Shown one piece after another: positions 1-64,000 of a stretch of DNA of 64,000 nucleotides. The stretch spans positions 62,001 to 126,000 of the forward strand of contig PGXO01000002.1 of the NCBI GenBank assembly GCA_002839185.1. Reading direction: 5' to 3'. Under the pieces are notes generated by a model. It did not search any database and was not told where the DNA came from. It saw only the letters and a list, made by a program, of their open reading frames with translations. Positions within the stretch are counted from its first letter, which is position 1. Each line of letters opens with the position of its first letter. A program made the translations under genes and the position numbers. The stretch comes from Synergistetes bacterium HGW-Synergistetes-1. Lineage in GTDB: Bacteria > Synergistota > Synergistia > Synergistales > Synergistaceae.

Positions 1-612
1 CCCCAGAGCACCCTTGTTGCTCATCGCGCTAGGGTTGAAGAGGCTCTCTGTCTTTGCTATGCTTACAGACAGGTCTGTCGGAACGTTGTATTTAGCGCTG
101 TAGAAAACAAGAGCAGAAGCCTCTCTCCATGCTATCTGAGGAGATATTTTTGTGTTGATGGATCTGATGAAGGTCGCAATATTTGCTACCTTACGTTGTT
201 TGTTGGCAGGCATTTTGTTTAGCTCTTTCAAGGTTGAATCTGGATGGTTGCCTATCCATTTGTCAATATGCTCGGGAGCAAGACCCATCTTACCCAACGC
301 GTTCACAACTGAAACGTCAAGTCCTTTAAGAAATCTGCTGGTATTGGTATCTTCGCCTGAGGCGGCGCGTGGAAGTGCGATCTCTCTCTTTTTTACTGAA
401 GATGTAGTTTTTACTACAAGCTTGCCCTCATCGTTTTTTGTTTCATATGTGGTCGTGATGATGGCTCCTTCAGCAGAGGTGTTGCTTAATGTTTTATTGG
501 CTGGCACGCTGCATAGTCCCGTATTGGGAGAAAGGACCACTGTTGTTAATACAAACAGCAACGCGACTGCCTGCGGAATAAAGATCTTCCGCATTTTCCA
601 TATCTTTCGCAT
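1..612 (-). CDS. Exported lytic transglycosylase (partial, C-terminus beyond window)
   Basis: Reading the minus strand from an ATG at 612 gives 204 codons that run off the window start. A basic N-terminus and hydrophobic stretch (about residues 1-33) form a signal peptide, so the protein should act in the periplasm. After a low-complexity linker the sequence reaches the SLT-domain hallmark: Glu-Ser at 189-190, then N-P-x-A and G-A-x-G, the catalytic Glu region of soluble lytic transglycosylases that cleave peptidoglycan glycan strands. The start is set by an AGGAGGT ribosome-binding site just upstream (613-623). Only the beginning of the catalytic domain is visible, so subfamily cannot be assigned. 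The frame on the opposite strand here has no recognisable protein signature. Confidence 0.8.
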   Translation of the reverse strand, partial: MRKIWKMRKIFIPQAVALLFVLTTVVLSPNTGLCSVPANKTLSNTSAEGAIITTTYETKNDEGKLVVKTTSSVKKREIALPRAASGEDTNTSRFLKGLDVSVVNALGKMGLAPEHIDKWIGNHPDSTLKELNKMPANKQRKVANIATFIRSINTKISPQIAWREASALVFYSAKYNVPTDLSVSIAKTESLFNPSAMSNKGALG

Positions 613-832
613 GATTACCTCCTTGCGTGTCGGGGACTGTAAGAGTGAAAAGGTTCTGAATATTCACCCAAACAGGTACTCTTTGCGCACGGATTATAAT
701 AACCGAGAGGCAATATAAGTCAAGCGATTTTCATACATATCAGAAATATTTAAACTAAAAGAAGATAATGCTTACAATATATATTATAATAAAATATAAT
801 TTGGGTAAAAAACATTAAAAAAGAAGATTAAT

Positions 833-1714
833 TTATTTACTATTATCGCATGCGAGAGTAATTATTCCGCTGAAAAGGATCAATACCCCCAGCGATCCAA
901 TCAGAGAGAGTCGTTCACCAAGCAGCAAGGCAGAGAGCAGCCAGGCGGTCATAGGTTCCGAGAGGGAGAGGGTGTATGCCTTCCCGAGGGTTATCTTCTC
1001 TATACCCTTTGTAAAAAGAGAAAATGGAAGTATCGTTGTAAAGACCGAGAGGATGATAACGCAGATCATGCCTCTGAGTTCAAAGATCCATGAAATATCG
1101 CCGGTTATCAGCCAAGGCAGCGCCATGACAGCGCTTAGCATGGAGATCAGGGAGACCGTTTCAACAGGATCCCTCTTTCCAATTATCCTCAGTCCTGCTC
1201 CTTCCATCGCATAAGAGAGCGCGGCTCCGAAGGCAAGAATTGCCCCGGGGATGCTGACAGAGCTGAAATTGCTGTTGCCGGCTGCCACTAGCAGAAAACA
1301 TCCTGTTATGGCAAGCAGGGTCGAGATGAACCATCTGGGTGAAAGGCATTCTTTGAAAAAAAACCTGCCCAGTATCCCGGCGAGGACAGGAGCTGATCCT
1401 ATCGCCACCATGGTGCCGATCGCGACTCCGGTGAGCCTCACTGCAGAGAAGAAGGCAAACTGGTATGCAGTCAGACCTAAAGCGGCAATAAGAATGCCTG
1501 TCCAGTTCCATTTTTCCCCGCTAATGATCTTTTTGCGACAAAAAAAAGTCCATATCAATAAGAGAAGCCCCGCCCCGAAGACCCTAGCTGAACCTATCGT
1601 CAGGGGTGTGGCATTTTCAGGCGCAAGTGCCTGTACAGTTCCTGTCATGCCCCAGCACATTCCTGCCGCTACGACATAAAGCCCGCCCTTAAATTCTTCA
1701 CTTTTGGATTTCAT
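833..1714 (-). CDS. DMT-superfamily (EamA) membrane transporter
   Basis: A 293-residue, highly hydrophobic protein with about ten predicted membrane segments arranged as two EamA repeats, the usual size for drug/metabolite exporters. The first repeat opens with a GGLYVVAAGMCWGMTGT-type segment typical of the family. Inner-membrane location is expected; the substrate (amino acid, metabolite or drug) cannot be told from sequence. An in-frame extension up to 1861 exists, but the start at 1714 is preferred: it has GGGGAG and AGGA upstream and the extension adds Lys/Tyr-rich sequence not seen in the family. It is transcribed away from the aminotransferase at 1893. Confidence 0.8.
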   Translation of the reverse strand: MKSKSEEFKGGLYVVAAGMCWGMTGTVQALAPENATPLTIGSARVFGAGLLLLIWTFFCRKKIISGEKWNWTGILIAALGLTAYQFAFFSAVRLTGVAIGTMVAIGSAPVLAGILGRFFFKECLSPRWFISTLLAITGCFLLVAAGNSNFSSVSIPGAILAFGAALSYAMEGAGLRIIGKRDPVETVSLISMLSAVMALPWLITGDISWIFELRGMICVIILSVFTTILPFSLFTKGIEKITLGKAYTLSLSEPMTAWLLSALLLGERLSLIGSLGVLILFSGIITLACDNSK

Positions 1715-1892
1715 TTTCCTGATGTCTCCCCTGCTTTTCTCACAGCAGAAGTATTCTAGCAGAAAGAAAAGAGTGTGTATCTTTTTTATCTGCGGAGCGG
1801 TATTTGAAGGCAGAAAATAGATCCATATCATATAATATGTTTGATATTTAATGAGTTTCAAAGAAAGCTGAAATATGACTGGAGGTCAAATG

Positions 1893-3050
1893 ATGATTCC
1901 CACAAAAAAACTTGTTATGATACCGGGCCCCGTACCTGTCTCGCCAAGCGTGCTCCAGAAACTTGGAAGCGAAGTCAAGGCACACACAGATCCGGATTTC
2001 ATCGCCGAATTCCAGTGCCTTCTTGCTGAACTGAGATCGATCATGAACTGCGACGGGATAGCCTTCCTTGTGGCAGGTTCAGGGACCATGGGAATGGAAA
2101 TGGCGATAGCAAATATTGCTGGTGAGAAGGACAAGGTGCTGGTCTGTTCAAACGGACATTTCGGAGACCGTTACATCTCAATCTGTAAAAACAGGGGCCT
2201 GGACATTACGCCCATGGAGGCGAAGTGGGGAAAATCGGTAACAACGGAGGAAGTTGACAGCGAACTCTCAAAAGGAGGCTATACTGTCGCAGTTGTTACC
2301 CACGTTGAAACATCAACGGGCGTCGAGCTTCCTCTTGAGGAAATGGCGAAAATGATGAAAGAAAAACACCCCGAGGTCCTTTTTGTTGTTGACGGAGTGG
2401 CTGCCGGCGGCGGTGTTGAAGCTGACATGGCCTGGGGTATAGATGTTTATTTCACCTGCACTCAGAAGGCATTTTGCTCTGTCCCCGGAATGGCGATAGT
2501 CTGGGCCGGACAGAGGGCGCTGAAAAAACGCGAAGAGATGGGATCCATCAGGGAATCATACATAGATTACGCACGCTGGATACCTGTTATGACAGATACC
2601 AAGAAATATTGGGGCACTCCTGCGGTCAACAACATCGCAGCTCTCAAAGAATCTGTAAGGATCATGCTGGAAGAGGGACTTGAGGAGAGATACCGTCGTC
2701 ACAGGGATCATGCCGGCCTTGTAGTTGAAGCCATGGCCGCTATAGGATTCAGGCCTCTTGCCGAAAATGGATATCGCTCCCCGACCCTTTCTATCTTCCT
2801 CTATCCAGAAAAAATGCCGGTGGACGACGCCTCTTTCCGTGCCGCCTGTGCAGATGAGGGAGCGCTACTGGCAGGATGCCTCGGAGAATATGCAGGAAAA
2901 GGGTTTAGGATGGGACACATGGGAAATCTTGACAAGCACATGCTTGTATCGGGAATTGCCGCTATAGAACGAGCCGCAATTTCATGCGGCCTTGATGTTA
3001 AGCCGGGTGCTGCCCTTGCCGTCCTGCAGCTTGGACTGGCAGGGAAATAG
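1893..3050 (+). CDS. Class V aminotransferase (alanine-glyoxylate / serine-pyruvate type)
   Basis: A 385-residue PLP-dependent fold-type I enzyme. The N-terminal MIPGPVPVSP and HTDPDF motifs and the lysine at about residue 192 (in CTQKAF) that should bind PLP match the alanine-glyoxylate/serine-pyruvate/purine-catabolic PucG group. It would transfer an amino group between a small amino acid and glyoxylate or pyruvate in the cytoplasm; the exact substrate pair is not determinable. The start at 1893 is chosen because GGAGGT lies 7 nt upstream; ATGs at 1890 and 1875 are alternatives. With glyA at 13 kb it may belong to glycine/serine interconversion, but the two are not in one operon. Confidence 0.85.
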   Translation: MIPTKKLVMIPGPVPVSPSVLQKLGSEVKAHTDPDFIAEFQCLLAELRSIMNCDGIAFLVAGSGTMGMEMAIANIAGEKDKVLVCSNGHFGDRYISICKNRGLDITPMEAKWGKSVTTEEVDSELSKGGYTVAVVTHVETSTGVELPLEEMAKMMKEKHPEVLFVVDGVAAGGGVEADMAWGIDVYFTCTQKAFCSVPGMAIVWAGQRALKKREEMGSIRESYIDYARWIPVMTDTKKYWGTPAVNNIAALKESVRIMLEEGLEERYRRHRDHAGLVVEAMAAIGFRPLAENGYRSPTLSIFLYPEKMPVDDASFRAACADEGALLAGCLGEYAGKGFRMGHMGNLDKHMLVSGIAAIERAAISCGLDVKPGAALAVLQLGLAGK

Positions 3051-3131
3051 CCAGGGCGATACTTACTGGTCAGTCTGCCTCCGAACTGAGGAAAAGTATT
3101 AACACCGATAACTTAAACAAGAAGAAAGGTA

Positions 3132-3165
3132 ACGGGAACCGCAGCAGAGTTCCCATTACTTATTT
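3132..3165. terminator. Weak hairpin between convergent genes
   Basis: Arms GGGAAC (3134-3139) and GTTCCC (3149-3154) form a short hairpin in the gap between the convergent aminotransferase and YhcH-family genes. T-rich sequence follows on the plus strand, but the run is interrupted, so termination is only plausible. Confidence 0.35.
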
Positions 3166-3616
3166 ACCAGGGAAGTTTAACAACGATCTTGCGTATCCGG
3201 GAGGGAGTTTTGCCTGAACTCACTCCGGGCTGGTGTCCGTCAAAGGGGGAGAGAAGCATCATCATGCCTTTTTCCAGCCTGAACATCTGGCCGCTGCCGG
3301 AGTAGAAGGTAATATCACTTACTGGGTCGTATTCGGCTGTCTCCCTGAGAGCTCCAAGCGGGGAATACCCCACCAGCTCTTCACCATCCATTACTATCTG
3401 CAGATCCCAGAATGTCCGGTGTGATTCAAAGGGAACTTCCTCTGCACCCCGGGTCTCATACTCACCGAACCGGAGGTCCAGAGCACCGGGCTCCATATTC
3501 TTTATCTCTTCAAACGACCTTGATCCGACAGCTTCAAGAAAGGGTATGAGGAAATTTGACTCCGGAATCATTTTCGGAGCGTACCTGATGAAGTTTTCTA
3601 TGCTGTCATAAAGCAT
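3164..3616 (-). CDS. YhcH/YjgK/YiaL family protein (DUF386 cupin)
   Basis: A 150-residue cupin-like protein of the YhcH/YjgK/YiaL family. The family signatures are visible: an E-x-H-R-T-F-W-D-L-Q-I-V block near the middle, a G-x-E-x-x-G-Y turn, and the closing F-x-x-D-x-H-Q-P followed by I-R-K-I-V-V-K-L. Family members bind a metal ion and act in sugar-acid or sialic-acid catabolism or as the beta subunit of evolved beta-galactosidase. No sugar genes lie nearby, so the substrate is unknown. GGGAGG lies 9 nt before the ATG. It sits 27 bp downstream of the ABC-F gene on the same strand and may be co-transcribed. Confidence 0.8.
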   Translation of the reverse strand: MLYDSIENFIRYAPKMIPESNFLIPFLEAVGSRSFEEIKNMEPGALDLRFGEYETRGAEEVPFESHRTFWDLQIVMDGEELVGYSPLGALRETAEYDPVSDITFYSGSGQMFRLEKGMMMLLSPFDGHQPGVSSGKTPSRIRKIVVKLPW

Positions 3617-3643
3617 TAATTGCAGCCTCCCGTCTTTTGCCAG

Positions 3644-5584
3644 CTATTTTATCGATTCTATTTTTGCCGCAAGCTCCTCCCAGAGTGGGTAGTTCTCTTC
3701 AAGGCGCTTCTCAGTATCTTTCAGTTCTATCATAAGTAACTGCACTTTAGTCGAATCATCGAGGACCTCAGGTTCGCACAGAAGCCCGGATATCTCCTCT
3801 TTACGCTTTTCATCTTTTTCTATCATTTTCTCAATTGGTGATAGTCTGTCTTTAATGGCTTTTCTCTCGCGGTAGATCCTGTTGCGTTCTTCCGCTTCGA
3901 TCCTTTTTTGTTCTTTTGATCTCTCTGCCTGAGACTGATCGGTTTTTTCGTTTTCGTCGTTTTCACTCTCAGCGGTTGTTTGCATCGTTCTTTTCTCTAT
4001 GAACCAGGAATAGTTGCCCGGATAGTCGTACAGACGGCCGTCCCTGATCTCTATAACTCTTTCCACGAGGTCATCCAGGAACGCGCGGTCGTGGGAGACG
4101 ATGATTATCGTACCGCCGTACTCAAGGAGCGCTTTCTGAAATAGTTCCTTTGTGGCATAGTCAAGGTGATTGGTAGGTTCGTCAAGGATCAGGAGGTTTG
4201 ATTCTGAGAGGAGCATCTTCAGCAGGCCTACCCTCGATTTTTCTCCTCCCGACAGGACAGATATTGGCTTGTGTATATCGTCTCCGGAAAAAAGGAATGC
4301 TCCCAGAAGATTGCGCTTTGCCCCCTCCAGCATCTTTGAGCCTGTATTATTTATTTCCTGCCATATAGTATTGCTGTAATCAAGGTTCTGAGCGCTTTCC
4401 TGTGAAAAATATGCTTTTTTTACGTTCAGTCCGTATGTGACGGCCCCGCTTGTTGGCCCTTCCGACAGGTTCATCAGTCTGAGGAGGGTTGATTTCCCTG
4501 CTCCGTTTATGCCGACCAGAGCCAGCCTTTCTCCCCTTTGGACAGTTAGTTCAAGGTCCTCAAAAACAGTCTTCCTGCCGTATTTTTTTGTCAGGTTTTT
4601 GCAAGACAAGACCTCGTAACCGCTTCTTGGAGAATCAGGGAACTTAAAGTGAACGCTTTTTGAGGGTCCCTCGAGTTCTGTTATCTCCATCTTCTCGAGC
4701 TGCCTTATCCTGCTTTGCACCTGTGTGGCTTTGGTCGCTTTATACCTGAACCTCTCAACGAAGCGCTGGATATTTTCGATCTTTTCCTTCTGCTGTTCCC
4801 ATTCTGCTTCAAGCCTCTCCCGACGTTCTTCACGTTCCTTAAGGAACTTTTCGTAGCCGCAGGAATAAAGGTTGATCCTGCCCCCCGTAAGCTCCGCGAC
4901 GGATGTGACCATTTTATCGAGAAACCTCCGGTCGTGGGATACTGCAATGATAGTACCCCTGAAATCTTTCAGCCAGTTTTCCAGCCACTCCATGCTCTCT
5001 GTGTCAAGGTGGTTGGTGGGCTCGTCGAGCAGGAGAATATCAGGCCGGGAGAGAAGCAGAGCGGCAAGAGCCACGCGCATCTTCCAACCTCCGGAAAACT
5101 CTGAGGTCATGCGTACCGCATCCTCTTCGGGGCGGAATCCCAGTCCCTTCAGGACCTGTTTTGCCTCAACATCAAAGCCGAATCCTCCATTTGCCTCGAA
5201 CTCTCTCTGCAGGCGTTCATGAACGGCAAGCATCGACCGCAGTTCCTGTGAGTTTTCATCAAGGGAGGCCATGATATGCTCTGTTTCAGAGAGCCTAGCG
5301 GCAAGATCCTCAAGTCCTGCGCGCCTTTTGAGGTAGTCAAGGAGCGGCATTTCGTCTATCTCCACCAGGTCCTGCGGAAGATAGCCGACCCTATGGTCCC
5401 TGGGTATGGTCAGGCTGCCCCCGTCATATTCCGTCTCACCGGCGATGACACGGAGCAGGGTAGTTTTTCCTGCTCCGTTGTCACCGACAAGCCCTATCCT
5501 GCTCTTGGGGGTTATAAACCAGCTTATCCTGTCAAGGACTATATTCTCTTTAAAATTTACCTGGAGATCTTTTATCTCGATCAG
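3644..5584 (-). CDS. ABC-F family ATPase (ribosome-associated), apparent CTG start
   Basis: A 646-residue soluble protein with two ABC domains and no membrane segments. The first Walker A is at residues 34-41 (GDNGAGKT) and the second at about 358-365 (GINGAGKS). Both halves have an SGG signature (FSGGWKMRVA, LSGGEKSRVG) and a DEPTNHLD Walker B, the ABC-F hallmark. A charged coiled coil follows the second domain. ABC-F proteins act on ribosomes as translation factors or antibiotic-protection factors. The first Walker A lies upstream of every ATG, GTG or TTG in this frame. The only SD-linked initiator is CTG at 5584 (GGGAGGT 8 nt upstream), preceded closely by an in-frame TAA. Without that start the protein would lose its first nucleotide-binding site. 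Confidence 0.85.
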   Translation of the reverse strand: MIEIKDLQVNFKENIVLDRISWFITPKSRIGLVGDNGAGKTTLLRVIAGETEYDGGSLTIPRDHRVGYLPQDLVEIDEMPLLDYLKRRAGLEDLAARLSETEHIMASLDENSQELRSMLAVHERLQREFEANGGFGFDVEAKQVLKGLGFRPEEDAVRMTSEFSGGWKMRVALAALLLSRPDILLLDEPTNHLDTESMEWLENWLKDFRGTIIAVSHDRRFLDKMVTSVAELTGGRINLYSCGYEKFLKEREERRERLEAEWEQQKEKIENIQRFVERFRYKATKATQVQSRIRQLEKMEITELEGPSKSVHFKFPDSPRSGYEVLSCKNLTKKYGRKTVFEDLELTVQRGERLALVGINGAGKSTLLRLMNLSEGPTSGAVTYGLNVKKAYFSQESAQNLDYSNTIWQEINNTGSKMLEGAKRNLLGAFLFSGDDIHKPISVLSGGEKSRVGLLKMLLSESNLLILDEPTNHLDYATKELFQKALLEYGGTIIIVSHDRAFLDDLVERVIEIRDGRLYDYPGNYSWFIEKRTMQTTAESENDENEKTDQSQAERSKEQKRIEAEERNRIYRERKAIKDRLSPIEKMIEKDEKRKEEISGLLCEPEVLDDSTKVQLLMIELKDTEKRLEENYPLWEELAAKIESIK

Positions 5585-5592
5585 TTTATGTT

Positions 5593-5599
5593 ACCTCCC
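5593..5599 (-). promoter_or_regulatory. Ribosome-binding site that fixes a CTG start
   Basis: GGGAGGT on the minus strand, 8 nt upstream of CTG at 5584-5582. An in-frame TAA falls inside and just after this site, so translation cannot begin further upstream. No ATG, GTG or TTG occurs in frame until 5365, beyond the Walker A motif. Confidence 0.7.
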
Positions 5600-5655
5600 G
5601 AATTATCAGCGAACACCGGATATTATATAGTAAATATTGGTTTAGGCAGAAATTA

Positions 5656-6183
5656 TCAGGATAAATGTTTATCCAGGGCCTTCCTGTGGTGCTCCGCCGA
5701 TCCGTCTGAAAAGCATACCAGCCTGACCTCTTCGATCGCATCATGCTCCCTGAGGAACGAAATGATGGTCATGACAGCAATATCGGCGGCAAGGTCCGGA
5801 GGAAAGCGGTAGACGCCGGTGGAGATCGCGGGGAATGCAACTGTTTTTGCCCCGACGCGGAGAGCCTCTTTAAGGCTGTTCCTGTAAGCATTTGCTAAAA
5901 TTTTTTCTTCATTCGAGTTCCCGCCCCTCCAGACGGGTCCGACTGTGTGTATGACAAATTTTGCAGGAAGTCTGTATGCAGCAGTGGTCTTGGCCTCTCC
6001 CGGCGGGCAGCCCCCAAGTCCCGAGCATTCAGCGAGAAGTTCGGGACCGGCAGCCCTGTGGATCGCGCCGTCTACGCCCCCTCCTCCGAGGAGGGTGCTG
6101 TTTGCCGCGTTAACTAAGGCATCGGTCTCTTCCTTTGTTATGTCGCCCTTTATTACTGTGATCTTTGATCTTATTTCTTTCAT
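5656..6183 (-). CDS. Macrodomain protein (O-acetyl-ADP-ribose deacetylase, YmdB-like)
   Basis: A 175-residue single-domain protein. The N-terminal GDIT...DALVNAANSTLLGGGGVDGAIHRAAG-type region is the ADP-ribose-binding core of YmdB-like macrodomains: Asn-Ala-Ala-Asn at the binding pocket, then the glycine-rich GGGGVDGAIH loop. Further on are VGPVWRGG and AISTGVYRFP. Family members remove acetyl from O-acetyl-ADP-ribose or ADP-ribose from proteins. AGGAGG lies 6 nt before the ATG. It precedes the ABC-F gene on the same strand; the 70-bp spacing leaves co-transcription possible. Confidence 0.85.
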   Translation of the reverse strand: MKEIRSKITVIKGDITKEETDALVNAANSTLLGGGGVDGAIHRAAGPELLAECSGLGGCPPGEAKTTAAYRLPAKFVIHTVGPVWRGGNSNEEKILANAYRNSLKEALRVGAKTVAFPAISTGVYRFPPDLAADIAVMTIISFLREHDAIEEVRLVCFSDGSAEHHRKALDKHLS

Positions 6184-6261
6184 TTTGTCCTCCTCTTTCT
6201 TTCTTTTATAATATCAGCTATTTCAGCTGTCTTGCAGGTGAAAATCGTTGTAATGAGATTG

Positions 6262-6331
6262 CAAAAAAAGGAAGGCCCTGTTTTGTAAAATTGTAACGGA
6301 GAGTTACAAAAACACAAAAGGGGGTCCTTCC
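6262..6331 (-). terminator. Rho-independent terminator of the choloylglycine-hydrolase-like gene
   Basis: A long imperfect hairpin, with GGAAGG at 6270 pairing with CCTTCC at 6326-6331 and inner arms TTGTAAC (6291-6297) and GTTACAA (6303-6309). On the minus strand it is followed by a run of seven T (6263-6269). It lies 31 bp past the stop of the gene at 6362. Confidence 0.75.
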
Positions 6332-6361
6332 GGCAGAGTCTGTTTTATCTCAGTTTTAGTT

Positions 6362-7417
6362 TTAGAGCTGGTCCTCCCCGAGGAATTCGAACGGCTTCGC
6401 CGGCTCGAAGTACGCTGACGCATCCCCGGCAAAAAAACGTCCATTTTGTGTAACAAGCACCTTGACCGGGGCTCCCTTCGAGAAGTTCACCTTCTTCATG
6501 TCCACCCAGAATAAGCTGGGCTCCAGGGCCGACTCGAAGTAGAATACACGGTTCTTCTGGTCAGAGACGGTGCGCCACAGGGTAGAAGAGATGTTTGGAT
6601 GATCAGGTGTGGTGATGCCCAGGGGGACGGATGTATTCCTTATCACGCTGAAAGTGCCTGCCACGGCCATTTGTATGTTCGCCGTCTTAGGAATAGCGTC
6701 CAGATAGAAAGAGGCACGGACGAAACGGTCGGCTGAGCGATTGGTCCCCGGCAGCATAGACAGTCCGCCGATCTCTTTCCAGTAGGAGTTCAGCGCGAGC
6801 TGTTGATCATAGAGGGGAGAGTTCGTCATAACGACATATTCCCTGCCGTGATGTATAAGAAGTTTGCCCCCGACGTATTCTAAGATGGCGCTGTCGCCGG
6901 TTGGGTCTGAAAGTGCCAGATGACAGTCCGCCAGTCCGCCGCGTCCGGGCATTTCCCCGGTGATGACGGTGAATTCTTCCCTGGCCAGGATCTTGACCGC
7001 CTCTTCAACTGTAGCGAAGCTGTCAAGTACATACTGGGGCCATGCGGAAAGGCTCATAAGAGGTTTTCCGGATGACGGATCGGGATATTCGGATTCGGCC
7101 AACCAAAGTATATTGGCGACCAGTCCCTTCTCATTCATTCCCTCCGAAGTTGCGGCATCGTAGACAGAGACGATCACGCTGCCGTACTTGGATCTCCACT
7201 TGAAAGGCGCGTCGTTAAATCTTCCGTCCCGTTCTATACCCTTGGGGAAGATCCACAGTTTAGTCTTCATGTCCATGTCCTTCCAGTCCATGGTCCTTCC
7301 AGTAAGGATCGTATTCTCTGGGCCATGGTACACCACACGGGAACACGCTTCGGCTTTGGGAGCTATGACACATGAAAAGGTAAGAAGTCCGCATGCAAGA
7401 GCCGTTATCAATTTCAT
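6362..7417 (-). CDS. Exported Ntn-hydrolase, choloylglycine hydrolase / penicillin V acylase family
   Basis: A 351-residue protein with a signal peptide (residues 1-24, ending KAEA) followed directly by Cys25-Ser-Arg. Exposure of Cys25 by signal cleavage would create the N-terminal nucleophile of linear-amide C-N hydrolases (bile-salt hydrolase, penicillin V acylase, Gram-negative AHL acylases). The following GRTMDWKDM segment fits the family's Arg/Asp active-site region. It should cleave an amide bond in the periplasm; bile salts, acyl-homoserine lactones or penicillin V cannot be separated by eye. The start at 7417 has GGAGGT 9 nt upstream; an extension to 7534 would bury the signal peptide. 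The gene lies 121 bp downstream of an outer-membrane barrel on the same strand. Confidence 0.8.
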   Translation of the reverse strand: MKLITALACGLLTFSCVIAPKAEACSRVVYHGPENTILTGRTMDWKDMDMKTKLWIFPKGIERDGRFNDAPFKWRSKYGSVIVSVYDAATSEGMNEKGLVANILWLAESEYPDPSSGKPLMSLSAWPQYVLDSFATVEEAVKILAREEFTVITGEMPGRGGLADCHLALSDPTGDSAILEYVGGKLLIHHGREYVVMTNSPLYDQQLALNSYWKEIGGLSMLPGTNRSADRFVRASFYLDAIPKTANIQMAVAGTFSVIRNTSVPLGITTPDHPNISSTLWRTVSDQKNRVFYFESALEPSLFWVDMKKVNFSKGAPVKVLVTQNGRFFAGDASAYFEPAKPFEFLGEDQL

Positions 7418-7538
7418 TCGCAAAACACCTCCGATGATTTTGGATTGTCCCGTCATAATGTTTTTTATAAAAATCTTCAAAGCAATATTAGCAAAAATAG
7501 AATGCGGCGGGGCGGAAGAAAATGGACGCAGCATTACC

Positions 7539-8300
7539 TCAAAATTTCCAAGTGAAGCCTATGAAAAATCCGTCATTATAAGTGTCCATCACAAAGCCGT
7601 CATTTTCATAATCGACATAAAGATAACGGTATCCGACTTCTAAGGATGTCCTGTCAGAAAGCCTCCACGACAGATCTACCATTCCTTCCCAGGTAAAATC
7701 CGATCCGAGACCGAAACCGCCCCCGTTGGCCATTGCAACAAATGCCAGATTTGGAGAGAGATCTTTCGTGAAGCGGAAGCCAACGATCGGGTCCAGCCAG
7801 GATTCGGTTTCGCTGTAGTGCCTTAAGGGGACCGACACGGTTCTGAAAGTAAGATCGCTGTTGATATTCCAATATCTCAAACCTGCAAAAACGTCAAGAG
7901 AGGACGACTCCCATTCCTTTACGCGCAAACCCCACGCGGCCTGAAGGCGGGTCATCTTAACGCCGATGTCAGTGAACATAGCGGCGGAAACCTGCTCGGT
8001 GTCCGAGAGATCAAGATACATGCCGTCGAAAAAGAAATACTGGTTTCCCTTGCGTCCCTGTAAGGCCACCATCCCGGTGGTTTTCATGTCCGAAAGGATC
8101 TCGGAGAAGCTCAAGCTTATGCGGCCCTTGTGCCCCCTTACTCCCACCGTACCGTTGAGGCCGGAAAACCAGACGTAGGGAGTTGCGGAAAAAGTCCATT
8201 CAGAAGTCTCCTCGTTTTCAGCCGCATGCAAAGGAGAAAAGGGGCAAAGAAGAGAAAAAATAAACAAAAACAAGAGAAAAATACAGCCTGATCGTTTCAT
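7539..8300 (-). CDS. Outer-membrane beta-barrel protein
   Basis: A 253-residue protein with a signal peptide (residues 1 to about 27, ending LHA-A) and alternating amphipathic strands rich in Trp and Tyr. It ends in a strand closing with Phe (FFIGFTWKF), the usual C-terminal recognition residue for insertion by the Bam complex. This makes an 8-stranded or similar barrel in the outer membrane likely. No enzyme motif was seen. The start at 8300 is preferred because GGGAG lies 8 nt upstream; a GTG at 8309 is too close to that site. Its position just before the choloylglycine-hydrolase-like gene suggests a shared transcript. Confidence 0.7.
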   Translation of the reverse strand: MKRSGCIFLLFLFIFSLLCPFSPLHAAENEETSEWTFSATPYVWFSGLNGTVGVRGHKGRISLSFSEILSDMKTTGMVALQGRKGNQYFFFDGMYLDLSDTEQVSAAMFTDIGVKMTRLQAAWGLRVKEWESSSLDVFAGLRYWNINSDLTFRTVSVPLRHYSETESWLDPIVGFRFTKDLSPNLAFVAMANGGGFGLGSDFTWEGMVDLSWRLSDRTSLEVGYRYLYVDYENDGFVMDTYNDGFFIGFTWKF

Positions 8301-8626
8301 TAGCCACACTCCCTTTAGAAAAATCAGTTGCTTCTTAACCGGAAATTATGCTGTGATGTCTGGGAATCTAACATTTTGATCGGTTTGTATTTTTTATTTG
8401 CACGCTAGTCTTTTATACACTTTTTTCACGGAAAAGACCATCTATTGTTTCACGATGAGTGCGGACATTTTTTTGTAAAAACTATTGTCTATTGCATAAA
8501 ATAACAAATTTACAGTTTTTGACTGATAATCTATAGAGCTAAGCAAAAAAATACGCTTGTCATAGTGCTTATAAAGTGATATAAACCAACAGTGATATTT
8601 TTATTTTACCCTTGGGGGGATGTTGG
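8301..8626. other. Divergent promoter region, no gene
   Basis: A 326-bp A+T-rich gap between the divergent outer-membrane-protein and glnN genes. It holds the glnN promoter candidate at 8557-8585. No open reading frame with a ribosome-binding site and no obvious structured RNA was seen. Confidence 0.6.
8557..8585 (+). promoter_or_regulatory. Sigma-70-type promoter for glnN
   Basis: TTGTCA (8557-8562) and TATAAA (8580-8585) are separated by 17 bp, about 40 bp before the glnN start codon. Confidence 0.55.
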
Positions 8627-10759
8627 ATGCAGGAAATTAAAGAATTTCCAAAAATGAGAGAAATTTACGGGTCACTTGTCTTTGATCCAAAAGCAATGAA
8701 GCAGCGCCTTCCGAGGGATGTATATGAAAACCTGATAGGTGCGATCGAAGGACGGCAGAAGATGGATTCAGGCATAGCAGATACTGTTGCCCTTGCGATG
8801 AAGGACTGGGCAGTCAGCAAGGGGGCAAGCCACTGGGCACATTGGTTCCATCCGCTGACCGAGCTGACGGCTGAGAAGCACACTGCATTTGTGACTGCAG
8901 ATGACAACGGATTTCCTCTTGAGACCTTCAGAGGGGAGGATCTTATGCAGAGCGAACCCGACGCGTCTTCCTTTCCCTCAGGAGGAACAAGGAGCACTTT
9001 TGAAGCAAGGGGATACAGCGCATGGGATCCAACAAGCCCCGCGTTTATTATAAAAAGCCCCAAGGGAGGCACCCTATGCATTCCTTCGGTATTTCTGGCA
9101 TATGACGGTTCCCCTCTCGATCTTAAGACATATCTTTTGAGGTCTATGGAAGCTGTGGAGAGCCGCGCCCTAAAGATGTTGAAGCTTTTTGGCAACAGAG
9201 GTGTCAGGTATGTGAGGGCAACGGTTGGAGGAGAACAGGAATTTTTCCTTCTTGACAGGCCGCGTGCTCAGCAGAGGACCGATATCCGCTTCTGCGGCAG
9301 GACTCTCCTTGGCTCTCCGCCGCCAAGGGATCAGAAGATGGAAGACCATTACTTCGGCTCCATCCCCACCAGAGTACTTGCCTACATGGAAGACGTCCAG
9401 AGAGACCTTGCAAGGCTGGGTGTCGATCTTGCCACGAGGCACAATGAAGTTGCGCGCTGCCAGTTTGAATTCGCGCCCAACTTTACAGAGGCGAATCTCT
9501 CCTGCGACCAAAACCAGCTGATAATGGAAACGATGAGGAAAATGGCCCATCAGCACCAACTGCGTCTTTTATTCCACGAAAAGCCCTTTATGGATATGAA
9601 CGGAAGCGGCAAGCACATAAACTTTTCACTCCAGGACAGCGAAGGCAGGAACCTTCTTAAGCCATCCTCAAACCACAGGAAGAACGTGATATTCCTCTCC
9701 TTCCTCTCTTCATTCGTTATGGGTGTGGCCGACTACTCAGGACTGCTCCACGCATCTGTATCGACTCCCGGGAACATGTACAGGCTTGGTGGTCACGAAG
9801 CGCCGCCAAGCATCATCAGCGTTTATCTGGGACAGGCGATAGACAGGATAATAAGAGAGATAGAAGATGGCAATTGTGACGGAGACATGCCTGCAAAGAA
9901 CACAATGGATATCGGACTTTCAAAGCTTCCCGAAATTATAGCTTTTGACAGCGACAGGAACAGGACAAGTCCGATCGCCTTTACCGGAAACAAGTTTGAA
10001 TTCCGTGCTCCGGGTGCTTCGCAGGCAATGGCTGTCCCGGTCACCGCAATACTCTCTGTATGGGCAGCAGGTTTGGAAAAATTCATCAATATCTTCGAAG
10101 ATCGTATAAACAAGGGTGAAGATGCAATAGATGCAGCCCTCTGCACAATTAGAGAAGTTTCGAAGATGAACAGGAAGATCCGGTTCGAGGGAGATGCCTA
10201 TTCAGATGAATGGCATGCAGAGGCGGAACGAAGGGGCATAGTCAAAGCCGGGACGATACCCGAAGGAATAGACCTTTTCGTTGAACCTAAGACCCTTGAT
10301 ATGCTTGAAGAACTGGGGATATTCAAGAAAAAAGAGATGGAATCCTTCTATGTAATACGGATGGAATCCTTCGTAAAGAACGTAGAGATCGAAATGTCGG
10401 TGCTTCGAGACATGATATGGGAAGGCATACTGCCTGCCCTATCTAAGCAGATCATCCTGGAGAAAGCATCCTTCTCATCTGCCGAGGGGTGTGATGTAGA
10501 AGGTCTTGACGCATGGAAGAGACATATTGCCAGACTTGCCCAGGCGAAACTGAACCTTATGGAAAAGACAAAAGAACTTGTCGAGATGAAGGAAAGAATG
10601 GCAAAACTCAGCCTCAGGAAGCATGCGGACGCATTGGTGGAAGAGGCTGTTCCCCTGATGACAGATATCAGGAAGATTTCTGATTCCGTCGAGATTTACA
10701 TATCGTCGGACAACATGGCTTACCCAAACTATCGCTCCCTGCTCTCCCTGTCTGCATAA
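8627..10759 (+). CDS. glnN: Glutamine synthetase type III
   Basis: A 710-residue enzyme, the length of type III glutamine synthetase rather than the 450-residue type I. It forms glutamine from glutamate, ammonia and ATP in the cytoplasm. Visible signatures are the GSIII N-terminal region (RLPRDVYENL, then SHWAHWFHPLTELTAEKHTAF split over about residues 65-95), FEFAPNFTEANLSCDQNQ, the substrate loop with NGSGKHINFS, and the C-terminal NRTSPIAFTGNKFEFRAPG ATP/glutamate site. The start at 8627 is preceded 7 nt upstream by a GGGGGG site; a TTG at 8612 would overlap that site. A terminator follows at 10793. Confidence 0.95.
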   Translation: MQEIKEFPKMREIYGSLVFDPKAMKQRLPRDVYENLIGAIEGRQKMDSGIADTVALAMKDWAVSKGASHWAHWFHPLTELTAEKHTAFVTADDNGFPLETFRGEDLMQSEPDASSFPSGGTRSTFEARGYSAWDPTSPAFIIKSPKGGTLCIPSVFLAYDGSPLDLKTYLLRSMEAVESRALKMLKLFGNRGVRYVRATVGGEQEFFLLDRPRAQQRTDIRFCGRTLLGSPPPRDQKMEDHYFGSIPTRVLAYMEDVQRDLARLGVDLATRHNEVARCQFEFAPNFTEANLSCDQNQLIMETMRKMAHQHQLRLLFHEKPFMDMNGSGKHINFSLQDSEGRNLLKPSSNHRKNVIFLSFLSSFVMGVADYSGLLHASVSTPGNMYRLGGHEAPPSIISVYLGQAIDRIIREIEDGNCDGDMPAKNTMDIGLSKLPEIIAFDSDRNRTSPIAFTGNKFEFRAPGASQAMAVPVTAILSVWAAGLEKFINIFEDRINKGEDAIDAALCTIREVSKMNRKIRFEGDAYSDEWHAEAERRGIVKAGTIPEGIDLFVEPKTLDMLEELGIFKKKEMESFYVIRMESFVKNVEIEMSVLRDMIWEGILPALSKQIILEKASFSSAEGCDVEGLDAWKRHIARLAQAKLNLMEKTKELVEMKERMAKLSLRKHADALVEEAVPLMTDIRKISDSVEIYISSDNMAYPNYRSLLSLSA

Positions 10760-10792
10760 GGAAACCGGGGAAAACCCCGCTATTTACAAACC

Positions 10793-10843
10793 ATATAAAA
10801 GGAAACTCCTGGCGGTCCACCTGCCAGGGGTTTCCTTTTATAT
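10793..10843. terminator. Bidirectional terminator between glnN and the amidohydrolase gene
   Basis: A nearly perfect hairpin whose arms begin ATATAAAAGGAAACTCCTGG and end with the complementary CCTTTTATAT (10834-10843). A/T runs are built into the base of the stem on both sides. Its distal arm includes the TTA complement of the amidohydrolase stop codon at 10838-10840, so one element serves both convergent genes. Confidence 0.8.
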
Positions 10844-11698
10844 GTCCTGGTCATGATCTGCTGATGACAGAAAGTCACGGACGTTGTGACAGAGCAGTAT
10901 TTCTTTTTGTCCCTGAGATAGCCCCGTGAGGGAGAGAAGATTTTCGTATCGTGGATATTGGAGAATTGGCCAGTCTGATCCGAAAAGGACCTTTGATCCT
11001 GCCCCGGCAGCGAATATCCCTTCGATTACCTTGTGGCTGTAGAGCCATGGCCATGCGGCAGTATCGTAATAGGCGTTAGAGAGGGCAAGTTTCATTTCAG
11101 GCATCGACTCATATGCCCAGAGCCCTCCGCCAAAATGGGCGAATACTACCTTGATCTGGGGGTGGTTCATGCAGAAAGCTGCGGCATCCTCGGGCCCTGT
11201 GTGACCCTTGCCTGTATATTGGTGACCGACCTGTTCAGCTGTGTGGAAAAGTATAAACATCGCGGTTTCCATGCAGGTTCCGACCATGCGCCATGTCTGC
11301 CCGGGATCGGATATATCCATGCCCTGCCCATCAGGGAAAAGCTCCCCAATCCCTACGGCTCCAAGTTCCGCGCAGCGCAGGATCTCTTCCATGGCGCCTT
11401 TTGCACAGGGAGAGACAACTGCCAGAGGAATTATCCTGCCCCTGTATCTTTTCGCTGAATCAAGGACGTAATCGTTCATGATCCTGCAAAGACCCTGGTC
11501 GCGAAAAGCGAACCCCGTAACGAGGGACGATTCTATTCCATACAGGTCCATGTGGCTTATAAGGGATTCAGCAGTGCCCCATTTGTGCACTTTTGAATTT
11601 ATCATTCCTGCGAACCATAGTTCTTTTTCCGATATCTTTTCTCTTTCACGTTCTATTTCCGGCGGATAAATGTGCACATGGGCATCAATGATATTCAG
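10838..11698 (-). CDS. Amidohydrolase-2 family metal-dependent hydrolase, apparent CTG start
   Basis: A 286-residue TIM-barrel hydrolase. The N-terminal D-A-H-V-H metal motif (residues 5-9) is present only if translation starts at CTG 11698. A GTG at 11677 (the last Val of that motif) would remove the metal ligands. GAGGAGGG lies 7 nt upstream of the CTG and no ATG, GTG or TTG is in frame before 11677. Further family marks are GIGELFPDGQG, FAHFGGGLWAYE and the terminal FGSDWP metal/catalytic Asp. The family includes decarboxylases and hydrolases of cyclic amides and lactones; the substrate is unknown. It is divergent from the M20 amidohydrolase at 11798. Confidence 0.8.
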   Translation of the reverse strand: MNIIDAHVHIYPPEIEREREKISEKELWFAGMINSKVHKWGTAESLISHMDLYGIESSLVTGFAFRDQGLCRIMNDYVLDSAKRYRGRIIPLAVVSPCAKGAMEEILRCAELGAVGIGELFPDGQGMDISDPGQTWRMVGTCMETAMFILFHTAEQVGHQYTGKGHTGPEDAAAFCMNHPQIKVVFAHFGGGLWAYESMPEMKLALSNAYYDTAAWPWLYSHKVIEGIFAAGAGSKVLFGSDWPILQYPRYENLLSLTGLSQGQKEILLCHNVRDFLSSADHDQDI

Positions 11699-11704
11699 GA
11701 GAAG

Positions 11705-11712
11705 CCCTCCTC
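11705..11712 (-). promoter_or_regulatory. Ribosome-binding site supporting a CTG start
   Basis: GAGGAGGG on the minus strand with its GGAGG core 7 nt upstream of CTG at 11698-11696. The reading then opens M-N-I-I-D-A-H-V-H, a normal amidohydrolase N-terminus. Confidence 0.65.
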
Positions 11713-11797
11713 TAAATAAGCATAGTTATATTTGCATTTTTTTACCGGTCAGTCATAATTATACATAAATAAAGTTCCGGGAGGACAATGAGGAAAA

Positions 11798-13033
11798 ATG
11801 AACGATAAAATCAGGCCACATTTGAGGATAAACGGAGAAAGGCTTATCAGCTCAATAAGGGAAATGGGATCAGTCGGCTTCGACCCCGAAAGCGGCGGCC
11901 GGACCAGGCTGGCACTTACTGATGAAGACAAAGCCGGACGCGATCTTCTCTGCAGATGGATGAGAGACGAGGGTCTTGAAGTAAAAATTGACGAGATAGG
12001 AAATATATTCGGGATAAGAGAGGGATCGGATCCTTCAGAGCTTCCCGTGATGATGGGCTCCCACATAGATACAGTGAGGGACGCAGGAATGTTCGATGGA
12101 GTGTACGGTGTCCTTGGCGGTCTGGAAGTGATAAGGACCCTGAATGAGAATGAAGTCTCTGCTAAAAGGCCTCTTGTCGTTGCCGCCTTCACGAATGAAG
12201 AGGGTGCGCGTTTCCAGCCGGATATGATGGGAAGCCTTTACTACACACGGAAGGTCGAACTTGGAGAACTGCTATCTTCAAGGGATGACAGCGGTGTAAC
12301 AGTAGCAGAAGAACTTGACCGCATAGGCTACAGAGGAACGAATTCTACGCCTGTCGGCTGCTATCTGGAGCTGCACGTAGAGCAGGGGCCAAGGCTGCAC
12401 GCAGAAGGTGTTTCCATAGGGATCGTTGAGGGCATACAGGGGCTGGCCTGGTGGACGGGAGAGTATTACGGCGAGTCGAACCATGCCGGTTCAACTCCGA
12501 TGGATATGAGAAAAGACACACTTCTTGCTGCCGCAGAGCTTGCCCTTGAAGCAGAGAAACTGGCACTCAGGCTGGGCAGGGGAAGCGTTGCAACTATGGG
12601 AAGAATAGCTCCCAGGCCAGACATTATAAACATAGTTCCCGGAAAGTGCTCCTTTACTTTGGATTTCAGGCAGTTTGATACAGAGCTTTTTGAAGAGGGT
12701 GAAAGGGAAGTTGAAAGGCTGATAGTATCCTGTGCGGTCAGACGGGGACTAAAATACAAATTCAAAAAGGCAGCTGAGGCGGCTCCGGTAGTTTTTGACA
12801 GTGGTATGGTCGGACTTGTCGAATCCAGAGCCTCTTTTCTCGGGCTTGATTCAATGAAGATGAAAAGCGGGGCTTCGCATGATGCTCAGTTTTTGTCTTC
12901 TTTCTGTCCAACTGTTATGATATTCGTTCCTTCTGTCGGAGGGAGAAGCCACTGCCCCGAAGAATGGTCTGATATCAAAGACCTGGAGAACGGCTGTAAT
13001 GTTCTCCTTCATTCTGTTCTTGAACTGGTATAA
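11798..13033 (+). CDS. M20-family Zn amidohydrolase (N-carbamoyl-L-amino-acid hydrolase / allantoate amidohydrolase type)
   Basis: A 411-residue enzyme matching the length of the hydantoinase/carbamoylase branch of peptidase family M20. Metal-binding residues are in place: His-Asp in GSHIDTVRDAGMFDG, Glu-Glu in FTNEEGARF, His in LELHVEQGP, and the late SHCPEEW His. It should split the carbamoyl or ureido group from N-carbamoyl-amino acids or allantoate, giving ammonia and an amino acid in the cytoplasm. The exact substrate is open. GAGGA precedes the ATG by 4-5 nt. It is divergent from the amidohydrolase at 11698 with a 99-bp shared control region, and lies 43 bp upstream of glyA on the same strand. 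Confidence 0.85.
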   Translation: MNDKIRPHLRINGERLISSIREMGSVGFDPESGGRTRLALTDEDKAGRDLLCRWMRDEGLEVKIDEIGNIFGIREGSDPSELPVMMGSHIDTVRDAGMFDGVYGVLGGLEVIRTLNENEVSAKRPLVVAAFTNEEGARFQPDMMGSLYYTRKVELGELLSSRDDSGVTVAEELDRIGYRGTNSTPVGCYLELHVEQGPRLHAEGVSIGIVEGIQGLAWWTGEYYGESNHAGSTPMDMRKDTLLAAAELALEAEKLALRLGRGSVATMGRIAPRPDIINIVPGKCSFTLDFRQFDTELFEEGEREVERLIVSCAVRRGLKYKFKKAAEAAPVVFDSGMVGLVESRASFLGLDSMKMKSGASHDAQFLSSFCPTVMIFVPSVGGRSHCPEEWSDIKDLENGCNVLLHSVLELV

Positions 13034-13076
13034 TCATAAGGATCATATAAAGAATAATAAAAAAGGAGTGCAATAG

Positions 13077-14351
13077 ATGAATAAGATTATGACAGAGACG
13101 CTGAAAAGTCTGGACCCGCAGATATATGGCCTTGCTGAAAGCGAACTGGAAAGACAGAGGGTCCACATAGAGCTCATCGCGTCAGAAAACTTTGTCCCCC
13201 GTTCCCTGCTTGAGATACAGGGTTCTATCCTTACCAATAAATACGCGGAGGGTTACCCTTATAAAAAGTACTACGGCGGGTGTGAGTTTGTTGAGGAGAT
13301 AGAAGAAATTGCCATAAAAAGGGCTTGTGAACTTTTCGGATCCGAACATGCCAATGTACAGCCGCATGCAGGAGCAAGCGCAAACCAGGCAGTATTCTTT
13401 GCCACAGTCGATCCGGGGGATACGGTCCTTTCAATGAAGCTAGATCACGGCGGACATCTTTCACACGGTCACCCGGTCAATTTTTCAGGCCGTTTTTACA
13501 ACATCGTAGGCTACGGAGTAAACAGGGAAACAGAGACGATCGACTATGACGAGGTAGAGAGATTGGCTAAGGAGACGAGGCCCAAACTCATAGTTGCAGG
13601 CGCAAGCGCTTATCCCCGGTTCATAGATTTTGCCCGCTTCCGTGCGATAGCAAATGAGGTGGGGGCGGTACTTCTCGTGGACATGGCCCACATTGCGGGG
13701 CTTGTAGCAGGAGGTGCGCACCCCAACCCTGTGCCCTATTCTGATTATGTCAGCTCGACCTCGCATAAAACACTCAGAGGTACACGAGGAGCTTTTGTGC
13801 TCTGCAAAAAAGAGTATGCTCAGACCCTTGACAGGACAGTATTTCCGGGGATACAGGGCGGGCCCTTGGTGCATTCGATAGCAGGAAAAGCAGTCACATT
13901 CATGCTTGCGGGGACTGAAGAGTTCAAAAAATACGCAAGCCAGGTAGTAAGCAATGCCTCTGCCCTTGCCAAAGCGCTTACTGACAGAGGTTTCCGCCTT
14001 GTTTCGGGAGGTACCGACAACCACCTCATACTGCTTGACGTACGTTCGAGGAACGTGACAGGCAAAGAGGGAGAGGTGCTTCTGGGAGAAGTCGGCATTA
14101 CATCCAATAAAAACATGATACCCTTCGACCCTGCCAAGCCAATGGTTACAAGCGGAGTAAGGCTTGGAACAGCCGCCGTAACGACCAGAGGGATGAAAGA
14201 GCCTGAAATGGAAAAAATAGCTGATGCTATCGAAAAAGTACTTTCAAATCCGGAAAACAATCTGATAAAGAAAGAAGTAAAGGCTAGCATGGCCGCACTG
14301 ACAGATGGATTTCCTCTATATCCCGACCTCGCTGAGCCTTGGGCAAATTAA
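13077..14351 (+). CDS. glyA: Serine hydroxymethyltransferase
   Basis: A 424-residue PLP enzyme that interconverts serine and glycine with tetrahydrofolate. Visible are ELIASENF near the N-terminus, [27 protein letters not shown], and the PLP-lysine block [13 protein letters not shown] (Lys231), with [13 protein letters not shown] after it. Length and order match bacterial GlyA. AGGAG lies 8 nt upstream of the ATG. Its stop codon overlaps the rlmN start (TAATG at 14349-14353), so the two are translationally linked. Confidence 0.95.
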
Positions 14352-16174
14352 TGACAGATAAAATTTATGCTTTGGATCTTGATAACAGCGAATGGTCACA
14401 GATCCTTGATAAGGAATTTGGTGAGCCCAGGTTCCGTGCGGATCAGATCTGCCAGTGGATCTGGCAGAAAAGGGCCTTTGATGTCGCTGAGATGACCAAT
14501 CTCTCAAAGACGCTTAGGGATCTGCTCGAGTCAAAGATAGATTTCGGGGCTCCCCTGCTGATAAAGGAACAGCGTTCATCGATCGACGGAACAAGAAAAT
14601 ATCTCTGGCAGCTGCGTGACGGCCAAAGTGTCGAATCTGTCCTTATGAGACAGGGAGAGAGGCTGACGGCCTGTATTTCGACACAGGTAGGATGTCCTCT
14701 CGGTTGCACATTCTGCGCCACGGGGCTTTCCGGCTATGTAAGGAACCTTTCTGCCGGAGAGATCGCAGGCCAGTTCCTTGCCATGGAAAGATCTGTTGGC
14801 CGCGATATCAACAACGCAGTCTACATGGGGATGGGTGAGCCCTTCCTCAATACCGAGGCGGTACTCAAATCAGTCAGGATGCTTAACGATCCGGATATGA
14901 GAAATCTTGGCATCAGACACATTGCGATCTCTACTTCGGGTATAGTGCCCGGCATACGGGATCTCGCAGCATCCGGCCTGGGAGTTCGCCTTGCAGTATC
15001 CCTGCATGCGGCTGATGATGATTTGAGAAGCAGCCTTATGCCGGTCAACGAGACATTCCCGCTTGATGAGCTGAGGAAGGCCATGCAGGAATATCAGAAG
15101 ACAACAGGCAACAGGATCACAATAGAATACGCGCTCTTCGGAGGAATAAACGACAGTGTTGAACATGCCAGACTGCTTTTGCGCTATTTGAAGGGCATAC
15201 ATGTCTTCATCAACCTGATCCCGTTCAACCAGGTCGACGGCCGTTATGAGAAACCCTCTCCTGAAAACATCCTTAAGTTTCGTTCGGTACTTGTCACAGC
15301 CGGTTTCGAAGCAGAGATAAGGGAGGAACTGGGTTCCGATATTGACGCTGCATGCGGTCAGCTGAGAAGAAAAACGATGGCCGGTGATCCATGCATACTT
15401 GAACCGGGACCAAAGGTAAAACCTGCTTTTGAGGCAAAAAAGAAAGAGTCTCGTGCACCCAAAAGGGAGGCGTCAGATCCCAGAAGAACGTCAGGACCCT
15501 CCAGGGGCAAAAGCGGATCCGATGCGGTCGGACAGAAGAGGGAAAAAACAGAGAGAGCGGGGACAAAGGCATCCGGTGGATTTGTTGAAGAGCGCGGAGC
15601 AAAGAGACCTGCCTCAGAGGATAAACGAAGGAAGACTGACGCCCCGCCGAAAGAGAGATACAGAAGCGGCAAGATGAAAGAAGAAAGGCCTTCTTACAGG
15701 GCTGGATCCGAAGGACAAAGTGCAGATCGTCCTTCGAGGACGGATGAAAAGAAAAAAAGCGACACAACAAGAGCCGCAAAGAGGTCTTCTTACAGGGCTG
15801 GATCCGAAGGACAAAGTGCAGACCGCCCTTCGAGGACGGATGAGAAGAAAAAAAGCGGTACAACAAGAGCCGCAAAGAGGTCTTCTTACAGGGCTGGATC
15901 CGAAGGACAAAGTGCAGACCGCCCTTCGGGGACGGATGAGAAGAAAGAAAGCGGCACAACAAGAGCCGCAAAAAGGCCTTCTTACAGGGCTGGATCCGAA
16001 GGACAAAGTGCAGACCGTCCTTCGGGGACGGATGAAAAGAAAAAAAGAAGCATAAATAAATCTGCTAAAAAACCTGTGGCGGCTGGCGGTACCGGAAGAG
16101 GAAAACCTGTGGCCGAAAGCAGGAAAAAGAAACCACGTACTGCCACAAAGGATAACAGGCAGAAAAGATCCTGA
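14351..16174 (+). CDS. rlmN: 23S rRNA adenine-C2 methyltransferase (RlmN) with a long repeat-bearing C-terminal tail
   Basis: A 607-residue protein. Residues 1 to about 340 are a complete RlmN: a radical-SAM cluster motif C115-x3-C119-x2-C122 (CPLGCTFC-ATG), GMGEPFLN, and the late conserved Cys335 (AACGQL) used in methyl transfer to A2503 of 23S rRNA and some tRNAs. RlmN is normally 340-390 residues. The extra 265 residues are almost entirely Lys, Arg, Ser, Glu, Asp, Gly and Thr and hold four 32-residue repeats. No folded domain is recognised; a disordered, RNA- or ribosome-binding tail is an inference. The ATG at 14351 overlaps the glyA stop by one base. Confidence 0.92.
   Translation: MTDKIYALDLDNSEWSQILDKEFGEPRFRADQICQWIWQKRAFDVAEMTNLSKTLRDLLESKIDFGAPLLIKEQRSSIDGTRKYLWQLRDGQSVESVLMRQGERLTACISTQVGCPLGCTFCATGLSGYVRNLSAGEIAGQFLAMERSVGRDINNAVYMGMGEPFLNTEAVLKSVRMLNDPDMRNLGIRHIAISTSGIVPGIRDLAASGLGVRLAVSLHAADDDLRSSLMPVNETFPLDELRKAMQEYQKTTGNRITIEYALFGGINDSVEHARLLLRYLKGIHVFINLIPFNQVDGRYEKPSPENILKFRSVLVTAGFEAEIREELGSDIDAACGQLRRKTMAGDPCILEPGPKVKPAFEAKKKESRAPKREASDPRRTSGPSRGKSGSDAVGQKREKTERAGTKASGGFVEERGAKRPASEDKRRKTDAPPKERYRSGKMKEERPSYRAGSEGQSADRPSRTDEKKKSDTTRAAKRSSYRAGSEGQSADRPSRTDEKKKSGTTRAAKRSSYRAGSEGQSADRPSGTDEKKESGTTRAAKRPSYRAGSEGQSADRPSGTDEKKKRSINKSAKKPVAAGGTGRGKPVAESRKKKPRTATKDNRQKRS
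15692..16075 (+). repeat. Four 96-bp tandem repeats inside rlmN
   Basis: Units begin at 15692, 15788, 15884 and 15980, exactly 96 bp apart, so each adds 32 residues in frame (core SYRAGSEGQSADRPS, then TDEKK, then TTRAAKR). Units 1-3 are nearly identical; unit 4 diverges in its last third. The period being a multiple of three keeps the frame open under copy-number change. Confidence 0.9.
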
Positions 16175-16188
16175 AGGAGAGAGACTTA

Positions 16189-16524
16189 ATGAGACTACTG
16201 GTCTTTTTACTTATCGGAACGCTGATATTCGGATTTGCCTTCCCGGCCATAATACTCATCGCGGGACTGGTGGGAATAGTTCTCTTTGCATTGATCATTG
16301 CAGGGTTACTGAGAGGCAACGGAGTCAGGGTCTATACATCGAAGAGCTATGATCCTTTCAGCGGCGGAAGCTATAGAAAGAGCAATTCCGAAGTGATAGA
16401 TACAACGGACGAAAGTTGGGAAGATCACTCAGATTTTGCGGGAAGCGAGCCTATCGATCATGATGAGGAACAGGAAGGCGATATAGTGGAGCTGCCTGCT
16501 ACCGCTCTTAGAAAAGAAGATTAA
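16189..16524 (+). CDS. Small membrane protein of unknown function
   Basis: A 111-residue protein not recognised as a named family. Residues 1-42 form one or two hydrophobic membrane segments (LIGTLIFGFAFPAIILIAG, then VLFALIIAG). The remainder is a hydrophilic, strongly acidic tail rich in Asp, Glu and Ser. GAAGGAGAG lies just before the ATG. It starts 14 bp after rlmN and is probably on the same transcript. Its acidic cytoplasmic or periplasmic tail contrasts with the strongly basic RlmN tail beside it. Its stop overlaps the stop of the convergent yqeB gene by 4 bp. Confidence 0.6.
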   Translation: MRLLVFLLIGTLIFGFAFPAIILIAGLVGIVLFALIIAGLLRGNGVRVYTSKSYDPFSGGSYRKSNSEVIDTTDESWEDHSDFAGSEPIDHDEEQEGDIVELPATALRKED

Positions 16525-17330
16525 TCCAACCTGCCCCTTGCTTCGAAACGGAGTATCGCCTCAAGGACTCCTCCTCCGACGGCAAGGGCTTTGTCACTAA
16601 TAATGCAGCAGTTGCCCGGTTCATTCCGGGGATCGATATCTCCTATTTTGGAGCCTTCCCTGACTAATACTGAAGGGTGTATAAGACCGCGAACTACGCC
16701 TCCTATCTGAGCCTTTACCGGGATGCCGTTTACCGATCCGATGACATCCCCTTCTTTTACCCTCTCTCCGATCAATGAGGCCGGGGAGAGGTATCCATCC
16801 GAGGGAGACCTTAAGAGACGTTCACATGTATATCCAAGGACCTCTCCGGGAATGCCCGTATCGGTTTCTGCACGTCCTTTGGTGATGAGCCTTCCCAGGG
16901 AATGTCCCCTCTTTGTCTCAATGATCCCATGAACATCTTCAGGCGCCTTGAAGCCCGGCCCTATCGCCAGCACAAGATCTGCCATATTTCTGTTGGTCCC
17001 GGTCTTTCTTTTCGTCATCATAGCATCGATGACAGCGAATGGTTTAAGTACGGCGATGGAATTTCCCTTAGGGTCTATCAATACGTTTATCCCTTTGCTG
17101 AAATCTATTTGATCAGGGTTCTCTGCCAGGCATACATCCATATCTTCTATCCGGCAGTTTCCGTCGTAAACAGCCAGGGCTGCAGCAACGGAACGCCTTA
17201 CAACAGTGGGGCGGGGGATCTCAAGGCACAAAACATCAAAACAGGATCTCCATAGCCTGTATATTATGCCTGTGGCAAGATCTCCGCCGCCTCTTACGAT
17301 TACTGTTTTTCTGTTTTTATCGGTTTTCAT
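16521..17330 (-). CDS. yqeB: YqeB-type selenium-dependent molybdenum hydroxylase accessory protein (EF2563 family)
   Basis: A 269-residue protein with an N-terminal VIVRGGGDLATG Rossmann-like start. The central VLAIGPGF and ETKRGHSLGR blocks and the C-terminal VGGGVLEAILRFE are the pattern of the EF2563/YqeB family. That family occurs with selenium-dependent molybdenum hydroxylases and is thought to help mature their labile selenium site. No hydroxylase gene is in the window, but XdhC and a molybdopterin-binding protein are at 58-60 kb. The start is one of two adjacent ATGs (17333, 17330), both weakly supported by GGGA; earlier in-frame codons add unlikely sequence. It lies 55 bp downstream of purA. 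Confidence 0.8.
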   Translation of the reverse strand: MKTDKNRKTVIVRGGGDLATGIIYRLWRSCFDVLCLEIPRPTVVRRSVAAALAVYDGNCRIEDMDVCLAENPDQIDFSKGINVLIDPKGNSIAVLKPFAVIDAMMTKRKTGTNRNMADLVLAIGPGFKAPEDVHGIIETKRGHSLGRLITKGRAETDTGIPGEVLGYTCERLLRSPSDGYLSPASLIGERVKEGDVIGSVNGIPVKAQIGGVVRGLIHPSVLVREGSKIGDIDPRNEPGNCCIISDKALAVGGGVLEAILRFEARGRLD

Positions 17331-17385
17331 CATTTTCCCATTTTCAGGTTTGGCAGAAGCAGTACAGTACATATATTTTTTAGCT

Positions 17386-18672
17386 TCATATACCTCTCAG
17401 AATAGTATCTTCTCTTCCCTGTCCGACTCCGATAAGTATGACGGGTGTCAGCACCCTTTCCTCGATGAAACGGACATAGTCTTGTGCAGCAGAGGGAAGA
17501 TCCTCAAATCTTCTGCACTTGCTGATATCCTCCTTCCAACCCGGTAGTTCCTCAAAAACCGGAACTGCTTTTGCCAGTTTCGCACAGCTGCTTGGAAAAT
17601 TCTTATGTATGGTTCCTTCGATATCATAAGCAGTGCAGACCTGGATTCTTTCAAATCCTGAAAGGACATCAAGTTTTGTCAGCGCAAGCCCGTCTATTCC
17701 ATTTATCTTTACCGCGTAGTCTACTGCCACAAGGTCGTTCCAGCCACAGCGCCTTGGACGTCCGGTCGTAGCGCCGAACTCCCCGCCCCTTGTCCTCAAC
17801 TGTTCCCCCAGAGAGCCCTTGTCCTCGGTAGGGAAGGGACCCTCTCCTACTCTGGTGCAGTAAGCCTTGGTGACTCCTATCACACGGTCTATCCTTCCCG
17901 GTCCTATCCCTGCTCCGGTACAGGCTCCTCCAGAGCATGGGCTGGAGCTCGTGACAAAAGGATATGTCCCGTGGTCGACATCAAGGAGGGTCCCCTGGGC
18001 TCCTTCGAATAGGACGTTCTTTCCTGAATCAAGCGCTTGGTGTATCTCAAGGAAAGCGTCTCCAAGAAGCGGTTTTATCCTTTTGCCCCACTCAAGGGCT
18101 GTCTCGTACGTACTATCGAGATCCAAGGGCTCGGAGCCATAGATCCTTGTCAGGATCTTATTTTTAAGTTCTATGTTTATCAGAAGTTTTTCTTTCAGAA
18201 TTTCCGGGTTTACAAGATCTTCCGCCCTTATTCCGACCCTTTCGAACTTATCGGAGTAGCATGGACCGATCCCACGTCCTGTAGTTCCTATCTTTGTGCC
18301 CTCTGACCTTGCTCCCTCAGCCAGTTTGTCAAGCTGCTTGTGATATGGCATGACAATATGCGCGCCATGGCTGACGATCAGCCTGGCAAGGGTCTTTCCC
18401 CTATCCCTGAGATCATCAAGTTCCGCAAAGAGCGTTTCAGGGTCTATCACTACCCCGTTTCCGATGACACAAACTTTGCCGGGATAGAGGATGCCGGAAG
18501 GGAGTAAGTGAAAGACATATTTTTCGTCCTCAACTACCACGGTATGTCCTGCGTTCGCTCCGCCCTGATAACGGACTACTACGCCTGACTTGCCTGCAAG
18601 TGCGTCGACTACGCGCCCCTTGCCCTCGTCTCCCCACTGAACGCCAACAATTACATCTGTACGACCTTTCAT
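17386..18672 (-). CDS. purA: Adenylosuccinate synthetase
   Basis: A 428-residue enzyme, the standard PurA length. It joins IMP and aspartate using GTP in AMP synthesis. The N-terminus carries the GTP-binding VGVQWGDEGKG loop, followed by RYQGGANAGHTVV and later GTTGRGIGPCY, FEGAQGTLLDVDHGTYPFVTSS and EFGATTGRPRRCGW, all family signatures. The start at 18672 has AGAGGGG 7 nt upstream; an in-frame extension to 18714 is unsupported. Transcription continues toward yqeB. Confidence 0.97.
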   Translation of the reverse strand: MKGRTDVIVGVQWGDEGKGRVVDALAGKSGVVVRYQGGANAGHTVVVEDEKYVFHLLPSGILYPGKVCVIGNGVVIDPETLFAELDDLRDRGKTLARLIVSHGAHIVMPYHKQLDKLAEGARSEGTKIGTTGRGIGPCYSDKFERVGIRAEDLVNPEILKEKLLINIELKNKILTRIYGSEPLDLDSTYETALEWGKRIKPLLGDAFLEIHQALDSGKNVLFEGAQGTLLDVDHGTYPFVTSSSPCSGGACTGAGIGPGRIDRVIGVTKAYCTRVGEGPFPTEDKGSLGEQLRTRGGEFGATTGRPRRCGWNDLVAVDYAVKINGIDGLALTKLDVLSGFERIQVCTAYDIEGTIHKNFPSSCAKLAKAVPVFEELPGWKEDISKCRRFEDLPSAAQDYVRFIEERVLTPVILIGVGQGREDTILRGI

Positions 18673-18783
18673 GCCTGACCCCTCTTTACGGATATTCAAA
18701 GAAACAAAAGACAAATATCCTTACATTAAATTTGAGTTACAATATATTGTACTATATATAGCATACGTTTATCAATAATTATA

Positions 18784-19035
18784 TTATTTGTTACCCTGAT
18801 CAACGATCAGGAGCTTATCTGCTCTTGTCATTGACTTAATCTCTGCCTCTCGCGACATAGCCTCTTCTTTTGTCTCGAACCCCTCTTTGAAGACGATCTC
18901 GACAGGTCTCCGGCCCCTCGTATATTTTGAGGCTGTGCCCCGGTTATGCGAAGCAAACCGCTTCTCTATATCGTTGGTCCACCCTGTGTATAGGGAACCA
19001 TCTGAGCACCGTAGGATGTACACCCATGCTTTCAT
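18784..19035 (-). CDS. GIY-YIG domain protein (UPF0213 type)
   Basis: An 83-residue single-domain protein. It opens with VYILRCSDGSLYTGWTND, the VYI...YTG form of the GIY-YIG motif, followed by the conserved Arg (EKRFASHNRG) and KYT-RGRRP. This matches the UPF0213/YhbQ group of small GIY-YIG nucleases, whose DNA role is not settled. The ATG at 19035 overlaps the stop of the upstream exported protein as ATGA, which indicates translational coupling; AGGAAAG precedes it. An upstream in-frame start at 19095 would lie inside that gene. Confidence 0.85.
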   Translation of the reverse strand: MKAWVYILRCSDGSLYTGWTNDIEKRFASHNRGTASKYTRGRRPVEIVFKEGFETKEEAMSREAEIKSMTRADKLLIVDQGNK

Positions 19036-19370
19036 ATCGAATAACTTTCCTGAGGCCCTTCCTCTTGCTGCATCATGATGGAAATGCCAAGCCACCTCAT
19101 GATAGCGTCAAAAAGCCTTTCAACGCTGAAACCTTCCGATCCTACAAAATCGTGCCACATCCTTGCAAAATTTGAGAAGATGGAAATATTGTCCAGGGTG
19201 TCGTAGGATCCGGTGATTTTGGCAAGAAAAGTCCCCCACGCCTTAAGAACAGACAAAAATGTCTCAAAGCTCGTATCATCGCTGTCGGATGCGCATGCAA
19301 AAGAGGGCAGCACGCAGGTCAGGCAAAGCAATATGAGCATAAATATCGCTACGATCTTATTCTTTTTCAA
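19032..19370 (-). CDS. Small exported protein of unknown function
   Basis: A 112-residue protein with a clear signal peptide (Lys-Lys-Asn-Lys, then a hydrophobic core to about residue 27 ending FACA-S). The mature part is about 85 residues, mildly amphipathic with helices, and has no motif I recognise. Translation starts at TTG 19370, with GGGG 7-8 nt upstream. The gene is 31 bp from the glmS terminator and its stop overlaps the GIY-YIG start by 4 bp. A link between an exported protein and a nuclease-like protein is unexplained. Confidence 0.6.
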   Translation of the reverse strand: MKKNKIVAIFMLILLCLTCVLPSFACASDSDDTSFETFLSVLKAWGTFLAKITGSYDTLDNISIFSNFARMWHDFVGSEGFSVERLFDAIMRWLGISIMMQQEEGPQESYSI

Positions 19371-19400
19371 GATTTATCCCCTTTTAATAATGAAATCAGC

Positions 19401-19471
19401 AAAAAACAAAGAGGCTCCCTCCGGCGGCGTCAAGCCGGCCTGCAAAGAGCCTCCCCTGATATCTCTTTGTT
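19401..19471 (-). terminator. Terminator of glmS
   Basis: Nested inverted repeats: outer AACAAAGAG (19405-19413) with CTCTTTGTT (19463-19471), and inner GAGGCTC (19411-19417) with GAGCCTC (19447-19453). On the minus strand a TTTGTTTTTT run follows. The hairpin begins 8 bp past the glmS stop. Confidence 0.8.
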
Positions 19472-19478
19472 AGGGTCT

Positions 19479-21305
19479 TTATTCCACCGTCACAGACTTG
19501 GCAAGGTTTCTGGGCATGTCTATATCACAGCCGCGCTGCCTTGCTATATAGTAAGCAAAAAGCTGCAGCGGCACGACCGCAATAAAGGGGAACAGCTCCG
19601 GCTCGGTTTCGGGTGTGAATATGACATTTTTTGAATAGTGTTCAATTTCAGTATCTCCCTCTGTTGCAAGGGCTATTATCGGCGAGTTCCTTGCCATTGA
19701 TTCTTCAATGTTTGAAATGGTCTTTTCCCAAAGGTCGTTTTTGGGTACAAGCGCGACCACCGGGAGCTCCTTGTCGAGCAGCGCGATAGGTCCGTGCTTC
19801 ATCTCTCCTGCCGGGTATGCCTCAGCGTGCAGATAGGAGATTTCTTTTAGTTTGAGTGCGCCCTCCAGTGCGGGCGGATAGGCCAGACCTCTTCCAATAA
19901 AGAAGAAGCCTCTTGCATCAGCAAAATTCCTGGCCACAGCCTCTATCTCCTTTTCTTTTTCCAGGATCGAAGCGAGCTTGGCAGGTATGTCCATCAGCGC
20001 AGAAACGATCCTTTGCTCAGTTTCCGGGCAGAGTTCGTTTTTCAGCTTTGAAAGGTAAAGTCCCAGAAGGGTGAGTACCGTTATCTGAGCCATGAATGTC
20101 TTTGTCGCGGCCACGCCTATTTCGGGTCCGGCCGGTGTTATCAGTGCTTCACCAACCTCACGGTGGATAGTTGATCCCCGCACATTTGTCACGACGATGC
20201 ATTTTGCTCCCTTTGCTTTGGCAAGCCTTGCCGCATGCAGAGTGTCGGCCGTTTCCCCTGACTGGGATACGAATACGGCGAGGGTGTCGGGTCCGATGGG
20301 GATATTTCTGTAGCGGTATTCCGAGGCGACCTCGGTCCTTATCTCGAAGTTCCCGACCTCCTCCATTATGCGCGCTGCTACCATCGTTGCATAATGCGAG
20401 GTGCCGCAGGCAACAAAATGGATCTTTTTCCATCCTGATATCTGTTCCGGTGTCCAATCCAGCTCATGGCTCAGATCCACTCTGTTGGAGGCGACCCTTC
20501 CAAGAAGAGTATGAGTAACTACTTCCGGCTGCTCATGTATCTCTTTCAGCATAAAGTGCGGGTAATTTCCTCTGCTGGTCATGGCAGCTTCCCAGTCCAG
20601 ATGCATGGATTCCTTTTCGTGAGGGTTTCCGTCGAAATCGTAGAAAGTGCAGCCGCCTTTTGATATCATGGCGATCTCGTCGTCGTCCATGAACCAGACA
20701 TCCCTGGTGAATTCCAGCAATGCGGTCGGGTCGGAAGCGCAGAAACCCTCTTCTCCTGCATGTCCGACTACCAGCGGCGAACCTTTTCTCGCCACCCATA
20801 TCTCATTTGGTTTATCGTGGAACATTATCACAAGGGCAAAAGCGCCTCTTATTCTCTTTGTAAGTTTGACTATGGCTTCCTTCGGGTCTCCGCAGTAGAC
20901 CGAGGCAAGGTACTGGACCGCTGATTCAGTGTCTGTCTCAGTGTGGAATTTTATCCCTTCTGCTTCAAGGTCAGCTCTGATCTCTCTCGCATTCTCAATT
21001 ATACCGTTGTGGACCAGGACCACCTTATTGTCGCTGCTCATATGAGGATGGGCGTTGTTCTCGGTTACCCCGCCGTGTGTTGCCCATCTGGTGTGGCCAA
21101 TGCCGAAATCTCCGTTGAAATGTTCTTTTGCGACTTTTTCTGCAAGCTGATAGACTCTTCCTGTGGTACGGAGCTCATGGATAACGCCATCTTTTATAAC
21201 GGCTATTCCTGCAGAGTCATAGCCCCTGTATTCATGTTTTGCCAGCCCTTCCAGGATAACCTTAGTTGTGTCTCTATCTCCAATATATCCCATGATGCCG
21301 CACAT
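19479..21305 (-). CDS. glmS: Glutamine-fructose-6-phosphate aminotransferase
   Basis: A 608-residue enzyme that makes glucosamine-6-phosphate for peptidoglycan and LPS. The start at 21305 gives Met-Cys-Gly-Ile, placing the catalytic Cys2 of the glutaminase domain at the N-terminus after Met removal. GHTRWATHG and HNGI follow. The C-terminal half has two SIS domains with CGTSHYA and SQSGETADTL, and ends in the conserved LAKSVTVE. AGAGGA lies 9 nt upstream. The leader carries an 8-bp inverted repeat (21332-21339 with 21356-21363) but no glmS ribozyme core was seen. Confidence 0.97.
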   Translation of the reverse strand: MCGIMGYIGDRDTTKVILEGLAKHEYRGYDSAGIAVIKDGVIHELRTTGRVYQLAEKVAKEHFNGDFGIGHTRWATHGGVTENNAHPHMSSDNKVVLVHNGIIENAREIRADLEAEGIKFHTETDTESAVQYLASVYCGDPKEAIVKLTKRIRGAFALVIMFHDKPNEIWVARKGSPLVVGHAGEEGFCASDPTALLEFTRDVWFMDDDEIAMISKGGCTFYDFDGNPHEKESMHLDWEAAMTSRGNYPHFMLKEIHEQPEVVTHTLLGRVASNRVDLSHELDWTPEQISGWKKIHFVACGTSHYATMVAARIMEEVGNFEIRTEVASEYRYRNIPIGPDTLAVFVSQSGETADTLHAARLAKAKGAKCIVVTNVRGSTIHREVGEALITPAGPEIGVAATKTFMAQITVLTLLGLYLSKLKNELCPETEQRIVSALMDIPAKLASILEKEKEIEAVARNFADARGFFFIGRGLAYPPALEGALKLKEISYLHAEAYPAGEMKHGPIALLDKELPVVALVPKNDLWEKTISNIEESMARNSPIIALATEGDTEIEHYSKNVIFTPETEPELFPFIAVVPLQLFAYYIARQRGCDIDMPRNLAKSVTVE

Positions 21306-21430
21306 ATATATCATCCTCTCACGCTGATCATTTGCAGCAGACATAAGCAAAAGTTTGCTGCAACACCATATCATTCTACATTATTTTCACTTAAACAGGA
21401 ATCTGTTTGGTAAACAGTATAAGCGGCTAT

Positions 21431-22459
21431 CTAAATCCAGCGGACGTTTTCCGGTGAAAAGGACAGAGTGACTTCTGATGCAGGGGAGATCTGCACTTCT
21501 TTTATTTTTTCGACCGGCATCCGTGACTTCAGGATAATATCGCCTGTCTGAACTGAAATGAGGGCTGATCCGGTTGCTCTCTCAAGCGCCATGCTTGTGA
21601 CCGTTCCCCTGAGCCTGTTCGCATATAAAGAGACTATTTCGCTATCCGTTATCAGCTCGATATCCGAAGGGTTTAGCACTGCTGCGTGAAGTTCCGCCTC
21701 TTCCTTTATGAGGGCATGGATCTTCTGTCCGTCGGTCAATGTTCTGACTACGCTCCCGTTCTCCCTGATCCACGGTCCGTGTATCAGGTTTTCGGTCCCG
21801 TGTCCTATTATCTTCCCGCGGAAAAGGCTTATTATGTCCGTAGATACCTCAGTAAGCCAGGGAAGGTCGTGAGTGGCTACTATTACAGTTGTTCCCCACT
21901 CTTTCCATGCTGATACAGCAGCCTCTTTGACAAGTAAAGCACTTGATTCGTCCACGTTTGCGGTAGGTTCGTCAAGGATAAGTACTTTGGGATGGAGCGC
22001 CAGCCTTGCGGCCAGGGCCACACGCTGGACTTCACCGCCGGAGAGTCTGTACCATGGTCTATGGGCAAATTTTGATGGAGAGAGTCCAACCCGTTCAAGA
22101 GAATCATGGACTCTTTCTTCAAGGCCGGCTGTCTCACTTCTCAGCCTCAGTCCATATGCGATGTTTTCAAAAACAGACCTTTTCAGAAGGTAGGAATTTT
22201 GAAGGAGATATGTGACATTTTTTCTTATGTCGACCTCTTTACCCGAAGGATCAAGGCCGCCGAAAAAAAGAGAACCGCCTGTGTAAGGTTCAAGGAAAGC
22301 CAGGACCCTCAGAAGTGTTGATTTGCCGCTTCCGTTGGGGCCTACTATTCCGGTTACGCTGCCCTCGCATATTCTCAGATAGTCGATATTGATAGTCTGA
22401 GGCCCTTTTCCGTAGCTGTGAGTCAGGTTTTTGATCTCATAAATGATCCTGGGATCCAT
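21431..22459 (-). CDS. tupC: Tungstate/molybdate ABC transporter ATP-binding protein
   Basis: A 342-residue ATPase, with Walker A GPNGSGKS at residues 40-47, Q-loop, LSGGEVQRVALAARLA signature and ILDEPTANVD Walker B. The C-terminal region from about 255 on resembles a TOBE/MOP oxyanion-binding regulatory domain. It energises tungstate import with TupB and the binding proteins upstream. GGAGGAG lies 5 nt before the ATG. It is the last gene of the minus-strand tup operon, separated from the preceding gene by 113 bp containing two GC-rich hairpins. Confidence 0.85.
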   Translation of the reverse strand: MDPRIIYEIKNLTHSYGKGPQTINIDYLRICEGSVTGIVGPNGSGKSTLLRVLAFLEPYTGGSLFFGGLDPSGKEVDIRKNVTYLLQNSYLLKRSVFENIAYGLRLRSETAGLEERVHDSLERVGLSPSKFAHRPWYRLSGGEVQRVALAARLALHPKVLILDEPTANVDESSALLVKEAAVSAWKEWGTTVIVATHDLPWLTEVSTDIISLFRGKIIGHGTENLIHGPWIRENGSVVRTLTDGQKIHALIKEEAELHAAVLNPSDIELITDSEIVSLYANRLRGTVTSMALERATGSALISVQTGDIILKSRMPVEKIKEVQISPASEVTLSFSPENVRWI

Positions 22460-22490
22460 TGTTTCTCCTCCGGTCTTACTGTTTGCACGG

Positions 22491-22552
22491 GCCCCGGGTA
22501 ATGATGAATGCCCGGGGCAGGAAGTCCGGCCATATATATAATGTGGCCGGAC
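22491..22552 (-). other. Two intercistronic hairpins in the tup operon
   Basis: Perfect arms GTCCGGCCA (22524-22532) with TGGCCGGAC (22544-22552), and GCCCCGGG (22491-22498) with CCCGGGGC (22511-22518). Neither is followed by a T run. They may protect or trim the mRNA between the binding-protein and ATPase cistrons, a common arrangement that makes binding protein exceed transporter. Confidence 0.6.
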
Positions 22553-22572
22553 CCGCCGATGATCTGATTATA

Positions 22573-23421
22573 TTACTTGGGATGCTTTTTGTTCCACTGG
22601 TCTGAGTTGGGGAAGAAGAGCGGTTCTCCGTACTGCTTGACCTTGAAATCCTTAATTATCATCTGAGCGTCGTCATCGCAGAGCCAGTCAACGAATTTTA
22701 CAACATCTGCGTTGTTGACGTTCGGGAATCTCTTGGGACTGACTTCTATCGCAGCGATGAGGTTGAGAAGGATCGGATCGCCCTCTACAAGCGGAACGAT
22801 CTTCAATCCCTTTTTCTTGGTCAGGTATGTTGCCCTGTCCATTATCGTATATGCGTTGCGCTTGTCTGTGAAATCAGTTGTTGCTCCGTTGCCGAGCTTG
22901 CCAAGCGAGAAAACTGTGTACCACTCGTCTTTCTCTCCGTCGGGCGTAATGCCTGCGGCCTTCCATACGTTCATCTCTGAAACGTAGGTCCCGGACATGT
23001 CGCCGCGGCTGATAAAGGGAACACCCTTTGCGGCTATTGTTTTAAACGCTTCGGCGGCCGACTTCATGCCCTTGATCCCCGCAGGATCTTCCTTTGGACC
23101 GAGGATGACAAAGTCATTGTACATTATGTCCTTACGGTTCTGTCCGAAACCATCCTTGATGAACTGGTCCTCAAGAGCTCTCGCGTGTACGACGACCATG
23201 TCAAAATCTCCGGTCTTTGCCTTATTAAGTGTGGCGCCTGTTCCTGCCTTTTCAATTACGAAGTCAGTTCCGGTCTTCGCTTTATATGTTTCAGCGAGAA
23301 GAGGGATTATTCCGGCGTCTACCGGACCGATAGTGCTCGAGAGTTTAATTGTCCCGGCAAATGCGGGGATGGAAAATAGCAATATGAGGGTTAATGCAAG
23401 TGCTGATCTGACCTTTCTCAT
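22573..23421 (-). CDS. Tungstate-type ABC transporter substrate-binding protein (second copy)
   Basis: A 282-residue periplasmic binding protein with a signal peptide (residues 1-22, ending AFA). The mature part follows the TupA plan: an opening strand with S-T-x-G-P-x-x-A-G, then IEKAGTGATLNKAKTGDFDMVVVHA and MYNDFVILGPKEDPAGIKG. It resembles the binding protein at 24233 but is clearly diverged, with different N-terminal ligand-loop residues, so it may prefer another oxyanion or affinity range. It sits between the permease and ATPase genes. Confidence 0.75.
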   Translation of the reverse strand: MRKVRSALALTLILLFSIPAFAGTIKLSSTIGPVDAGIIPLLAETYKAKTGTDFVIEKAGTGATLNKAKTGDFDMVVVHARALEDQFIKDGFGQNRKDIMYNDFVILGPKEDPAGIKGMKSAAEAFKTIAAKGVPFISRGDMSGTYVSEMNVWKAAGITPDGEKDEWYTVFSLGKLGNGATTDFTDKRNAYTIMDRATYLTKKKGLKIVPLVEGDPILLNLIAAIEVSPKRFPNVNNADVVKFVDWLCDDDAQMIIKDFKVKQYGEPLFFPNSDQWNKKHPK

Positions 23422-23459
23422 GAAAGAGCAACCTCCGAAATATGCAAAATTTTTTCTGC

Positions 23460-24158
23460 CTAGCTGTTTCCCACTCTTCTCCTTAGAAAAGAAAGGGAGA
23501 TGTTCAATGCGAATGAAATTGAGAGCAAAACTATTCCCAGGGCTATGCCAAGGGCGAAATCTCCCTTGCCTGTCTCAAGCGTTATCGCAGTAGTTATCGT
23601 TCTTGTGTGCCACTTGATGTTTCCGCCCAGCATCATCGCTGAACCTACCTCTCCTATGATCCTTCCGTAGGAGGTCAGCGCGGCGACAAGGATCTGAAAA
23701 CGTCCTTCCCAGAGGCTTGTTACAGCAAGTTTTGCGCCTGAAGCCCCGAGCGTCTGCAGAGTAAGTTTCAGCCTGTTGTCAAGGCCTTCTATAGCAGTGG
23801 CCGTGTAAGAAATAACGATCGGCAGCCCTAGTATGATCTGTCCTATCGCCATTCCGCGAATGGTGAAAAGAAGCTGAAAATCACCGAGGGGACCTCTTCT
23901 CGATATAAAGGCATAAACGAGAAGCCCCACTACAACGGTAGGAAGTGAAAGCAGGGTGTCTGTTATGGTTCTGAGAAGGTGTTTACCGGGGAAATCGAAA
24001 TAACCCAACGCAAAGCCCAGCGGCAGGCCAAGTCCAAGAATAAAGAGCATGGAAAGGCCGGTCAGTCTCAGAGTTGTAAGCACAATATTCACAGTTTCCT
24101 CGTCCATTGATGCAATAAGCCCTATGGACTGGAAAAAACCTTGAATAATGAAATCCAC
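23460..24158 (-). CDS. tupB: Tungstate ABC transporter permease
   Basis: A 232-residue inner-membrane protein with about five membrane segments, the usual TupB size. The cytoplasmic EAA-type loop that contacts the ATPase is seen near ASGAKLAVTSLWEGR. GTG at 24158 is the start, with AAGGAGGG upstream. It lies directly after tupA (74 bp), and its partners are the binding proteins on both sides and TupC. Confidence 0.85.
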   Translation of the reverse strand: MDFIIQGFFQSIGLIASMDEETVNIVLTTLRLTGLSMLFILGLGLPLGFALGYFDFPGKHLLRTITDTLLSLPTVVVGLLVYAFISRRGPLGDFQLLFTIRGMAIGQIILGLPIVISYTATAIEGLDNRLKLTLQTLGASGAKLAVTSLWEGRFQILVAALTSYGRIIGEVGSAMMLGGNIKWHTRTITTAITLETGKGDFALGIALGIVLLSISFALNISLSFLRRRVGNS

Positions 24159-24232
24159 CCGTTACCCTCCTTAGAACCAGGCCGGGCCCTGAAGGTAGGA
24201 CCCAGTCCGGTCAAATCTTATTTAAAAATAGT

Positions 24233-25084
24233 TTAGTGTCCGGCTCTGATCTCGGCGTTGGGGAAGAAGAGCTGCTTGCCTTCCAGCTTGAAGTTTGCGA
24301 TATCCTTCTGGACCTTTGAAGAGGTGATCCAGTCGATGTACTTGATGGCAAGGTCGTACTTTGCATGCGGGTGTTTGATAGGGTTGACAGCCATAACACT
24401 GTACATGTTCAGGAGCTGTTTGTCTCCCTCTACTACTATAACGAGCCCCGGTTTGCCTTTGAGATTTGCGTCATATTTAATGAATGTGCCTCTGTCAGCA
24501 AGGGCGTACCCTTTGCGCTCATCAGCGATGTTGATCGTATTGAGCATTCCCTGTCCTGTCTGTACATACCAGGTCGCCTTGTCGAAATCTTTGACTCCGG
24601 CCTCTTTGAGAAGTTTAAGTTCTGCTGAATGTGTACCGGATTTGTCCGCGCGGCTCACAAGAGGCTGTCCCTTCGCGGCTATTGTCGCAATCGCCTGGGT
24701 TATGGGTTTGCCCTTTATACCTGCCGGGTCGTTTGCGGGGCCGATCAGGACGAAGTCGTTGTACATGACCTTACGTCGGTTAACACCTGCGCCGTCTGAC
24801 ATAAACTTGTCTTCGGCTGCCGGATCATGGGTAAGGACTACGTCAACATCTCCGTTACGTCCGTACTCAAGTGCCTTTCCTGTTCCGACGGATACCCACT
24901 GGATCTCGATCCCTGTATCCTTCAGCAGGATAGGAGCCATATAATCGAGAAGGCCTGTATTGTCGGTGCTGGTAGTTGTTGCCATTCTGAGAACGGGCGG
25001 TTTGGCATATGCAAATGAGCCCAAAGTGAGCATGCATACTGCAATGATGGTGATAAAAAGTAAGAAACGTTTGTTGCTTTTCAT
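24233..25084 (-). CDS. tupA: Tungstate-binding periplasmic protein
   Basis: A 283-residue binding protein with a signal peptide (residues 1-27, ending SFAYA). The mature N-terminus has RMATTTSTDNTGLLDY, the TTTSTxxTGLLDYL signature of the tungstate-specific TupA family whose Thr/Ser residues ligate the oxyanion. GTGKALEYGRNGDVDVVLTHDPAAE and MYNDFVLIGP follow. Tungstate supports aldehyde oxidoreductases and formate dehydrogenases in anaerobes. The start at 25084 has AGGAGGGG about 8 nt upstream; a longer frame to 25201 would hide the signal peptide. It is the first gene of the operon, 3' of two riboswitch-like elements. Confidence 0.88.
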   Translation of the reverse strand: MKSNKRFLLFITIIAVCMLTLGSFAYAKPPVLRMATTTSTDNTGLLDYMAPILLKDTGIEIQWVSVGTGKALEYGRNGDVDVVLTHDPAAEDKFMSDGAGVNRRKVMYNDFVLIGPANDPAGIKGKPITQAIATIAAKGQPLVSRADKSGTHSAELKLLKEAGVKDFDKATWYVQTGQGMLNTINIADERKGYALADRGTFIKYDANLKGKPGLVIVVEGDKQLLNMYSVMAVNPIKHPHAKYDLAIKYIDWITSSKVQKDIANFKLEGKQLFFPNAEIRAGH

Positions 25085-25196
25085 GGGGATACCCCTCCTT
25101 AAAAGATGTATTGGTGCTAAAAACCTTTTTGAGACCTTGAAGAATAGGAGGGCATTGATATTGATATCGCACGTGGCGAAATATTTGCCCCCTTTC

Positions 25197-25304
25197 CACA
25201 ATGGGAGACGGATCCGTTTCCAGATCCGCCCTAACGTCTGTTTTCCATAGCATGCGCCGCAGGAAAAACAGATTCAGGGTAGTCTCTTGATTTGATCAGG
25301 AGAC
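25197..25304 (-). ncRNA. Moco/Tuco-riboswitch-like element, tupA-proximal copy
   Basis: This element shares ordered blocks with the copy at 25554-25649 (plus-strand sense: CCTTTCC 25201-25207, GGGAG 25213-25217, CCGTTTCCAG 25224-25233, CCCTAAC 25239-25245). On the minus-strand RNA the blocks build a closing stem GUCUCC (25304-25299) with GGGGGC (25202-25197) and a hairpin CGGAUCUG-GAAA-CGGAUCCG capped by a GAAA tetraloop. The position before a tungstate importer suggests the molybdenum/tungsten-cofactor riboswitch class; the class assignment is inference. It has no obvious terminator of its own and ends 113 nt before the tupA start, so control would be by another mechanism. Confidence 0.55.
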
Positions 25305-25340
25305 AAAAGCCATAAAAGTAAAATATATGGCATAGACGTA

Positions 25341-25369
25341 ATTCTACACTATTTATTTGTTTTTGTCGT
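25341..25369 (-). promoter_or_regulatory. Possible internal promoter for tupA
   Basis: On the minus strand, ACGACA (25369-25364) and TAGAAT (25346-25341) are spaced by 17 bp, upstream of the second riboswitch-like element and downstream of the TGCAAC palindrome. The -35 match is only 4 of 6. Confidence 0.3.
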
Positions 25370-25404
25370 GAATTTAATAGAAAAAAAGAAAACTTACTAT
25401 TATT

Positions 25405-25419
25405 TGCAACTTAATTGCA
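25405..25419. promoter_or_regulatory. TGCAAC-TTA-ATTGCA palindrome, candidate operator
   Basis: Same 15-bp plan (6-3-6) as the sites before pruA, modA and the Fur-family gene, with one mismatch between half-sites. It lies 321 bp before tupA, between the first terminator and the second riboswitch-like element. Confidence 0.55.
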
Positions 25420-25495
25420 GTTATAAATAATGAAGATGCGAGATCGTTGGGGGCGATCTCGCAAGGGAGGGTTGGGATTTTGTGTAATATCCCTT

Positions 25496-25536
25496 AAAAA
25501 CAGAAATCGGCCGTCCTCACTGGAGAAGACGGCCGA
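25496..25536 (-). terminator. Intrinsic terminator in the tup leader (expression platform)
   Basis: On the minus strand TCGGCCGTC (25536-25528) pairs with GACGGCCGA (25515-25507), followed by TTTCTGTTTTT. It lies 17 nt downstream of the first riboswitch-like element and 412 bp before the first gene, the place expected for a ligand-controlled terminator. Confidence 0.75.
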
Positions 25537-25553
25537 ATAAAGTACAGACAGCC

Positions 25554-25649
25554 GTTCTCCTTTCCAAAGGGAGGCTCCGCCGTTTCCAGCGAAACCCTAA
25601 CGGCCCGGCCCCCATGGATAATATCTTTAGGCGGACAGGCTCGGAGAAC
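25554..25649 (-). ncRNA. Moco/Tuco-riboswitch-like element, promoter-proximal copy
   Basis: A 96-nt segment closed by a perfect stem GUUCUCC (25649-25643) with GGAGAAC (25560-25554). Inside are UCCGCC and GGCGGA, which can pair, and a hairpin UUUCGCUG-GAAA-CGGCGGAG with the same GAAA loop as the second copy but different stem bases, that is, compensatory change. Conserved blocks on the plus strand: CCTTTCC (25559-25565), GGGAG (25569-25573), CCGTTTCCAG (25580-25589), CCCTAAC (25595-25601). Followed by an intrinsic terminator and then the tungstate operon, it should sense a molybdenum or tungsten cofactor; this class assignment was not checked against a covariance model. Confidence 0.65.
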
Positions 25650-25666
25650 AATCGATTACTTTTGCT

Positions 25667-25695
25667 ATCCTACATGTTGGTTGGTAAAAAAACAA
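25667..25695 (-). promoter_or_regulatory. Promoter candidate for the tup leader
   Basis: On the minus strand, TTGTTT (25695-25690) and TAGGAT (25672-25667) are spaced by 17 bp, placing a start about 10 nt before the first riboswitch-like element. Matches are moderate (4 of 6 each). Confidence 0.4.
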
Positions 25696-25830
25696 GTATT
25701 TTGTTCATAAGTGCTCATGCAGTTTGAAATGGTTTTTATGCATCATCCTGCTATAATATCATTGGAAAAGGTCTGATTTTGAATAGAAGTTCAGATAAAA
25801 ATCCAGTTTTTAATTTAAGAGGTGAAGAAC

Positions 25831-26508
25831 ATGACGACTCTGCACTTGCCGAGCAACCTGCCCAAGCCGACGCTTGAGGAGATAAGAAACTGTCCTATCA
25901 GGAGCAGAATAGATAATATTGCAGTGCGGGCGGGCCTCAATCCTCCTCCTTTGGACGGCAGGGACATGATCCTTCACATTTCTGACACCCCTTCGGCCAT
26001 GTTTCCCTACCTGCGGAGAGCCATACAGCGTCTTCGTCCGGCATGGATAGTACATACAGGGGATCTCGTAGATGACATAAAGCTTGAGACCAGGCCGGGC
26101 ATGATAGATCTTTACAGAAAAAAACTTCGTGTGCTTTTGAACCTGCTCACTGACGAAACATGTGGGGCCATCCTTCTTACCGGAAACCATGACCATCTTC
26201 CGAGTTTGCTTGAAATGACAGAGAACTCTTCGATCCAGGTATGGAGCAGGCCCGGTCGTTTTTACATAGGAAGTTTCCGTTTCAGGGCCGGTCATACTTA
26301 TGAGGACGTAATGAACGATGCCGGAGAGTACAACCTCTTTGGACACAGTATGGAACATCCTACTTCTATAGATGAATGCGGAAGGTTTTTTCTGAACGGA
26401 CTTGAAAAAATGCACCTGATACACATGGAGACAGGAGATGTGATCCCTTTCAAATATCCGCCGGGGACGAATGATGCCAGGCTCGAACGTAAACGCATAT
26501 CATTATAA
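25831..26508 (+). CDS. Calcineurin-like metallophosphoesterase
   Basis: A 225-residue protein with most of the metallophosphoesterase motifs in order: HISDTPS (49-55), GDLVDD (77-82), GNHDH (118-122) and FGHSMEH (170-176). In the first motif the usual Asp-x-His is Asp-Thr-Pro, so one metal ligand is missing or supplied by His49, which makes the activity uncertain. Cytoplasmic; substrate unknown. GAGGTG lies 6 nt before the ATG at 25831; a GTG at 25822 overlaps that site. It is followed by an unrecognised gene 15 bp downstream, apparently one operon. Confidence 0.75.
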   Translation: MTTLHLPSNLPKPTLEEIRNCPIRSRIDNIAVRAGLNPPPLDGRDMILHISDTPSAMFPYLRRAIQRLRPAWIVHTGDLVDDIKLETRPGMIDLYRKKLRVLLNLLTDETCGAILLTGNHDHLPSLLEMTENSSIQVWSRPGRFYIGSFRFRAGHTYEDVMNDAGEYNLFGHSMEHPTSIDECGRFFLNGLEKMHLIHMETGDVIPFKYPPGTNDARLERKRISL

Positions 26509-26523
26509 TAGGAGGTTTTCTTA

Positions 26524-27552
26524 ATGCTCTCTCTTGTCAGAAGCGGTCCGGAAAGTCTTGTCCTTCATGCAACAGATAAGGTTGGCGAAATTAAAAAATA
26601 TCTCAATGAGTGGGGTTCACTGGTATCCCTGGACCCTGAAAAAGCACTGGGCATATATGGAAACAACAGGAGGCTGATTTTTTTTATTTCATCTTCTGAC
26701 CTGCTCACCGAAGAAGAAGAAGAGGAGACATTCGTATCTGAAAACTCTATTGAACTCCTTCTCTGTACACTGATCAACAAGAGGCTTATAAGTGGTGTTG
26801 AAGAGGTCAAAATGATGCCAGGCTTCATAATGATGAGATTGATGGGCAACATAGAGAACGGCATCCGGGCGATACACGAAGATCTGGGCGGGGAAATAAT
26901 CGGCAGGGATCCGATGTTCCGAAATTACATACCAGGAACATCGTCAGTCATATATTTTACCCAAAAAGCGATAAACAGAGCTGTCTCCGCTAACGACATG
27001 TACGAAAAGGCGCTGCTGATACATGACAGGTCAAAGGGTGCAATTATCCAATACCTTGGGATCAGAGGGATAGAGTATCTCGGAGATGCAATGGGCACCC
27101 CTGACTGGAATGATGTCGAGATCAAAATATATGACGCAAACGGATATTTTGATATACACAGACAGAGGCTCTGGATGGCCACCCAGGGCCTTCAGGTGGG
27201 CGTAGTCCTTGCGGAAAGATGGGGCAAGGACCAGGCTATGGTGATGATGAGCGTACCGATCTACCTTGTGAAGATATTTACACCGATGGAAGTGCAGGAA
27301 ATTAAAAAGATAGCCATGGGACTGGAATACAACGAGATGGGACAGCGTTTTGCAGACTTTGATGTTTTTTTTAAGGATAAAAAGGTGAGCGCATACACTG
27401 AACTTGAGTCGCATCCGGGATTTTCCAGGAATGACATTGGCATGCTCTATCGGAATGAGATCATGAAGAATATGGATTCTGATACCAGAAACGAACTGCT
27501 CAGGCTGGAAAAAAAATTAGAAGAAAAACAAGAGATAAAATTAAAGAATTAA
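26524..27552 (+). CDS. Protein of unknown function, partner of the phosphoesterase
   Basis: A 342-residue soluble protein that I do not recognise. There is no signal peptide or membrane segment. It opens with LVRSGPESLVLHATDKVGEIKKYL, has an acidic patch of seven consecutive Glu-rich residues near position 62, and ends in a Lys/Glu-rich helical tail. The mixed alpha/beta composition suggests a folded enzyme or binding protein. AGGAGG lies upstream of the ATG. The gene follows the metallophosphoesterase by 15 bp and a 683-bp non-coding stretch follows it, so these two genes form an isolated pair. Confidence 0.65.
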   Translation: MLSLVRSGPESLVLHATDKVGEIKKYLNEWGSLVSLDPEKALGIYGNNRRLIFFISSSDLLTEEEEEETFVSENSIELLLCTLINKRLISGVEEVKMMPGFIMMRLMGNIENGIRAIHEDLGGEIIGRDPMFRNYIPGTSSVIYFTQKAINRAVSANDMYEKALLIHDRSKGAIIQYLGIRGIEYLGDAMGTPDWNDVEIKIYDANGYFDIHRQRLWMATQGLQVGVVLAERWGKDQAMVMMSVPIYLVKIFTPMEVQEIKKIAMGLEYNEMGQRFADFDVFFKDKKVSAYTELESHPGFSRNDIGMLYRNEIMKNMDSDTRNELLRLEKKLEEKQEIKLKN

Positions 27553-28235
27553 ATTATATATATTCATAGTTTGAATAATTTTATTTATTTATGTTAGTTT
27601 TTAACGAAATTCGATACAATAGGTCTTCTTTGTTAATATAAATATACAATAAGAACATCTTTTTCCCCGATCGGGCACCGTTTTTTGCCCGATCGTTGTC
27701 TTTGTGGAAGTTGGATATCCTTGTCTGTCACTTTTCGTCATACCATCCCAAAATAAACATGCCAACAAATTGATAGTTATTTCTAAATATTCTGACATAT
27801 ATGTCATACTTTATAAAAATTTATATTAAAAAAGATATTTCTTGATGTTTCTGAACTGAATTTTTTATGAAGCAAATTTGAAAGTTTTAAAGCCAAATTT
27901 AGAAAAAAATTGAAATAAACGGTGCTTTATTGCATAAATAAAGTTTGTACTTCCAGATTGTTCAGATATTTCACAAATATTTTTTGGTAAAAAAGACAAA
28001 GGTTATCAAAATTTATATTATTGATATTAAAGTTCATATATGGTAAGCTGTTAATAAGTTGGGTTCTGAATATCTATTTTGTATATATATTCGAATTCAT
28101 TGACTATGACTAAGAAAGGGGGATTTGCAAAGTATTTCTGTCAATATTCAGGCCCGAATGAGAGCAACTGTCTGTTTTGCTTTTTATTATTTAATTCAAA
28201 ATAAGAAATATCGATAAGAAAGCGAGGTCTAACGT
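27553..28235. other. 683-bp A+T-rich non-coding region before the NSS symporter
   Basis: Apart from the hairpin at 27668-27695, this stretch has long A/T tracts and no supported gene. A TTG-started frame at about 28127 behind AAGGGGG has unsuitable spacing and no recognisable product. The region presumably holds the symporter promoter, which I could not fix. Confidence 0.5.
27668..27695. terminator. Perfect 10-bp hairpin after the unknown gene
   Basis: CGATCGGGCA (27668-27677) pairs with TGCCCGATCG (27686-27695) around an 8-nt loop. The T-rich tail on the plus strand is interrupted by G, so it may be a weak terminator for the gene ending at 27552. Confidence 0.45.
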
Positions 28236-29729
28236 ATGGCTGAAATCAAACAGGGCGGCGATCAGTTTTCAAGCCGCTGGGGACTTATTGCAACAGTTCT
28301 TGGCATGGCAGTCGGTACGGGAAATATATGGCGTTTCCCGCGTGAAGTAGCAAGCAACAATGGTGGCGCGTTTATTCTTATCTGTTTCATTGCATTATTT
28401 TTCTGGGCGGTACCTCTGATTTGTGCTGAATCCGTTTTTGGAAAAAAGACCCGTATGGCCAACGCTGGAGCCTTCAAGGTGCTTCTGGGCGACAACTGGA
28501 CCTGGGTAGGAGCCTGGTGTGCGATGGTCTGCGTAATGCTCGGCTGCTACTACGTCGTAGTTCTTGGCTGGGTCATGAAGTACCTTGCTCTGATTTTTAC
28601 CGGTTTCCTTACGCAGGTACAGGCAGGCGGCACAGAGCTTACTTCCGAAGTCTGGAAGAACTTTGCCACAACTCCTCCTGCAGTTGAGGCATGGATGTGG
28701 TTTGTGGCCGCGGTCCTTATCGCTGCTGCTATTATCGTACGCGGTGTTCAGGGCGGTATCGAGAAGGCAAACAAAATAATGATCCCAGCGGTCTTTATCC
28801 TTCTGGCTATCCTTCTCGTCCGAGTGATCATGCTCCCTGGTGCATGGAAAGGCCTGGAGTACATGTACCACGTAGAATTGGTCGACTTCACCCGCCCCAA
28901 TGTCTGGCTTGCAGCTTTTACTCAGGCAGCCTGGTCATCCGGAGCAGGTTGGGGAATGTTCCACGTCTATTTCGTATATGCAGCCAAGGATGAGGACATC
29001 ATGCTCAACGCCTTCACCGCAACATTCGGAGATATGGTCGCAGCGATGCTGGCAGGCATGGTCGTACTTCCGGCAGTCTTTGCGCTCGCTCCCGATCCTA
29101 TGGCAGTAATGAAATCAGGCGCAAACGGACTGACCTTTGTCAACCTTACAAACCTGTTTGCCCATACAACCGGAGGATTCATTATGGCGGTCCTCTTCTT
29201 TATAGCACTCTTCTCAGCTGCGCTCAGCTCGGTCATAGCGATGGTCGAGCTTGGATGCCGCAACCTTATGGACATGGGCTTCAGCCGTCCGAAGGCGACA
29301 GTTTTCGTAACTGCATTCTTCCTCGTAGTTGGAAGCTGGTCAGCCCTCGACAATGGTATCTTCGAAAACCAGGACATGGTCTGGGGAGTGGCTCTTCTGA
29401 TGGTCGGACTCTTCTATTCAATAGCTGCTATGAAGTTTGGTGTTGAAAAGCTATGGAAAGAAGAAATCGCCCCCTGCTCAGATATGCATGTCAAGTGGAT
29501 GTGGACTGTGATCAGATTCTTCCCCGTTGAATTTGCACTGGTCTGGGGTTGGTGGGTATATCAGTCAATGACATGGTATCCCGGAGAGTGGTTCAAGTTC
29601 TGGCCGCTGCAGAAGTACGCCTATACCCCCGGATCCATGGTCGTTGAATGGACTCTCCTTGCTGTGATCCTCTTCATCCTTAACGGAACCATGGCAAAGA
29701 AACTTGTCCATTCCAACAAGCTGGATTAA
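28236..29729 (+). CDS. Neurotransmitter:sodium symporter (NSS) family amino-acid transporter
   Basis: A 497-residue inner-membrane protein with about 11-12 membrane segments. The first segment shows the NSS signature: VLGMAVGTGNIWRFP, where unwound-helix Gly/Asn residues bind Na+ and substrate. Segment 6 has FTQAAWSSGAGWGMFHVY, and FFIALFSAALSSVIAMVE covers the Na+ site of segment 8. It imports an amino acid with sodium; the specificity (Met, Ala, Tyr, Trp and others are known) cannot be read. GAGGT lies about 8 nt upstream. It is followed by a 34-residue single-pass protein, the arrangement of MetP-MetS-type transporters. Confidence 0.92.
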   Translation: MAEIKQGGDQFSSRWGLIATVLGMAVGTGNIWRFPREVASNNGGAFILICFIALFFWAVPLICAESVFGKKTRMANAGAFKVLLGDNWTWVGAWCAMVCVMLGCYYVVVLGWVMKYLALIFTGFLTQVQAGGTELTSEVWKNFATTPPAVEAWMWFVAAVLIAAAIIVRGVQGGIEKANKIMIPAVFILLAILLVRVIMLPGAWKGLEYMYHVELVDFTRPNVWLAAFTQAAWSSGAGWGMFHVYFVYAAKDEDIMLNAFTATFGDMVAAMLAGMVVLPAVFALAPDPMAVMKSGANGLTFVNLTNLFAHTTGGFIMAVLFFIALFSAALSSVIAMVELGCRNLMDMGFSRPKATVFVTAFFLVVGSWSALDNGIFENQDMVWGVALLMVGLFYSIAAMKFGVEKLWKEEIAPCSDMHVKWMWTVIRFFPVEFALVWGWWVYQSMTWYPGEWFKFWPLQKYAYTPGSMVVEWTLLAVILFILNGTMAKKLVHSNKLD

Positions 29730-29762
29730 CTCCGGCCTGAGTGGAAAAAGGAGGAAATAAAT

Positions 29763-29867
29763 ATGTGGCAGCTCAACATGGTGTTTTGCATCGCTGTTGG
29801 TTTCGGTTCCTTTGCATGGGCTCTTAAAAGGACAATGGATGCTGAAAAAATGAAGAAAAAGGGTTAG
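29763..29867 (+). CDS. Single-pass small subunit of the NSS transporter (MetS-like)
   Basis: A 34-residue protein behind a strong AGGAGG site, 33 bp after the NSS gene. Residues 4-21 (LNMVFCIAVGFGSFAWAL) form one membrane helix and the rest is a short basic tail ending KMKKKG. Small single-helix partners are known for bacterial NSS transporters, for example MetS with MetP, where they are needed for transport. A terminator follows at once, closing a two-gene unit. Identity rests on size, topology and position rather than sequence similarity. Confidence 0.75.
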   Translation: MWQLNMVFCIAVGFGSFAWALKRTMDAEKMKKKG

Positions 29868-29897
29868 GCTGTAACTTTTATAAATGCATTTTAAAGA

Positions 29898-29933
29898 AGA
29901 AAACGGAGGCGGCTTAAGCCGCCTCCGTTTTCT
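29898..29933. terminator. Perfect-palindrome terminator after the NSS unit
   Basis: An uninterrupted palindrome whose half is AGAAAACGGAGGCGGCTT (29898-29915), giving a long GC stem flanked by A and T tracts (AAAA before, TTTT after). It can terminate in both directions and lies 30 bp after the small-subunit gene. Confidence 0.85.
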
Positions 29934-30054
29934 ATAGTTCAGGTATAGTTGCAAATATACTCTACTAGCTTGCTTTTATCGTGTATGGTGCTATAAGATA
30001 TTTACTAAAGTTGATTGAAGCAAATATTTGATTTATTTGAAAGGCGGAATAGAT

Positions 30055-31428
30055 TTGAAGATCGTTCTTGTCGGAGCCGGAGAAGTAGGTTACAACGTTG
30101 CTAAAGATCTTTCTGCCGATGGGCACGACATAATTGTGGTTGAAGATGACGAAGAGAGGGCCATCCGTGTCGAGAACGACCTCGACGTTATGGTAGTGAG
30201 AGGAAACGGAGCCAGGCCCAGTGTCCTTGAAAAAGCCGGAGTCAAGGCGGGAGCTGAGGATATACCCCTTCTCATTGCCTGTACCAACAAGGACGAAGTC
30301 AACATAATGTCATGCTGGATCGCAAAAAAAATGGGTGTACCTCATGTCATTGCCAGAGCTGTAGGCCTTGAATTCACAGATAACGAGGGTTGGGCAAAGG
30401 ACCTTGGCATAGATATGCTTATCTCTCCGGAAAGGTCAGTTGCAAGGGAACTTGAGGAACTTCTTGAGGTAAGAGGAGCTCTCCATGCCGTTGAGATCGC
30501 AGGTGGCAAGGCGGGCATATACGTCTTCAGGATAGCAGAGGACTCAGTAATAAAAGAGATGCCCTTATGTGATGTAAGGAAGAAAAATCCAAATCTTATC
30601 ACACTTGTTGTCTCGATCCAGAGAGATGGCAAAAGTTTTGTTCCGAAAGCTAACGATGCTCTGCTGCCCGGTGACATATGCTATTCAATGTGCTATCGGG
30701 ACCAGGTTCATGAGCTTGAATCGCTTTTTCAGCCCTCTCTTTCAAAAAAACTGAGAAGGGTCTTCATAATAGGAGCAGGAAAAATAGGTTTTCAGACAGC
30801 CAAACGTCTGATAACCAGAACGCCCGGGATCGAGATCTGTATAGTCGAGGAGGACAAAGCCAAGAGCGAGCGCATAGCGGCCGAACTTCCTGAAGTGCTG
30901 GTGATATGCGGGGACGGTGCGGATTCTGAGCTGCTTCTTTCAGAAGGAGTCGACAAGGCGGATGGTTTTGTTGCCGCAACAGATCAGGACGAGACCAACC
31001 TTATGCTTGCAGTTCTTGGCAAGACCCTGGGAGTTTCAAAGAGCATAGCAGTGGTCAAAAGGTCGAATTACCTGGGAATGACAGAGCATATCCCAGTGGA
31101 TTCCATAGTAAACAGAAACCAGACACTAGCACAGGTCATAATACGATACGTCCGCTACCCCGGCTCTTCAAGGGTACTCACTGTCTTTGAAGAAATCAGT
31201 TCCGAAGCTCTTGAACTGACCCTGTCAGGGGAATCGCCATCCGTGGGCATGGCTCTTATGGATCTTCACATGCCTGCCGGGTCGATAATAGGCCTTATAG
31301 AGAGAAATCAGGAACTACTCATTCCAACAGGAAGGACAGAACTTAAAAAGGGAGACAAAATAGTTGTATTTGCCTCTGCGAACACAATGCCGCAGGTAAT
31401 GGAAGTTCTTGGAGAATCAGCAAGGTGA
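30055..31428 (+). CDS. trkA: Trk potassium transporter NAD-binding protein
   Basis: A 457-residue cytoplasmic regulator with the TrkA plan of two tandem RCK units. Each has a Rossmann GxGxxG (KIVLVGAGEVGYNVA at the N-terminus; VFIIGAGKIGFQTA at about 235) and an Asp/Glu at the end of the second strand, followed by a TrkA-C domain. It binds NAD(H) or ATP and gates TrkH. The TTG at 30055 is preferred: AAAGGCGG lies 7 nt before it and the protein then starts directly with the Rossmann strand. A frame opening at 30028 overlaps the ribosome-binding site. Its end overlaps trkH by 4 bp. Confidence 0.92.
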   Translation: MKIVLVGAGEVGYNVAKDLSADGHDIIVVEDDEERAIRVENDLDVMVVRGNGARPSVLEKAGVKAGAEDIPLLIACTNKDEVNIMSCWIAKKMGVPHVIARAVGLEFTDNEGWAKDLGIDMLISPERSVARELEELLEVRGALHAVEIAGGKAGIYVFRIAEDSVIKEMPLCDVRKKNPNLITLVVSIQRDGKSFVPKANDALLPGDICYSMCYRDQVHELESLFQPSLSKKLRRVFIIGAGKIGFQTAKRLITRTPGIEICIVEEDKAKSERIAAELPEVLVICGDGADSELLLSEGVDKADGFVAATDQDETNLMLAVLGKTLGVSKSIAVVKRSNYLGMTEHIPVDSIVNRNQTLAQVIIRYVRYPGSSRVLTVFEEISSEALELTLSGESPSVGMALMDLHMPAGSIIGLIERNQELLIPTGRTELKKGDKIVVFASANTMPQVMEVLGESAR

Positions 31429-32876
31429 AATTAAGAGTGGTCGCAAGATTTCTTGCCGTTATAGTTTTTCTGATTTCATTATGCATGCTGATGCCGCTCG
31501 GATGGGCAGTTAAAGATGGCAGCAGCGACATCAGAGCCTTTACAATTTCGATCGCAGCGGGTTGTCTCTTTTCGCTGATCCTCTTCTTATTTGGTTGCAA
31601 GGCCAGGGCAAAGGATATGGGAACAAGAGAGGCATTTGCCGCTGTGGCTCTTGCATGGATATTCGCCTCTCTCCAGGGGTGCCTTCCCTACATTGCAGGA
31701 GGCTACATCCCCTCCTTCACAGATGCTTATTTTGAAGCGATGTCCGGGTTTACCACGACAGGAGCAACAATACTCACCAATATTGAGATGAATCCCAGGG
31801 GTATTCTTATGTGGCGGGCACAGACCCAATGGCTTGGAGGAATGGGTATAGTTGTTCTGACCCTTGCCCTGCTCCCCATGCTTGGAATGAGCGTTACCCA
31901 GCTTTTCAAGGCAGAAGTACCCGGACCAGTGCTGGAAAAAATAAGTCCGAGGATACAGGATGTCGCGACGATGCTTTGGAAGGTGTACATGGGCCTGACT
32001 ATCCTTGGAATAGCCGTGCTTTTCTCAGGAGGCATGAGTTTTTATGAGTCTATTTGCCATATATTCACAACTGTATCCACAGGAGGGTTTTCTCCAAGAA
32101 ACGCCAGTATAGCGGCCTATGATTCAGCGTATTTTGATTGGGCGCTTACCATAATAATGTTTTTGTCGGGAGCTAACTTCAACCTGCATCTTCTGGCAAT
32201 AAAAAAGAAGAGCCTCAACCCATACAAAGATCCGGAGTTTATTTTTTATGTGAAGACAGCTTTTGCAGCAACTTTTGCCATATCCTTTTACCTTTACACA
32301 CAGGGTTTTTCACACACTGTTATGCACGCTCTACGCTACGGTGCCTTCCAGGTTGTTAGCATAATGACCACTACAGGATATGTAACAGCGGATTATTCGC
32401 TCTGGCCTCCATTCACGCAGGTACTGCTTTTATCACTGATGTTCATCGGAGGTTGCGCGGGCTCCACTGCAGGATCCATCAAATGTATCCGTATCCAGGT
32501 CATTTTCCGGCAGATCGCTGCTGAAGTAAAAAGATTTATCCATCCCCATGCAGCGATCACAGTAAGGGTGGGAAATCAGACGATAGAGAGCAGGATGGTG
32601 GCTTCCACGGCGACCTTTATTGTTTTATATGTCCTGATTTTCGTCTTTTCCTCCGTTGCTGTGTCAGCGACAGGAGAGGATCTGATAACATCTTTCAGCG
32701 CCGTAGCCACAACGCTTGGAAATGTTGGTCCCGGATTTGGGGCTGTAGGCCCAGTTGATAACTTTGCCTCCCAGCATGACGCCGCAAAGTGGATATATTC
32801 ATTTTGCATGCTTTGCGGAAGGCTGGAGCTGTACACGATCCTCGTGCTCTTCTCAAAGGACACCTGGCACAGATAA
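31425..32876 (+). CDS. trkH: Trk-type potassium uptake channel subunit
   Basis: A 483-residue inner-membrane protein with about ten membrane helices in four pore repeats. Filter-loop sequences with TTG(A/G)/TTGG-like turns are seen: SGFTTTGAT, TVSTGGFSP, TTTGYVTADY and TLGNVGPGF, the four K+-filter loops of the TrkH/KtrB family. GTG at 31425 overlaps the trkA stop as GTGA, so the two are translationally coupled. Together they take up K+. Confidence 0.95.
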   Translation: MKLRVVARFLAVIVFLISLCMLMPLGWAVKDGSSDIRAFTISIAAGCLFSLILFLFGCKARAKDMGTREAFAAVALAWIFASLQGCLPYIAGGYIPSFTDAYFEAMSGFTTTGATILTNIEMNPRGILMWRAQTQWLGGMGIVVLTLALLPMLGMSVTQLFKAEVPGPVLEKISPRIQDVATMLWKVYMGLTILGIAVLFSGGMSFYESICHIFTTVSTGGFSPRNASIAAYDSAYFDWALTIIMFLSGANFNLHLLAIKKKSLNPYKDPEFIFYVKTAFAATFAISFYLYTQGFSHTVMHALRYGAFQVVSIMTTTGYVTADYSLWPPFTQVLLLSLMFIGGCAGSTAGSIKCIRIQVIFRQIAAEVKRFIHPHAAITVRVGNQTIESRMVASTATFIVLYVLIFVFSSVAVSATGEDLITSFSAVATTLGNVGPGFGAVGPVDNFASQHDAAKWIYSFCMLCGRLELYTILVLFSKDTWHR

Positions 32877-32931
32877 ATATCAAATTTCGGTTCTTTCCCC
32901 TTCCCATTCACTGATATCCACATAGATAACC

Positions 32932-32978
32932 ACACAATATGTAGTGTTTGGTGGATAAGGTTCTATTGCATATAGTGT
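32932..32978 (+). promoter_or_regulatory. Tandem NrdR boxes upstream of nrdJ
   Basis: Two 16-bp sites, ACACAATATGTAGTGT (32932-32947) and CTATTGCATATAGTGT (32963-32978), start exactly 31 bp apart, or three helical turns. This is the usual pairing of boxes for the ATP/dATP-sensing repressor NrdR. The first is near the known consensus (acaCwAtATaTwGtgt). They lie 104-150 bp before the nrdJ start. Confidence 0.8.
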
Positions 32979-33081
32979 TTTGCCACTTACATATATAAAT
33001 TTTTATGTTATTATAATTATTGTCATCAGATAATTTGACGGAATTATTGCCCTTAAGATCAAAGGGAGGTTTTATATCATT

Positions 33082-34794
33082 ATGTTGCAGAAACCGGAAT
33101 TTAATAAACCAGCAAGAGAGATACTCAACGACCGCTACCTGTGGAAGGACGATTTCGGAAATTCATCTGAAACACCTGAGCAGATGCTTTTGCGTGTAGC
33201 CAGGCATGTCGCGTCTGCCGAAAAAACCGCCCCGCTCCAGTATGTATGGACCGACGAATACTACGATGTGATGGCAAAGCTTCTATTTCTGCCCAACAGT
33301 CCCACTATCATGAATGCCGGGCGCCCCGCCCCCCATGGTCAGCTGGCTGCCTGTTTTGTTATAGGGATTGAAGACTCTATGGAAAGCATATGTGAGGCGA
33401 TAAGGAAACAGATGCTGATCCACAAGAGCGGAGGAGGAACAGGTTTCAATTTCTCAAACCTGCGCAGCAGCGGGGCAAAAGTTAACAGCACGAACGGACG
33501 GGCATCGGGTCCGATCTCCTTTATGAGCCTTTTTGACAAGGCAACGGAAACGGTCCAGCAGGGCGGGATGCGCAGGGGAGCCAACATGGGCATCCTCAAC
33601 GTTGACCACCCGGATATACGCGACTTCATACACTGTAAGGACAAAGATGGGACGATCGCAAATTTCAATATTTCTGTGGGTGTTTTCGACAGTTTTATGG
33701 AGAAAGCAGAGGCTGCCCCTGATGGAGTTGAAGCCGGACTTCTTGACGAAATCGCAGAGACAGCCTGGCGGACAGGAGATCCGGGAATAATATTCCTGGA
33801 TGCCATCAACAGGGGAAATACAACCCCTGATCTTGGCCCTCTTACCAGTACCAACCCCTGCGGCGAATCACCCCTATATCCTAACGAGGCTTGCAACCTG
33901 GGATCGATAAACCTGGCCAAAATGGCGATAAAAGGCGAGTTTGATTATGAACTTTTAAAGAAGACAGCAGCTATTGCTACGAGGTTCCTTGACAGCGTGA
34001 TAGACGTAAACCACTATCCGCTTCCGGAAATATCCGAAGCGGTCAGGCATACGCGCAAGATCGGGCTTGGAGTGATGGGCTGGGCTGACCTTCTTTTCCA
34101 GCTGAGGATCCCTTATGACAGCGAACAGGCCATAGAGCTTGCAGAAAAGATAATGTCCCTGATCAAAGATACGGCGCACAAAACATCAGTTGAACTTGGA
34201 AAAGAAAAGGGCATACCAGGAGCGCTTGAACATCTTGGGCGCCGCAACGCGACCCTTACATGCATCGCTCCCACCGGAACGATAGCTCTTCTTGCGGACT
34301 GTTCTTCGGGGATCGAACCCCTCTTCGCGCTTGAGCACACCCGGGTACGCACCCAGATAGACGGTACAAAGGTGATCATGAAACAGGTGAACAGGCATTA
34401 TGCCGAGGCCTTCAAAGAAGAACTGCCGGAAAATGTAATAAAATCTGTTTTCATCACGTCCCATGATGTGGCTCCGCTCTCCCATGTCCGCACCCAGGGA
34501 GTGTTCCAGAAATACACAGACCTTGCGGTCTCAAAAACGGTCAATCTCCCACACGAGAGCACAAAGAAGGACGTGCTTGATTCTTATGTCCTCGCGTGGA
34601 AACTGGGATGCAAGGGAATAACGATATATCGCGACGGCTCAAAGTCAATGCAGGTCCTTTACAGGAAAGAGGAAGACAAAAAGCTTCAGCCGGAAGGCGA
34701 GGACATGAAGGCCGAAGGGTCTTTTGACAAAGTCCCTGTTGCTGTGCCTGCGGCAAGGCCGATAAAGCTCCTTCTCAAGAGAAGGCAGGACTGA
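33082..34794 (+). CDS. nrdJ: Adenosylcobalamin-dependent ribonucleotide reductase (class II)
   Basis: A 570-residue enzyme that makes deoxyribonucleotides with a B12 radical, needing neither oxygen nor a separate radical subunit. Motifs seen: SPTIMNAG near residue 75, the KSGGGTGFNFS segment, NPCGESPLYPNEACNLGSIN with catalytic Cys260, and CIAPTGTIALLADCSSGIEP. The catalytic barrel is complete, but the protein stops at residue 570 right after ARPIK, where many relatives continue into a TSCPD domain or Cys-rich redox tail. The ATG has GGGAGG 12 nt upstream, a long spacing. Two NrdR boxes precede it and a strong terminator follows. Confidence 0.92.
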   Translation: MLQKPEFNKPAREILNDRYLWKDDFGNSSETPEQMLLRVARHVASAEKTAPLQYVWTDEYYDVMAKLLFLPNSPTIMNAGRPAPHGQLAACFVIGIEDSMESICEAIRKQMLIHKSGGGTGFNFSNLRSSGAKVNSTNGRASGPISFMSLFDKATETVQQGGMRRGANMGILNVDHPDIRDFIHCKDKDGTIANFNISVGVFDSFMEKAEAAPDGVEAGLLDEIAETAWRTGDPGIIFLDAINRGNTTPDLGPLTSTNPCGESPLYPNEACNLGSINLAKMAIKGEFDYELLKKTAAIATRFLDSVIDVNHYPLPEISEAVRHTRKIGLGVMGWADLLFQLRIPYDSEQAIELAEKIMSLIKDTAHKTSVELGKEKGIPGALEHLGRRNATLTCIAPTGTIALLADCSSGIEPLFALEHTRVRTQIDGTKVIMKQVNRHYAEAFKEELPENVIKSVFITSHDVAPLSHVRTQGVFQKYTDLAVSKTVNLPHESTKKDVLDSYVLAWKLGCKGITIYRDGSKSMQVLYRKEEDKKLQPEGEDMKAEGSFDKVPVAVPAARPIKLLLKRRQD

Positions 34795-34833
34795 CAGGGA
34801 CATTTACCCGATTTAACCCGAAAATAGATATGG

Positions 34834-34865
34834 AAGACCGAAGGGACGATCCTTCGGTCTTTTTT
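34834..34865 (+). terminator. Rho-independent terminator of nrdJ
   Basis: AAGACCGAAGG (34834-34844) pairs with CCTTCGGTCTT (34851-34861) around a 6-nt loop, followed by a T run to 34865. It lies 40 bp past the nrdJ stop. Confidence 0.9.
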
Positions 34866-35523
34866 GTTGTTCCGAAGCATGACAGGTCAGATGTTCACAG
34901 AAAAAATAGTCAGACATTGTCAAATTTACCGATATCTTTCATGTTAGAATTGCTTGCAATTAACGTACTATTCAAAATATGGCTCAAATTGTGAAAATTA
35001 TATTGACGTTTTAGCAAAATGTGTATATATATGTGTAACACACAACGAAAGCAGAAAGCGGTATAGCTTGTAAATATCATAAAAGATCCACATCCGGCCT
35101 TAATAGTAAAGACTAGCAAGCAACAAGGTATCTGCATTTGCAGGGGAAAGTCACTCTGCAGCAGGGGCATGGATAACAGAGAGCATTTGATTCATCTGAT
35201 CTGTCTGCAGATTTTCAAGCTTAAGAGCGTTATCGATAATAAATATAAAAATTTGTGTTTTCAGATAATTTAACAAAAAATGCTAATTTTCAAAACTTTT
35301 ATTAGCCTGACCCTGTCCGTAGAATTCAAAACGAGTACAAAACAATAAACTTCATTCTTTAAAATTATCTTTAGCAAATTTTAATGTTTACATTTAAGGG
35401 CATCATTGGTTTTTTATAAGTAATTGTGGAGGAGGTGAGATGGGCTTATTGATCCTGGTAACAGAATATCTGTAAGATTTTGTGAAATGGCAGGAACAGA
35501 GCTGAAGAATCAAAAAGGAGTGG
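34866..35523. other. 658-bp A+T-rich leader region before the aconitase-like gene
   Basis: No full gene is supported. Near its end is an 11-codon reading frame with a strong ribosome-binding site (35440-35475). An AATTGC-TT-GCAATT palindrome at about 34951-34964 is present but has no known partner. The long distance from the nrdJ terminator suggests a sizeable 5' leader or several promoters for the citrate gene cluster. Confidence 0.5.
35440..35475 (+). CDS. Putative 11-residue leader peptide
   Basis: ATG at 35440 with an AGGAGGTGAG site directly upstream opens an 11-codon frame (MGLLILVTEYL, then TAA) ending 48 bp before the aconitase-like gene. The ribosome-binding site is one of the strongest in the window, which argues that ribosomes load here. 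Three Leu, one Ile and one Val make a branched-chain-sensing leader conceivable, but no terminator hairpin follows. Translational coupling or ribosome shielding is an alternative. Confidence 0.35.
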   Translation: MGLLILVTEYL

Positions 35524-37905
35524 ATGGAAGTGCTGAAGTTGGTCAGAAAAGGAGTATATTTGCTCCGCGGAAACCTCTTGGTAGAAGAGGCGGAAAATAT
35601 CAACATGGATGAGATAAACGACCGCTTGACAAACGCAGGCCTCGATCCAATGGGAAGTGTCCTGCCCGACAAGATGAAAGCGTCAAACGGAACCATTGCC
35701 TGTCGTATCCTGCAGGCGCACAATGCAGATAAGACGGGTGAAAAATTAAAGATACATTTTGATGCCTTGGCATCACATGACATTACCTATGTGGGGATAA
35801 TTGAGACTGCGATAGCCAGCGGCATGAAAAAATTCCCGATACCCTATGTGCTGACAAACTGCCATAACAGCCTTTGTGCCGTTGGCGGGACCATAAACGA
35901 GGATGACCATGTCTATGGACTCTCCGCAGCAAAGAAATTCGGGGGGGATTTCGTTCCTCCGCATATGGCTGTTATCCACTCATATGTACGGGAGATGATG
36001 ACGGGCTGCGGCAGGATGATCCTTGGTTCTGACAGCCATACGAGGTATGGTGCGCTCGGAACGATGGGGATAGGTGAAGGAGGTCCGGAGCTGGTAAAAC
36101 AGCTTTTGAGCCATACTTATGACTTCCCTCGTGCAGAGGTCGTAGCGGTTTATCTTAAGGGTTCGCCGCATCCCGGCGTAGGTCCGCAGGATGTTGCCCT
36201 TGCTCTCATAGGGGCGGTTTTCAAAGATGGTTTTGTAAAAAACAAAGTTTTGGAATTCGTTGGTCCGGGCGTCAGCAGCCTGCCTGTAGAATTCCGGAAC
36301 GGGATAGACGTAATGACAACTGAAACAGCCTGTCTCTCTTCTATATGGAGGACTGACGGCAGTGTGAAAAAATATTATGAGATACACGGAAGACCCGCTG
36401 ATTACACGCAGCTTGATCCAGATGAAGCTGCGTGGTATGACGGAGCCGTGGTGATCGATCTTGATAAAGTCAAGCCAATGATCGCCCTGCCCTTCCACCC
36501 CAGCAACGTTTATACGATAGATGACCTGAACGAAAATGCCGGGGATATACTGGAAAAGGTAGAGAAAGAAGCCTCAGGGCAGATAGAGAATCCCAATCTC
36601 ACGCTTTCCCTTAAGGATAAAATCCGCAGCGGACGTCTCTGTGTCGATCATGGCGTCATTGCCGGATGCGCGGGAGGTACACCGGACAACATCGTAGCAG
36701 CGGCGCAGATACTCAAGGCAGGCAAATCAGGGATCGGCGAGTTTTCGCTGAGCGTATATCCGGGCAGCCAGCCGATAAAGATGGAGCTCGTGGAAAACGG
36801 CACCCTTTATGACCTGATGTCTGTGGGAGCGACTGTAAGGACAGCCTTCTGCGGTCCATGTTTCGGAGCATGTGACACTCCTGCCAACAATGGGCTAAGC
36901 ATCAGACATACCACCAGGAATTTCCCTAACCGGGAGGGCTCAAAACCTGACGGCGGGCAGCTTGCTTCTGTAGCTCTTATGGATGCCAGATCGATAGCGG
37001 CTACTGCCGCGAATGGCGGGATCCTCACCTCAGCGGAGCAATATGGGGAATTCCTCCATGATGTCGAATATACATTTCGAAAAGAGATATACGACAAAAA
37101 GGTCTATCGCGGATTTGGAAAGCCTCAGTCCGAAAGGGAACTCGTATATGGTCCCAATATCCGTCCGTGGCCCAGGGTCTATCCCCTGGCAGAAAATCTG
37201 ATGCTCAGCGTGGCCTCGGTAATTACCGATCCTGTTACGACCACGGATGAACTTATTCCGTCCGGTGAGACGTCATCTCTTCGCTCCAATCCGCTGAAAC
37301 TGGCTGAATACGCCCTTTCACGCAAGGATCCGGGATATGTAGGCAGGGCAAAAGCGGTCCAGGCTCTTGAAAACACGCGCAGAAAGACGACTGATGCCGG
37401 ATCCGGGGAGGTACCTTTTGACCTTAAATCCGTGCTTGCACTGACTAAAACAAACGATCCCCTAAAAAATACAGGAATAGGCAGCACAATATTCGCTGTA
37501 AAACCGGGGGACGGTTCTGCCCGTGAACAGGCGGCATCTTCCCAGAAAGTACTCGGTGGCCAGGCAAACATTGCAGAAGAGTATGCAACCAAAAGATACA
37601 GAAGCAATCTCATCAACTGGGGAATGATACCCTTTATCATCGCCCGGGAAAACAGGGAAAAACTTTCCGTAGGAGACTGGATATTCATACCCGGGATCCG
37701 CAGCGCAGTCATGGAAGGCCACGATCAGATCCATGCTGTCGTGATACACGGAGCTTCAAGGACGGATATCACGCTTAAGATGCCGGGCCTCACCAGGGAG
37801 GACAGGGAGATCATCCTTGCAGGATGCCTTATGAATTATTACTCGCTGCAGAACGATCTTCAGAGTGAGATAAACAGAAAAAAAGCAGTGATCAAATACA
37901 TTTAG
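35524..37905 (+). CDS. Aconitase-family hydratase (YbhJ-like)
   Basis: A 793-residue protein of the aconitase superfamily with both the catalytic three-domain part and the C-terminal swivel domain. Fe-S ligands are visible as GCAGGTPDN (first Cys) and FCGPCFGAC (Cys-x2-Cys), along with [21 protein letters not shown]. It resembles the YbhJ-type hydratases more than AcnA or AcnB. Its setting directly before icd and citDEF argues that it interconverts citrate and isocitrate here. The start is either ATG 35524 (AGGAG only 3 nt away) or GTG 35530 (better spacing). Confidence 0.85.
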
Positions 37906-37932
37906 ATATCCAAAGAGAAGGGTGGGAATGAT

Positions 37933-39138
37933 ATGAAAATTGGAATGAAGACACCGTTGGTCGAGATGGACGGGGATGAAATGACCAGGGTCATCTGGGG
38001 GGAAATAAAAGAGATCCTGCTTGAACCTTATATTGACCTGAAAACAGAATACTACGACCTTGGACTAAAGAAACGCGATGAAACAGATGACAGGATAACT
38101 GTGGAAGCCGCCGAGGCGGCAAAAGTATACGGCGTAGCAGTAAAATGTGCCACAATAACGCCGAACCAGCAAAGAGTCGAAGAATATGATCTTAAACAGA
38201 TGTGGAAGAGCCCAAACGGGACAATAAGGGCGATACTTGACGGAACCGTCTTCAGGTCTCCTATCTTTCTTGACTGTATCAGTCCCACTGTAAGAACATG
38301 GAACAAGCCGATCACGATCGCACGTCACGCATACGGTGATATATACAAGGATGTAGAGATGGTCATTGATACTCCTGGCAGGGTCTATATGACATTTGAG
38401 CCTGCTGACGGCGATGAGGGAAAAGCTCAAAAAGAGCTGGTCCATGACTTTACGGGTGGCGGTGTCGTTATGGGCATGCATAACCTTGACAGGTCAATAA
38501 GGAGCTTTGCGCGTTCATGCTTCAAATATGCGCTTGCTACTAAACAGCCTCTCTGGTTTTCAACCAAAGACACCATCTCAAAAAAGTATGACCACCGCTT
38601 TAAGGATATTTTCCAGGAAATATTCGATGCAGAATTCAAGGCGGATTTTGAAAAATGCGGGATAGAATATTTCTACACCCTGATCGATGATGCGGTAGCA
38701 AGAGTAATACGTTCTGAAGGGGGCTTTATCTGGGCCTGCAAAAACTACGATGGTGATGTTATGTCAGATATGGTAGCCACTGCATTCGGAAGTCTTGCAA
38801 TGATGACATCGGTCCTTGTCTCCCCTGATGGCGTCTTTGAATACGAAGCGGCACATGGTACAGTTACCCGCCACTATTACAAATATCTCAAGGGCGAAGC
38901 GACTTCCACCAACCCAATGGCGACTATTTTCGCATGGTCGGGTGCTCTCAGGAAGCGTGGGGAGCTTGATGGGATAAAAGAGCTCCAGTCCTTTGCCGAC
39001 AGACTTGAAAGAGCCTCAACAGAGACGATAGAATCGGGAATAATGACCAAGGACATTGCATCTATAGCTGATATATACGACAAAAAGGTCGTTACAACGG
39101 AAGAATTTCTCCATGCAGTAGCGGAGAAGCTCAGATAA
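37933..39138 (+). CDS. icd: NADP-dependent isocitrate dehydrogenase (eukaryote-like type)
   Basis: A 401-residue enzyme interconverting isocitrate and 2-oxoglutarate plus CO2. The N-terminal [16 protein letters not shown], the GTVFRSPI phosphate/substrate region, [14 protein letters not shown], and [18 protein letters not shown] near 300 are those of the IDH1/IDH2-like homodimeric subfamily rather than the E. coli Icd type. It uses NADP and a divalent metal. It lies 27 bp after the aconitase-like gene, with GGTGGG 6 nt before the ATG. Followed by citDEF, it supports a 2-oxoglutarate-citrate branch. Confidence 0.93.
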
Positions 39139-39211
39139 AGTAATATAATCAAAGGGAGGAGGAAAGAAATTTTCCTCCTCCGTTGACTAAGAATGAAAGG
39201 TGATGGGCAGA

Positions 39212-39487
39212 TTGATATTGCTTAAGACCGCCAGCGCCGGGACGTTGGAATCATCCGACTGCCTGGTGACGGTTTCACCGGCTGAAAAGCTTAAACTGGA
39301 ATATAAAGGGGCCAACAGCGAAGTTTTTGCTGAAAGGACGATGGCGCTTGTTGAGAACGTGTCAAAAAGATACGGCCTCAGCGGAGCTGAGATATCGATC
39401 CAGGATCAGGGTGCCCTTGAGATAACGATAAAGGCGCGACTCGAAACAGCTCTCATACGTGCCATAAAGGGAGTGGCGAAAGAATGA
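39212..39487 (+). CDS. citD: Citrate lyase acyl carrier protein (gamma subunit)
   Basis: A 91-residue carrier protein. With TTG at 39212 as start, the N-terminus reads MILLKTASAGTLESSD, where Ser14 in the ESSD motif should carry the phosphoribosyl-dephospho-CoA group of citrate lyase. AAAGGTGA lies 8 nt upstream; a GTG at 39200 overlaps that site. Length and position of the motif fit CitD. Its end overlaps citE by 4 bp. No citX or citG for making and attaching the prosthetic group is in the window. Confidence 0.9.
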   Translation: MILLKTASAGTLESSDCLVTVSPAEKLKLEYKGANSEVFAERTMALVENVSKRYGLSGAEISIQDQGALEITIKARLETALIRAIKGVAKE

Positions 39488-40368
39488 AGCCCTGCCGTTC
39501 AATGCTTTATATTCCAGGCGATTCTCCCGGCATGATCCAGCACGCGCCAGTCTTTGGAGCTGACAGCATACTGCTTGACCTTGAAGATGCAGTGGCTCTC
39601 ACGGAGAAGGATGCAGCAAGAAAAATGGTCGCTTGCTACTTACAGGATTATGATTTTAAGGATCTCATTGTAACTGTCAGGGTAAACGGCGCGGATACGG
39701 AATTTTTTGATGACGACCTGAAGGAGATCATCCCATGTTCCCCCGCTGCCATCAGGATCCCAAAATGCAATGGTCCCGCAGATGTTCTGGCCGCGGACAA
39801 AAAAATTGAAGAGATAGAAAAAGCGAATTCCATTCCTGTCGGAAAAGTGAGAATACATGCAATGATCGAAACAGCCGTGGGTGTAGAGAGCGCATTCTTT
39901 ATAGCATCCGCATGCCCTCGTGTCCAGGCCCTTACACTTGGAGGACAGGACCTTACGGCAGATATGGGTGTCCAGAAAACTAAAGAGGGCTGGGAACTTT
40001 TTTATGCGAGAAGCAGAGTCGTAGTTGCAGCACGTGCTGCCGGTGTGGATGTATATGACACGGTGTGGGCAGACATCAGTGATAAAGAAGGACTGCTCAA
40101 GGAATGCAGATCGATAGTGGGTCTTGGATTTACCGGCAAGGCGGCCATACATCCCGATCAGATAGAAACGATCCATCAGGCTTTCATGCCGAACGAAAAA
40201 GAATTCAGAAAAGCGATTCGTGTAATGGAAGCCGCGGAAAATGCGAAAAAAGAGGGTAAAGGTGTCATCTCTGTTGACGGCAAAATGGTAGATGCTCCTG
40301 TTGTGGCAAGAGCCCGCCATCTTTTGGACCTTGCAGATCTCTATGGTTTTGAAAGGAGTGGCTCGTAA
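39484..40368 (+). CDS. citE: Citrate lyase beta subunit (citryl-CoA lyase)
   Basis: A 294-residue HpcH/HpaI-like TIM-barrel protein. It has RSMLYIPGDSPGMIQHAP, DSILLDLEDAVAL (metal-binding acidic residues), VRVNG, IHAMIETAVGVE and LGGQDLTADMG, all characteristic of CitE, which cleaves citryl-ACP to oxaloacetate and acetyl-ACP. Its ATG overlaps citD (ATGA) and its stop overlaps citF (TAATG), so the three subunits are translated in a coupled manner. Confidence 0.95.
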   Translation: MKPCRSMLYIPGDSPGMIQHAPVFGADSILLDLEDAVALTEKDAARKMVACYLQDYDFKDLIVTVRVNGADTEFFDDDLKEIIPCSPAAIRIPKCNGPADVLAADKKIEEIEKANSIPVGKVRIHAMIETAVGVESAFFIASACPRVQALTLGGQDLTADMGVQKTKEGWELFYARSRVVVAARAAGVDVYDTVWADISDKEGLLKECRSIVGLGFTGKAAIHPDQIETIHQAFMPNEKEFRKAIRVMEAAENAKKEGKGVISVDGKMVDAPVVARARHLLDLADLYGFERSGS

Positions 40369-41930
40369 TGTATATGACTCTGAATTCCCTGGGCAGAAAC
40401 GTTCCTCTTGAACTTCCCGGAGTCGGGTCTTTTGCTCCATATGAGTCACCATTTGCCATGCTCGGTCAGCCCGGCGCATTTGTGGGGGCTCAGATGCAGC
40501 TGCGCCGTCCGGCGCCTGCCAGGAGCAAGGTCGTTGAAAATATTGAAAAGGCTGTGGAACTGTCGGGACTGAAAGACGGAATGACGATCTCGTTCCACCA
40601 CCATCTGAGAAATGGTGATGCCGTGATACCCATGGTCCTTGATGTCCTGCGAAAAATGGGTTTTAAAGGTCTTACCCTTGCTCCAAGCTCGATACCGGAT
40701 GCCCACGACTGTATTGCTGACTATATCCGCAGCGGCCTGATAAACCGCCTTTATACTTCTGGAGTCCGCGGCGAACTCGGGAAGCTTCTATCCGGCGGCG
40801 AGCTGGAAATACCCGTAGTGATCCGCAGCCATGGTGGACGGGCCAGGGCTATAGAGGAAGGATCGATATCTATAGATGTCGCATTCCTTGCAGCTCCTGC
40901 CTGCGATCCACTTGGCAATATCACAGGCAGTACAGGGCCTTCCGCATGCGGTTCCCTTGGTTATGCAATAACGGATGCCAGATATGCGCGGCATGTCGTC
41001 GCTATAACGGACAACCTTGTGGAATATCCGCTTAATCCCAGAATCTCTATACCGCAGTACCTGGTAGACAGCATAGTATGTGTCGACAGTCTGGGAGATC
41101 CGAAAAAGATCGCGACAGGAGCTGCAAGGATAACAAGGAACCCTGTTGACCTGAAGATCGCCAAAGATTCTTTCCGGCTGATGAAAGCTTCAGGAATATT
41201 AGAGCCTGGTTTCTCTTTTCAGATGGGAGTGGGCGGAGCAAGCCTGGCTGTGGCAAAATATCTCGGGGAATATATGAAGGAAAAAGGTCTCTGCGGCAGC
41301 TTCGGACTTGGCGGAGTGGGTGGGTATATGGCGGGCATGCTTGAGGAGGGGCTCTTTGACGCAGTCTTTGATGTCCAGAGTTTTGATTCGGCTGTTACAA
41401 ATTCGATGCAGAAAAATCCGAAACACATCGAAATAGATGCCTCTTGGTATGCTAGTCCCTTTAATGCAGGGTGTATAGTAAACAACCTGGACTGCGTCAT
41501 CCTGGCAGCTCTTGAGGTCGATACGGATTTTAATGTAAACGTACTCACAGGACATGATGGAGTACTCAGAGGCGCATCCGGCGGACATCAGGATACTGCC
41601 GCGGGGGCAAAACTCTCTATAGTGGTCGCTCCTTCTTTCAGGGGGGGCGTTCCCTCAATAAAGAACAAAGTCACAACAGTAACGACACCCGGTGAGACAG
41701 TAGACGCCATCGTAACTGAGAGGGGGATCTGCATTAACCCCCGCAGGGAAGATCTTCTTGGCTCTGCTTTAAAATCAGGGCTCCCGGTCGTTGATATCAC
41801 GGAATTGAAGAAGGAAGTCGAAAAACTCACAGGCGTCCCGCGTCCTGCTGAATTTGATCACGATAAAATTGCCGCAGTAGTTGAATATCGCGACGGGACC
41901 CTTATAGATACTGTATATTGCAGGAAATAG
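40368..41930 (+). CDS. citF: Citrate lyase alpha subunit (citrate:acetyl-ACP transferase)
   Basis: A 520-residue CoA-transferase-like protein, the usual CitF length. Seen are ISFHHHLRNGD near 85, LTLAPSSIPD, GRARAIEEG and NVLTGHDGVLRGASGGHQDTAAGA near 395, which match CitF. It exchanges acetate for citrate on the carrier protein. With CitD and CitE it forms the citrate lyase complex. A terminator follows at 42085. The ligase citC that loads acetate is absent from this window. Confidence 0.95.
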   Translation: MYMTLNSLGRNVPLELPGVGSFAPYESPFAMLGQPGAFVGAQMQLRRPAPARSKVVENIEKAVELSGLKDGMTISFHHHLRNGDAVIPMVLDVLRKMGFKGLTLAPSSIPDAHDCIADYIRSGLINRLYTSGVRGELGKLLSGGELEIPVVIRSHGGRARAIEEGSISIDVAFLAAPACDPLGNITGSTGPSACGSLGYAITDARYARHVVAITDNLVEYPLNPRISIPQYLVDSIVCVDSLGDPKKIATGAARITRNPVDLKIAKDSFRLMKASGILEPGFSFQMGVGGASLAVAKYLGEYMKEKGLCGSFGLGGVGGYMAGMLEEGLFDAVFDVQSFDSAVTNSMQKNPKHIEIDASWYASPFNAGCIVNNLDCVILAALEVDTDFNVNVLTGHDGVLRGASGGHQDTAAGAKLSIVVAPSFRGGVPSIKNKVTTVTTPGETVDAIVTERGICINPRREDLLGSALKSGLPVVDITELKKEVEKLTGVPRPAEFDHDKIAAVVEYRDGTLIDTVYCRK

Positions 41931-42084
41931 GGGATATTTTCAAATCACTGTATCAAAAACATCTACTTGAACTGAAGTGTGAAGAGAGGTTGTTTGACAA
42001 GGTTTCTGCCACTGCCTCATCAGACACATTGAAGCTTGTCCGCCTAACAAGGACCGATCAGAACGTACAAACAAATCAATAAAA

Positions 42085-42126
42085 GCGGGACGAAGAAAGG
42101 AAAAAATCTTCGGCCCGCTCTTTTTT
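42085..42126 (+). terminator. Rho-independent terminator of the citrate cluster
   Basis: GCGGGACGAAGA (42085-42096) pairs with TCTTCGGCCCGC (42107-42118, one bulge), followed by C and six T to 42126. It lies 155 bp after citF and before the convergent pruA gene. Confidence 0.85.
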
Positions 42127-42187
42127 ATCGGCGCCAACCTGAAGTAGGTGGCACCAGGAGAAAGGAGAGACAGAGGTTTGTCAGAGT

Positions 42188-43819
42188 CTATTTATCTTCC
42201 ATAAAAGGATATGAATACCAACGCGGCGGCATAAGGATTTCTTTTATTGTCTTCGGGGAAACCCATTTTAAGAGGTTCAACTGGCTCCCGGCCTTGTCAT
42301 TTGTCCCTGATGCCCGTCCGCCGCCGAACGGCTGCAGCCCTATACAGGCTCCTGTCGTTTTGTCGTTTATGTAGAAATTGCCTGCTGCGTATTTCAGTGC
42401 CTCATGCGATTTTCTTATCGCCGCACGGTCTTTTGCAAAGAAGCTTCCTGTAAGGGCGTATGGAGATGTGTTATTGCAGATGTCCATTGTTTCTTCAAAT
42501 TTATCGTCATCGTAAACGAAAAGAGTGAGGATAGGTCCGAATATTTCTTCTTCCATTGTCAAAAAGTGCGGATTGACGGTCTTAATTATCGTAGGCTTGA
42601 TAAAGTATCCTATACTTTTATCCCCCGAGCCGCCGTGGATTATTTCTGCTTCAGACGACTTTTTTGCGTAACTTATGTACTTCATGCAGTTGTCAAAAGA
42701 ATTTTCGTCAATGACGGCATTTACAAAATTACGGAAATCACGGGGATCTCCTGTCTTTATGGATACCATCATTTCATCCAGTTGGTTCTTAACTTCGCCC
42801 CAGCGGCTTACGGGAATGTAGCAGCGTGATGTTGCAGAACATTTTTGCCCTTGATATTCAAAAGCGCCTCTTATCATAGCAGTTGCAGTTTCTGTTGCGT
42901 CTGCTGAATTGTGCATGAAAACAAAGTTTTTGCCGCCTGTCTCACCGACAAGACGGGGGTATGACTTATATGTGTTCAGATTTTCAGCTATACCCTTCCA
43001 CAAACCGTTAAAAACCTGGGTTGAACCTGTGAAGTGTACGCCGGCAAGATCCTTATGCGCAAGTACTACCTTGCTGCCCACCGATCCAGGGCCTGGCATG
43101 AAGTTTAAAACCCCTGCGGGCAGTCCCGCTTCTGCATAAATCTTCATCAGATAGTAGCTTGACAGCAGTGATGTGGTTGCCGGTTTCCATACCACGGTGT
43201 TTCCCATCAGCACAGGGGCCATCGGGAGATTTGCCGCGAGAGCGGTGAAATTGAAAGGAGATACTGCGTAAACGAAACCTTCAAGAGGCCTGTATTCAAC
43301 ACAGTTAATGGCCCCATCCTCTGATGTTGGCTGATTTTTGTAAATTTCGCTCATATAGTGGACGCCGTAATGGAAATAATCAATGGTCTCGCTGGCTGAT
43401 TCTATTTCAGCCTGCCATACGTTTTTGCTTTGCCCCATCATCGTAGCTGCGTTTAATATGTAGCGATATTTTGTTTTTATCAGCTCCGCTATTTTCATAA
43501 TGATTGCTGCGCGGTCGGTGTAAGACATGCCCGCCCATTTATTGTGGGCATCAAGGGCCGCCTTGATTGCTATTTCCATTTCCGCACTTCCTGCTTTGTG
43601 ATAGACCGCCAACCTGTGTTTGTGATCGTGAGGCATAACGACACTGCCTGTATTGCCGGTACGGATCTCTTCTCCACCTATGATAAGAGGTATTTCTGCG
43701 ACATTAGAAGATATTTCCTCAATGGCTTCTTTTAGAAGTTTTCTATCCATTGATCCCGGAGCGTAATCTCTGGATACATCATTAAACGGTTTTTCATAAC
43801 TAAAAAGAGCGTTGCTCAA
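42188..43819 (-). CDS. pruA: L-glutamate gamma-semialdehyde (1-pyrroline-5-carboxylate) dehydrogenase
   Basis: A 543-residue aldehyde dehydrogenase of the stand-alone P5CDH group, oxidising glutamate semialdehyde to glutamate with NAD, the last step of proline or ornithine/arginine breakdown. Visible are VSPFNFTALAANLPMAPVLMGNTVVWKPA, HFTGSTQVF, the general-base VGETGGKN and the nucleophile block FEYQGQKCSATSR, and a terminal LQPFGGGRASGTNDKAG. The TTG at 43819 is the start, with AAGGGGG 8 nt upstream; this gives the family length. The leader holds the best copy of the TGCAAC palindrome. Glutamate from this reaction can feed the neighbouring 2-oxoglutarate/citrate genes. Confidence 0.92.
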   Translation of the reverse strand: MSNALFSYEKPFNDVSRDYAPGSMDRKLLKEAIEEISSNVAEIPLIIGGEEIRTGNTGSVVMPHDHKHRLAVYHKAGSAEMEIAIKAALDAHNKWAGMSYTDRAAIIMKIAELIKTKYRYILNAATMMGQSKNVWQAEIESASETIDYFHYGVHYMSEIYKNQPTSEDGAINCVEYRPLEGFVYAVSPFNFTALAANLPMAPVLMGNTVVWKPATTSLLSSYYLMKIYAEAGLPAGVLNFMPGPGSVGSKVVLAHKDLAGVHFTGSTQVFNGLWKGIAENLNTYKSYPRLVGETGGKNFVFMHNSADATETATAMIRGAFEYQGQKCSATSRCYIPVSRWGEVKNQLDEMMVSIKTGDPRDFRNFVNAVIDENSFDNCMKYISYAKKSSEAEIIHGGSGDKSIGYFIKPTIIKTVNPHFLTMEEEIFGPILTLFVYDDDKFEETMDICNNTSPYALTGSFFAKDRAAIRKSHEALKYAAGNFYINDKTTGACIGLQPFGGGRASGTNDKAGSQLNLLKWVSPKTIKEILMPPRWYSYPFMEDK

Positions 43820-43842
43820 ACCAAAAACCCCCTTGATATTTT

Positions 43843-43867
43843 TTAAATGCAACTAGGTTGCATTTAA
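43843..43867. promoter_or_regulatory. Perfect 25-bp palindrome, candidate repressor site at pruA
   Basis: Arms TTAAATGCAAC (43843-43853) and GTTGCATTTAA (43857-43867) around TAG. The core TGCAAC-TAG-GTTGCA (43848-43862) is the best copy of the motif shared with modA, tup and the Fur-family gene. It sits just downstream of the predicted transcription start, a position that favours repression. Confidence 0.75.
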
Positions 43868-44558
43868 GTGTCGCGAGTATGATAACCTGATCAGATTATC
43901 GAGTCAAGAGATGTTTTTGTATTTTTACAGAAATAAATAAATCATATAGTAAAATTAGTAACTAAAAGTAGTTATATTATTTATTTTAATTTAAAAACAT
44001 TAATTTTAGTAATATTTATTATCGATTCGTGATTCTCCTATTGTCATCCATTTGTGATTATGTGCAGAAGCTCAGTTAGCTTCAAATTACTAAATCGTCA
44101 CTGAAAAGCATGAATAAATTAGTTATTGAATAAAAAATTTGCTGAATGCATCAGTCACAATCCGGAAAGGCAATTGGACACCTGGAACAAGGACATACAA
44201 GGGATCACCGAATGACATCGCTGCACCGTCGGACACACTGAACCAGTGGAGGAAATAGCTGGCCGCTGTCAGGAAGATGTTTACTGCGACAAAGGATACA
44301 GGAGTAAAAAGTTACATGAAAATCGGCAATATGACAGCTGAAAGAATACTATGTTATGGCAGGCAACTGGCAGGAGGGCAGAATCGGGGGATGAAATAAA
44401 CGGTCTTGATGGCATCCTGCAGCTTCGACCTGAAAAAACTGCTGAAATCACTCGGGGTTTTTTGTCTCAATCACCAACAAGCCTGATTTTGGGAGTGCGG
44501 ATAAATTTTTGGGCTGTAATTATGTGGCACGACCAAATATGCTTATTTTTGTATTTAC
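43868..44558. other. Non-coding region between pruA and modC, with a possible transposase remnant
   Basis: Apart from the pruA promoter, the first half is A+T-rich. Around 44250-44335 the plus strand has a frame reading EDVYCDKGYRSKKLHEN before a stop, reminiscent of the DKGY segment of IS4/IS5-type transposases. It is flanked by stops on both sides, so at most a decayed fragment. A 75-codon frame at 44351-44578 overlaps modC and has no family signature. No intact gene is supported. Confidence 0.35.
43879..43907 (-). promoter_or_regulatory. Sigma-70-type promoter of pruA
   Basis: On the minus strand, TTGACT (43907-43902) and TATCAT (43884-43879) are spaced by exactly 17 bp. The start would fall near 43872, so the TGCAAC palindrome covers about +5 to +30. 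Confidence 0.65.
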
Positions 44559-45629
44559 CTATTTTCTTAAGGGCATAATCATATCAATAGGGATGTTTAC
44601 TGCCATAATATCTCCCGGCAGAACAAAATTATCTTCAATAGAAGGCAGTTCCATTTGAATTTGAGAAAATTCTTTTTTTGGATCAGCGTCCTGAGGTGTC
44701 AGTGTAATAATAACGGAAAAAAGGTCATGTCTGATCTCAAGTACGCGGCAAATAACTTTGTTTTGGCATTCATCACCCATGCGAAAAGGAAGGATTCTAT
44801 GAGCCCGTACGCCAATATATTTCGTATCATCAGGTATAAAGGTATTACACCTTAAGTTAACTTTCCAGTCGAAAGCATGCACAGTGTTATGTGATAGTTT
44901 TTCTGCTTTTGAGTAGTTTTTGCATCCTGATAGCAAAGCTGACGCTAATGTTGATGGAGAATTGAAGAATTCATTGACCGAACTGACCTTTTCAGAATGG
45001 CCTTTGTTTATGACACATACCTTCTTACATAGCCTGTAAACTTCATCCCTGTTATGAGATACATAAAGAGTGCTCCCTTTGTATTTACCAAGGATTTCTG
45101 TGAGTTCCTTTTCGACCTGCCAACGCAGATAACTGTCAAGGGCCGATAATGGTTCATCAAGCATTATGATTTTAGGATCACTTGCCATAATTCTGGCAAG
45201 AGCAACACGCTGCTGCTGTCCCCCTGAAAGCTGTCCAGGATAATGTTTTTCAAGTCCTGTTAAATAAAAACTTTCCAGAAGGAGGTCTAACCGTTCTTTT
45301 GTGTTCTTTTGCCCATTACAGTTTTTCAGAACGGTATAAAGATTCTGCTCCACTGTCATATTAGGAAAAAGGGCGTAGTTTTGGAAAAGCAATCCGACAT
45401 GTCTTTCCTGAGGGCTCAGGTTGATCTTCTTGTCTGAGTCAAACAATGTTACGCCGTCTACGACGATACGTCCTTCATCCGGTTTGACTATGCCAGCTAT
45501 GCATTTCAGCGTCATGCTTTTGCCGGAACCTGAAGATCCCAGCAGAGCCAGTATCTCATTCCCCGCTTCAAACTCGGTGTTAAGGACGAAATTACCGAAC
45601 GATTTAATTATTTTAACGTATATTGACAT
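44559..45629 (-). CDS. modC: Molybdate ABC transporter ATP-binding protein
   Basis: A 356-residue ATPase, with Walker A GSSGSGKS at 31-38, LSGGQQQRVALARIMA signature, IIMLDEPLSALD Walker B, and a C-terminal TOBE/MOP-like region from about 285 on (IGVRAHRILPFRM), matching ModC length and layout. It powers molybdate uptake with ModB. AGAGGTAAAA precedes the ATG. It is the last gene of modABC, 8 bp after modB. Confidence 0.9.
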   Translation of the reverse strand: MSIYVKIIKSFGNFVLNTEFEAGNEILALLGSSGSGKSMTLKCIAGIVKPDEGRIVVDGVTLFDSDKKINLSPQERHVGLLFQNYALFPNMTVEQNLYTVLKNCNGQKNTKERLDLLLESFYLTGLEKHYPGQLSGGQQQRVALARIMASDPKIIMLDEPLSALDSYLRWQVEKELTEILGKYKGSTLYVSHNRDEVYRLCKKVCVINKGHSEKVSSVNEFFNSPSTLASALLSGCKNYSKAEKLSHNTVHAFDWKVNLRCNTFIPDDTKYIGVRAHRILPFRMGDECQNKVICRVLEIRHDLFSVIITLTPQDADPKKEFSQIQMELPSIEDNFVLPGDIMAVNIPIDMIMPLRK

Positions 45630-45637
45630 TTTTACCT

Positions 45638-46336
45638 CTAATCTTCATGCTCAAAATGATCTTTCGCTGCCCCAACAGGCTGTTTATAGCTATTTTCGAG
45701 CATATTTACCGTTACCAGTACTATAAACGAAATTATAAGATTTATAAATACCCACTTATAGGCAAGAGCGTCGTTTCCTTCTCTCCAAAGTTGGTATACC
45801 GTTGTAGATATTATTGCGGTCCTGCCTGGAATATAGCCGGAGACCATTGTTGTAGCTCCGAATTCTCCAAGCGCACGCGCAAAAGAGAGAACTGCGCCGG
45901 CGAGGATACCCTGTTTGCAGTTTGGCATCACGACCCGCCAGAATAGGAAGGTATTCGATAATCCGAGAGTTTGTCCTGAGTAGAGCAGTGTGCTGTCAAA
46001 TGATTCAAACGCGCCTCGGGCAGTGCGATAGATCAAGGGAAAGGAAATTATTGTTGTTGCGAAAACAGCCGAATACCACGTCATAGTCAATTTAAAGCCA
46101 AATACTTCAAGAACCCGCGAACCTACCGGTCCCAACGGGCCTATAATTTTTAGCAGGAAAAATCCAATCACAGTTGGGGGCAAAACCAGAGGCAAAGTCA
46201 GAATACCATCAAGCACCCCTTTAATAAGCCGAGGTGTTTTTGCAATGTAATGCGCGGCAAATATTCCCAGGAAAAATGTAATGAATGTTGAAATCAATGC
46301 TACTCTCAACGAATTATAAAGAGGAAACCAGTCCAT
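45638..46336 (-). CDS. modB: Molybdate ABC transporter permease
   Basis: A 232-residue inner-membrane protein with about five membrane helices. The LTLPLVLPPTVIGFFLL segment near residue 45 and the cytoplasmic YSGQTLGLSNTFLFWRVVMPNCKQGILAG loop, the EAA motif for the ATPase, are ModB hallmarks; ALGEFGATTMVSG follows. It lies between modA (84 bp) and modC (8 bp). Confidence 0.93.
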   Translation of the reverse strand: MDWFPLYNSLRVALISTFITFFLGIFAAHYIAKTPRLIKGVLDGILTLPLVLPPTVIGFFLLKIIGPLGPVGSRVLEVFGFKLTMTWYSAVFATTIISFPLIYRTARGAFESFDSTLLYSGQTLGLSNTFLFWRVVMPNCKQGILAGAVLSFARALGEFGATTMVSGYIPGRTAIISTTVYQLWREGNDALAYKWVFINLIISFIVLVTVNMLENSYKQPVGAAKDHFEHED

Positions 46337-46420
46337 GTTTTACCCCTATTCAGTTAGTTATGAAAAAGGATGGCCACGTCTTATCCATGCATGACCACCC
46401 CTTAATTAATTCGGGTTCTC

Positions 46421-47245
46421 TTATTTGGCTGGAACAGCGAATCCAATTTTGTTAAAGATCTTTAAGCTTTCCGGTCCCTTAAGAAAAGCAATAAATGCGT
46501 TCGCCGCTTCGGGATTTTTCGCATTCTTCAAAATTGCTGCAGGGTAAGTTATCGGCCGGTGACTTCCCTTCGGTGCTTCTGCTACAACATCCACACCTTT
46601 TGATGTTGCGGCATCGGTGCTGTATACAACACCGCAATCAACGGCTCCGGCAGCGACCTGTGAAAGAACTTCTTTTACATTACTTGCGTAGCTTATTTTG
46701 TTCATGCTTTTAAGTTTGTCCCAAAGGCCAAGATTTCTGTATATTTCTTCCGAGTATTGTCCGACCGGAACATCCGAATTACCGAGTGCAATGATAAAAA
46801 CCTTTTCTGTGACTACATCTTTAAAGTCATTGATCCCTTTGGGATTGTGCCCTTTTGGAACCACCATCACAACTTTATTGGAAACTATGTTGAAACGTGT
46901 CCCATCCATTACAAGGTCAAGTTTCTTGGTGTTTACCTTGGAAGCCGCCTTAATGTCGATCTGATCCATTTGCTTCTGGCCTGCCGATATGAAAATATCG
47001 CACTCCGCACCCTGTTCGATCTGTGTTTTCAGGGTGCCGCTTGAATCAAAATTAAAGATGATCTTTACGTCAGGGACTGTTTTTTTGTACGCTTCCGCGA
47101 TCATATTCATAGATTCTGTCATTGACGCCGCAGCGAATACAGTCAGGTTTGTATCGGCGTTTGCGGGTAACGGAAGTGTGAAGAGAGAGAGGATCAATAA
47201 GAACAGAGAAAGAAGAGAGAACTTAAAAGATTTTGGCACAATCAC
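46421..47245 (-). CDS. modA: Molybdate-binding periplasmic protein
   Basis: A 274-residue binding protein with a signal peptide (residues 1-31, ending ANA). The mature part has LTVFAAASMTESMNMIAEAYKK, then FNFDSSGTLKTQIEQGAECDIFISAG and GNSDVPVGQYSEEIYRNLG, the ModA signatures in which Ser, Ala and Tyr residues bind molybdate. GTG at 47245 is the start, with AGGAGG upstream; an overlapping ATG reads into a stop at once. Its promoter carries a TGCAAC palindrome over the -35 box. Confidence 0.93.
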   Translation of the reverse strand: MIVPKSFKFSLLSLFLLILSLFTLPLPANADTNLTVFAAASMTESMNMIAEAYKKTVPDVKIIFNFDSSGTLKTQIEQGAECDIFISAGQKQMDQIDIKAASKVNTKKLDLVMDGTRFNIVSNKVVMVVPKGHNPKGINDFKDVVTEKVFIIALGNSDVPVGQYSEEIYRNLGLWDKLKSMNKISYASNVKEVLSQVAAGAVDCGVVYSTDAATSKGVDVVAEAPKGSHRPITYPAAILKNAKNPEAANAFIAFLKGPESLKIFNKIGFAVPAK

Positions 47246-47284
47246 ATTAAAGACCTCCTATTGCAACTAAGTATCAACAAGAGG

Positions 47285-47313
47285 ATTATAGTAGAGCCTC
47301 TTTGTTTTTGCAA
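47285..47313 (-). promoter_or_regulatory. Sigma-70-type promoter of modABC
   Basis: On the minus strand, TTGCAA (47313-47308) and TATAAT (47290-47285) are spaced by exactly 17 bp, 40 bp before the modA start codon. The -35 box lies inside the candidate operator. Confidence 0.75.
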
Positions 47314-47323
47314 CATTGTTGCG
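47309..47323. promoter_or_regulatory. TGCAAC-ATT-GTTGCG palindrome over the mod -35 box
   Basis: A 15-bp site of the same 6-3-6 plan as those at pruA, tup and the Fur-family gene. A protein bound here would block RNA polymerase at the modABC promoter. Confidence 0.7.
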
Positions 47324-47393
47324 ACTATTGGGCATTAAAGCTTTTTATTGGCCCGGATCTATCTCGTAAAAATTGCTTTTAGGCATAATAATA

Positions 47394-47420
47394 GGGGATG
47401 TCCATGCAGCGGACACCCCC
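47394..47420 (-). terminator. Possible terminator at the end of the ilv-leu operon
   Basis: GGGGATGTCC (47394-47403) pairs with GGACACCCCC (47411-47420, one mismatch) 60 bp past the ilvD stop. There is no T run on the minus strand, so efficiency is doubtful. Confidence 0.4.
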
Positions 47421-47479
47421 GAAAACATCAAATACTATCATTTTTAATGATAACAGTCGGGTTCTTTGGGTCGTGCCAC

Positions 47480-49150
47480 TTATAGTGGTTTATCCCTCAG
47501 TACCGCTCCCTCGACACCGGAACTTGCAAATGCCCTGTATCTTGTGAGGAAAGGACTGTCTGTCGGTTGTACTCGGGGAACGAATTTTTCTCTTCTCTTT
47601 GCGAGCACTTCTTCGCTTACCTTAAGATCAAGGTTTTTTGCCGGAATGTTGATCGATATGATATCTCCTTCTTCAACTAGTCCTATAGGACCGCCTACAG
47701 CTGCCTCAGGAGAAACATGTCCGATGGAAGCGCCTCTCGTAGCTCCGGAAAAACGGCCGTCTGTTATGAGTGCGACTGTGCCTCCCTTGCCCTGACCCAT
47801 TATGGCGGAGGTCGGTGTGAGCATCTCACGCATTCCGGGGCCTCCCTTAGGTCCTTCAAAACGGATGACTACCACATCTCCGTCCTTTATCTCATTGTTC
47901 AGGATGGCTTTGCTTGCTTCCTCTTCACAGTCAAAGACCCTTGCGGGTCCTTCATGTACGAGCATTTCCGGAAGCACGGCAGACTGTTTTACGATAGCTC
48001 CTAGCGGAGCCAGAGTGCCTTTCATAAAGGCCAGTCCGCCCTCTTTGTGATAAGGGTCTTCGACCGGGCGGATAACGTTGTCGTTTACGACCTTTGCCTT
48101 TTTGAGGTTTTCTTTTACGGTATTTCCTGTGACAGTTATCAGTTCTCCGTGTATCAGGCCTTTTTCAAGAAGTCTTGCCATAAGTCCCTCGACTCCCCCG
48201 GCCTGCCAGAGGTCCTCAATATGGTGATGACCCGCTGGGCTCATTGAACAGAGATGGGGGACCCTTGCTCCGATCTCGTTGAAGAGTTCTAGAGGGAGTT
48301 TAAGTCCTGCGGCCCATGCAATCGCAGGAAGGTGGAGCGAGGTGTTCGTAGATCCTCCAAGGGCGAGATCGACGGCAAGAGCGTTTTCAAAAGCTTCCAT
48401 CGTAAGGATATCCCTTGGCCTTATGTTCTTTTCAACGAGTGTCATTATTGCCCGTCCCGCATCTTTGGCTAGCCTGACACGACCGGCATGGACGGCCGGG
48501 ATCGTACCGTTTCCGGTAAGCCCGAGTCCGAGTGCCTCCATCATGCAGTTCATGGTGTTTGCCGTGAACATCCCCGAGCATGATCCGCATCCGGGACAGG
48601 CATTGTCTTCGACATCCCTTAGTTCTTCATCTGAAATTTTGCCTGCCGCCTTCATCCCGACCCCTTCAAAAACACTGTTTAGGTCAAGGACCCTTCCCTT
48701 CATGGTGCCTGCCATCATAGGGCCGCCGGAGATCACGACGGAAGGGAGGTTAAGTTTGCCTGCAGCCATAGCCATTCCGGGGACTATCTTGTCGCAGTTG
48801 GTAACGAGGACAAGACCGTCGAAGGCATGTCCGCGGGCCATGACTTCAATCGAATCCATGATCAGCTCGCGGCTTGGCAGAGAAAACTTCATGCCCTCAT
48901 GGTTCATTGCTATACCATCGCAGACTCCTATCACAGGAAATTCTATTGGGAGTCCGCCGGCAGCGTATATGCCGGCCTTTACAGCCTCTGTTATGGTCTT
49001 AAGATGAACGTGTCCCGGTATTATGGCGTTGTAAGAGTTCGCCACGCCTATCCATGGGCGCTCTATCTCCCAGTCCGTATATCCCGCCGCCTTAAGCAGG
49101 GAGCGGTGAGGGCTTCTTTGATAACCCTTTTTTGCCTTGTCGCTGTTCAT
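47480..49150 (-). CDS. ilvD: Dihydroxy-acid dehydratase
   Basis: A 556-residue Fe-S dehydratase, the standard length, forming 2-keto acids in Ile and Val synthesis. It shows [43 protein letters not shown] and [17 protein letters not shown] (cluster Cys residues), with the C-terminal [19 protein letters not shown]. It is the last gene of the long branched-chain operon, 16 bp after ilvB, with AAGGA upstream of the ATG. Confidence 0.96.
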
Positions 49151-49166
49151 TCTTAGATCCTTCCCC

Positions 49167-50849
49167 TCAGTTAAGTATCATCTTGTCTATCGATCCGCCC
49201 GGAGGGACCATGGGAAGCACGAGTGCCCCCTGCGGGATCCTGAAATCTACTAGAGCGGGGCCCGGGACGTTCAAAGCCGCCTCTATCGTTTTCCTTATCT
49301 CTTCCGGTCTGGTAGCTGAGAAACCGCTTACGCCCATACCCTCTGCAATTTTTACGAAATCAGGATTGCGGTTGTAGATAGTATTAGAGTAACGGTGTTC
49401 ATAAAAGAGCTGCTGCCACTGACGGACCATACCGAGGCAGGAATTGTTGAGGATGAAGACCTTGACAGGTATATTGTACCGCGCACAGGTGTCGAGCTCC
49501 TGGATATTCATCATAAAACTCCCGTCACCTGCGATGCAGCAGACGTGCTGGCCGGGACATGCTAGTGCAGCTCCTATCGCCGCTGGAAAGCCGAATCCCA
49601 TGGTTCCGAGACCTCCTGATGTCACGAAGCGGCGCGGTTCTTCGACTTTGTAGTGGAGAGCTGCCCACATTTGGTGCTGGCCAACTTCTGTTGTAAGCAC
49701 TGATTTGCCGCCGGTTATCTCGCGCAGAGATTCTATTACCTGCCAGGGAGCTATCTCTCCTGCGTATTCGTTTCTGGGAAGCGGCTCTTTCTGCCGTATC
49801 ATCTCAAGCTCTTCAAGCCAGTTTGAACGGTCGAAGTATTTTTTCTTCATTGAGCTTGTGATCGCGTCAATGATCTTACCTGCATCGCCCACAAGCCAGA
49901 CTTCAGAACCTATAGCTTTATCTATCTCTGCAGGATCGAGGTCGATATGGATTATTTTTGCCGCAGAAGCAAAGCTCGATCTCTTTCCCGTGGTCCTGTC
50001 GCTGAAACGGGATCCGATCGCGAGGATGACATCAGCTGTCATGAGTGCCCTGTTAGCTACAGGATGACCGTGCATTCCTGCCATTCCGAGTGAGAGCCCC
50101 AGCGGATGTGATTCCGGGAAAGCTCCCTTTCCAAGAAGGGATGTGACTACCGGTATCTCCAGCTTCTCCGCAAGTTCTGTAAGTTTTCCGGCTGCTCCAG
50201 ACCTTATCACGCCGCCCCCTGCAAAGATGACCGGTCTCTCAGCATGTTCAAGAAGAGAGACAGCATCGTCAAGCTGAGAAAGATCTGATCCTCTCTCAGG
50301 ATCATACCCCAGGAAGCTTATGTTTTCGGGGTATTCAAATTCTCCGAAACCTTTCTGTACGTCCGCCGGTACATCTATCAGGACAGGCCCCGGCCTTCCC
50401 GTAGAGGCGATGTAAAAAGCCTTTTTTACTGCAGAGGGTATCTGTTCCGGAGTCCTCACCTGCATGCTGTGCTTTACAAGTGGGATAGTAGCTCCCATGA
50501 TGTCTGCCTCCTGAAAAGCATCTGTTCCGATCACCGTGGTTGCTACCTGTCCGGTGATAGCAACCATGGGAACGGAGTCCAGGTTTGCAGTGGCGATACC
50601 GGTCACCAGATTTGTTGCTCCGGGACCGGATGTGGCTATGCATACCCCGGGCTTTCCGCTCACTCTCGCATATCCGTCAGCGGCATGCGAAGCTGCCTGT
50701 TCATGGCGCATCAGCACGTGGTTGATCTTTGAGTCATATATTGCGTCATAAAGATGGATAACAGTTCCGCCGGGCAGGCCGAATATCGTGTCCACACCTT
50801 CTGCTTCAAGGGACTTGACCACCATTTGGGCTCCGTTCATTTTAGCCAT
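49167..50849 (-). CDS. ilvB: Acetolactate synthase large subunit
   Basis: A 560-residue ThDP enzyme that condenses pyruvate with pyruvate or 2-ketobutyrate. Visible are [36 protein letters not shown] (catalytic Glu), and the ThDP-binding [14 protein letters not shown]...[20 protein letters not shown] precedes the ATG. The regulatory small subunit IlvN is encoded at the other end of the operon, about 5.8 kb upstream, instead of next to ilvB as is common. Confidence 0.95.
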
Positions 50850-50917
50850 TGGAAATACCTCCTATTGTAAAAGCGACACCACCTGAGCCTCGGATCAGTG
50901 GCCGGTGTGTAACTTTG

Positions 50918-52045
50918 CTAAATATACTTTCTGATACTCTCTCCCACCTGGTCAAAGGCGGCTGTTCCGCCGAATTCAAATGGCAGCTCATTTTCAGCTG
51001 CATTTTCAAGAAAATCTGATACGGCGCAGTTTACAGCTTTACAGGCTTCCTGCTCCCCAAGATGTTCCAGCATCAGGGCTCCAGAAAGTATCGCCGCAAC
51101 AGGATTTGACCTGCCTGTGCCAGCAATGTCAGGCGCAGAGCCGTGTACCGGCTCAAACATCGAGAGACCGTCCCCGATGTTTCCTCCCGCGGCTGTACCG
51201 AGTCCTCCTGCCAGTCCGGCCTGCAGGTCGCTGATTATATCACCGAAGAGGTTCGGACAGAGCAGTACTCCGTAAGCCGCCGGGTTGCGAACCAGGTGGT
51301 AGCAGAGGGCATCCACGTTTACCATGGCATATTTGAGCCCTGGGTATTCCTCTGCCATTACCCTTTTTGCTGTTTCTTCGAAGAATCCGTAAAGTGCAGA
51401 GACCGCGTTGGATTTGGATACTACTGTCACTGTATCTTCTCCGCGTTTTTTTGCAAGCTCGCATGCGTATCTAGTGATCCTTTCCACGCCCGGTCTGCTG
51501 TTAATGGCAGCCTGTGCAGCGAAGGGATACCCCGGATCTGTTCTCAGGCTGACCATACCTTTGAGTTCATATTTGCCCCTGCTGACATCTACGGGAAGTT
51601 CAAGTACACCTGTTTCTGTAGTACCACCTATGCACATGTAAAGGTCTTCAGTGTTTTCACGGACTACCACAGAATCCATTTTCGCCCCCTTTAGGTCGAC
51701 GGGAGTATGGACTTTCGGCAGTGAAAAGGCGGGACGCAGGTTGACATACTGATCAAAGCGGAAGCGGAAGGCAAGCAGGATGCCCTGTTCCAGGATGCCG
51801 GGCTTTACCCTCGGGTCGCCGATAGCGCCGAGGAGCATGGCATCGCATTTCGACATCTCTTCAATAGCCTCTTCAGGAATTACCTCACCTGTCGCCAGGT
51901 AGTGCCCTGCTCCGTAAGGGTATTTTTCCCACTCGAAAGAAAAGCCGAATTTTTCGCCGGATTTTTCAAGAACTTTTATGGTCTCCCCGATCACTTCGGG
52001 GCCTATCCCGTCACCGGGTATTACCGCTATCTTATATGTTTTCAT
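50918..52045 (-). CDS. leuB: 3-isopropylmalate dehydrogenase (isocitrate-dehydrogenase-like motif)
   Basis: A 375-residue beta-decarboxylating dehydrogenase with GDGIGPEV near the N-terminus and GSAPDIAGTGRSNP near the C-terminus. By operon context (after leuD, leuC and leuA) it is LeuB, oxidising 3-isopropylmalate with NAD. The substrate loop reads VVRENTEDLY, the form found in isocitrate, homoisocitrate and tartrate/malate dehydrogenases and some archaeal LeuB, rather than the bacterial VRELTGGIY. Broader substrate range is therefore possible. It starts 5 bp after leuD. Confidence 0.85.
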   Translation of the reverse strand: MKTYKIAVIPGDGIGPEVIGETIKVLEKSGEKFGFSFEWEKYPYGAGHYLATGEVIPEEAIEEMSKCDAMLLGAIGDPRVKPGILEQGILLAFRFRFDQYVNLRPAFSLPKVHTPVDLKGAKMDSVVVRENTEDLYMCIGGTTETGVLELPVDVSRGKYELKGMVSLRTDPGYPFAAQAAINSRPGVERITRYACELAKKRGEDTVTVVSKSNAVSALYGFFEETAKRVMAEEYPGLKYAMVNVDALCYHLVRNPAAYGVLLCPNLFGDIISDLQAGLAGGLGTAAGGNIGDGLSMFEPVHGSAPDIAGTGRSNPVAAILSGALMLEHLGEQEACKAVNCAVSDFLENAAENELPFEFGGTAAFDQVGESIRKYI

Positions 52046-52050
52046 TTTGA

Positions 52051-52557
52051 TTACCGTCCTTGTTCAGAAAGTCTTGTCCTGACGTAGGGGACCAGCCCCC
52101 CAAGACCGATGAGGCTCTGCAGGAATTCAGGGAAAGGCTTGGCATGGTACGTCTCGCCCTTTGTTCTGTTTGTAATAGTTCCTTTTGTCAGGTCTATCTC
52201 AATGAGATCTCCCTTTGCAATTCGGTCTGTCTCAGTGCATTCAAGGATCGGGAGACCGATATTTATTGCGTTCCGGTAGAATATCCGTGCGAATGATTTT
52301 GCTATAACACAGGATGCACCGGATCCTTTTATTGCGATAGGGGCGTGTTCCCTGCTTGAGCCGCAGCCGAAATTGTTGCCTGCGGTTATAACGTCGCCCT
52401 TCGATACTCCTTTTGCATAAGTCTCATCGATATCTTCCATGCAGTGGGCAGCCAGAGATCTTTCGTCGCTTGTAACAAGGTATCTTGCGGGGATTATTAC
52501 GTCAGTGTCAACGTTGTCGCCATAAACCCAGGCGTTTCCTTTTAATGTCGTGTCCAT
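52051..52557 (-). CDS. leuD: 3-isopropylmalate dehydratase small subunit
   Basis: A 168-residue aconitase-swivel protein, the short LeuD/HACN type. It has [34 protein letters not shown] and [14 protein letters not shown], the conserved LeuD motifs. AGGAGG lies 7 nt before the ATG at 52557; the frame continues upstream into leuC but without support. It works with LeuC, whose gene ends 11 bp upstream. Confidence 0.94.
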
Positions 52558-52568
52558 CTCTTTGCCTC

Positions 52569-53828
52569 CTATGCCATTATTTCTTTTGGATGGCAGATGT
52601 GGCCTGCAACTGCGGATGCTGCCGCTACCATAGGACCGGCCAGGATTACCTCGCTTTTTGGCGATCCCATCCTGCCTACGAAGTTCCTGTTGCTTGTCGA
52701 TATGCAGCGTTCGCCTGCGGCAAGGATACCAAGGTGGCCTCCGAGGCATGGGCCGCAGCTTGGGGTCGAGATCGCTGCTCCTGCGTCGAGGAATATATCA
52801 AAAAGCCCTTCCTTCATCGCCTGGCGGTAGATCTCGTAAGATGCCGGGATGACCATAAGCCTTGTCTTCTTGTGTACTTTCTTTCCTTTGAGTATCCTGG
52901 CAGCACTTCTTAAGTCGCTGATTCTGCCGTTGGTGCAGGAGCCGATGAAGACCTGGTCGACAGGTGTTCCTGCAGCCTCAGATACAGGTTTTACATTTTC
53001 AGGCAGGTGCGGCATTGCCACCTGAGGTTCCATATCTGTCACATCTATCGTGAGGGAAGCTGCATAGACTGCGTCCTTATCGGCAAAGATCGGCTCAAAA
53101 TGCCTCGCCGCACGTTCGCGGGCGTATTGGAGGAGTTTTTCATCAGGGTTTATCAGACCTGTCTTTCCCCCTGCTTCAATGGCCATGTTTGACAGGGTGA
53201 ACCTGTCATCAAGTCCAAGCTTTCCAAGAGCCTCTCCGTGGAATTCGAGGGCCATGTAGCGGGCTCCCTCTACCCCGATCTTTCCTATCAGAGCGAGTAT
53301 CATGTCCTTGCCGCAGATCCATTCCGACGGAGTCCCTTCATAAGAGACCTTCATGGTCTCAGGTACTCTGAGCCAGGTTTCACCCAAAGCCCATGCGGCT
53401 GCGAGGTCAGTCGAACCTACTCCTGTTGCAAGTGCTCCCATAGCTCCGTGCGTGCAGGTGTGACTGTCAGCGCCGAGAACTATTTCTCCCGGAAGGACGA
53501 GCCCGTTTTCAGGAAGGAAGGCGTGTTCGACCCCGACCCTGCCTACTTCCCAGAAAAGCATGTCCTGTTCGTATGCAAATTCACGGCACTCCTTGATCTG
53601 TTCTGCAGAAGCGATGTCCTTTGCCGGCGAGAAATGGTCGGGTAAAATTGCGCAGCGCGCAGGGTCGAAGACCTTTTTCGCCCCCATTTTCCTGAATTCT
53701 TTTATCGCGGGGGGGCCGGTTATGTCGTTCGTGAAAGCGAAATCTACGCTGACACGGCAGATAGAGCCTGCTTCAACAGGGTCCTTGGTGTGCTTTGCTA
53801 TTATCGCCTCAGCGAGAGTCATGGCCAT
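52569..53828 (-). CDS. leuC: 3-isopropylmalate dehydratase large subunit
   Basis: A 419-residue aconitase-family protein that holds the 4Fe-4S cluster and isomerises 2- to 3-isopropylmalate with LeuD. Seen are [23 protein letters not shown] and the cluster Cys residues in [12 protein letters not shown] and [14 protein letters not shown]. The size is that of the homoaconitase/LeuC2 type of anaerobes and archaea rather than the 470-residue enterobacterial enzyme. The ATG at 53828 lies inside the leuA end (20-bp overlap), implying coupled translation; GGGAG is 10 nt upstream. Confidence 0.94.
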
Positions 53829-55362
53829 TTAGTTTTATCTCCCTTGCTGCAGCCGCAGCGTACAGTCTGTTTATTGCGTCCACATAAGCGCGGATGGACG
53901 ATTCAATGACGTCCGTGCTGGTTCCGCGTCCCTGGGCCTGAATGTCTTTATGATGGAGAACTATCCTGGTTTCGCCCTGAGCATCTGAACGTTCACTCGT
54001 TGCCCCTATCCTGAATCCCTTCAGCTGCGGGGAGAATCCGAGGATCTTCTTCACAGCGTTGTAGGATGCATCTACTGGTCCGTTGCCTACTGCCGCTTCA
54101 GTGTAGTCGTCATCGCCCGATGTCAGGGTGACGCTGGCGGTCGGTTTGCTTCCTGTGCCTACATGTACCGCATAGTCCTTGAGAATGTACCTTCTCTCAG
54201 GCACGAAAGAGAGGACCCTGTCAAGCATCAGGGCTTCGATGTCGCCGTCGCTCACGTCTTTTTTCTTGTCGCAGAGTTCTTTGAAGTAAGTAAACCCTGT
54301 CTCAATGTCTTCTTTTGAAAGCTGGTAACCCATGTTTTCAACCCGATCCCTGAATGCGTGACGACCCGAGTGTTTGCCGAGGACGAGGTCAGACCCCGGA
54401 GCTCCTACGGTTTCAGGGGTCATAATCTCATACGTTGCCCTGTTGCAGAGCATTCCGTGCTGGTGTATGCCAGCTTCATGAGCGAAAGCGTTCAGTCCTA
54501 CTATTGCTTTGTTCGGCTGTACCATTACTCCGGTAAGATGAGCTACAAGCTTGCTGGTGCTGTAGAGCTTTGTCGTGTCAATTGTTGTCTTGGAGGGGTA
54601 CTGGTCCTGCCTCGTGTTAAGAGCCATTACTATCTCTTCCATTGAGGCATTTCCTGCCCGTTCTCCGAGGCCGTTGATAGTGCATTCGATCTGTCTTGCC
54701 CCTGCCCTTACAGCGGCCAGTGAGTTTGCGACCCCGAGCCCGAGATCGTTATGGCAGTGTACGGACCAGACTATATTTTCAGGAGGATTGACTCCGTTGA
54801 TGATCTCTTTAACAAAAGAGTAAAACTCATCAGGCTGTGCATACCCTACTGTATCCGGGATATTGAGGGTCGTTGCCCCGCATTCTATGGCTGTTTTAAA
54901 GACTTCGATGAGGAACGGTACCTCAGAACGGCTTGCGTCTTCGGCAGAAAATTCAACATCGTCAATCAGTGACTTTGCCAGGCTCACGCCGCTCCGGACC
55001 TCTGCAAGTACACCCTCTTTATCAAGCTTCAGTTTATACTCCATGTGTATCGGGCTTGTCGCTATAAACGTGTGTATACGCGGGCGGTCAGCGTCCCTTA
55101 CAGCTTCTGCTGCGCTTCTTATATCCTCTGATCTGGTTCTCGCAAGCCCAGCTATTATCGGGCCCTTTATCTCACGGGCTATTGCCTGTACGGATTCAAA
55201 GTCGCCGGGTGACGAAGCGGGGAAACCAGCCTCTATGACATCAACACCAAGTCGGGCCAGCTGACGGGCAATCTGGAGCTTTTCTCCCTTGTTGAGATTG
55301 ATCCTTGCAGCCTGTTCTCCGTCTCTGAGTGTTGTGTCAAAAATTCGTACGCGATCTATCAT
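53809..55362 (-). CDS. leuA: 2-isopropylmalate synthase
   Basis: A 517-residue enzyme that condenses acetyl-CoA and 2-ketoisovalerate, the first committed step to leucine. The HMGL barrel shows FDTTLRDGEQAARINLN, HIHMEYKLK-like sequences, GATTLNIPDTVGYAQP, VHCHNDLGLGVANSLAAV and a metal-site NAFAHEAGIHQHG. The C-terminal part (from about 390) is the LeuA dimer/regulatory domain that usually binds leucine for feedback control. GGAGA precedes the ATG. Confidence 0.95.
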   Translation of the reverse strand: MIDRVRIFDTTLRDGEQAARINLNKGEKLQIARQLARLGVDVIEAGFPASSPGDFESVQAIAREIKGPIIAGLARTRSEDIRSAAEAVRDADRPRIHTFIATSPIHMEYKLKLDKEGVLAEVRSGVSLAKSLIDDVEFSAEDASRSEVPFLIEVFKTAIECGATTLNIPDTVGYAQPDEFYSFVKEIINGVNPPENIVWSVHCHNDLGLGVANSLAAVRAGARQIECTINGLGERAGNASMEEIVMALNTRQDQYPSKTTIDTTKLYSTSKLVAHLTGVMVQPNKAIVGLNAFAHEAGIHQHGMLCNRATYEIMTPETVGAPGSDLVLGKHSGRHAFRDRVENMGYQLSKEDIETGFTYFKELCDKKKDVSDGDIEALMLDRVLSFVPERRYILKDYAVHVGTGSKPTASVTLTSGDDDYTEAAVGNGPVDASYNAVKKILGFSPQLKGFRIGATSERSDAQGETRIVLHHKDIQAQGRGTSTDVIESSIRAYVDAINRLYAAAAAREIKLNGHDSR

Positions 55363-55504
55363 GTCGTTCTCTCCTTTATTAAGGTAGTGGAATCGGCTGA
55401 TTATGCCGTGAGAAGCGAGGAGCGGGCGGATGATGTTTTTCTGTTTTTATTGTTGTCATGCCGCCCGGTCGGGATAAGCGCTCACCGCTTCTATAATGTT
55501 GTTA

Positions 55505-56515
55505 TTAGAACCGGGGTATTTCTTTCTGCTCCATCCAGGGCATCATTTTGCGGAGCTCTTTTCCTACCCCTTCACATTCAGCTTCCTGGGCGGCCTTTGC
55601 CCATTTCTTCATGCGGGGGCGGCCTGTCTGGTTCTCAAGTATCCAGTCGCGTGCGAAGGTGCCGTCCTGGATCTCTGTCAGAAGCTGTTTCATTGCTTTC
55701 TTTGATTCCTCGCCGATCACTCGCGGTCCGGCTATCATATCGCCGTACTTAGCGGTGTCGCTTACTGAATAGCGCATCCAGCTGAGACCACCCTCGAAAA
55801 CCATGTCAACGATCAGTTTGAGTTCGTTGATGCATTCGAAGTAAGCCATCTCAGGCTGGTAACCTGCTTCTACAAGGGTCTGGAATCCTGCCTGCATGAG
55901 CTCGCTGACTCCGCCGCAGAGGACCGCCTGTTCTCCGAAGAGGTCTGTCTCTGTCTCTTCACGGAACGAGGTCTCTATGATCCCGGCCCTTCCTCCGCCT
56001 ACACCTGACGCGTATGCAAGGGCGAAGTCCTTTGCTTTGCCGGATGCATCCTGGTATATCGCGATGAGGCAGGGTACGCCCTTTCCTTCTTTATACATGT
56101 GACGCACCATGTGTCCCGGTCCCTTGGGTGCTACCATGAAGACATCGCGGTCGGGCTCGGGTACTATCTGTCCGAAGTGGACTGCGAATCCGTGTGCGAA
56201 AGCAAGTTTTGCGCCCTTTTTAAGGTTGGGGAGCACTTCGTTTTTGTATATAGATGCCTGCAGATGGTCAGGCATGAGGAACATCATTACATCGGATTTC
56301 TTTGCAGCCTCTGAAACAGTGCAGACTTCAAAACCATCTTTCTCCGCGGTCACCTTTGACTTACTTCCCTCGTGGAGGGCTACGATCACAGTTGCTCCGC
56401 TATCGCGGAGATTCTGTGCGTGTGCGTGTCCCTGGCTTCCATAACCGATTATCGTTATAGTCTTTCCATCGAGAAAACTAAGGTCTGCGTCGCGGTCGTA
56501 ATATACTTTTGCCAT
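55505..56515 (-). CDS. ilvC: Ketol-acid reductoisomerase
   Basis: A 336-residue class I enzyme. The N-terminal Rossmann fold has [19 protein letters not shown], followed by [10 protein letters not shown], which includes Ser/Lys residues suggesting NADPH use. The C-terminal knotted domain has the metal-binding [12 protein letters not shown] and [23 protein letters not shown]. It converts acetolactate to dihydroxyisovalerate. AGGAGT precedes the ATG. It lies 142 bp upstream of leuA and 95 bp after ilvN. Confidence 0.96.
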
Positions 56516-56610
56516 AACAAAAACACTCCTTCTGTCCTGTTGGACATTTAAAATTATGTTATCTATTTATGCTGGGTCTCTTTGAGGCCTCGTCATAACG
56601 ATCATGGAAA

Positions 56611-57135
56611 TTATTTGCTTGCTGCAAAACCTGTTTCAACCAACTCTTCAGGAACAAACCCGGAACGTGAAAGAGCCACCTGCCCCGAACCCGCTGTTTC
56701 AATTATTCCGTAAGGCCTAAAAGCTTCCATGCAGGCGATCATCTTTCCCTTGTCTCCCGTTATCTCAAGTGTCACAGCTTCTGTTCCCAGGTCTACGACC
56801 CTGCAGCGGAACACCTCTGCTGTCTGAAGAACGTGAGGACGCCTGTCAAGGGGGGCCCTGACTTTCACGAGTGCAAGCCAGCGCTCTACAAACGGCCCTT
56901 CCTGCGTAAGGTTTGTGACCTCTATGACCTCAATGAGTTTAAGAAGCTGTTTTCTGATTTGGTCGTAAACACCCTCTTCACCCTCAATAACGACCGTGAA
57001 TCTTGATATTCCGGGAGTATCTGTCTGTCCGACGCTGAGGCTCTCAATGTTGTAGCCCCTCCTATAGATCAATCCGGCTATCCTCATGAGAACTCCCGGG
57101 TTGTCTTCAGATAGGATGGTAAAAGTGTTTTTCAT
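56611..57135 (-). CDS. ilvN: Acetolactate synthase small (regulatory) subunit
   Basis: A 174-residue regulatory subunit. The N-terminal ACT domain starts FTILSEDNPGVLMRIAGLIYRRGYNIESLSVGQTD (here split), followed by RFTVV, and a second ALS-ss domain follows with FRCRVVDLG and a typical EAFRPYGIIE end. It confers valine or leucine feedback on IlvB. The ATG at 57135 has AGGAGG 7 nt upstream; a longer frame reaches into the attenuator and is not real. It is the first structural gene after the leader. Confidence 0.94.
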   Translation of the reverse strand: MKNTFTILSEDNPGVLMRIAGLIYRRGYNIESLSVGQTDTPGISRFTVVIEGEEGVYDQIRKQLLKLIEVIEVTNLTQEGPFVERWLALVKVRAPLDRRPHVLQTAEVFRCRVVDLGTEAVTLEITGDKGKMIACMEAFRPYGIIETAGSGQVALSRSGFVPEELVETGFAASK

Positions 57136-57167
57136 ATCATGTCCTCCTGTATGCTGATAATAGAGAC

Positions 57168-57200
57168 AAAAAAAAACCGGGACCCCTGAAGGGCCCCGGT
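57168..57200 (-). terminator. Attenuator of the ilv-leu operon
   Basis: On the minus strand ACCGGGGCCC (57200-57191) pairs with GGGGTCCCGGT (57186-57176), followed by nine T (57176-57168). It lies between the leader peptide stop and ilvN. The leader segment GGGTCCCCCG just after the Leu/Val/Ile codons can pair with CGGGGCCC of the terminator's first arm, giving a candidate antiterminator. Confidence 0.85.
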
Positions 57201-57218
57201 CCGAAAGTAACACGACGT

Positions 57219-57314
57219 TTAAGCGTCGGCCACCTCGGGGGACCCACTGCTAATAAGAAGTACTAGTACGAGAACCAGACTAAATATGTCACGGATCAAA
57301 CTGTCTATTCGCAT
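57219..57314 (-). CDS. Branched-chain leader peptide
   Basis: A 31-codon frame starting at ATG 57314 with AAGGTGGG 7 nt upstream. Residues 13-21 read LVLVLVLLI, a run of nine Leu, Val and Ile codons, the control region of a classical ribosome-mediated attenuator. Shortage of any charged branched-chain tRNA would stall the ribosome here and favour an antiterminator. The stop is 19 nt before the terminator stem. A strong promoter lies 67 bp upstream of the ATG. Confidence 0.85.
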   Translation of the reverse strand: MRIDSLIRDIFSLVLVLVLLISSGSPEVADA

Positions 57315-57380
57315 TTTATGTCCCACCTTTCGAGGTTTAGGCCTGCCCGCCGGGTGCTATGACCTGACGTAATGGGCGAC

Positions 57381-57409
57381 ATAATACGACCATATACGGT
57401 AAATGTCAA
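57381..57409 (-). promoter_or_regulatory. Promoter of the ilv-leu operon
   Basis: On the minus strand a consensus TTGACA (57409-57404) and TATTAT (57386-57381) are spaced by 17 bp. Transcription would start near 57374, leaving a 60-nt leader before the leader peptide. Confidence 0.85.
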
Positions 57410-57633
57410 CCATTCGTTTGTTAAAAAAATGACTATCTGCAGGTCACAGTCATTGACAATATCATAAAAAACAATGTTAATAGGTAAATGTGGTTAATAT
57501 TATAATTATTTCTATCATGAATCCATATTTAATTAACGATCAATTTGCTGAAAACAAACTAAAATAAATTTTGTTTATTTATGAAAAATATGAAAGTAAA
57601 ATGTTTTAGATCAGATGTGGTTATAGAAAAACC

Positions 57634-57662
57634 TTGCAGGCTCAGATGGAATGCATTAAAAT
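57634..57662 (+). promoter_or_regulatory. Promoter of the Fur-family/molybdopterin operon
   Basis: TTGCAG (57634-57639) and TAAAAT (57657-57662) are spaced by 17 bp. The candidate operator begins at the last base of the -10 box, so a bound protein would block transcription initiation. Confidence 0.6.
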
Positions 57663-57676
57663 GCAAATTGGTTGCG
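57662..57676. promoter_or_regulatory. TGCAAA-TTG-GTTGCG palindrome before the Fur-family gene
   Basis: Same 6-3-6 plan as the sites at pruA, modA and tup, flanked by TTAAAA and TTTAA as at pruA. It is 23 bp before the TTG start, consistent with autoregulation. Confidence 0.65.
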
Positions 57677-57699
57677 TTTAATATCCAAGGGGTGATTTT

Positions 57700-58122
57700 T
57701 TGAACGTTGAAAAAATACTTAGCGTTGCAAAACTGAGAGCCACACATCAGAGAAAGCTCGTACTGCGGCTTTTGGTGGAAAAAGGTTCCCCTCTCTCTCA
57801 TAGCGAGATATCCTCTACCCTTGTCGAATCGCTTGATAAGGTCACGCTGTACAGGACCCTGCAGACCCTTAAAGCCGCGGGCATTGTACACCAGGTTCAG
57901 GGGCTGGACGGAGTATGGCGCTTCTGCGCCCATGATCCGGAGTCAAAGGGCTGTCCCGGGGATCATCCCCATTTCCTTTGTCTTCACTGCGGAAAAATGT
58001 TTTGTCTTACAGATCAGCGGCTTCCCCGGGTCGAGGTTCCCGAGGGTATGACAGTTGAGGGCAAACAGCTTGTTGTATATGGGTGCTGCAGTGAATGCAG
58101 CCCTGAAACGGAGGCCGGATAA
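57700..58122 (+). CDS. Fur-family transcriptional regulator
   Basis: A 140-residue protein with the Fur fold: an N-terminal winged helix (recognition region DKVTLYRTLQTLKAAGIV, residues 46-63) and a C-terminal dimer domain. Two Cys pairs, C94-x2-C97 and C129/C130-x2-C133, form the structural zinc site; H89 and H91 are potential metal-sensing ligands. Which metal it senses is not evident. The start is TTG at 57700 behind AAGGGGTGA. It lies 2 bp upstream of a molybdopterin-binding protein gene and upstream of xdhC, and a TGCAAA palindrome sits on its promoter. An unusual partner set for a Fur, Zur or PerR protein. Confidence 0.88.
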   Translation: MNVEKILSVAKLRATHQRKLVLRLLVEKGSPLSHSEISSTLVESLDKVTLYRTLQTLKAAGIVHQVQGLDGVWRFCAHDPESKGCPGDHPHFLCLHCGKMFCLTDQRLPRVEVPEGMTVEGKQLVVYGCCSECSPETEAG

Positions 58123-58124
58123 AC

Positions 58125-59171
58125 ATGAAGATAACAGTGATCCCGCTTGAAGGAGCCATTGGCAGGCCTCTTGCACATGACCTTACACAGATAGATGCGG
58201 TGAACCACAAAAAATCTGCCCGTTTCAAAAAAGGCCAGGTTATTACGGAAGAAGATATCCCCACACTGAAGGACATGGGAAGGGAAAACCTCTCTGTTAT
58301 GGAAATGTCTCCCGGAGAAGTTCATGAAGATGACGCTGCTATGCAGCTCGCGGAGGTGCTCTGCGGAGAGAACTTGAGGATAACGCCTCCTGAAGAGGGC
58401 CGCTGCAATCTCATCGCGACAAGTTCAGGCATACTATGGTACCTTGCTGAGACAGTCAACAGGGTGAATCAGGATCCCGACTGGGTGCTTTCTGCGTTGG
58501 CGCCTCACCGCCCTGTACTCAAAGGACAGACGGTCGCGGGTTTTCGCATAAGACCCCTTGTAATGGAAGACTACAGGGTCGAACGTGCCGTCGCGGCAGT
58601 TAGAGGAAGCAGACCTTTCGCTGTGCTGCCCTTCAGGGATCTCAAAGTAGCTGTCGTGACCACGGGCAAAGAGATAGTTGACAAAAGGGTACAGGATGCT
58701 TTCAGGCCGAAGCTTGATGAAAAACTGAGCAGGCTCAGCGGCAGCGTTATAGGGCAGGCCTTCTGCACTGATTCTCTTGAACAGATAGCCAATGCAATCA
58801 ATAAATTCCTTGATGAGGGAGCCAAGGTAATAATATGCACCGGAGGGATGAGCGTGGACGCGGACGACAGAACGCCCGGAGCTATCCGTTCTGTCTGCAG
58901 GAAGATCTCTTTCCAGGGATCTCCCGCCCTGCCGGGCGCCATGCTTATGCTGGGTTATGCCAAGTCACCCATCGACGGAGAAGATGTAGCGGTCATAGGC
59001 GCACCTGCCTGTGTTGCCTTTGATGAGAGGACAGCGCTGGATAAACTGCTGCCTTTTGTCTTTGCAGGCATAGAGCCTGGCGACCTTGTGCGAAGATGGG
59101 GTGTGGGAGGACTTTGCGAACACTGCCCGACCTGCCGGTATCCTTCGTGCTCTTTCGCGGCAGGAAGCTGA
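58125..59171 (+). CDS. Molybdopterin-binding (MoCF/MogA-like domain) protein with C-terminal Cys cluster
   Basis: A 348-residue protein. Residues about 175-320 form a MoaB/Mog-type molybdopterin-binding fold with VAVVTTGKEIV and ICTGGMSVDADDRTPGAI, the family's binding loop. The N-terminal 150 residues resemble the region found in stand-alone molybdopterin-binding proteins of anaerobes. The last 20 residues hold a compact cluster (CEHCPTCRYPSC) that could bind metal or an Fe-S centre. The protein probably handles molybdopterin during insertion into molybdenum hydroxylases together with XdhC downstream. It begins 2 bp after the Fur-family gene. Confidence 0.85.
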   Translation: MKITVIPLEGAIGRPLAHDLTQIDAVNHKKSARFKKGQVITEEDIPTLKDMGRENLSVMEMSPGEVHEDDAAMQLAEVLCGENLRITPPEEGRCNLIATSSGILWYLAETVNRVNQDPDWVLSALAPHRPVLKGQTVAGFRIRPLVMEDYRVERAVAAVRGSRPFAVLPFRDLKVAVVTTGKEIVDKRVQDAFRPKLDEKLSRLSGSVIGQAFCTDSLEQIANAINKFLDEGAKVIICTGGMSVDADDRTPGAIRSVCRKISFQGSPALPGAMLMLGYAKSPIDGEDVAVIGAPACVAFDERTALDKLLPFVFAGIEPGDLVRRWGVGGLCEHCPTCRYPSCSFAAGS

Positions 59172-59244
59172 TGTGTTTTCCTTCCGGAGAGCAATCTTGC
59201 TTCCCTTCGGTCATCAGGAAATTTTTGGCAAAGGAGCATAAAGC

Positions 59245-60045
59245 ATGAACAGAGATCTTTTGGCCCTAATAAGCAGAGAGGTCGAAGCCGGTGACTACGG
59301 TGTGCTTTGCACTGTTACCGAGGAATCCGGATCGACCCCCAGGAGCAAAGGTGCTTCCATGTGGGTGTACAAGGACGGCAGCATCAGCGGCACTATCGGC
59401 GGGGGACTCTTAGAATTTGAAACGATCAAAAAAGCCACGGAACTTCTAGCTTCAGGTGATACAGTGCTAGTATGGAAGAAGGAGCTTACAGAGAAGGACG
59501 GAATGCTCTGCGGAGGTTCAGCAACGATCTATATGGAAGTGATAGGTAGAGAAGATGAACTTGTGATCCTTGGTGCAGGACATGTGGGAAAGGCTGTTGC
59601 CGAGGTCGGGGTTTTTGCAGGATTCAGGGTCACAGTATGGGACGAGAGGGAAGAGTATGCTAACAGCGAGAATATCCCCTGTGCCCGCACGGTCGTCTGT
59701 CCTATCGGCAATATATACGAAAAAGGGATAACTCTCCACGAGAGAAGCTATGTGGTCATAGTGACCCGTGGACATGCACTGGATGCAGAGGCTGTGGCGA
59801 TAACGGACAAAAAGCCCGGGGCATATTATGGAATGATAGGTTCGCGCTCAAAGATAGCGGCGGTTAGGAAGATGCTTGTTGCAAGAGGTGTCTCGCAGGA
59901 ACATTTGGACCGGATACACCAGCCGATAGGACTTCCGATAAAAGCTGAGACTCCCGAAGAGATCGCGGTCTCGATCCTTGCCGAGATCATCGCGGTAAGA
60001 AGAGGCGGGGACCTTTATGATCTGAAGAAAGCCAGCCAGTCATGA
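59245..60045 (+). CDS. xdhC: XdhC/CoxI-family molybdenum cofactor maturation protein
   Basis: A 266-residue protein with the XdhC plan: an N-terminal CoxI part (EESGSTPRSKGASMWV, then GTIGGGLLE) and a C-terminal Rossmann part starting LVILGAGHVGKAVAEVG. The latter contains VIVTRGHALDAEAV and YYGMIGSRSKIAAVR. XdhC binds molybdenum cofactor and aids its sulfuration and insertion into xanthine-dehydrogenase-like enzymes. It lies 73 bp after the molybdopterin-binding protein in one operon ending at a terminator. No hydroxylase is encoded nearby. Confidence 0.88.
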   Translation: MNRDLLALISREVEAGDYGVLCTVTEESGSTPRSKGASMWVYKDGSISGTIGGGLLEFETIKKATELLASGDTVLVWKKELTEKDGMLCGGSATIYMEVIGREDELVILGAGHVGKAVAEVGVFAGFRVTVWDEREEYANSENIPCARTVVCPIGNIYEKGITLHERSYVVIVTRGHALDAEAVAITDKKPGAYYGMIGSRSKIAAVRKMLVARGVSQEHLDRIHQPIGLPIKAETPEEIAVSILAEIIAVRRGGDLYDLKKASQS

Positions 60046-60057
60046 TAAATTGAAGAA

Positions 60058-60103
60058 ATATAGAAAGAGGGAGCGGCCAGATGACCGCTTCCTCTTTCTA
60101 TAT
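60058..60103. terminator. Bidirectional terminator after xdhC
   Basis: ATATAGAAAGAGG at 60058-60070 with a GAGCGG continuation pairs with CCGCT (60085-60089) and CCTCTTTCTATAT (60091-60103). It lies between the convergent xdhC and DUF4412-like genes, 12 and 4 bp from their stops. Confidence 0.85.
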
Positions 60104-60107
60104 TATT

Positions 60108-60719
60108 CTATCTGGGCTGAGTGCTATTGTTTTCTTCTATCTCAGCCAGCTCTTCGACCGTTATCTTTTTGTATCCCCTTGGCTCAGAAAAAAACTCTGC
60201 AGGAGGTCTGCCCAGCTTGATGTTCACGTATTCGTAAGATGTCATTCCATCAAGGGATTGTGTCTTTACAGGCACGGGAAAATTGTCCCGGTACCATTCA
60301 TAATACTGGTCCTTGCTCTCTCCGTTGTTGTATTTAACTGTGACAAGGAATTTTTTAAGCCTGTAGCTATCCACCATTTCATGCCCTATAAATTCCTTTG
60401 AGAGATTGCCTGTATCTGCTTCATGAGCACCGGCGTAATTTTGTTTCTGATCGCCAAGATATAGCTGTTCGACGTATTTTCTGAGCTTCGGGAATATCAG
60501 CCAGATAACTTTTTTATCGTGTCTGGTGACTACGACCTCGTCGCTTTTCTCGAGCTCATATCGCAACATGTTTTCAGCTACGTAGATCTTTCCTCTCTGC
60601 TCCACGCCATTGTCCTTCTCAATAATAAGCGCGCTGAATTCAACGGTATCGGATGACCACGAGCTCGCGGGGATCATCAGAGAAAAAAGCACCAGTGCAA
60701 GTATAAGCAGACGACGCAT
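60108..60719 (-). CDS. Exported DUF4412/LolA-like protein
   Basis: A 203-residue protein with a signal peptide (residues 1-22, ending SSWS-S). The mature part begins with VEFSALIIEKDNG and GKIYVAENMLRYE, then KVIWLIFPKLRKYVE. This order (outer strand, G-K-x-Y, x-R-x-E, read-out of a stored value) resembles DUF4412 and other LolA-fold periplasmic proteins that bind lipid-like ligands. Function is not established. It is the only gene of its unit, opposed to xdhC. Confidence 0.6.
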   Translation of the reverse strand: MRRLLILALVLFSLMIPASSWSSDTVEFSALIIEKDNGVEQRGKIYVAENMLRYELEKSDEVVVTRHDKKVIWLIFPKLRKYVEQLYLGDQKQNYAGAHEADTGNLSKEFIGHEMVDSYRLKKFLVTVKYNNGESKDQYYEWYRDNFPVPVKTQSLDGMTSYEYVNIKLGRPPAEFFSEPRGYKKITVEELAEIEENNSTQPR

Positions 60720-60812
60720 TAAATCACCTTTTCAGTATGGATTTGGAATCAATTATACAGGCATGATCATTGACCGTATCGTGCTCTTTGCTTATTGATG
60801 GCCCCAAACACC

Positions 60813-61604
60813 TCAGCTGGCTTCGATGATCTCTGAAAGTTCGCGTATAAACGTTCCTGGGGCCATTTTCGGAAGCTTTTCCACAGTCAGGAAGACCCCG
60901 TCCATGTAAATATCACTTGTGTGGTCCTGAACAGAGATTCTAATGATCTCGTCATTTCTCCCGAGAAGCACTTCATGTTCAGAGTATGGTCCCGGCCATG
61001 GCAGTCGTTGTGAAAGGACCGGGACGTCAGATATCTTTGCGCCCAGTACCCCTGGGTAGATCTCTTTGCTTTCCACAGGTGCGGGTGCTCCCGAAGAGGC
61101 CTTTGCAAGGCTTGCCGCGGTTCCGCTCGGAGCGTTGGCCATTCCCGGAAAATGGCGGTCGATTATGCTCAGGTAGGGATAATACCGGCGTACTTTTTTG
61201 ATAAAATCTCTTACAAGGCTTATCCCCAGACCGTAATTTGGTATCACGGACCAGCGAAGCCCCTTTTCTTTTACTTCTTTTATGAATGGCGCCAGGTCGT
61301 CGTCCGTAAGTCCGGTCGTGCCGATCACGGCATTGAGACCTTTCTCTGCGTAGAGTTTCAGGTTGCCCGGCAGCACAGGTGTTGCAGAAAAATCTATGAC
61401 AATGTCAGGCTTTGCGGCCTCGATGCCGGACCTCAGATCGTTGGTGGCGATTATTCCTATCGGCCCTATCCCGGCAATTTCTCCGAGATCTTCTCCCGTT
61501 TCCTTACACCATCCCCCGACTAGTTCTGCCCACTCTATCTTCTGTATTGTCCTAACGAGGGTCTTTCCTACGTTGCCCGATGCGCCCGAAACAAAAATCT
61601 TCAT
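60813..61604 (-). CDS. DapB-family reductase with altered catalytic site
   Basis: A 263-residue protein with the DapB architecture: N-terminal NAD(P)-binding FVSGASGNVGKTLV, VIDFSATPV, VIGTTG at 93-97, and the C-terminal APSGTA substrate motif (158-163). The usual E-x-H-H-x-x-K-x-D-A-P-S-G-T block reads DRHFPGMANAPSGT: His151 is kept, but the second His is Phe152 and the catalytic Lys is Met155. It may therefore reduce something other than hydroxy-tetrahydrodipicolinate, or be inactive in lysine synthesis. The start at 61604 has AGGAGG 7 nt upstream. No other lysine genes are nearby. Confidence 0.75.
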   Translation of the reverse strand: MKIFVSGASGNVGKTLVRTIQKIEWAELVGGWCKETGEDLGEIAGIGPIGIIATNDLRSGIEAAKPDIVIDFSATPVLPGNLKLYAEKGLNAVIGTTGLTDDDLAPFIKEVKEKGLRWSVIPNYGLGISLVRDFIKKVRRYYPYLSIIDRHFPGMANAPSGTAASLAKASSGAPAPVESKEIYPGVLGAKISDVPVLSQRLPWPGPYSEHEVLLGRNDEIIRISVQDHTSDIYMDGVFLTVEKLPKMAPGTFIRELSEIIEAS

Positions 61605-61716
61605 AAACATTCCTCCTGTCTCTTTATGAGATGATACAGAGCAACTATAATTTTAGCCTATAAGCAAGTATAGTTTAAGTAGTGTAAAACAGCACGGCAA
61701 AGGAGGCCTGCAATAG

Positions 61717-62196
61717 ATGAAAACATTTTACTGCTACACTTACTACGGTGTCGGAAAAGTTGAGATAGGGACAGAGTCAGAGAGCATAACCGATGTCCAT
61801 TTTGCGAAGTCTTTCGTACCTCCGTCAGAGTACAGGAGGGAGGAAACTCCTCTTCACAAAAAAGCGGCGGAGCAGCTAAGGGGATATTTTGAGGGTACAC
61901 GTGAGGTATTTGACCTTCCACTTGCGCCGTTGGGAACAGATTTTCAGATGAGATGCTGGAAGGTCCTGCTGCAGGTGCCCTATGGAGAGACCCGAAGTTA
62001 CGGAGATATTGCCCGGGCGGCGGGAAGCCCAAGAGGTTTCAGAGCTGTAGGGATGGCAAACAACAGAAATCCGATCGCCATAATCATCCCCTGTCACCGA
62101 ATAATAGGATCAAACGGTAAACTTGTCGGATACGGCGGAGGTCTGGACATAAAGGAATTTTTGCTGGAATTGGAAAGAAAAAATGCCCGTTCTTGA
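61717..62196 (+). CDS. ogt: Methylated-DNA-protein cysteine methyltransferase
   Basis: A 159-residue DNA repair protein that takes alkyl groups from O6-alkylguanine onto its own Cys126, in the canonical IIPCHRII motif. Also seen are FQMRCWKVLLQVPYGETRSYGDIARAAGSPRGFRAVGMANNRNP (in parts), the helix-turn-helix with its arginine finger, and the closing GYGGGLDIKEFLLELE. AGGAGG lies upstream of the ATG. Its last 14 bp overlap the following glycosylase gene, forming an alkylation-repair operon. Confidence 0.95.
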   Translation: MKTFYCYTYYGVGKVEIGTESESITDVHFAKSFVPPSEYRREETPLHKKAAEQLRGYFEGTREVFDLPLAPLGTDFQMRCWKVLLQVPYGETRSYGDIARAAGSPRGFRAVGMANNRNPIAIIIPCHRIIGSNGKLVGYGGGLDIKEFLLELERKNARS

Positions 62197-62791
62197 ATAC
62201 GGAGAAAGAGAACTTTTCTTCCTCTCCAGGAAAGACAAAAAACTTGGGAAGCTGATCGAAAACACGGGATATCTGAAATGTGAAGTGAGTGAAGATCTCT
62301 TTGACTCATTGGTGGGCTATATTGCAACGCAGCAGATATCCAACAGGGCTGCGGAAACTGTGAGGATGAGGATAACTCAAAAATTTGGGATAGTTACCCC
62401 GGAAAAGACAGCATTCCTTCCCGATGAAGAGATCAAGTCCGTAGGTATATCAATGAAAAAGGCGCAGTATATAAAGGGACTGAGTGAAGCTGTCCTTTCC
62501 GGCGCACTTGACATCGAGGGGCTTGCTGATCTGCCGGACAAAGATGTGGCCTCGCGCCTTACCTCAATAAAGGGCATAGGGGACTGGACTGCCGAGATGT
62601 TCCTTATCTTTTCACTTGGCAGGATGAACATATTAAGCTACAAAGATTTTGCCATCAGAAAAGGGATGATGTCGCTTTACGGTCTGAAGGACATCGAGAG
62701 GGGAACTTTCGAAAAATACAGGAAAAGATATTCCCCATACGGAACTATCGCTTCGTTATACCTTTGGCATCTCTCTGAGAATGTGCATTGA
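62183..62791 (+). CDS. DNA-3-methyladenine glycosylase (HhH-GPD, AlkA-like)
   Basis: A 202-residue HhH-GPD protein. IATQQISNRAAETVRMRI begins the core, the helix-hairpin-helix is LTSIKGIGDWTAEMFLIF, and the following NILSYKDFAIRKG has the Asp expected to be catalytic. This fits a short AlkA type lacking the N-terminal domain, which removes alkylated purines. Its start lies within the ogt end, so both alkylation-repair proteins are made from one transcript. Confidence 0.88.
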   Translation: MPVLEYGERELFFLSRKDKKLGKLIENTGYLKCEVSEDLFDSLVGYIATQQISNRAAETVRMRITQKFGIVTPEKTAFLPDEEIKSVGISMKKAQYIKGLSEAVLSGALDIEGLADLPDKDVASRLTSIKGIGDWTAEMFLIFSLGRMNILSYKDFAIRKGMMSLYGLKDIERGTFEKYRKRYSPYGTIASLYLWHLSENVH

Positions 62792-63447
62792 AGATGTGAA
62801 AAGAGTAGGTCGTAGGATTTTTACGGATGATTGACCGACATTGATACATTAAGAATCATGAGGTAAATCTCATCTCTTTGTCTTGATCTGTCTCAGCTTT
62901 TATCTACGCGAAAAATGACATATCTGAGCAATTGTACCAAATCTACATAAAATTGCTTGCATCATTTCGATTTATATGATAAAAAGCGACTAGTGATAGC
63001 GGTAATAAGGAGGGTAGGGTATTTAAGTCTATCATCACAAACCGAGTCAAGCATTTTTAAAATCTGACCTAACTGGATTACAGTTATACGAATGGCCATA
63101 CGGACAGCCGGGTCAAATGCCGAACTAGCGATTGTGATATCGTGTTGATGAGCCAGAGCTCAAATTTTGTTGCGGAGACCTCCGCGAAATTGTGTTCATA
63201 AGTTTAGAGTACTTGTGAATGGTCGACATGAGCAGTAAAAGTATATATTACTGTATAGGCTCAAATAAACTACCAATATTTGTATAATACATCAATCAAA
63301 TAAAGTAGGGATCATCTATCAAGTACAACTATCCTGTCTTTTCCCCTGAGGAAGGCGGGTGGTTGTTTTTTATTTTAAGGGGTGTAAAGCAAGCACCCCG
63401 AGTGGATGAACACTCATGCGGAGGCCATTTTCAGAAAGGAGCCTGAG
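62792..63447. other. 656-bp non-coding region before speD
   Basis: No protein-coding gene is supported: all frames are short and lack ribosome-binding sites. The last 120 bp hold a terminator-like hairpin (63333-63377) and two small hairpins, GGGGTG/CACCCC (63379-63384 with 63394-63399) and GAGTG/CACTC directly after it, which would form part of the speD leader. Confidence 0.5.
63333..63377 (+). terminator. Terminator-like hairpin in the speD leader
   Basis: CCTGTCTT (63333-63340) pairs with AAGGCGGG (63352-63359, with G-U pairs), followed by a T-rich tail (TTGTTTTTTATTTT). It lies 70 bp before the speD start, so it could end an upstream transcript or attenuate speD. Confidence 0.45.
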
Positions 63448-64000
63448 ATGGCCGAGAAAATTAAACTGTATGGCTTTAACAACCTTACAAAAACGCTTAG
63501 CTTCAATATTTATGATGTGTGTTACGCAAAGACAGAAAGAGAAAAGAACGAGTATCTGGCATACATCGATGAACAGTACAACGCAGAGCGTCTCACCAAT
63601 ATCCTCTGCGATGTTACTGATATGATTGGTGCCCATGTCCTGAACATTTCCAAGCAGAACTACGACCCGCAGGGGGCAAGCGTCACCATCCTGATCGCTG
63701 AGATGCCCATTCCTCCGGAGACCCTTGACGATTCATGCAACTGCGGGCTTGAGATACTCTCGAAACGCGAAACTGTATGCGGCCATTTGGACAAGAGCCA
63801 CCTTACGGTCCATACCTACCCTGAGTTCCACCCAAACCAGTCTATATCCACTTTTCGTGTGGACATAGATGTATCGACATGCGGCAAGATCTCTCCGTTG
63901 AATGCCCTTGATTATCTGATTGGCAGCTTTGATTCGGATATCATTGCGATAGACTACCGTGTCCGGGGCTTCACCCGTGAGATGGACGGCCGTAAATGCT
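63448..64000 (+). CDS. speD: S-adenosylmethionine decarboxylase, E. coli-type proenzyme (partial, C-terminus beyond window)
   Basis: The first 184 codons are present; the frame runs off the window. The protein starts [17 protein letters not shown] and continues with [49 protein letters not shown] and [10 protein letters not shown], closely matching the large E. coli-type SpeD rather than the short Bacillus/Thermotoga type. Self-cleavage between Lys116 and Ser117 would create the pyruvoyl cofactor. The enzyme supplies aminopropyl groups for spermidine. AAAGGAG lies 6 nt before the ATG. Confidence 0.95.

Follow-up and report, generated by a model that had tools for sequence, protein, structure and literature searches.

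Why should one leader carry two copies of what looks like the same cofactor riboswitch, set one behind the other ahead of the genes for a metal importer, and do the two copies do the same work? This question is raised by a 570-nt leader on the minus strand of the window, by which we mean the whole 64,000-nt stretch of Synergistetes bacterium HGW-Synergistetes-1 analysed here; the leader is bounded by a divergent phosphoesterase gene (25822–26508, plus strand) and by tupA, which starts at 25084. The answer that we consider probable is that it holds two OFF riboswitches of the P3-lacking, tungsten-cofactor type, of which copy 1 would act by transcription termination and copy 2 on translation, with an internal promoter.

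The first-pass annotation had placed a tungstate importer downstream, and this agrees with the best NCBIfam matches of the operon, TupA, TupB and TupC, although none of these matches reaches the cut-off curated by NCBI, which in so distant a phylum is not surprising. All genes are on the minus strand: tupA for the tungstate-binding protein (24233–25084; NF041772, E 5.3e-96, 321 bits, cut-off 400), tupB for the tungstate permease (23460–24158; NF041773, E 1.8e-81, 273 bits, cut-off 320) and tupC for the ATPase (21431–22459; NF041774, E 4.5e-48, 164 bits, cut-off 400). In the first TupA we read the TTTS motif that PMC5517513 describes for this protein, and among its matches of solved structure are tungstate-binding proteins, including 3lr1. 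With relatives in Synergistaceae the protein is 82–99% identical, in agreement with the placing of the genome in this family. A second TupA-like binding protein (22573–23421; NF041772, E 7.1e-50, 170 bits, below the cut-off), which lacks TTTS by reading, sits between tupB and tupC. Elsewhere in the window, Rfam RF02440 (SpF59 sRNA / ldcC RNA) is matched at 63065–63123 on the plus strand with 53.7 bits (cut-off 37.2), far outside Streptococcus.

Both segments of the leader are Moco/tungsten-cofactor riboswitch aptamers according to the Rfam model. In a search of the 64-kb sequence, RF01055 (Molybdenum/Tungsten riboswitch aptamer) matched in full length on the minus strand at 25658–25541 (copy 1; 77.6 bits, E 4.7e-17) and at 25290–25173 (copy 2; 56.9 bits, E 5.5e-11), so that the two matches are far beyond chance, and both pass the curated cut-off of 36 bits. 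The class, which had been assigned from the tungstate operon and from features of Moco RNAs, is therefore borne out by the covariance model, and only the limits proposed at first (25197–25649) need correction, because they clip both copies. The ordered blocks CCTTTCC, GGGAG and CCCTAAC (in plus-strand sense) were found again in two sets, both on the minus strand and spaced by 250 nt. All parts of the RF01055 core, namely CUCCGAGC, AGGG, GGAAAC, CCUCCC and GGAAAGG, are present in copy 1, whereas copy 2 keeps AGGG, GGAAAC and GGAAA and differs in having CCCUGAA and GUCUCCC. A reading on the opposite strand is ruled out by the Rfam matches, the terminator and the operon, all of which are on the minus strand.

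The proposed structure, a closing stem and a GAAA-capped stem whose bases differ between the copies and still pair, also holds in an alignment of relatives. For the structure with P1, P2, P4 and P5, 94% of the cells pair in copy 1 and 96% in copy 2, and the covariation score exceeded that of all 500 shuffles for each copy; this signal collapses in every slid register. Since P5 is invariant, it adds nothing either way to the covariation test. In the RF01055 alignment, the P3 positions are deleted in both copies.

The absence of P3 is informative because, by a published rule (PMC2408646), RNAs that bear P3 go with molybdenum and those that lack it go with tungsten. The genome contains four RF01055 copies. 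The third copy (contig C7, 56793–56632) bears P3 and precedes a molybdopterin-dependent aldehyde oxidoreductase; the remaining one, also single, is without P3 and stands before a gene for a DcuR/DpiA-like response regulator. To the extent that functions can be assigned to the genes, the rule holds within this genome, because the P3-bearing copy precedes a molybdenum enzyme and the tandem precedes the tup genes. The genome also encodes three members of the aldehyde:ferredoxin oxidoreductase family, whose enzymes typically contain tungsten. Both tandem copies lack P3 and adjoin the tup genes, and from this we infer a tungsten-cofactor ligand. Against this, no Moco RNA is known to bind the tungsten cofactor in vitro; both the molybdenum and the tungsten cofactor are difficult to work with in such assays. 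Deletion of P3 from the Escherichia coli RNA abolished regulation and did not switch the preference (PMC2408646).

Two side observations concern the same genome. The pairing of a P3-lacking Moco RNA with a DcuR/DpiA-like regulator (contig C7, L002 1501–1621 and L142 7661–8356) has similar counterparts, by reading, in related genomes (L081, L082, L085 and L097), and such pairs suggest, from gene order, that the cofactor may control a two-component system. A large molybdopterin oxidoreductase (contig C7, 85277–86539; L140), whose 899-aa reading frame contains a single in-frame TGA, is possibly a selenocysteine formate dehydrogenase.

The whole arrangement is widely maintained. Two RF01055 matches lying 190–270 nt apart and followed by tupA were found in 15 genomes belonging to seven genera of Synergistaceae, among which TupA identity ranges from 73 to 99%, and the 15 aligned leaders share one order: promoter-like element, copy 1, terminator, linker hairpin, promoter-like element 2, copy 2 and ribosome-binding-site region. 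The copies, the terminator, the palindrome and the second promoter, which the first-pass annotation had combined into one scheme, are thus conserved as one arrangement.

The intrinsic terminator reported behind copy 1 was recovered by a pattern scan at 25536–25507 on the minus strand (12 pairs and a T-rich tail), and each of the 15 tandem loci has a terminator of −14 to −26 kcal/mol directly 3' of copy 1. In copy 1, the P1 3' strand with its extension (GGAGAACGGC, 25551–25560, minus strand) has two possible partners, the 5' strand of P1 at 25643–25649 and an antiterminator segment at 25522–25533. The latter duplex, a competing helix of the P1 3' strand and extension with the terminator's 5' arm and loop, was computed in every locus (15/15; −10 to −21 kcal/mol). 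Judged from its sequence, the unit is laid out as OFF switches that act by termination usually are. When the cofactor is abundant, P1 of copy 1 would be stabilised and GGAGAAC tied up, the terminator at 25536–25507 could form, and transcription from the upstream promoter would stop; when it is scarce, GGAGAACGGC would pair with the terminator 5' arm and loop and RNA polymerase would read on. What counts against this account is that folding at equilibrium favours the copy 1 terminator in most sequences, even when P1 is absent; the switch must therefore be kinetic, with the alternative helix forming first, during transcription.

Copy 2 belongs to a divergent subtype. Its P1 and P2 are joined by GAA, not GA; the first P2 pair varies where the others have a fixed G-C; P1 is formed by CCCU with AGGG (the core thus reading CCCUGAA); and the third P4 pair is G-U, with one exception among the sequences counted. 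CCGAG stands instead in copy 1 and in nearly all other Moco RNAs that were read. Every copy 2 examined is of this GAA subtype, as are two single-copy leaders, and in the Synergistota genomes covered it was found solely before tupA; in two genomes of one further genus (g5) it is the sole unit there, with no terminator. A model of the subtype, applied to 149 genomes of Synergistota, gave 74–119 bits for its members and at most 71 bits for other Moco RNAs. In a tree, the copies cluster by position rather than by genome with a split support of 1.00, so the subtypes separated before the genera and the two roles are old; the same clustering rules out a recent local duplication.

These differences are the ground for supposing that the copies sense two ligands, copy 1 the tungsten cofactor and copy 2 the molybdenum cofactor, a nucleotide-bearing cofactor or a precursor, either of which would silence tupA. 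The GAA, the loss of the fixed G-C at the base of P2 and the conserved G-U of P4, set against CCGAG elsewhere, speak for this, as do the restriction of the subtype to tupA and its clear separation by the model. On the other hand, both copies lack P3 and stand before a tungstate importer, for which a molybdenum signal would have no obvious use, and drift tied to a different expression platform could explain the change in P1, though not that in the core. We rate two ligands as rather unlikely. An extended form of the idea, in which copy 2 would be a new specificity class, the leader a two-input, two-level gate and the linker hairpin a third regulatory RNA element acting only on RNA from the upstream promoter, we also consider unlikely; if it is true, the importer would be off when either signal is high.

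Returning to two riboswitches for one cofactor, we consider how RNA may be supplied to them. Before copy 1 lies a promoter-like element, TTGTTT-17-TAGGAT (25667–25695, minus strand), which is a consensus match, and the pattern TTGnnn-17-TAnnAT is kept in all tandem loci (15/15) with a spacing of always 17 nt. The second promoter proposed in the first-pass annotation corresponds to ACGACA-17-TAGAAT before copy 2 (25369–25341, minus strand). It is a weak consensus match with a −35 region that is poor in the window's genus, which counts against its use, but its TGTA[GCA]AAT core is kept in 15/15 related loci. RNA from promoter 2 would bypass copy 1 and be controlled by copy 2 only, and there would then be two supplies of importer mRNA, one gated transcriptionally and the other controlled at translation only.

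Between the terminator and the second promoter-like element is the linker hairpin, which had been described as a palindrome and which a pattern scan placed at 25463–25437 on the minus strand, with the heptaloop CCCCCAA. It is conserved across genera: the loop [AC]CCCCAA and its closing G-C are invariant in the 15 loci, and the stem has 9–12 bp. In 12 aligned sequences, both partners change in eight of the nine stem pairs and 95% of the cells pair, so selection has acted on the element as RNA or, at the least, as a hairpin. Its model found one match in each of six genomes of the genus, the next matches having E of about 0.8, and this single match per genome in six congeners rules out a repeated genome element; Rfam gave no match for it. 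Its tail is weakly T-rich, so it may serve as a back-up terminator or a pause. Single-unit relatives have a similar hairpin with the loop CUCCCAA. In several genera (leaders L077, L088 and L091) a short ACACAAATCTC-like motif occurs twice, once ahead of the linker hairpin and once immediately before the ribosome-binding site of tupA.

The conserved second promoter-like element and the presence of a second terminator-like hairpin between the copies could also mean that copy 1 and its terminator, perhaps with the linker hairpin as a second terminator, make a separate short RNA, while tupA is expressed mainly from promoter 2 through copy 2; genus g5, which has only the copy 2 type before tupA, would fit this. 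We regard such an uncoupling as quite unlikely, since the antiterminator pairing is conserved and the tail of the linker hairpin is weak. Furthermore, in three relatives of three other genera (L043, L095 and L096) the copy 1 type and its terminator stand alone before tupA, where read-through is needed for the gene to be expressed.

In the two-stage reading that we prefer, copy 2 would act close to the start of translation. It lies about 90–120 nt from tupA, whose ribosome-binding site is directly read as AAGGAGGGG (25092–25100, minus strand), and AGGAGGG and CCCATG of this region are invariant in 15/15 loci. An anti-ribosome-binding-site segment, GCCCUCC (25147–25153, minus strand), is predicted to pair either with this site or with the P1 3' strand of copy 2, GGGGGC (25187–25192, minus strand), which can take the segment; the duplex prediction is strong within the window's own genus. 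When copy 2 is bound, its P1 would form and leave segment 25153–25147 free to cover the tupA ribosome-binding site, and when copy 2 is free, the P1 3' strand would capture the segment. Forcing P1 of copy 2 to form lowers the predicted access of the ribosome-binding site in 13 of the 13 distinct loci, modestly overall and by little in several of them; compared with shuffled linkers, the change goes beyond nearly all shuffles in about four loci and is weaker in the rest. Because access falls in all 13 loci, yet stands out clearly from the shuffles in only about four, we rate action of copy 2 on translation as likely, not proven. Frames ending in the conserved CCCTGA, which might have encoded a small leader peptide before copy 2, were seen by reading in some genomes and are missing in others, and were judged to be due to chance.

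If both copies acted at the same level, the tandem would be plain redundancy giving a steeper dose response, as has been proposed in the literature for other tandem riboswitches of the Moco and tungsten-cofactor types (PMC2408646, PMC9481103). Weak terminator-like hairpins 3' of copy 2 in 8 of the 15 loci would favour it; no such hairpin follows copy 2 in the other 7, and several of those present are the alternative helix of the P1 3' strand with a pyrimidine-rich segment. Copy 2 is, moreover, close to the conserved ribosome-binding-site region, and we give redundancy only a small probability. The division of labour between termination at copy 1 and translation at copy 2 thus remains the account that we prefer.

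Two-stage control had been called unusual in the first-pass annotation. The arrangement itself stands, being conserved in 15 genomes, but it is less unusual than was thought, because tandem Moco RNAs and a P3-lacking triple whose first two members are each followed by a terminator were published in 2008 (PMC2408646), and doublets of Moco and of tungsten-cofactor riboswitches appeared again in a survey of 2022 (PMC9481103). The fold, the core of copy 1, the absent P3 and the tungstate-transport context are those of known P3-lacking (Tuco/Wco) Moco RNAs of RF01055, from which copy 2 departs in the near-invariant CCGAG over seven tandem genera and one single-copy genus. The triple of Syntrophomonas wolfei (PMC2408646) likewise has serial P3-lacking aptamers, terminators after the first ones, a long gap ahead of the first gene and molybdenum/tungsten transport genes; here, by contrast, there are two copies of two subtypes, separated by a conserved promoter-like element and a conserved linker hairpin, and the last copy apparently controls translation. 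Pairs combining termination with translation are known for SAM riboswitches (PMC9481103), but the SAM-II/SAM-V and some SAM-II doublets belong to another aptamer family, and here an internal promoter apparently makes it possible to use the second stage alone. In the adenine riboswitch/T-box tandem of Clostridium botulinum (PMC9481103) a promoter between the units also lets the second act alone, although its ligands and classes are different. In the searchable literature, outside which most subscription papers and supplements lie, we found no report of the Synergistaceae tandem, the GAA subtype or the linker hairpin.

How one RNA fold distinguishes the molybdenum from the tungsten cofactor can be approached directly in this genome, which holds a P3-bearing RNA, canonical P3-lacking RNAs and an old, conserved P3-lacking variant. 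The leader appears to extend to a metal cofactor the tandem control by termination plus translation that is known for SAM riboswitches, and if our reading is true, uptake in these bacteria would be shut off twice when the cofactor is plentiful.

Follow-up and report, generated by a model that had tools for sequence, protein, structure and literature searches.

A candidate Fur-family regulator of molybdenum and tungsten genes: a distinct subfamily linked to one palindrome in Synergistota and other phyla

The window, that is, the whole stretch of 64,000 nucleotides from Synergistetes bacterium HGW-Synergistetes-1 that was analysed, encodes a Fur-family regulator, here called FurX, followed by a gene for a MoeA-like molybdopterin-binding protein, which starts 2 bp after furX, and then by the gene for an XdhC-family maturation factor (Table 1). 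The preliminary description of this DNA had placed the regulator in an operon with these two genes, and the gene order was confirmed by the PF01475, PF00994 and NCBIfam matches. With a 99% identical protein in MAG UBA6101, the genome falls into Synergistaceae. Also present are modABC-type and tup-type transport genes, pruA, and two Moco/Tuco riboswitches. For pruA, a start near 43819 is more likely than the ORF start at 43852, which falls inside the box discussed below.

Table 1. Genes, riboswitches and palindromic sites at the window loci considered here.
Feature	Position	Strand	Evidence or remark
furX, Fur-family regulator, 140 aa	57700..58122	+	PF01475 45.4 bits, cut-off 23.1
MoeA-like molybdopterin-binding protein	58125..59171	+	PF00994; MoCF_biosynth domain residues 176-310, C-terminal Cys cluster
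XdhC-family maturation factor	59245..60045	+	best NCBIfam match aldehyde oxidoreductase maturation factor, below its cut-off
modA	46421..47245	-	TIGR01256 168 bits, cut-off 62.5
modB	45638..46336	-	TIGR02141 over cut-off
modC-type ATPase	44559..45629	-	profile matches
pruA, L-glutamate gamma-semialdehyde dehydrogenase	42188..43819	-	TIGR01236 738 bits, over cut-off
tupA-type tungstate-binding protein	24233..25084 (start near 25084)	-	NF041772 best match, 321 bits, below cut-off 400
tupB-type permease	23460..24158	-	NF041773 best match, 273 bits, below cut-off 320
Moco/Tuco riboswitch RF01055, between box and tupA	25173..25290	-	56.9 bits
Second Moco/Tuco riboswitch, upstream of tup box	25541..25658	-	77.6 bits
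FurX box before furX, TGCAAATTGGTTGCG	57662..57676	.	preserved 5' of furX in close relatives
FurX box before modABC	47309..47323	.	window pattern match
FurX box before pruA, perfect TGCAACTAGGTTGCA	43848..43862	.	window pattern match
FurX box in tup leader, between two Moco/W-cofactor riboswitches	25405..25419	.	

Two further features of the window were observed. Upstream of ilvN, a short ORF encoding MRIDSLIRDIFSLVLVLVLLISSGSPEVADA is followed by a 13-pair terminator (57174-57326, minus strand), which is likely a branched-chain amino acid leader peptide with its attenuator. At 63065-63123 (plus strand) lies an Rfam match to the SpF59 sRNA (RF02440, 53.7 bits), a Streptococcus family found here in a Synergistaceae genome.

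Matches to TGCAAMNNNRTTGCR in the window are exactly the four intergenic 15-bp sites, built on one plan, that had been described from the sequence, with one of them counted on both strands. By dinucleotide shuffling, 0.04 matches to the pattern TGCAAM-N3-RTTGCR are expected, and none of 100 shuffles reached five. The shared flanks TTAAA/TTTAA, also part of that description, are present at the sites at 43848 and 57662. Across the whole 2.17-Mb genome the loose pattern matches at 13 unique sites, versus one for the reversed control, and the exact palindrome with at most one mismatch has 10 versus one. Seven of the 13 loose sites were dropped as targets, as three are copies of one AATCGGTTGCAAATCTATTGC repeat and four lie inside coding regions; these seven look like chance matches or repeats. 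The repeat, AATCGGTTGCAAATCTATTGC(A/G)AATCAAT(C/T), has its three copies (L008, L009 and L010) near genes that by eye resemble ftsH, gltX and pstC. Beyond the window, good sites precede a second ModA-type ABC operon (C3:146759; ModA TIGR01256 79.5 bits, over cut-off) and the gene for a 941-aa Mo hydroxylase (C7:56789), a molybdopterin-dependent aldehyde oxidoreductase according to NCBIfam NF045668 (1390 bits, over cut-off). Five of the six credible sites in this genome are located before Mo/W genes or the furX operon, and the sixth before pruA.

In a sample of 151 Synergistota genomes, a FurX orthologue was found in 62, with orthologues defined strictly by E below 1e-37 and separated by a wide gap from paralogues, which score 1e-22 and weaker. 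For the exact palindrome TGCAACNNNGTTGCA, 63 copies were found in 46 of the genomes, compared to seven copies of the reversed control. The pattern TGCAAMNNNKTTGCA pools two box types, and only the C/G form tracks FurX: the box TGCAAC-N3-GTTGCA is present in 44 of the 62 genomes with FurX versus 2 of the 89 without (Fisher p = 5e-21, a value that, like those below, overstates independence because of kinship among the genomes). Among genomes with modA over cut-off, the box was found in 44/59 with FurX and 0/24 without (p = 5e-11). As the split persists in modA-bearing genomes, the link does not merely reflect loss of the target genes. The fairer figure is the split at the level of genera, where 24 of 29 genera with FurX and none of the 24 lacking it have the box (p = 3e-10). 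Whether the motif tracks the orthologue in relatives, a question raised in the preliminary description, is answered in the affirmative by these counts. Eighteen of the 62 FurX genomes lack the exact box, and the three that were checked (G004, G040, G052) have one-mismatch boxes at the mod or furX operon. One apparent exception with a box and no FurX, G125, was set aside, because its box lies at the 3' end of a 3-kb contig (C189, L140) that carries a Bacteroidota-like Fur and is probably contamination. In the other, G084, FurX was not found in a fragmented MAG whose genus is that of FurX carriers.

The targets of the 63 boxes were found by tblastn with a panel of proteins from the window and its own genome, and were tallied by hand. 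The Mo hydroxylase (aldehyde oxidoreductase) is the target of 25 boxes, Mo/W ABC transport genes of 22, the furX/MoeA-like operon of six, and pruA of four, in four genera. Together these make up 57 of the 63 boxes, and the earlier proposal that the sites serve Mo/W genes was borne out, with the furX operon and pruA included in this count. PruA is not a Mo protein, which counts against reading the targets as a Mo/W regulon. A DUF364 gene and an NMT1-type ABC operon are targets of one box each, and four boxes have no recognised target, two of these in FurX-free genomes. A gene for ZnuA was detected by the tblastn panel near none of the 63 boxes, so a regulon dominated by zinc uptake, the outcome that would have spoken against the preliminary description, was not seen. 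Within 1.5 kb of the site, a panel Mo/W gene was found for 27/31 sites of the TGCAAC type versus 0/14 control sites of the TGCAAA type.

Some of the targets are worth a remark in their own right. The NAD-type aldehyde dehydrogenase PruA (in the window, L130, L138 and L141) shares its box with the Mo-dependent aldehyde oxidoreductase and may be a metal-free equivalent of it in the metabolism of aldehydes. In G050, the box precedes an NMT1-type ABC operon (L134:6001 onward) whose last gene codes for a DUF364 protein with a putative role in chelating heavy metals; this operon may be a Mo/W uptake system of a kind not yet described. Genes of the DUF364 family were found next to boxes repeatedly.

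The neighbourhood of furX varies in order more than in content. In several Synergistota families furX lies inside modABC operons, with the order modABC-moeA-like-furX in G042, G086, G051 and G081, furX-DUF364-modABC-moeA-like in G012, and furX-modABC-xdhC-moeA-like in G073 and G095. An apparent FurX-ModA fusion in the latter two genomes was rejected as an ORF-calling artefact, since furX and then modA occupy separate, overlapping frames. FurX also occurs beyond the phylum, in Spirochaetales, Myxococcota/Delta-type bacteria, and one Eisenbacteria MAG. We read 19 furX loci from MAGs of these three groups, and the exact box was found in seven, for which about 0.01 would be expected by our estimate from 12 fixed bases, and in six of these it precedes furX or its operon (L170, L178, L196, L209, L219, L221), including loci in Myxococcota/Delta-type and Eisenbacteria MAGs. 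When 16 of the genomes that carry these loci were searched whole, the box appeared once in each of seven genomes and nowhere else. Several of these loci (L170, L174, L178, L221) have furX adjoining modABC or tup together with a MoeA-like gene, and the arrangement of box, furX and mod/tup recurs in Spirochaetales; others adjoin TonB receptors (L191, L196). Of the genes around furX, the MoeA-like gene recurs most constantly, also across phyla, although some loci have none nearby, and its C-terminal Cys cluster is conserved.

FurX consists of an HTH and a dimerisation domain with two CxxC pairs and the potential ligands H64, C76, C85, H89, H91 and C102. A domain search returned only FUR and a weak HTH match, and its best relatives of solved structure are Fur, PerR and Zur. 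Membership in the Fur superfamily is evident from PF01475 over cut-off and from C94/C97, C130/C133 and H89/H91, which are kept in 61-62 of 62 FurX sequences. Across several phyla, the motif C85-P-G, H89, H91 and C102 are invariant in all 62, H64 is conserved in 61 and C76 in 56. In the alignment, C85 sits in an insertion missing from Fur, PerR and actinobacterial Zur, and C102 takes the place of the usual Glu or Asp. A His conserved in Zur, Fur and PerR, which we take to be the site-3 His, is replaced by Lys in 56 and by Arg in five of the 62 (K122 in the window protein). C85, C102 and K122 are unlike the sensory site of actinobacterial Zur (PMC6103462). In a maximum-likelihood tree, which is rough because of the short alignment (146 columns), FurX forms one group with 94/95 support, apart from the Zur of Synergistota, Actinobacteria and Xanthomonas and from Fur and PerR. 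One sequence inside the group, Cls2_L252, was discounted as an exception because it is a 12% fragment.

These features bear on the question whether FurX might simply be a Zur-type sensor of zinc or another divalent metal, with the Mo/W genes following that metal. H64, C76, H89 and H91 indeed align with the sensory residues of Zur, C102 is shared with the Zur of Synergistota, and the box equals a predicted Zur box of Desulfovibrio (PMC545781). However, the genome of the window encodes three Fur-family proteins, and one of the two others, whose gene immediately precedes those for a ZnuA-like protein and an ABC ATPase, is the Zur of this organism; no FurX box was found at this znu operon. In relatives, the Zur-znuABC operons (L224, L227, L231) carry a different palindrome of the TGCAAATNATTTGCA type immediately upstream. 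Together with the distance of FurX from all sampled Zur in the tree, the Lys or Arg in place of the conserved His in 61 of 62 sequences, and the lack of ZnuA near the boxes, this makes an ordinary zinc sensor unlikely. Neither control of zinc uptake or zinc sparing nor grouping with known Zur, by which a Zur would be recognised, was found for FurX. The Zur palindrome TGCAAATNATTTGCA, which was also seen at L225, differs from the FurX box by one base per half-site, and this suggests a split in specificity between the paralogues.

The operator itself has a longer history. A study of 2004 predicted ATGCAACNNNGTTGCAT as a Zur box that precedes znuABC-zur in two Desulfovibrio (PMC545781). In apparent Myxococcota, ATGCAACNNNGTTGCAT is found before further Fur-like proteins as well, and in one such genome before a protein that we read from the sequence as a COG0523-like GTPase. 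These Fur-like proteins constitute a third class, encoded directly behind ATGCAACNNNGTTGCAT at L273, L275, L276, L277 and L280. Because the same sequence is found at znuABC-zur of Desulfovibrio and at Fur-like genes of apparent Myxococcota, the operator is an old one of Zur type, and the novelty lies in the subfamily and its regulon. The preliminary description, which had postulated an undescribed Fur-type regulator of Mo/W metabolism, thus stands with respect to the subfamily and regulon, but its palindrome had already been predicted as the Zur box of Desulfovibrio. It is plausible that a Zur-like gene was duplicated and kept its DNA site while the targets changed.

The Myxococcota proteins behind the same box also raise the possibility that some other regulator, either a Fur paralogue or a factor encoded near the mod genes, binds the box, FurX being simply encoded nearby or itself a target. 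Against this, the occurrence of the box tracks that of FurX across individual genomes, and furX has the box in front of it in lineages with differing operon orders. The two other Fur paralogues in the genome of the window are the Zur in the znu operon and a protein of the Fur/PerR type, and ModE is almost absent from the phylum, with credible TIGR00637 matches confined to two genomes without FurX, G037 and G049. A response regulator encoded beside the aldehyde oxidoreductase does not adjoin the mod or furX sites. We therefore regard a different box-binding protein as highly improbable. The response regulator is of the DpiA type, and its gene has its own upstream Moco riboswitch in L021 (6372-7302), L131, L137, L143 and L145.

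Where a sigma-70-type promoter could be recognised, 11 of 15 boxes overlap it or sit just downstream. At modA, TTGCAA within the box may serve as the -35 element, 17 bp before TATAAT; at pruA, the box is located just 3' of the candidate promoter TTGACT-17-TATCAT; at the aldehyde oxidoreductase, it follows a candidate -10; and the box before furX starts immediately 3' of TAAAAT, a possible -10. These are candidate repressor positions, matches to a consensus being no proof of a promoter. The Moco riboswitch begins inside the box at the aldehyde-oxidoreductase loci L021, L131, L137 and L143, and about 90 bp away at L102.

Comparison across genomes thus brings out the subfamily, the box, a predicted regulon, a putative autoregulatory site and their association across phyla. 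We infer that FurX itself binds the box, and quite probably it is a Fur-family factor that controls a Mo/W regulon in a layer above the Moco riboswitches. A FurX dimer would bind the palindrome (A)TGCAAC-N3-GTTGCA(T) and control uptake of the ModABC and TupA types, the Mo-dependent aldehyde oxidoreductase, its own MoeA-like/XdhC operon and, in some genera, pruA. Judging from the boxes on or just after candidate promoters, FurX most likely acts as a repressor of the Mo/W genes, presumably when the supply of Mo/W or of the cofactor is adequate. At the aldehyde-oxidoreductase and tup promoters, FurX may gate transcription, and the Moco riboswitch read-through or translation.

How FurX would perceive Mo/W status is a separate matter. 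The ligand may be held at a remodelled site formed by H64, C76, C85, H89, H91, C102 and K122. The Lys at the position of the conserved His fits poorly into a simple cation site and would be suitable for binding an anion. Because of this residue, direct sensing of molybdate or tungstate is retained as a tentative reading, in which a cation site might have been rebuilt (C102, K122 and the C85-P-G loop) for the oxyanion or a Mo/W-thiolate; this may well not be the case, but it is conceivable. Alternatively, the structural corepressor of FurX could be an ordinary metal, with Mo read indirectly, via the MoeA-like protein or a cofactor intermediate. The constancy of the MoeA-like neighbour and its Cys cluster would fit such a partnership, whereas its gene is not nearby at some furX loci, and at some targets riboswitches already sense Moco itself. 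We consider indirect reading rather doubtful. FurX is small and probably soluble and has a predicted 15-bp site, and the claim is thus directly testable.

The comparison supports a distinct Fur subfamily that occurs in several phyla and has a predicted link to a Mo/W regulon. If true, such a subfamily devoted to Mo/W would take the place that ModE, nearly absent from Synergistota, leaves empty, and would explain how Mo/W uptake and the Mo-dependent aldehyde oxidoreductase are controlled in this phylum. It would also be a test case for how a sensor of metal cations is adapted to another element with its Zur-type operator retained. Direct oxyanion sensing, if it were confirmed, would make FurX the first oxyanion sensor of the Fur family and a ModE-independent regulator of Mo/W genes across phyla. 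Fur-family proteins sense Fe, Zn, Mn, Ni, heme or peroxide, and Mo/W control is so far assigned to regulators unrelated to this family. No description of a Fur-family Mo or W regulator was found in open-access full texts, a scope outside which most subscription papers fall, and FurX is likely novel in this respect.

Among known systems, Zur, including the predicted Zur_D of Desulfovibrio, is closest to FurX, which shares the Fur fold, the CxxC pairs, the Zur-like H/C/H/H ligands and the palindrome ATGCAACNNNGTTGCAT. FurX differs in its predicted targets, Mo/W uptake and Mo enzymes, in its separate clade, in the invariant C85-P-G loop and C102, and in that its genome encodes a Zur besides. ModE controls modABC and Moco genes, as proposed for FurX, but it differs in fold and contains TOBE domains that bind molybdate, and FurX has neither. 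TunR/ModE-like HTH regulators of Desulfovibrio, which are not members of the Fur family, regulate tungstate/molybdate uptake in anaerobes. The operator at the Desulfovibrio mod sites, CGGTCACG-N14-CGTGACCG (PMC545781), is unlike the FurX box. The Moco/Tuco riboswitch RF01055 shares part of the FurX targets, namely the tup and aldehyde-oxidoreductase leaders, but it is an RNA sensor of the cofactor, and the FurX box is also found at promoters without RF01055. At moaA of E. coli, ModE works together with the Moco RNA (PMC2408646), and there, too, the control has two layers, with a protein at the promoter and an RNA in the leader.
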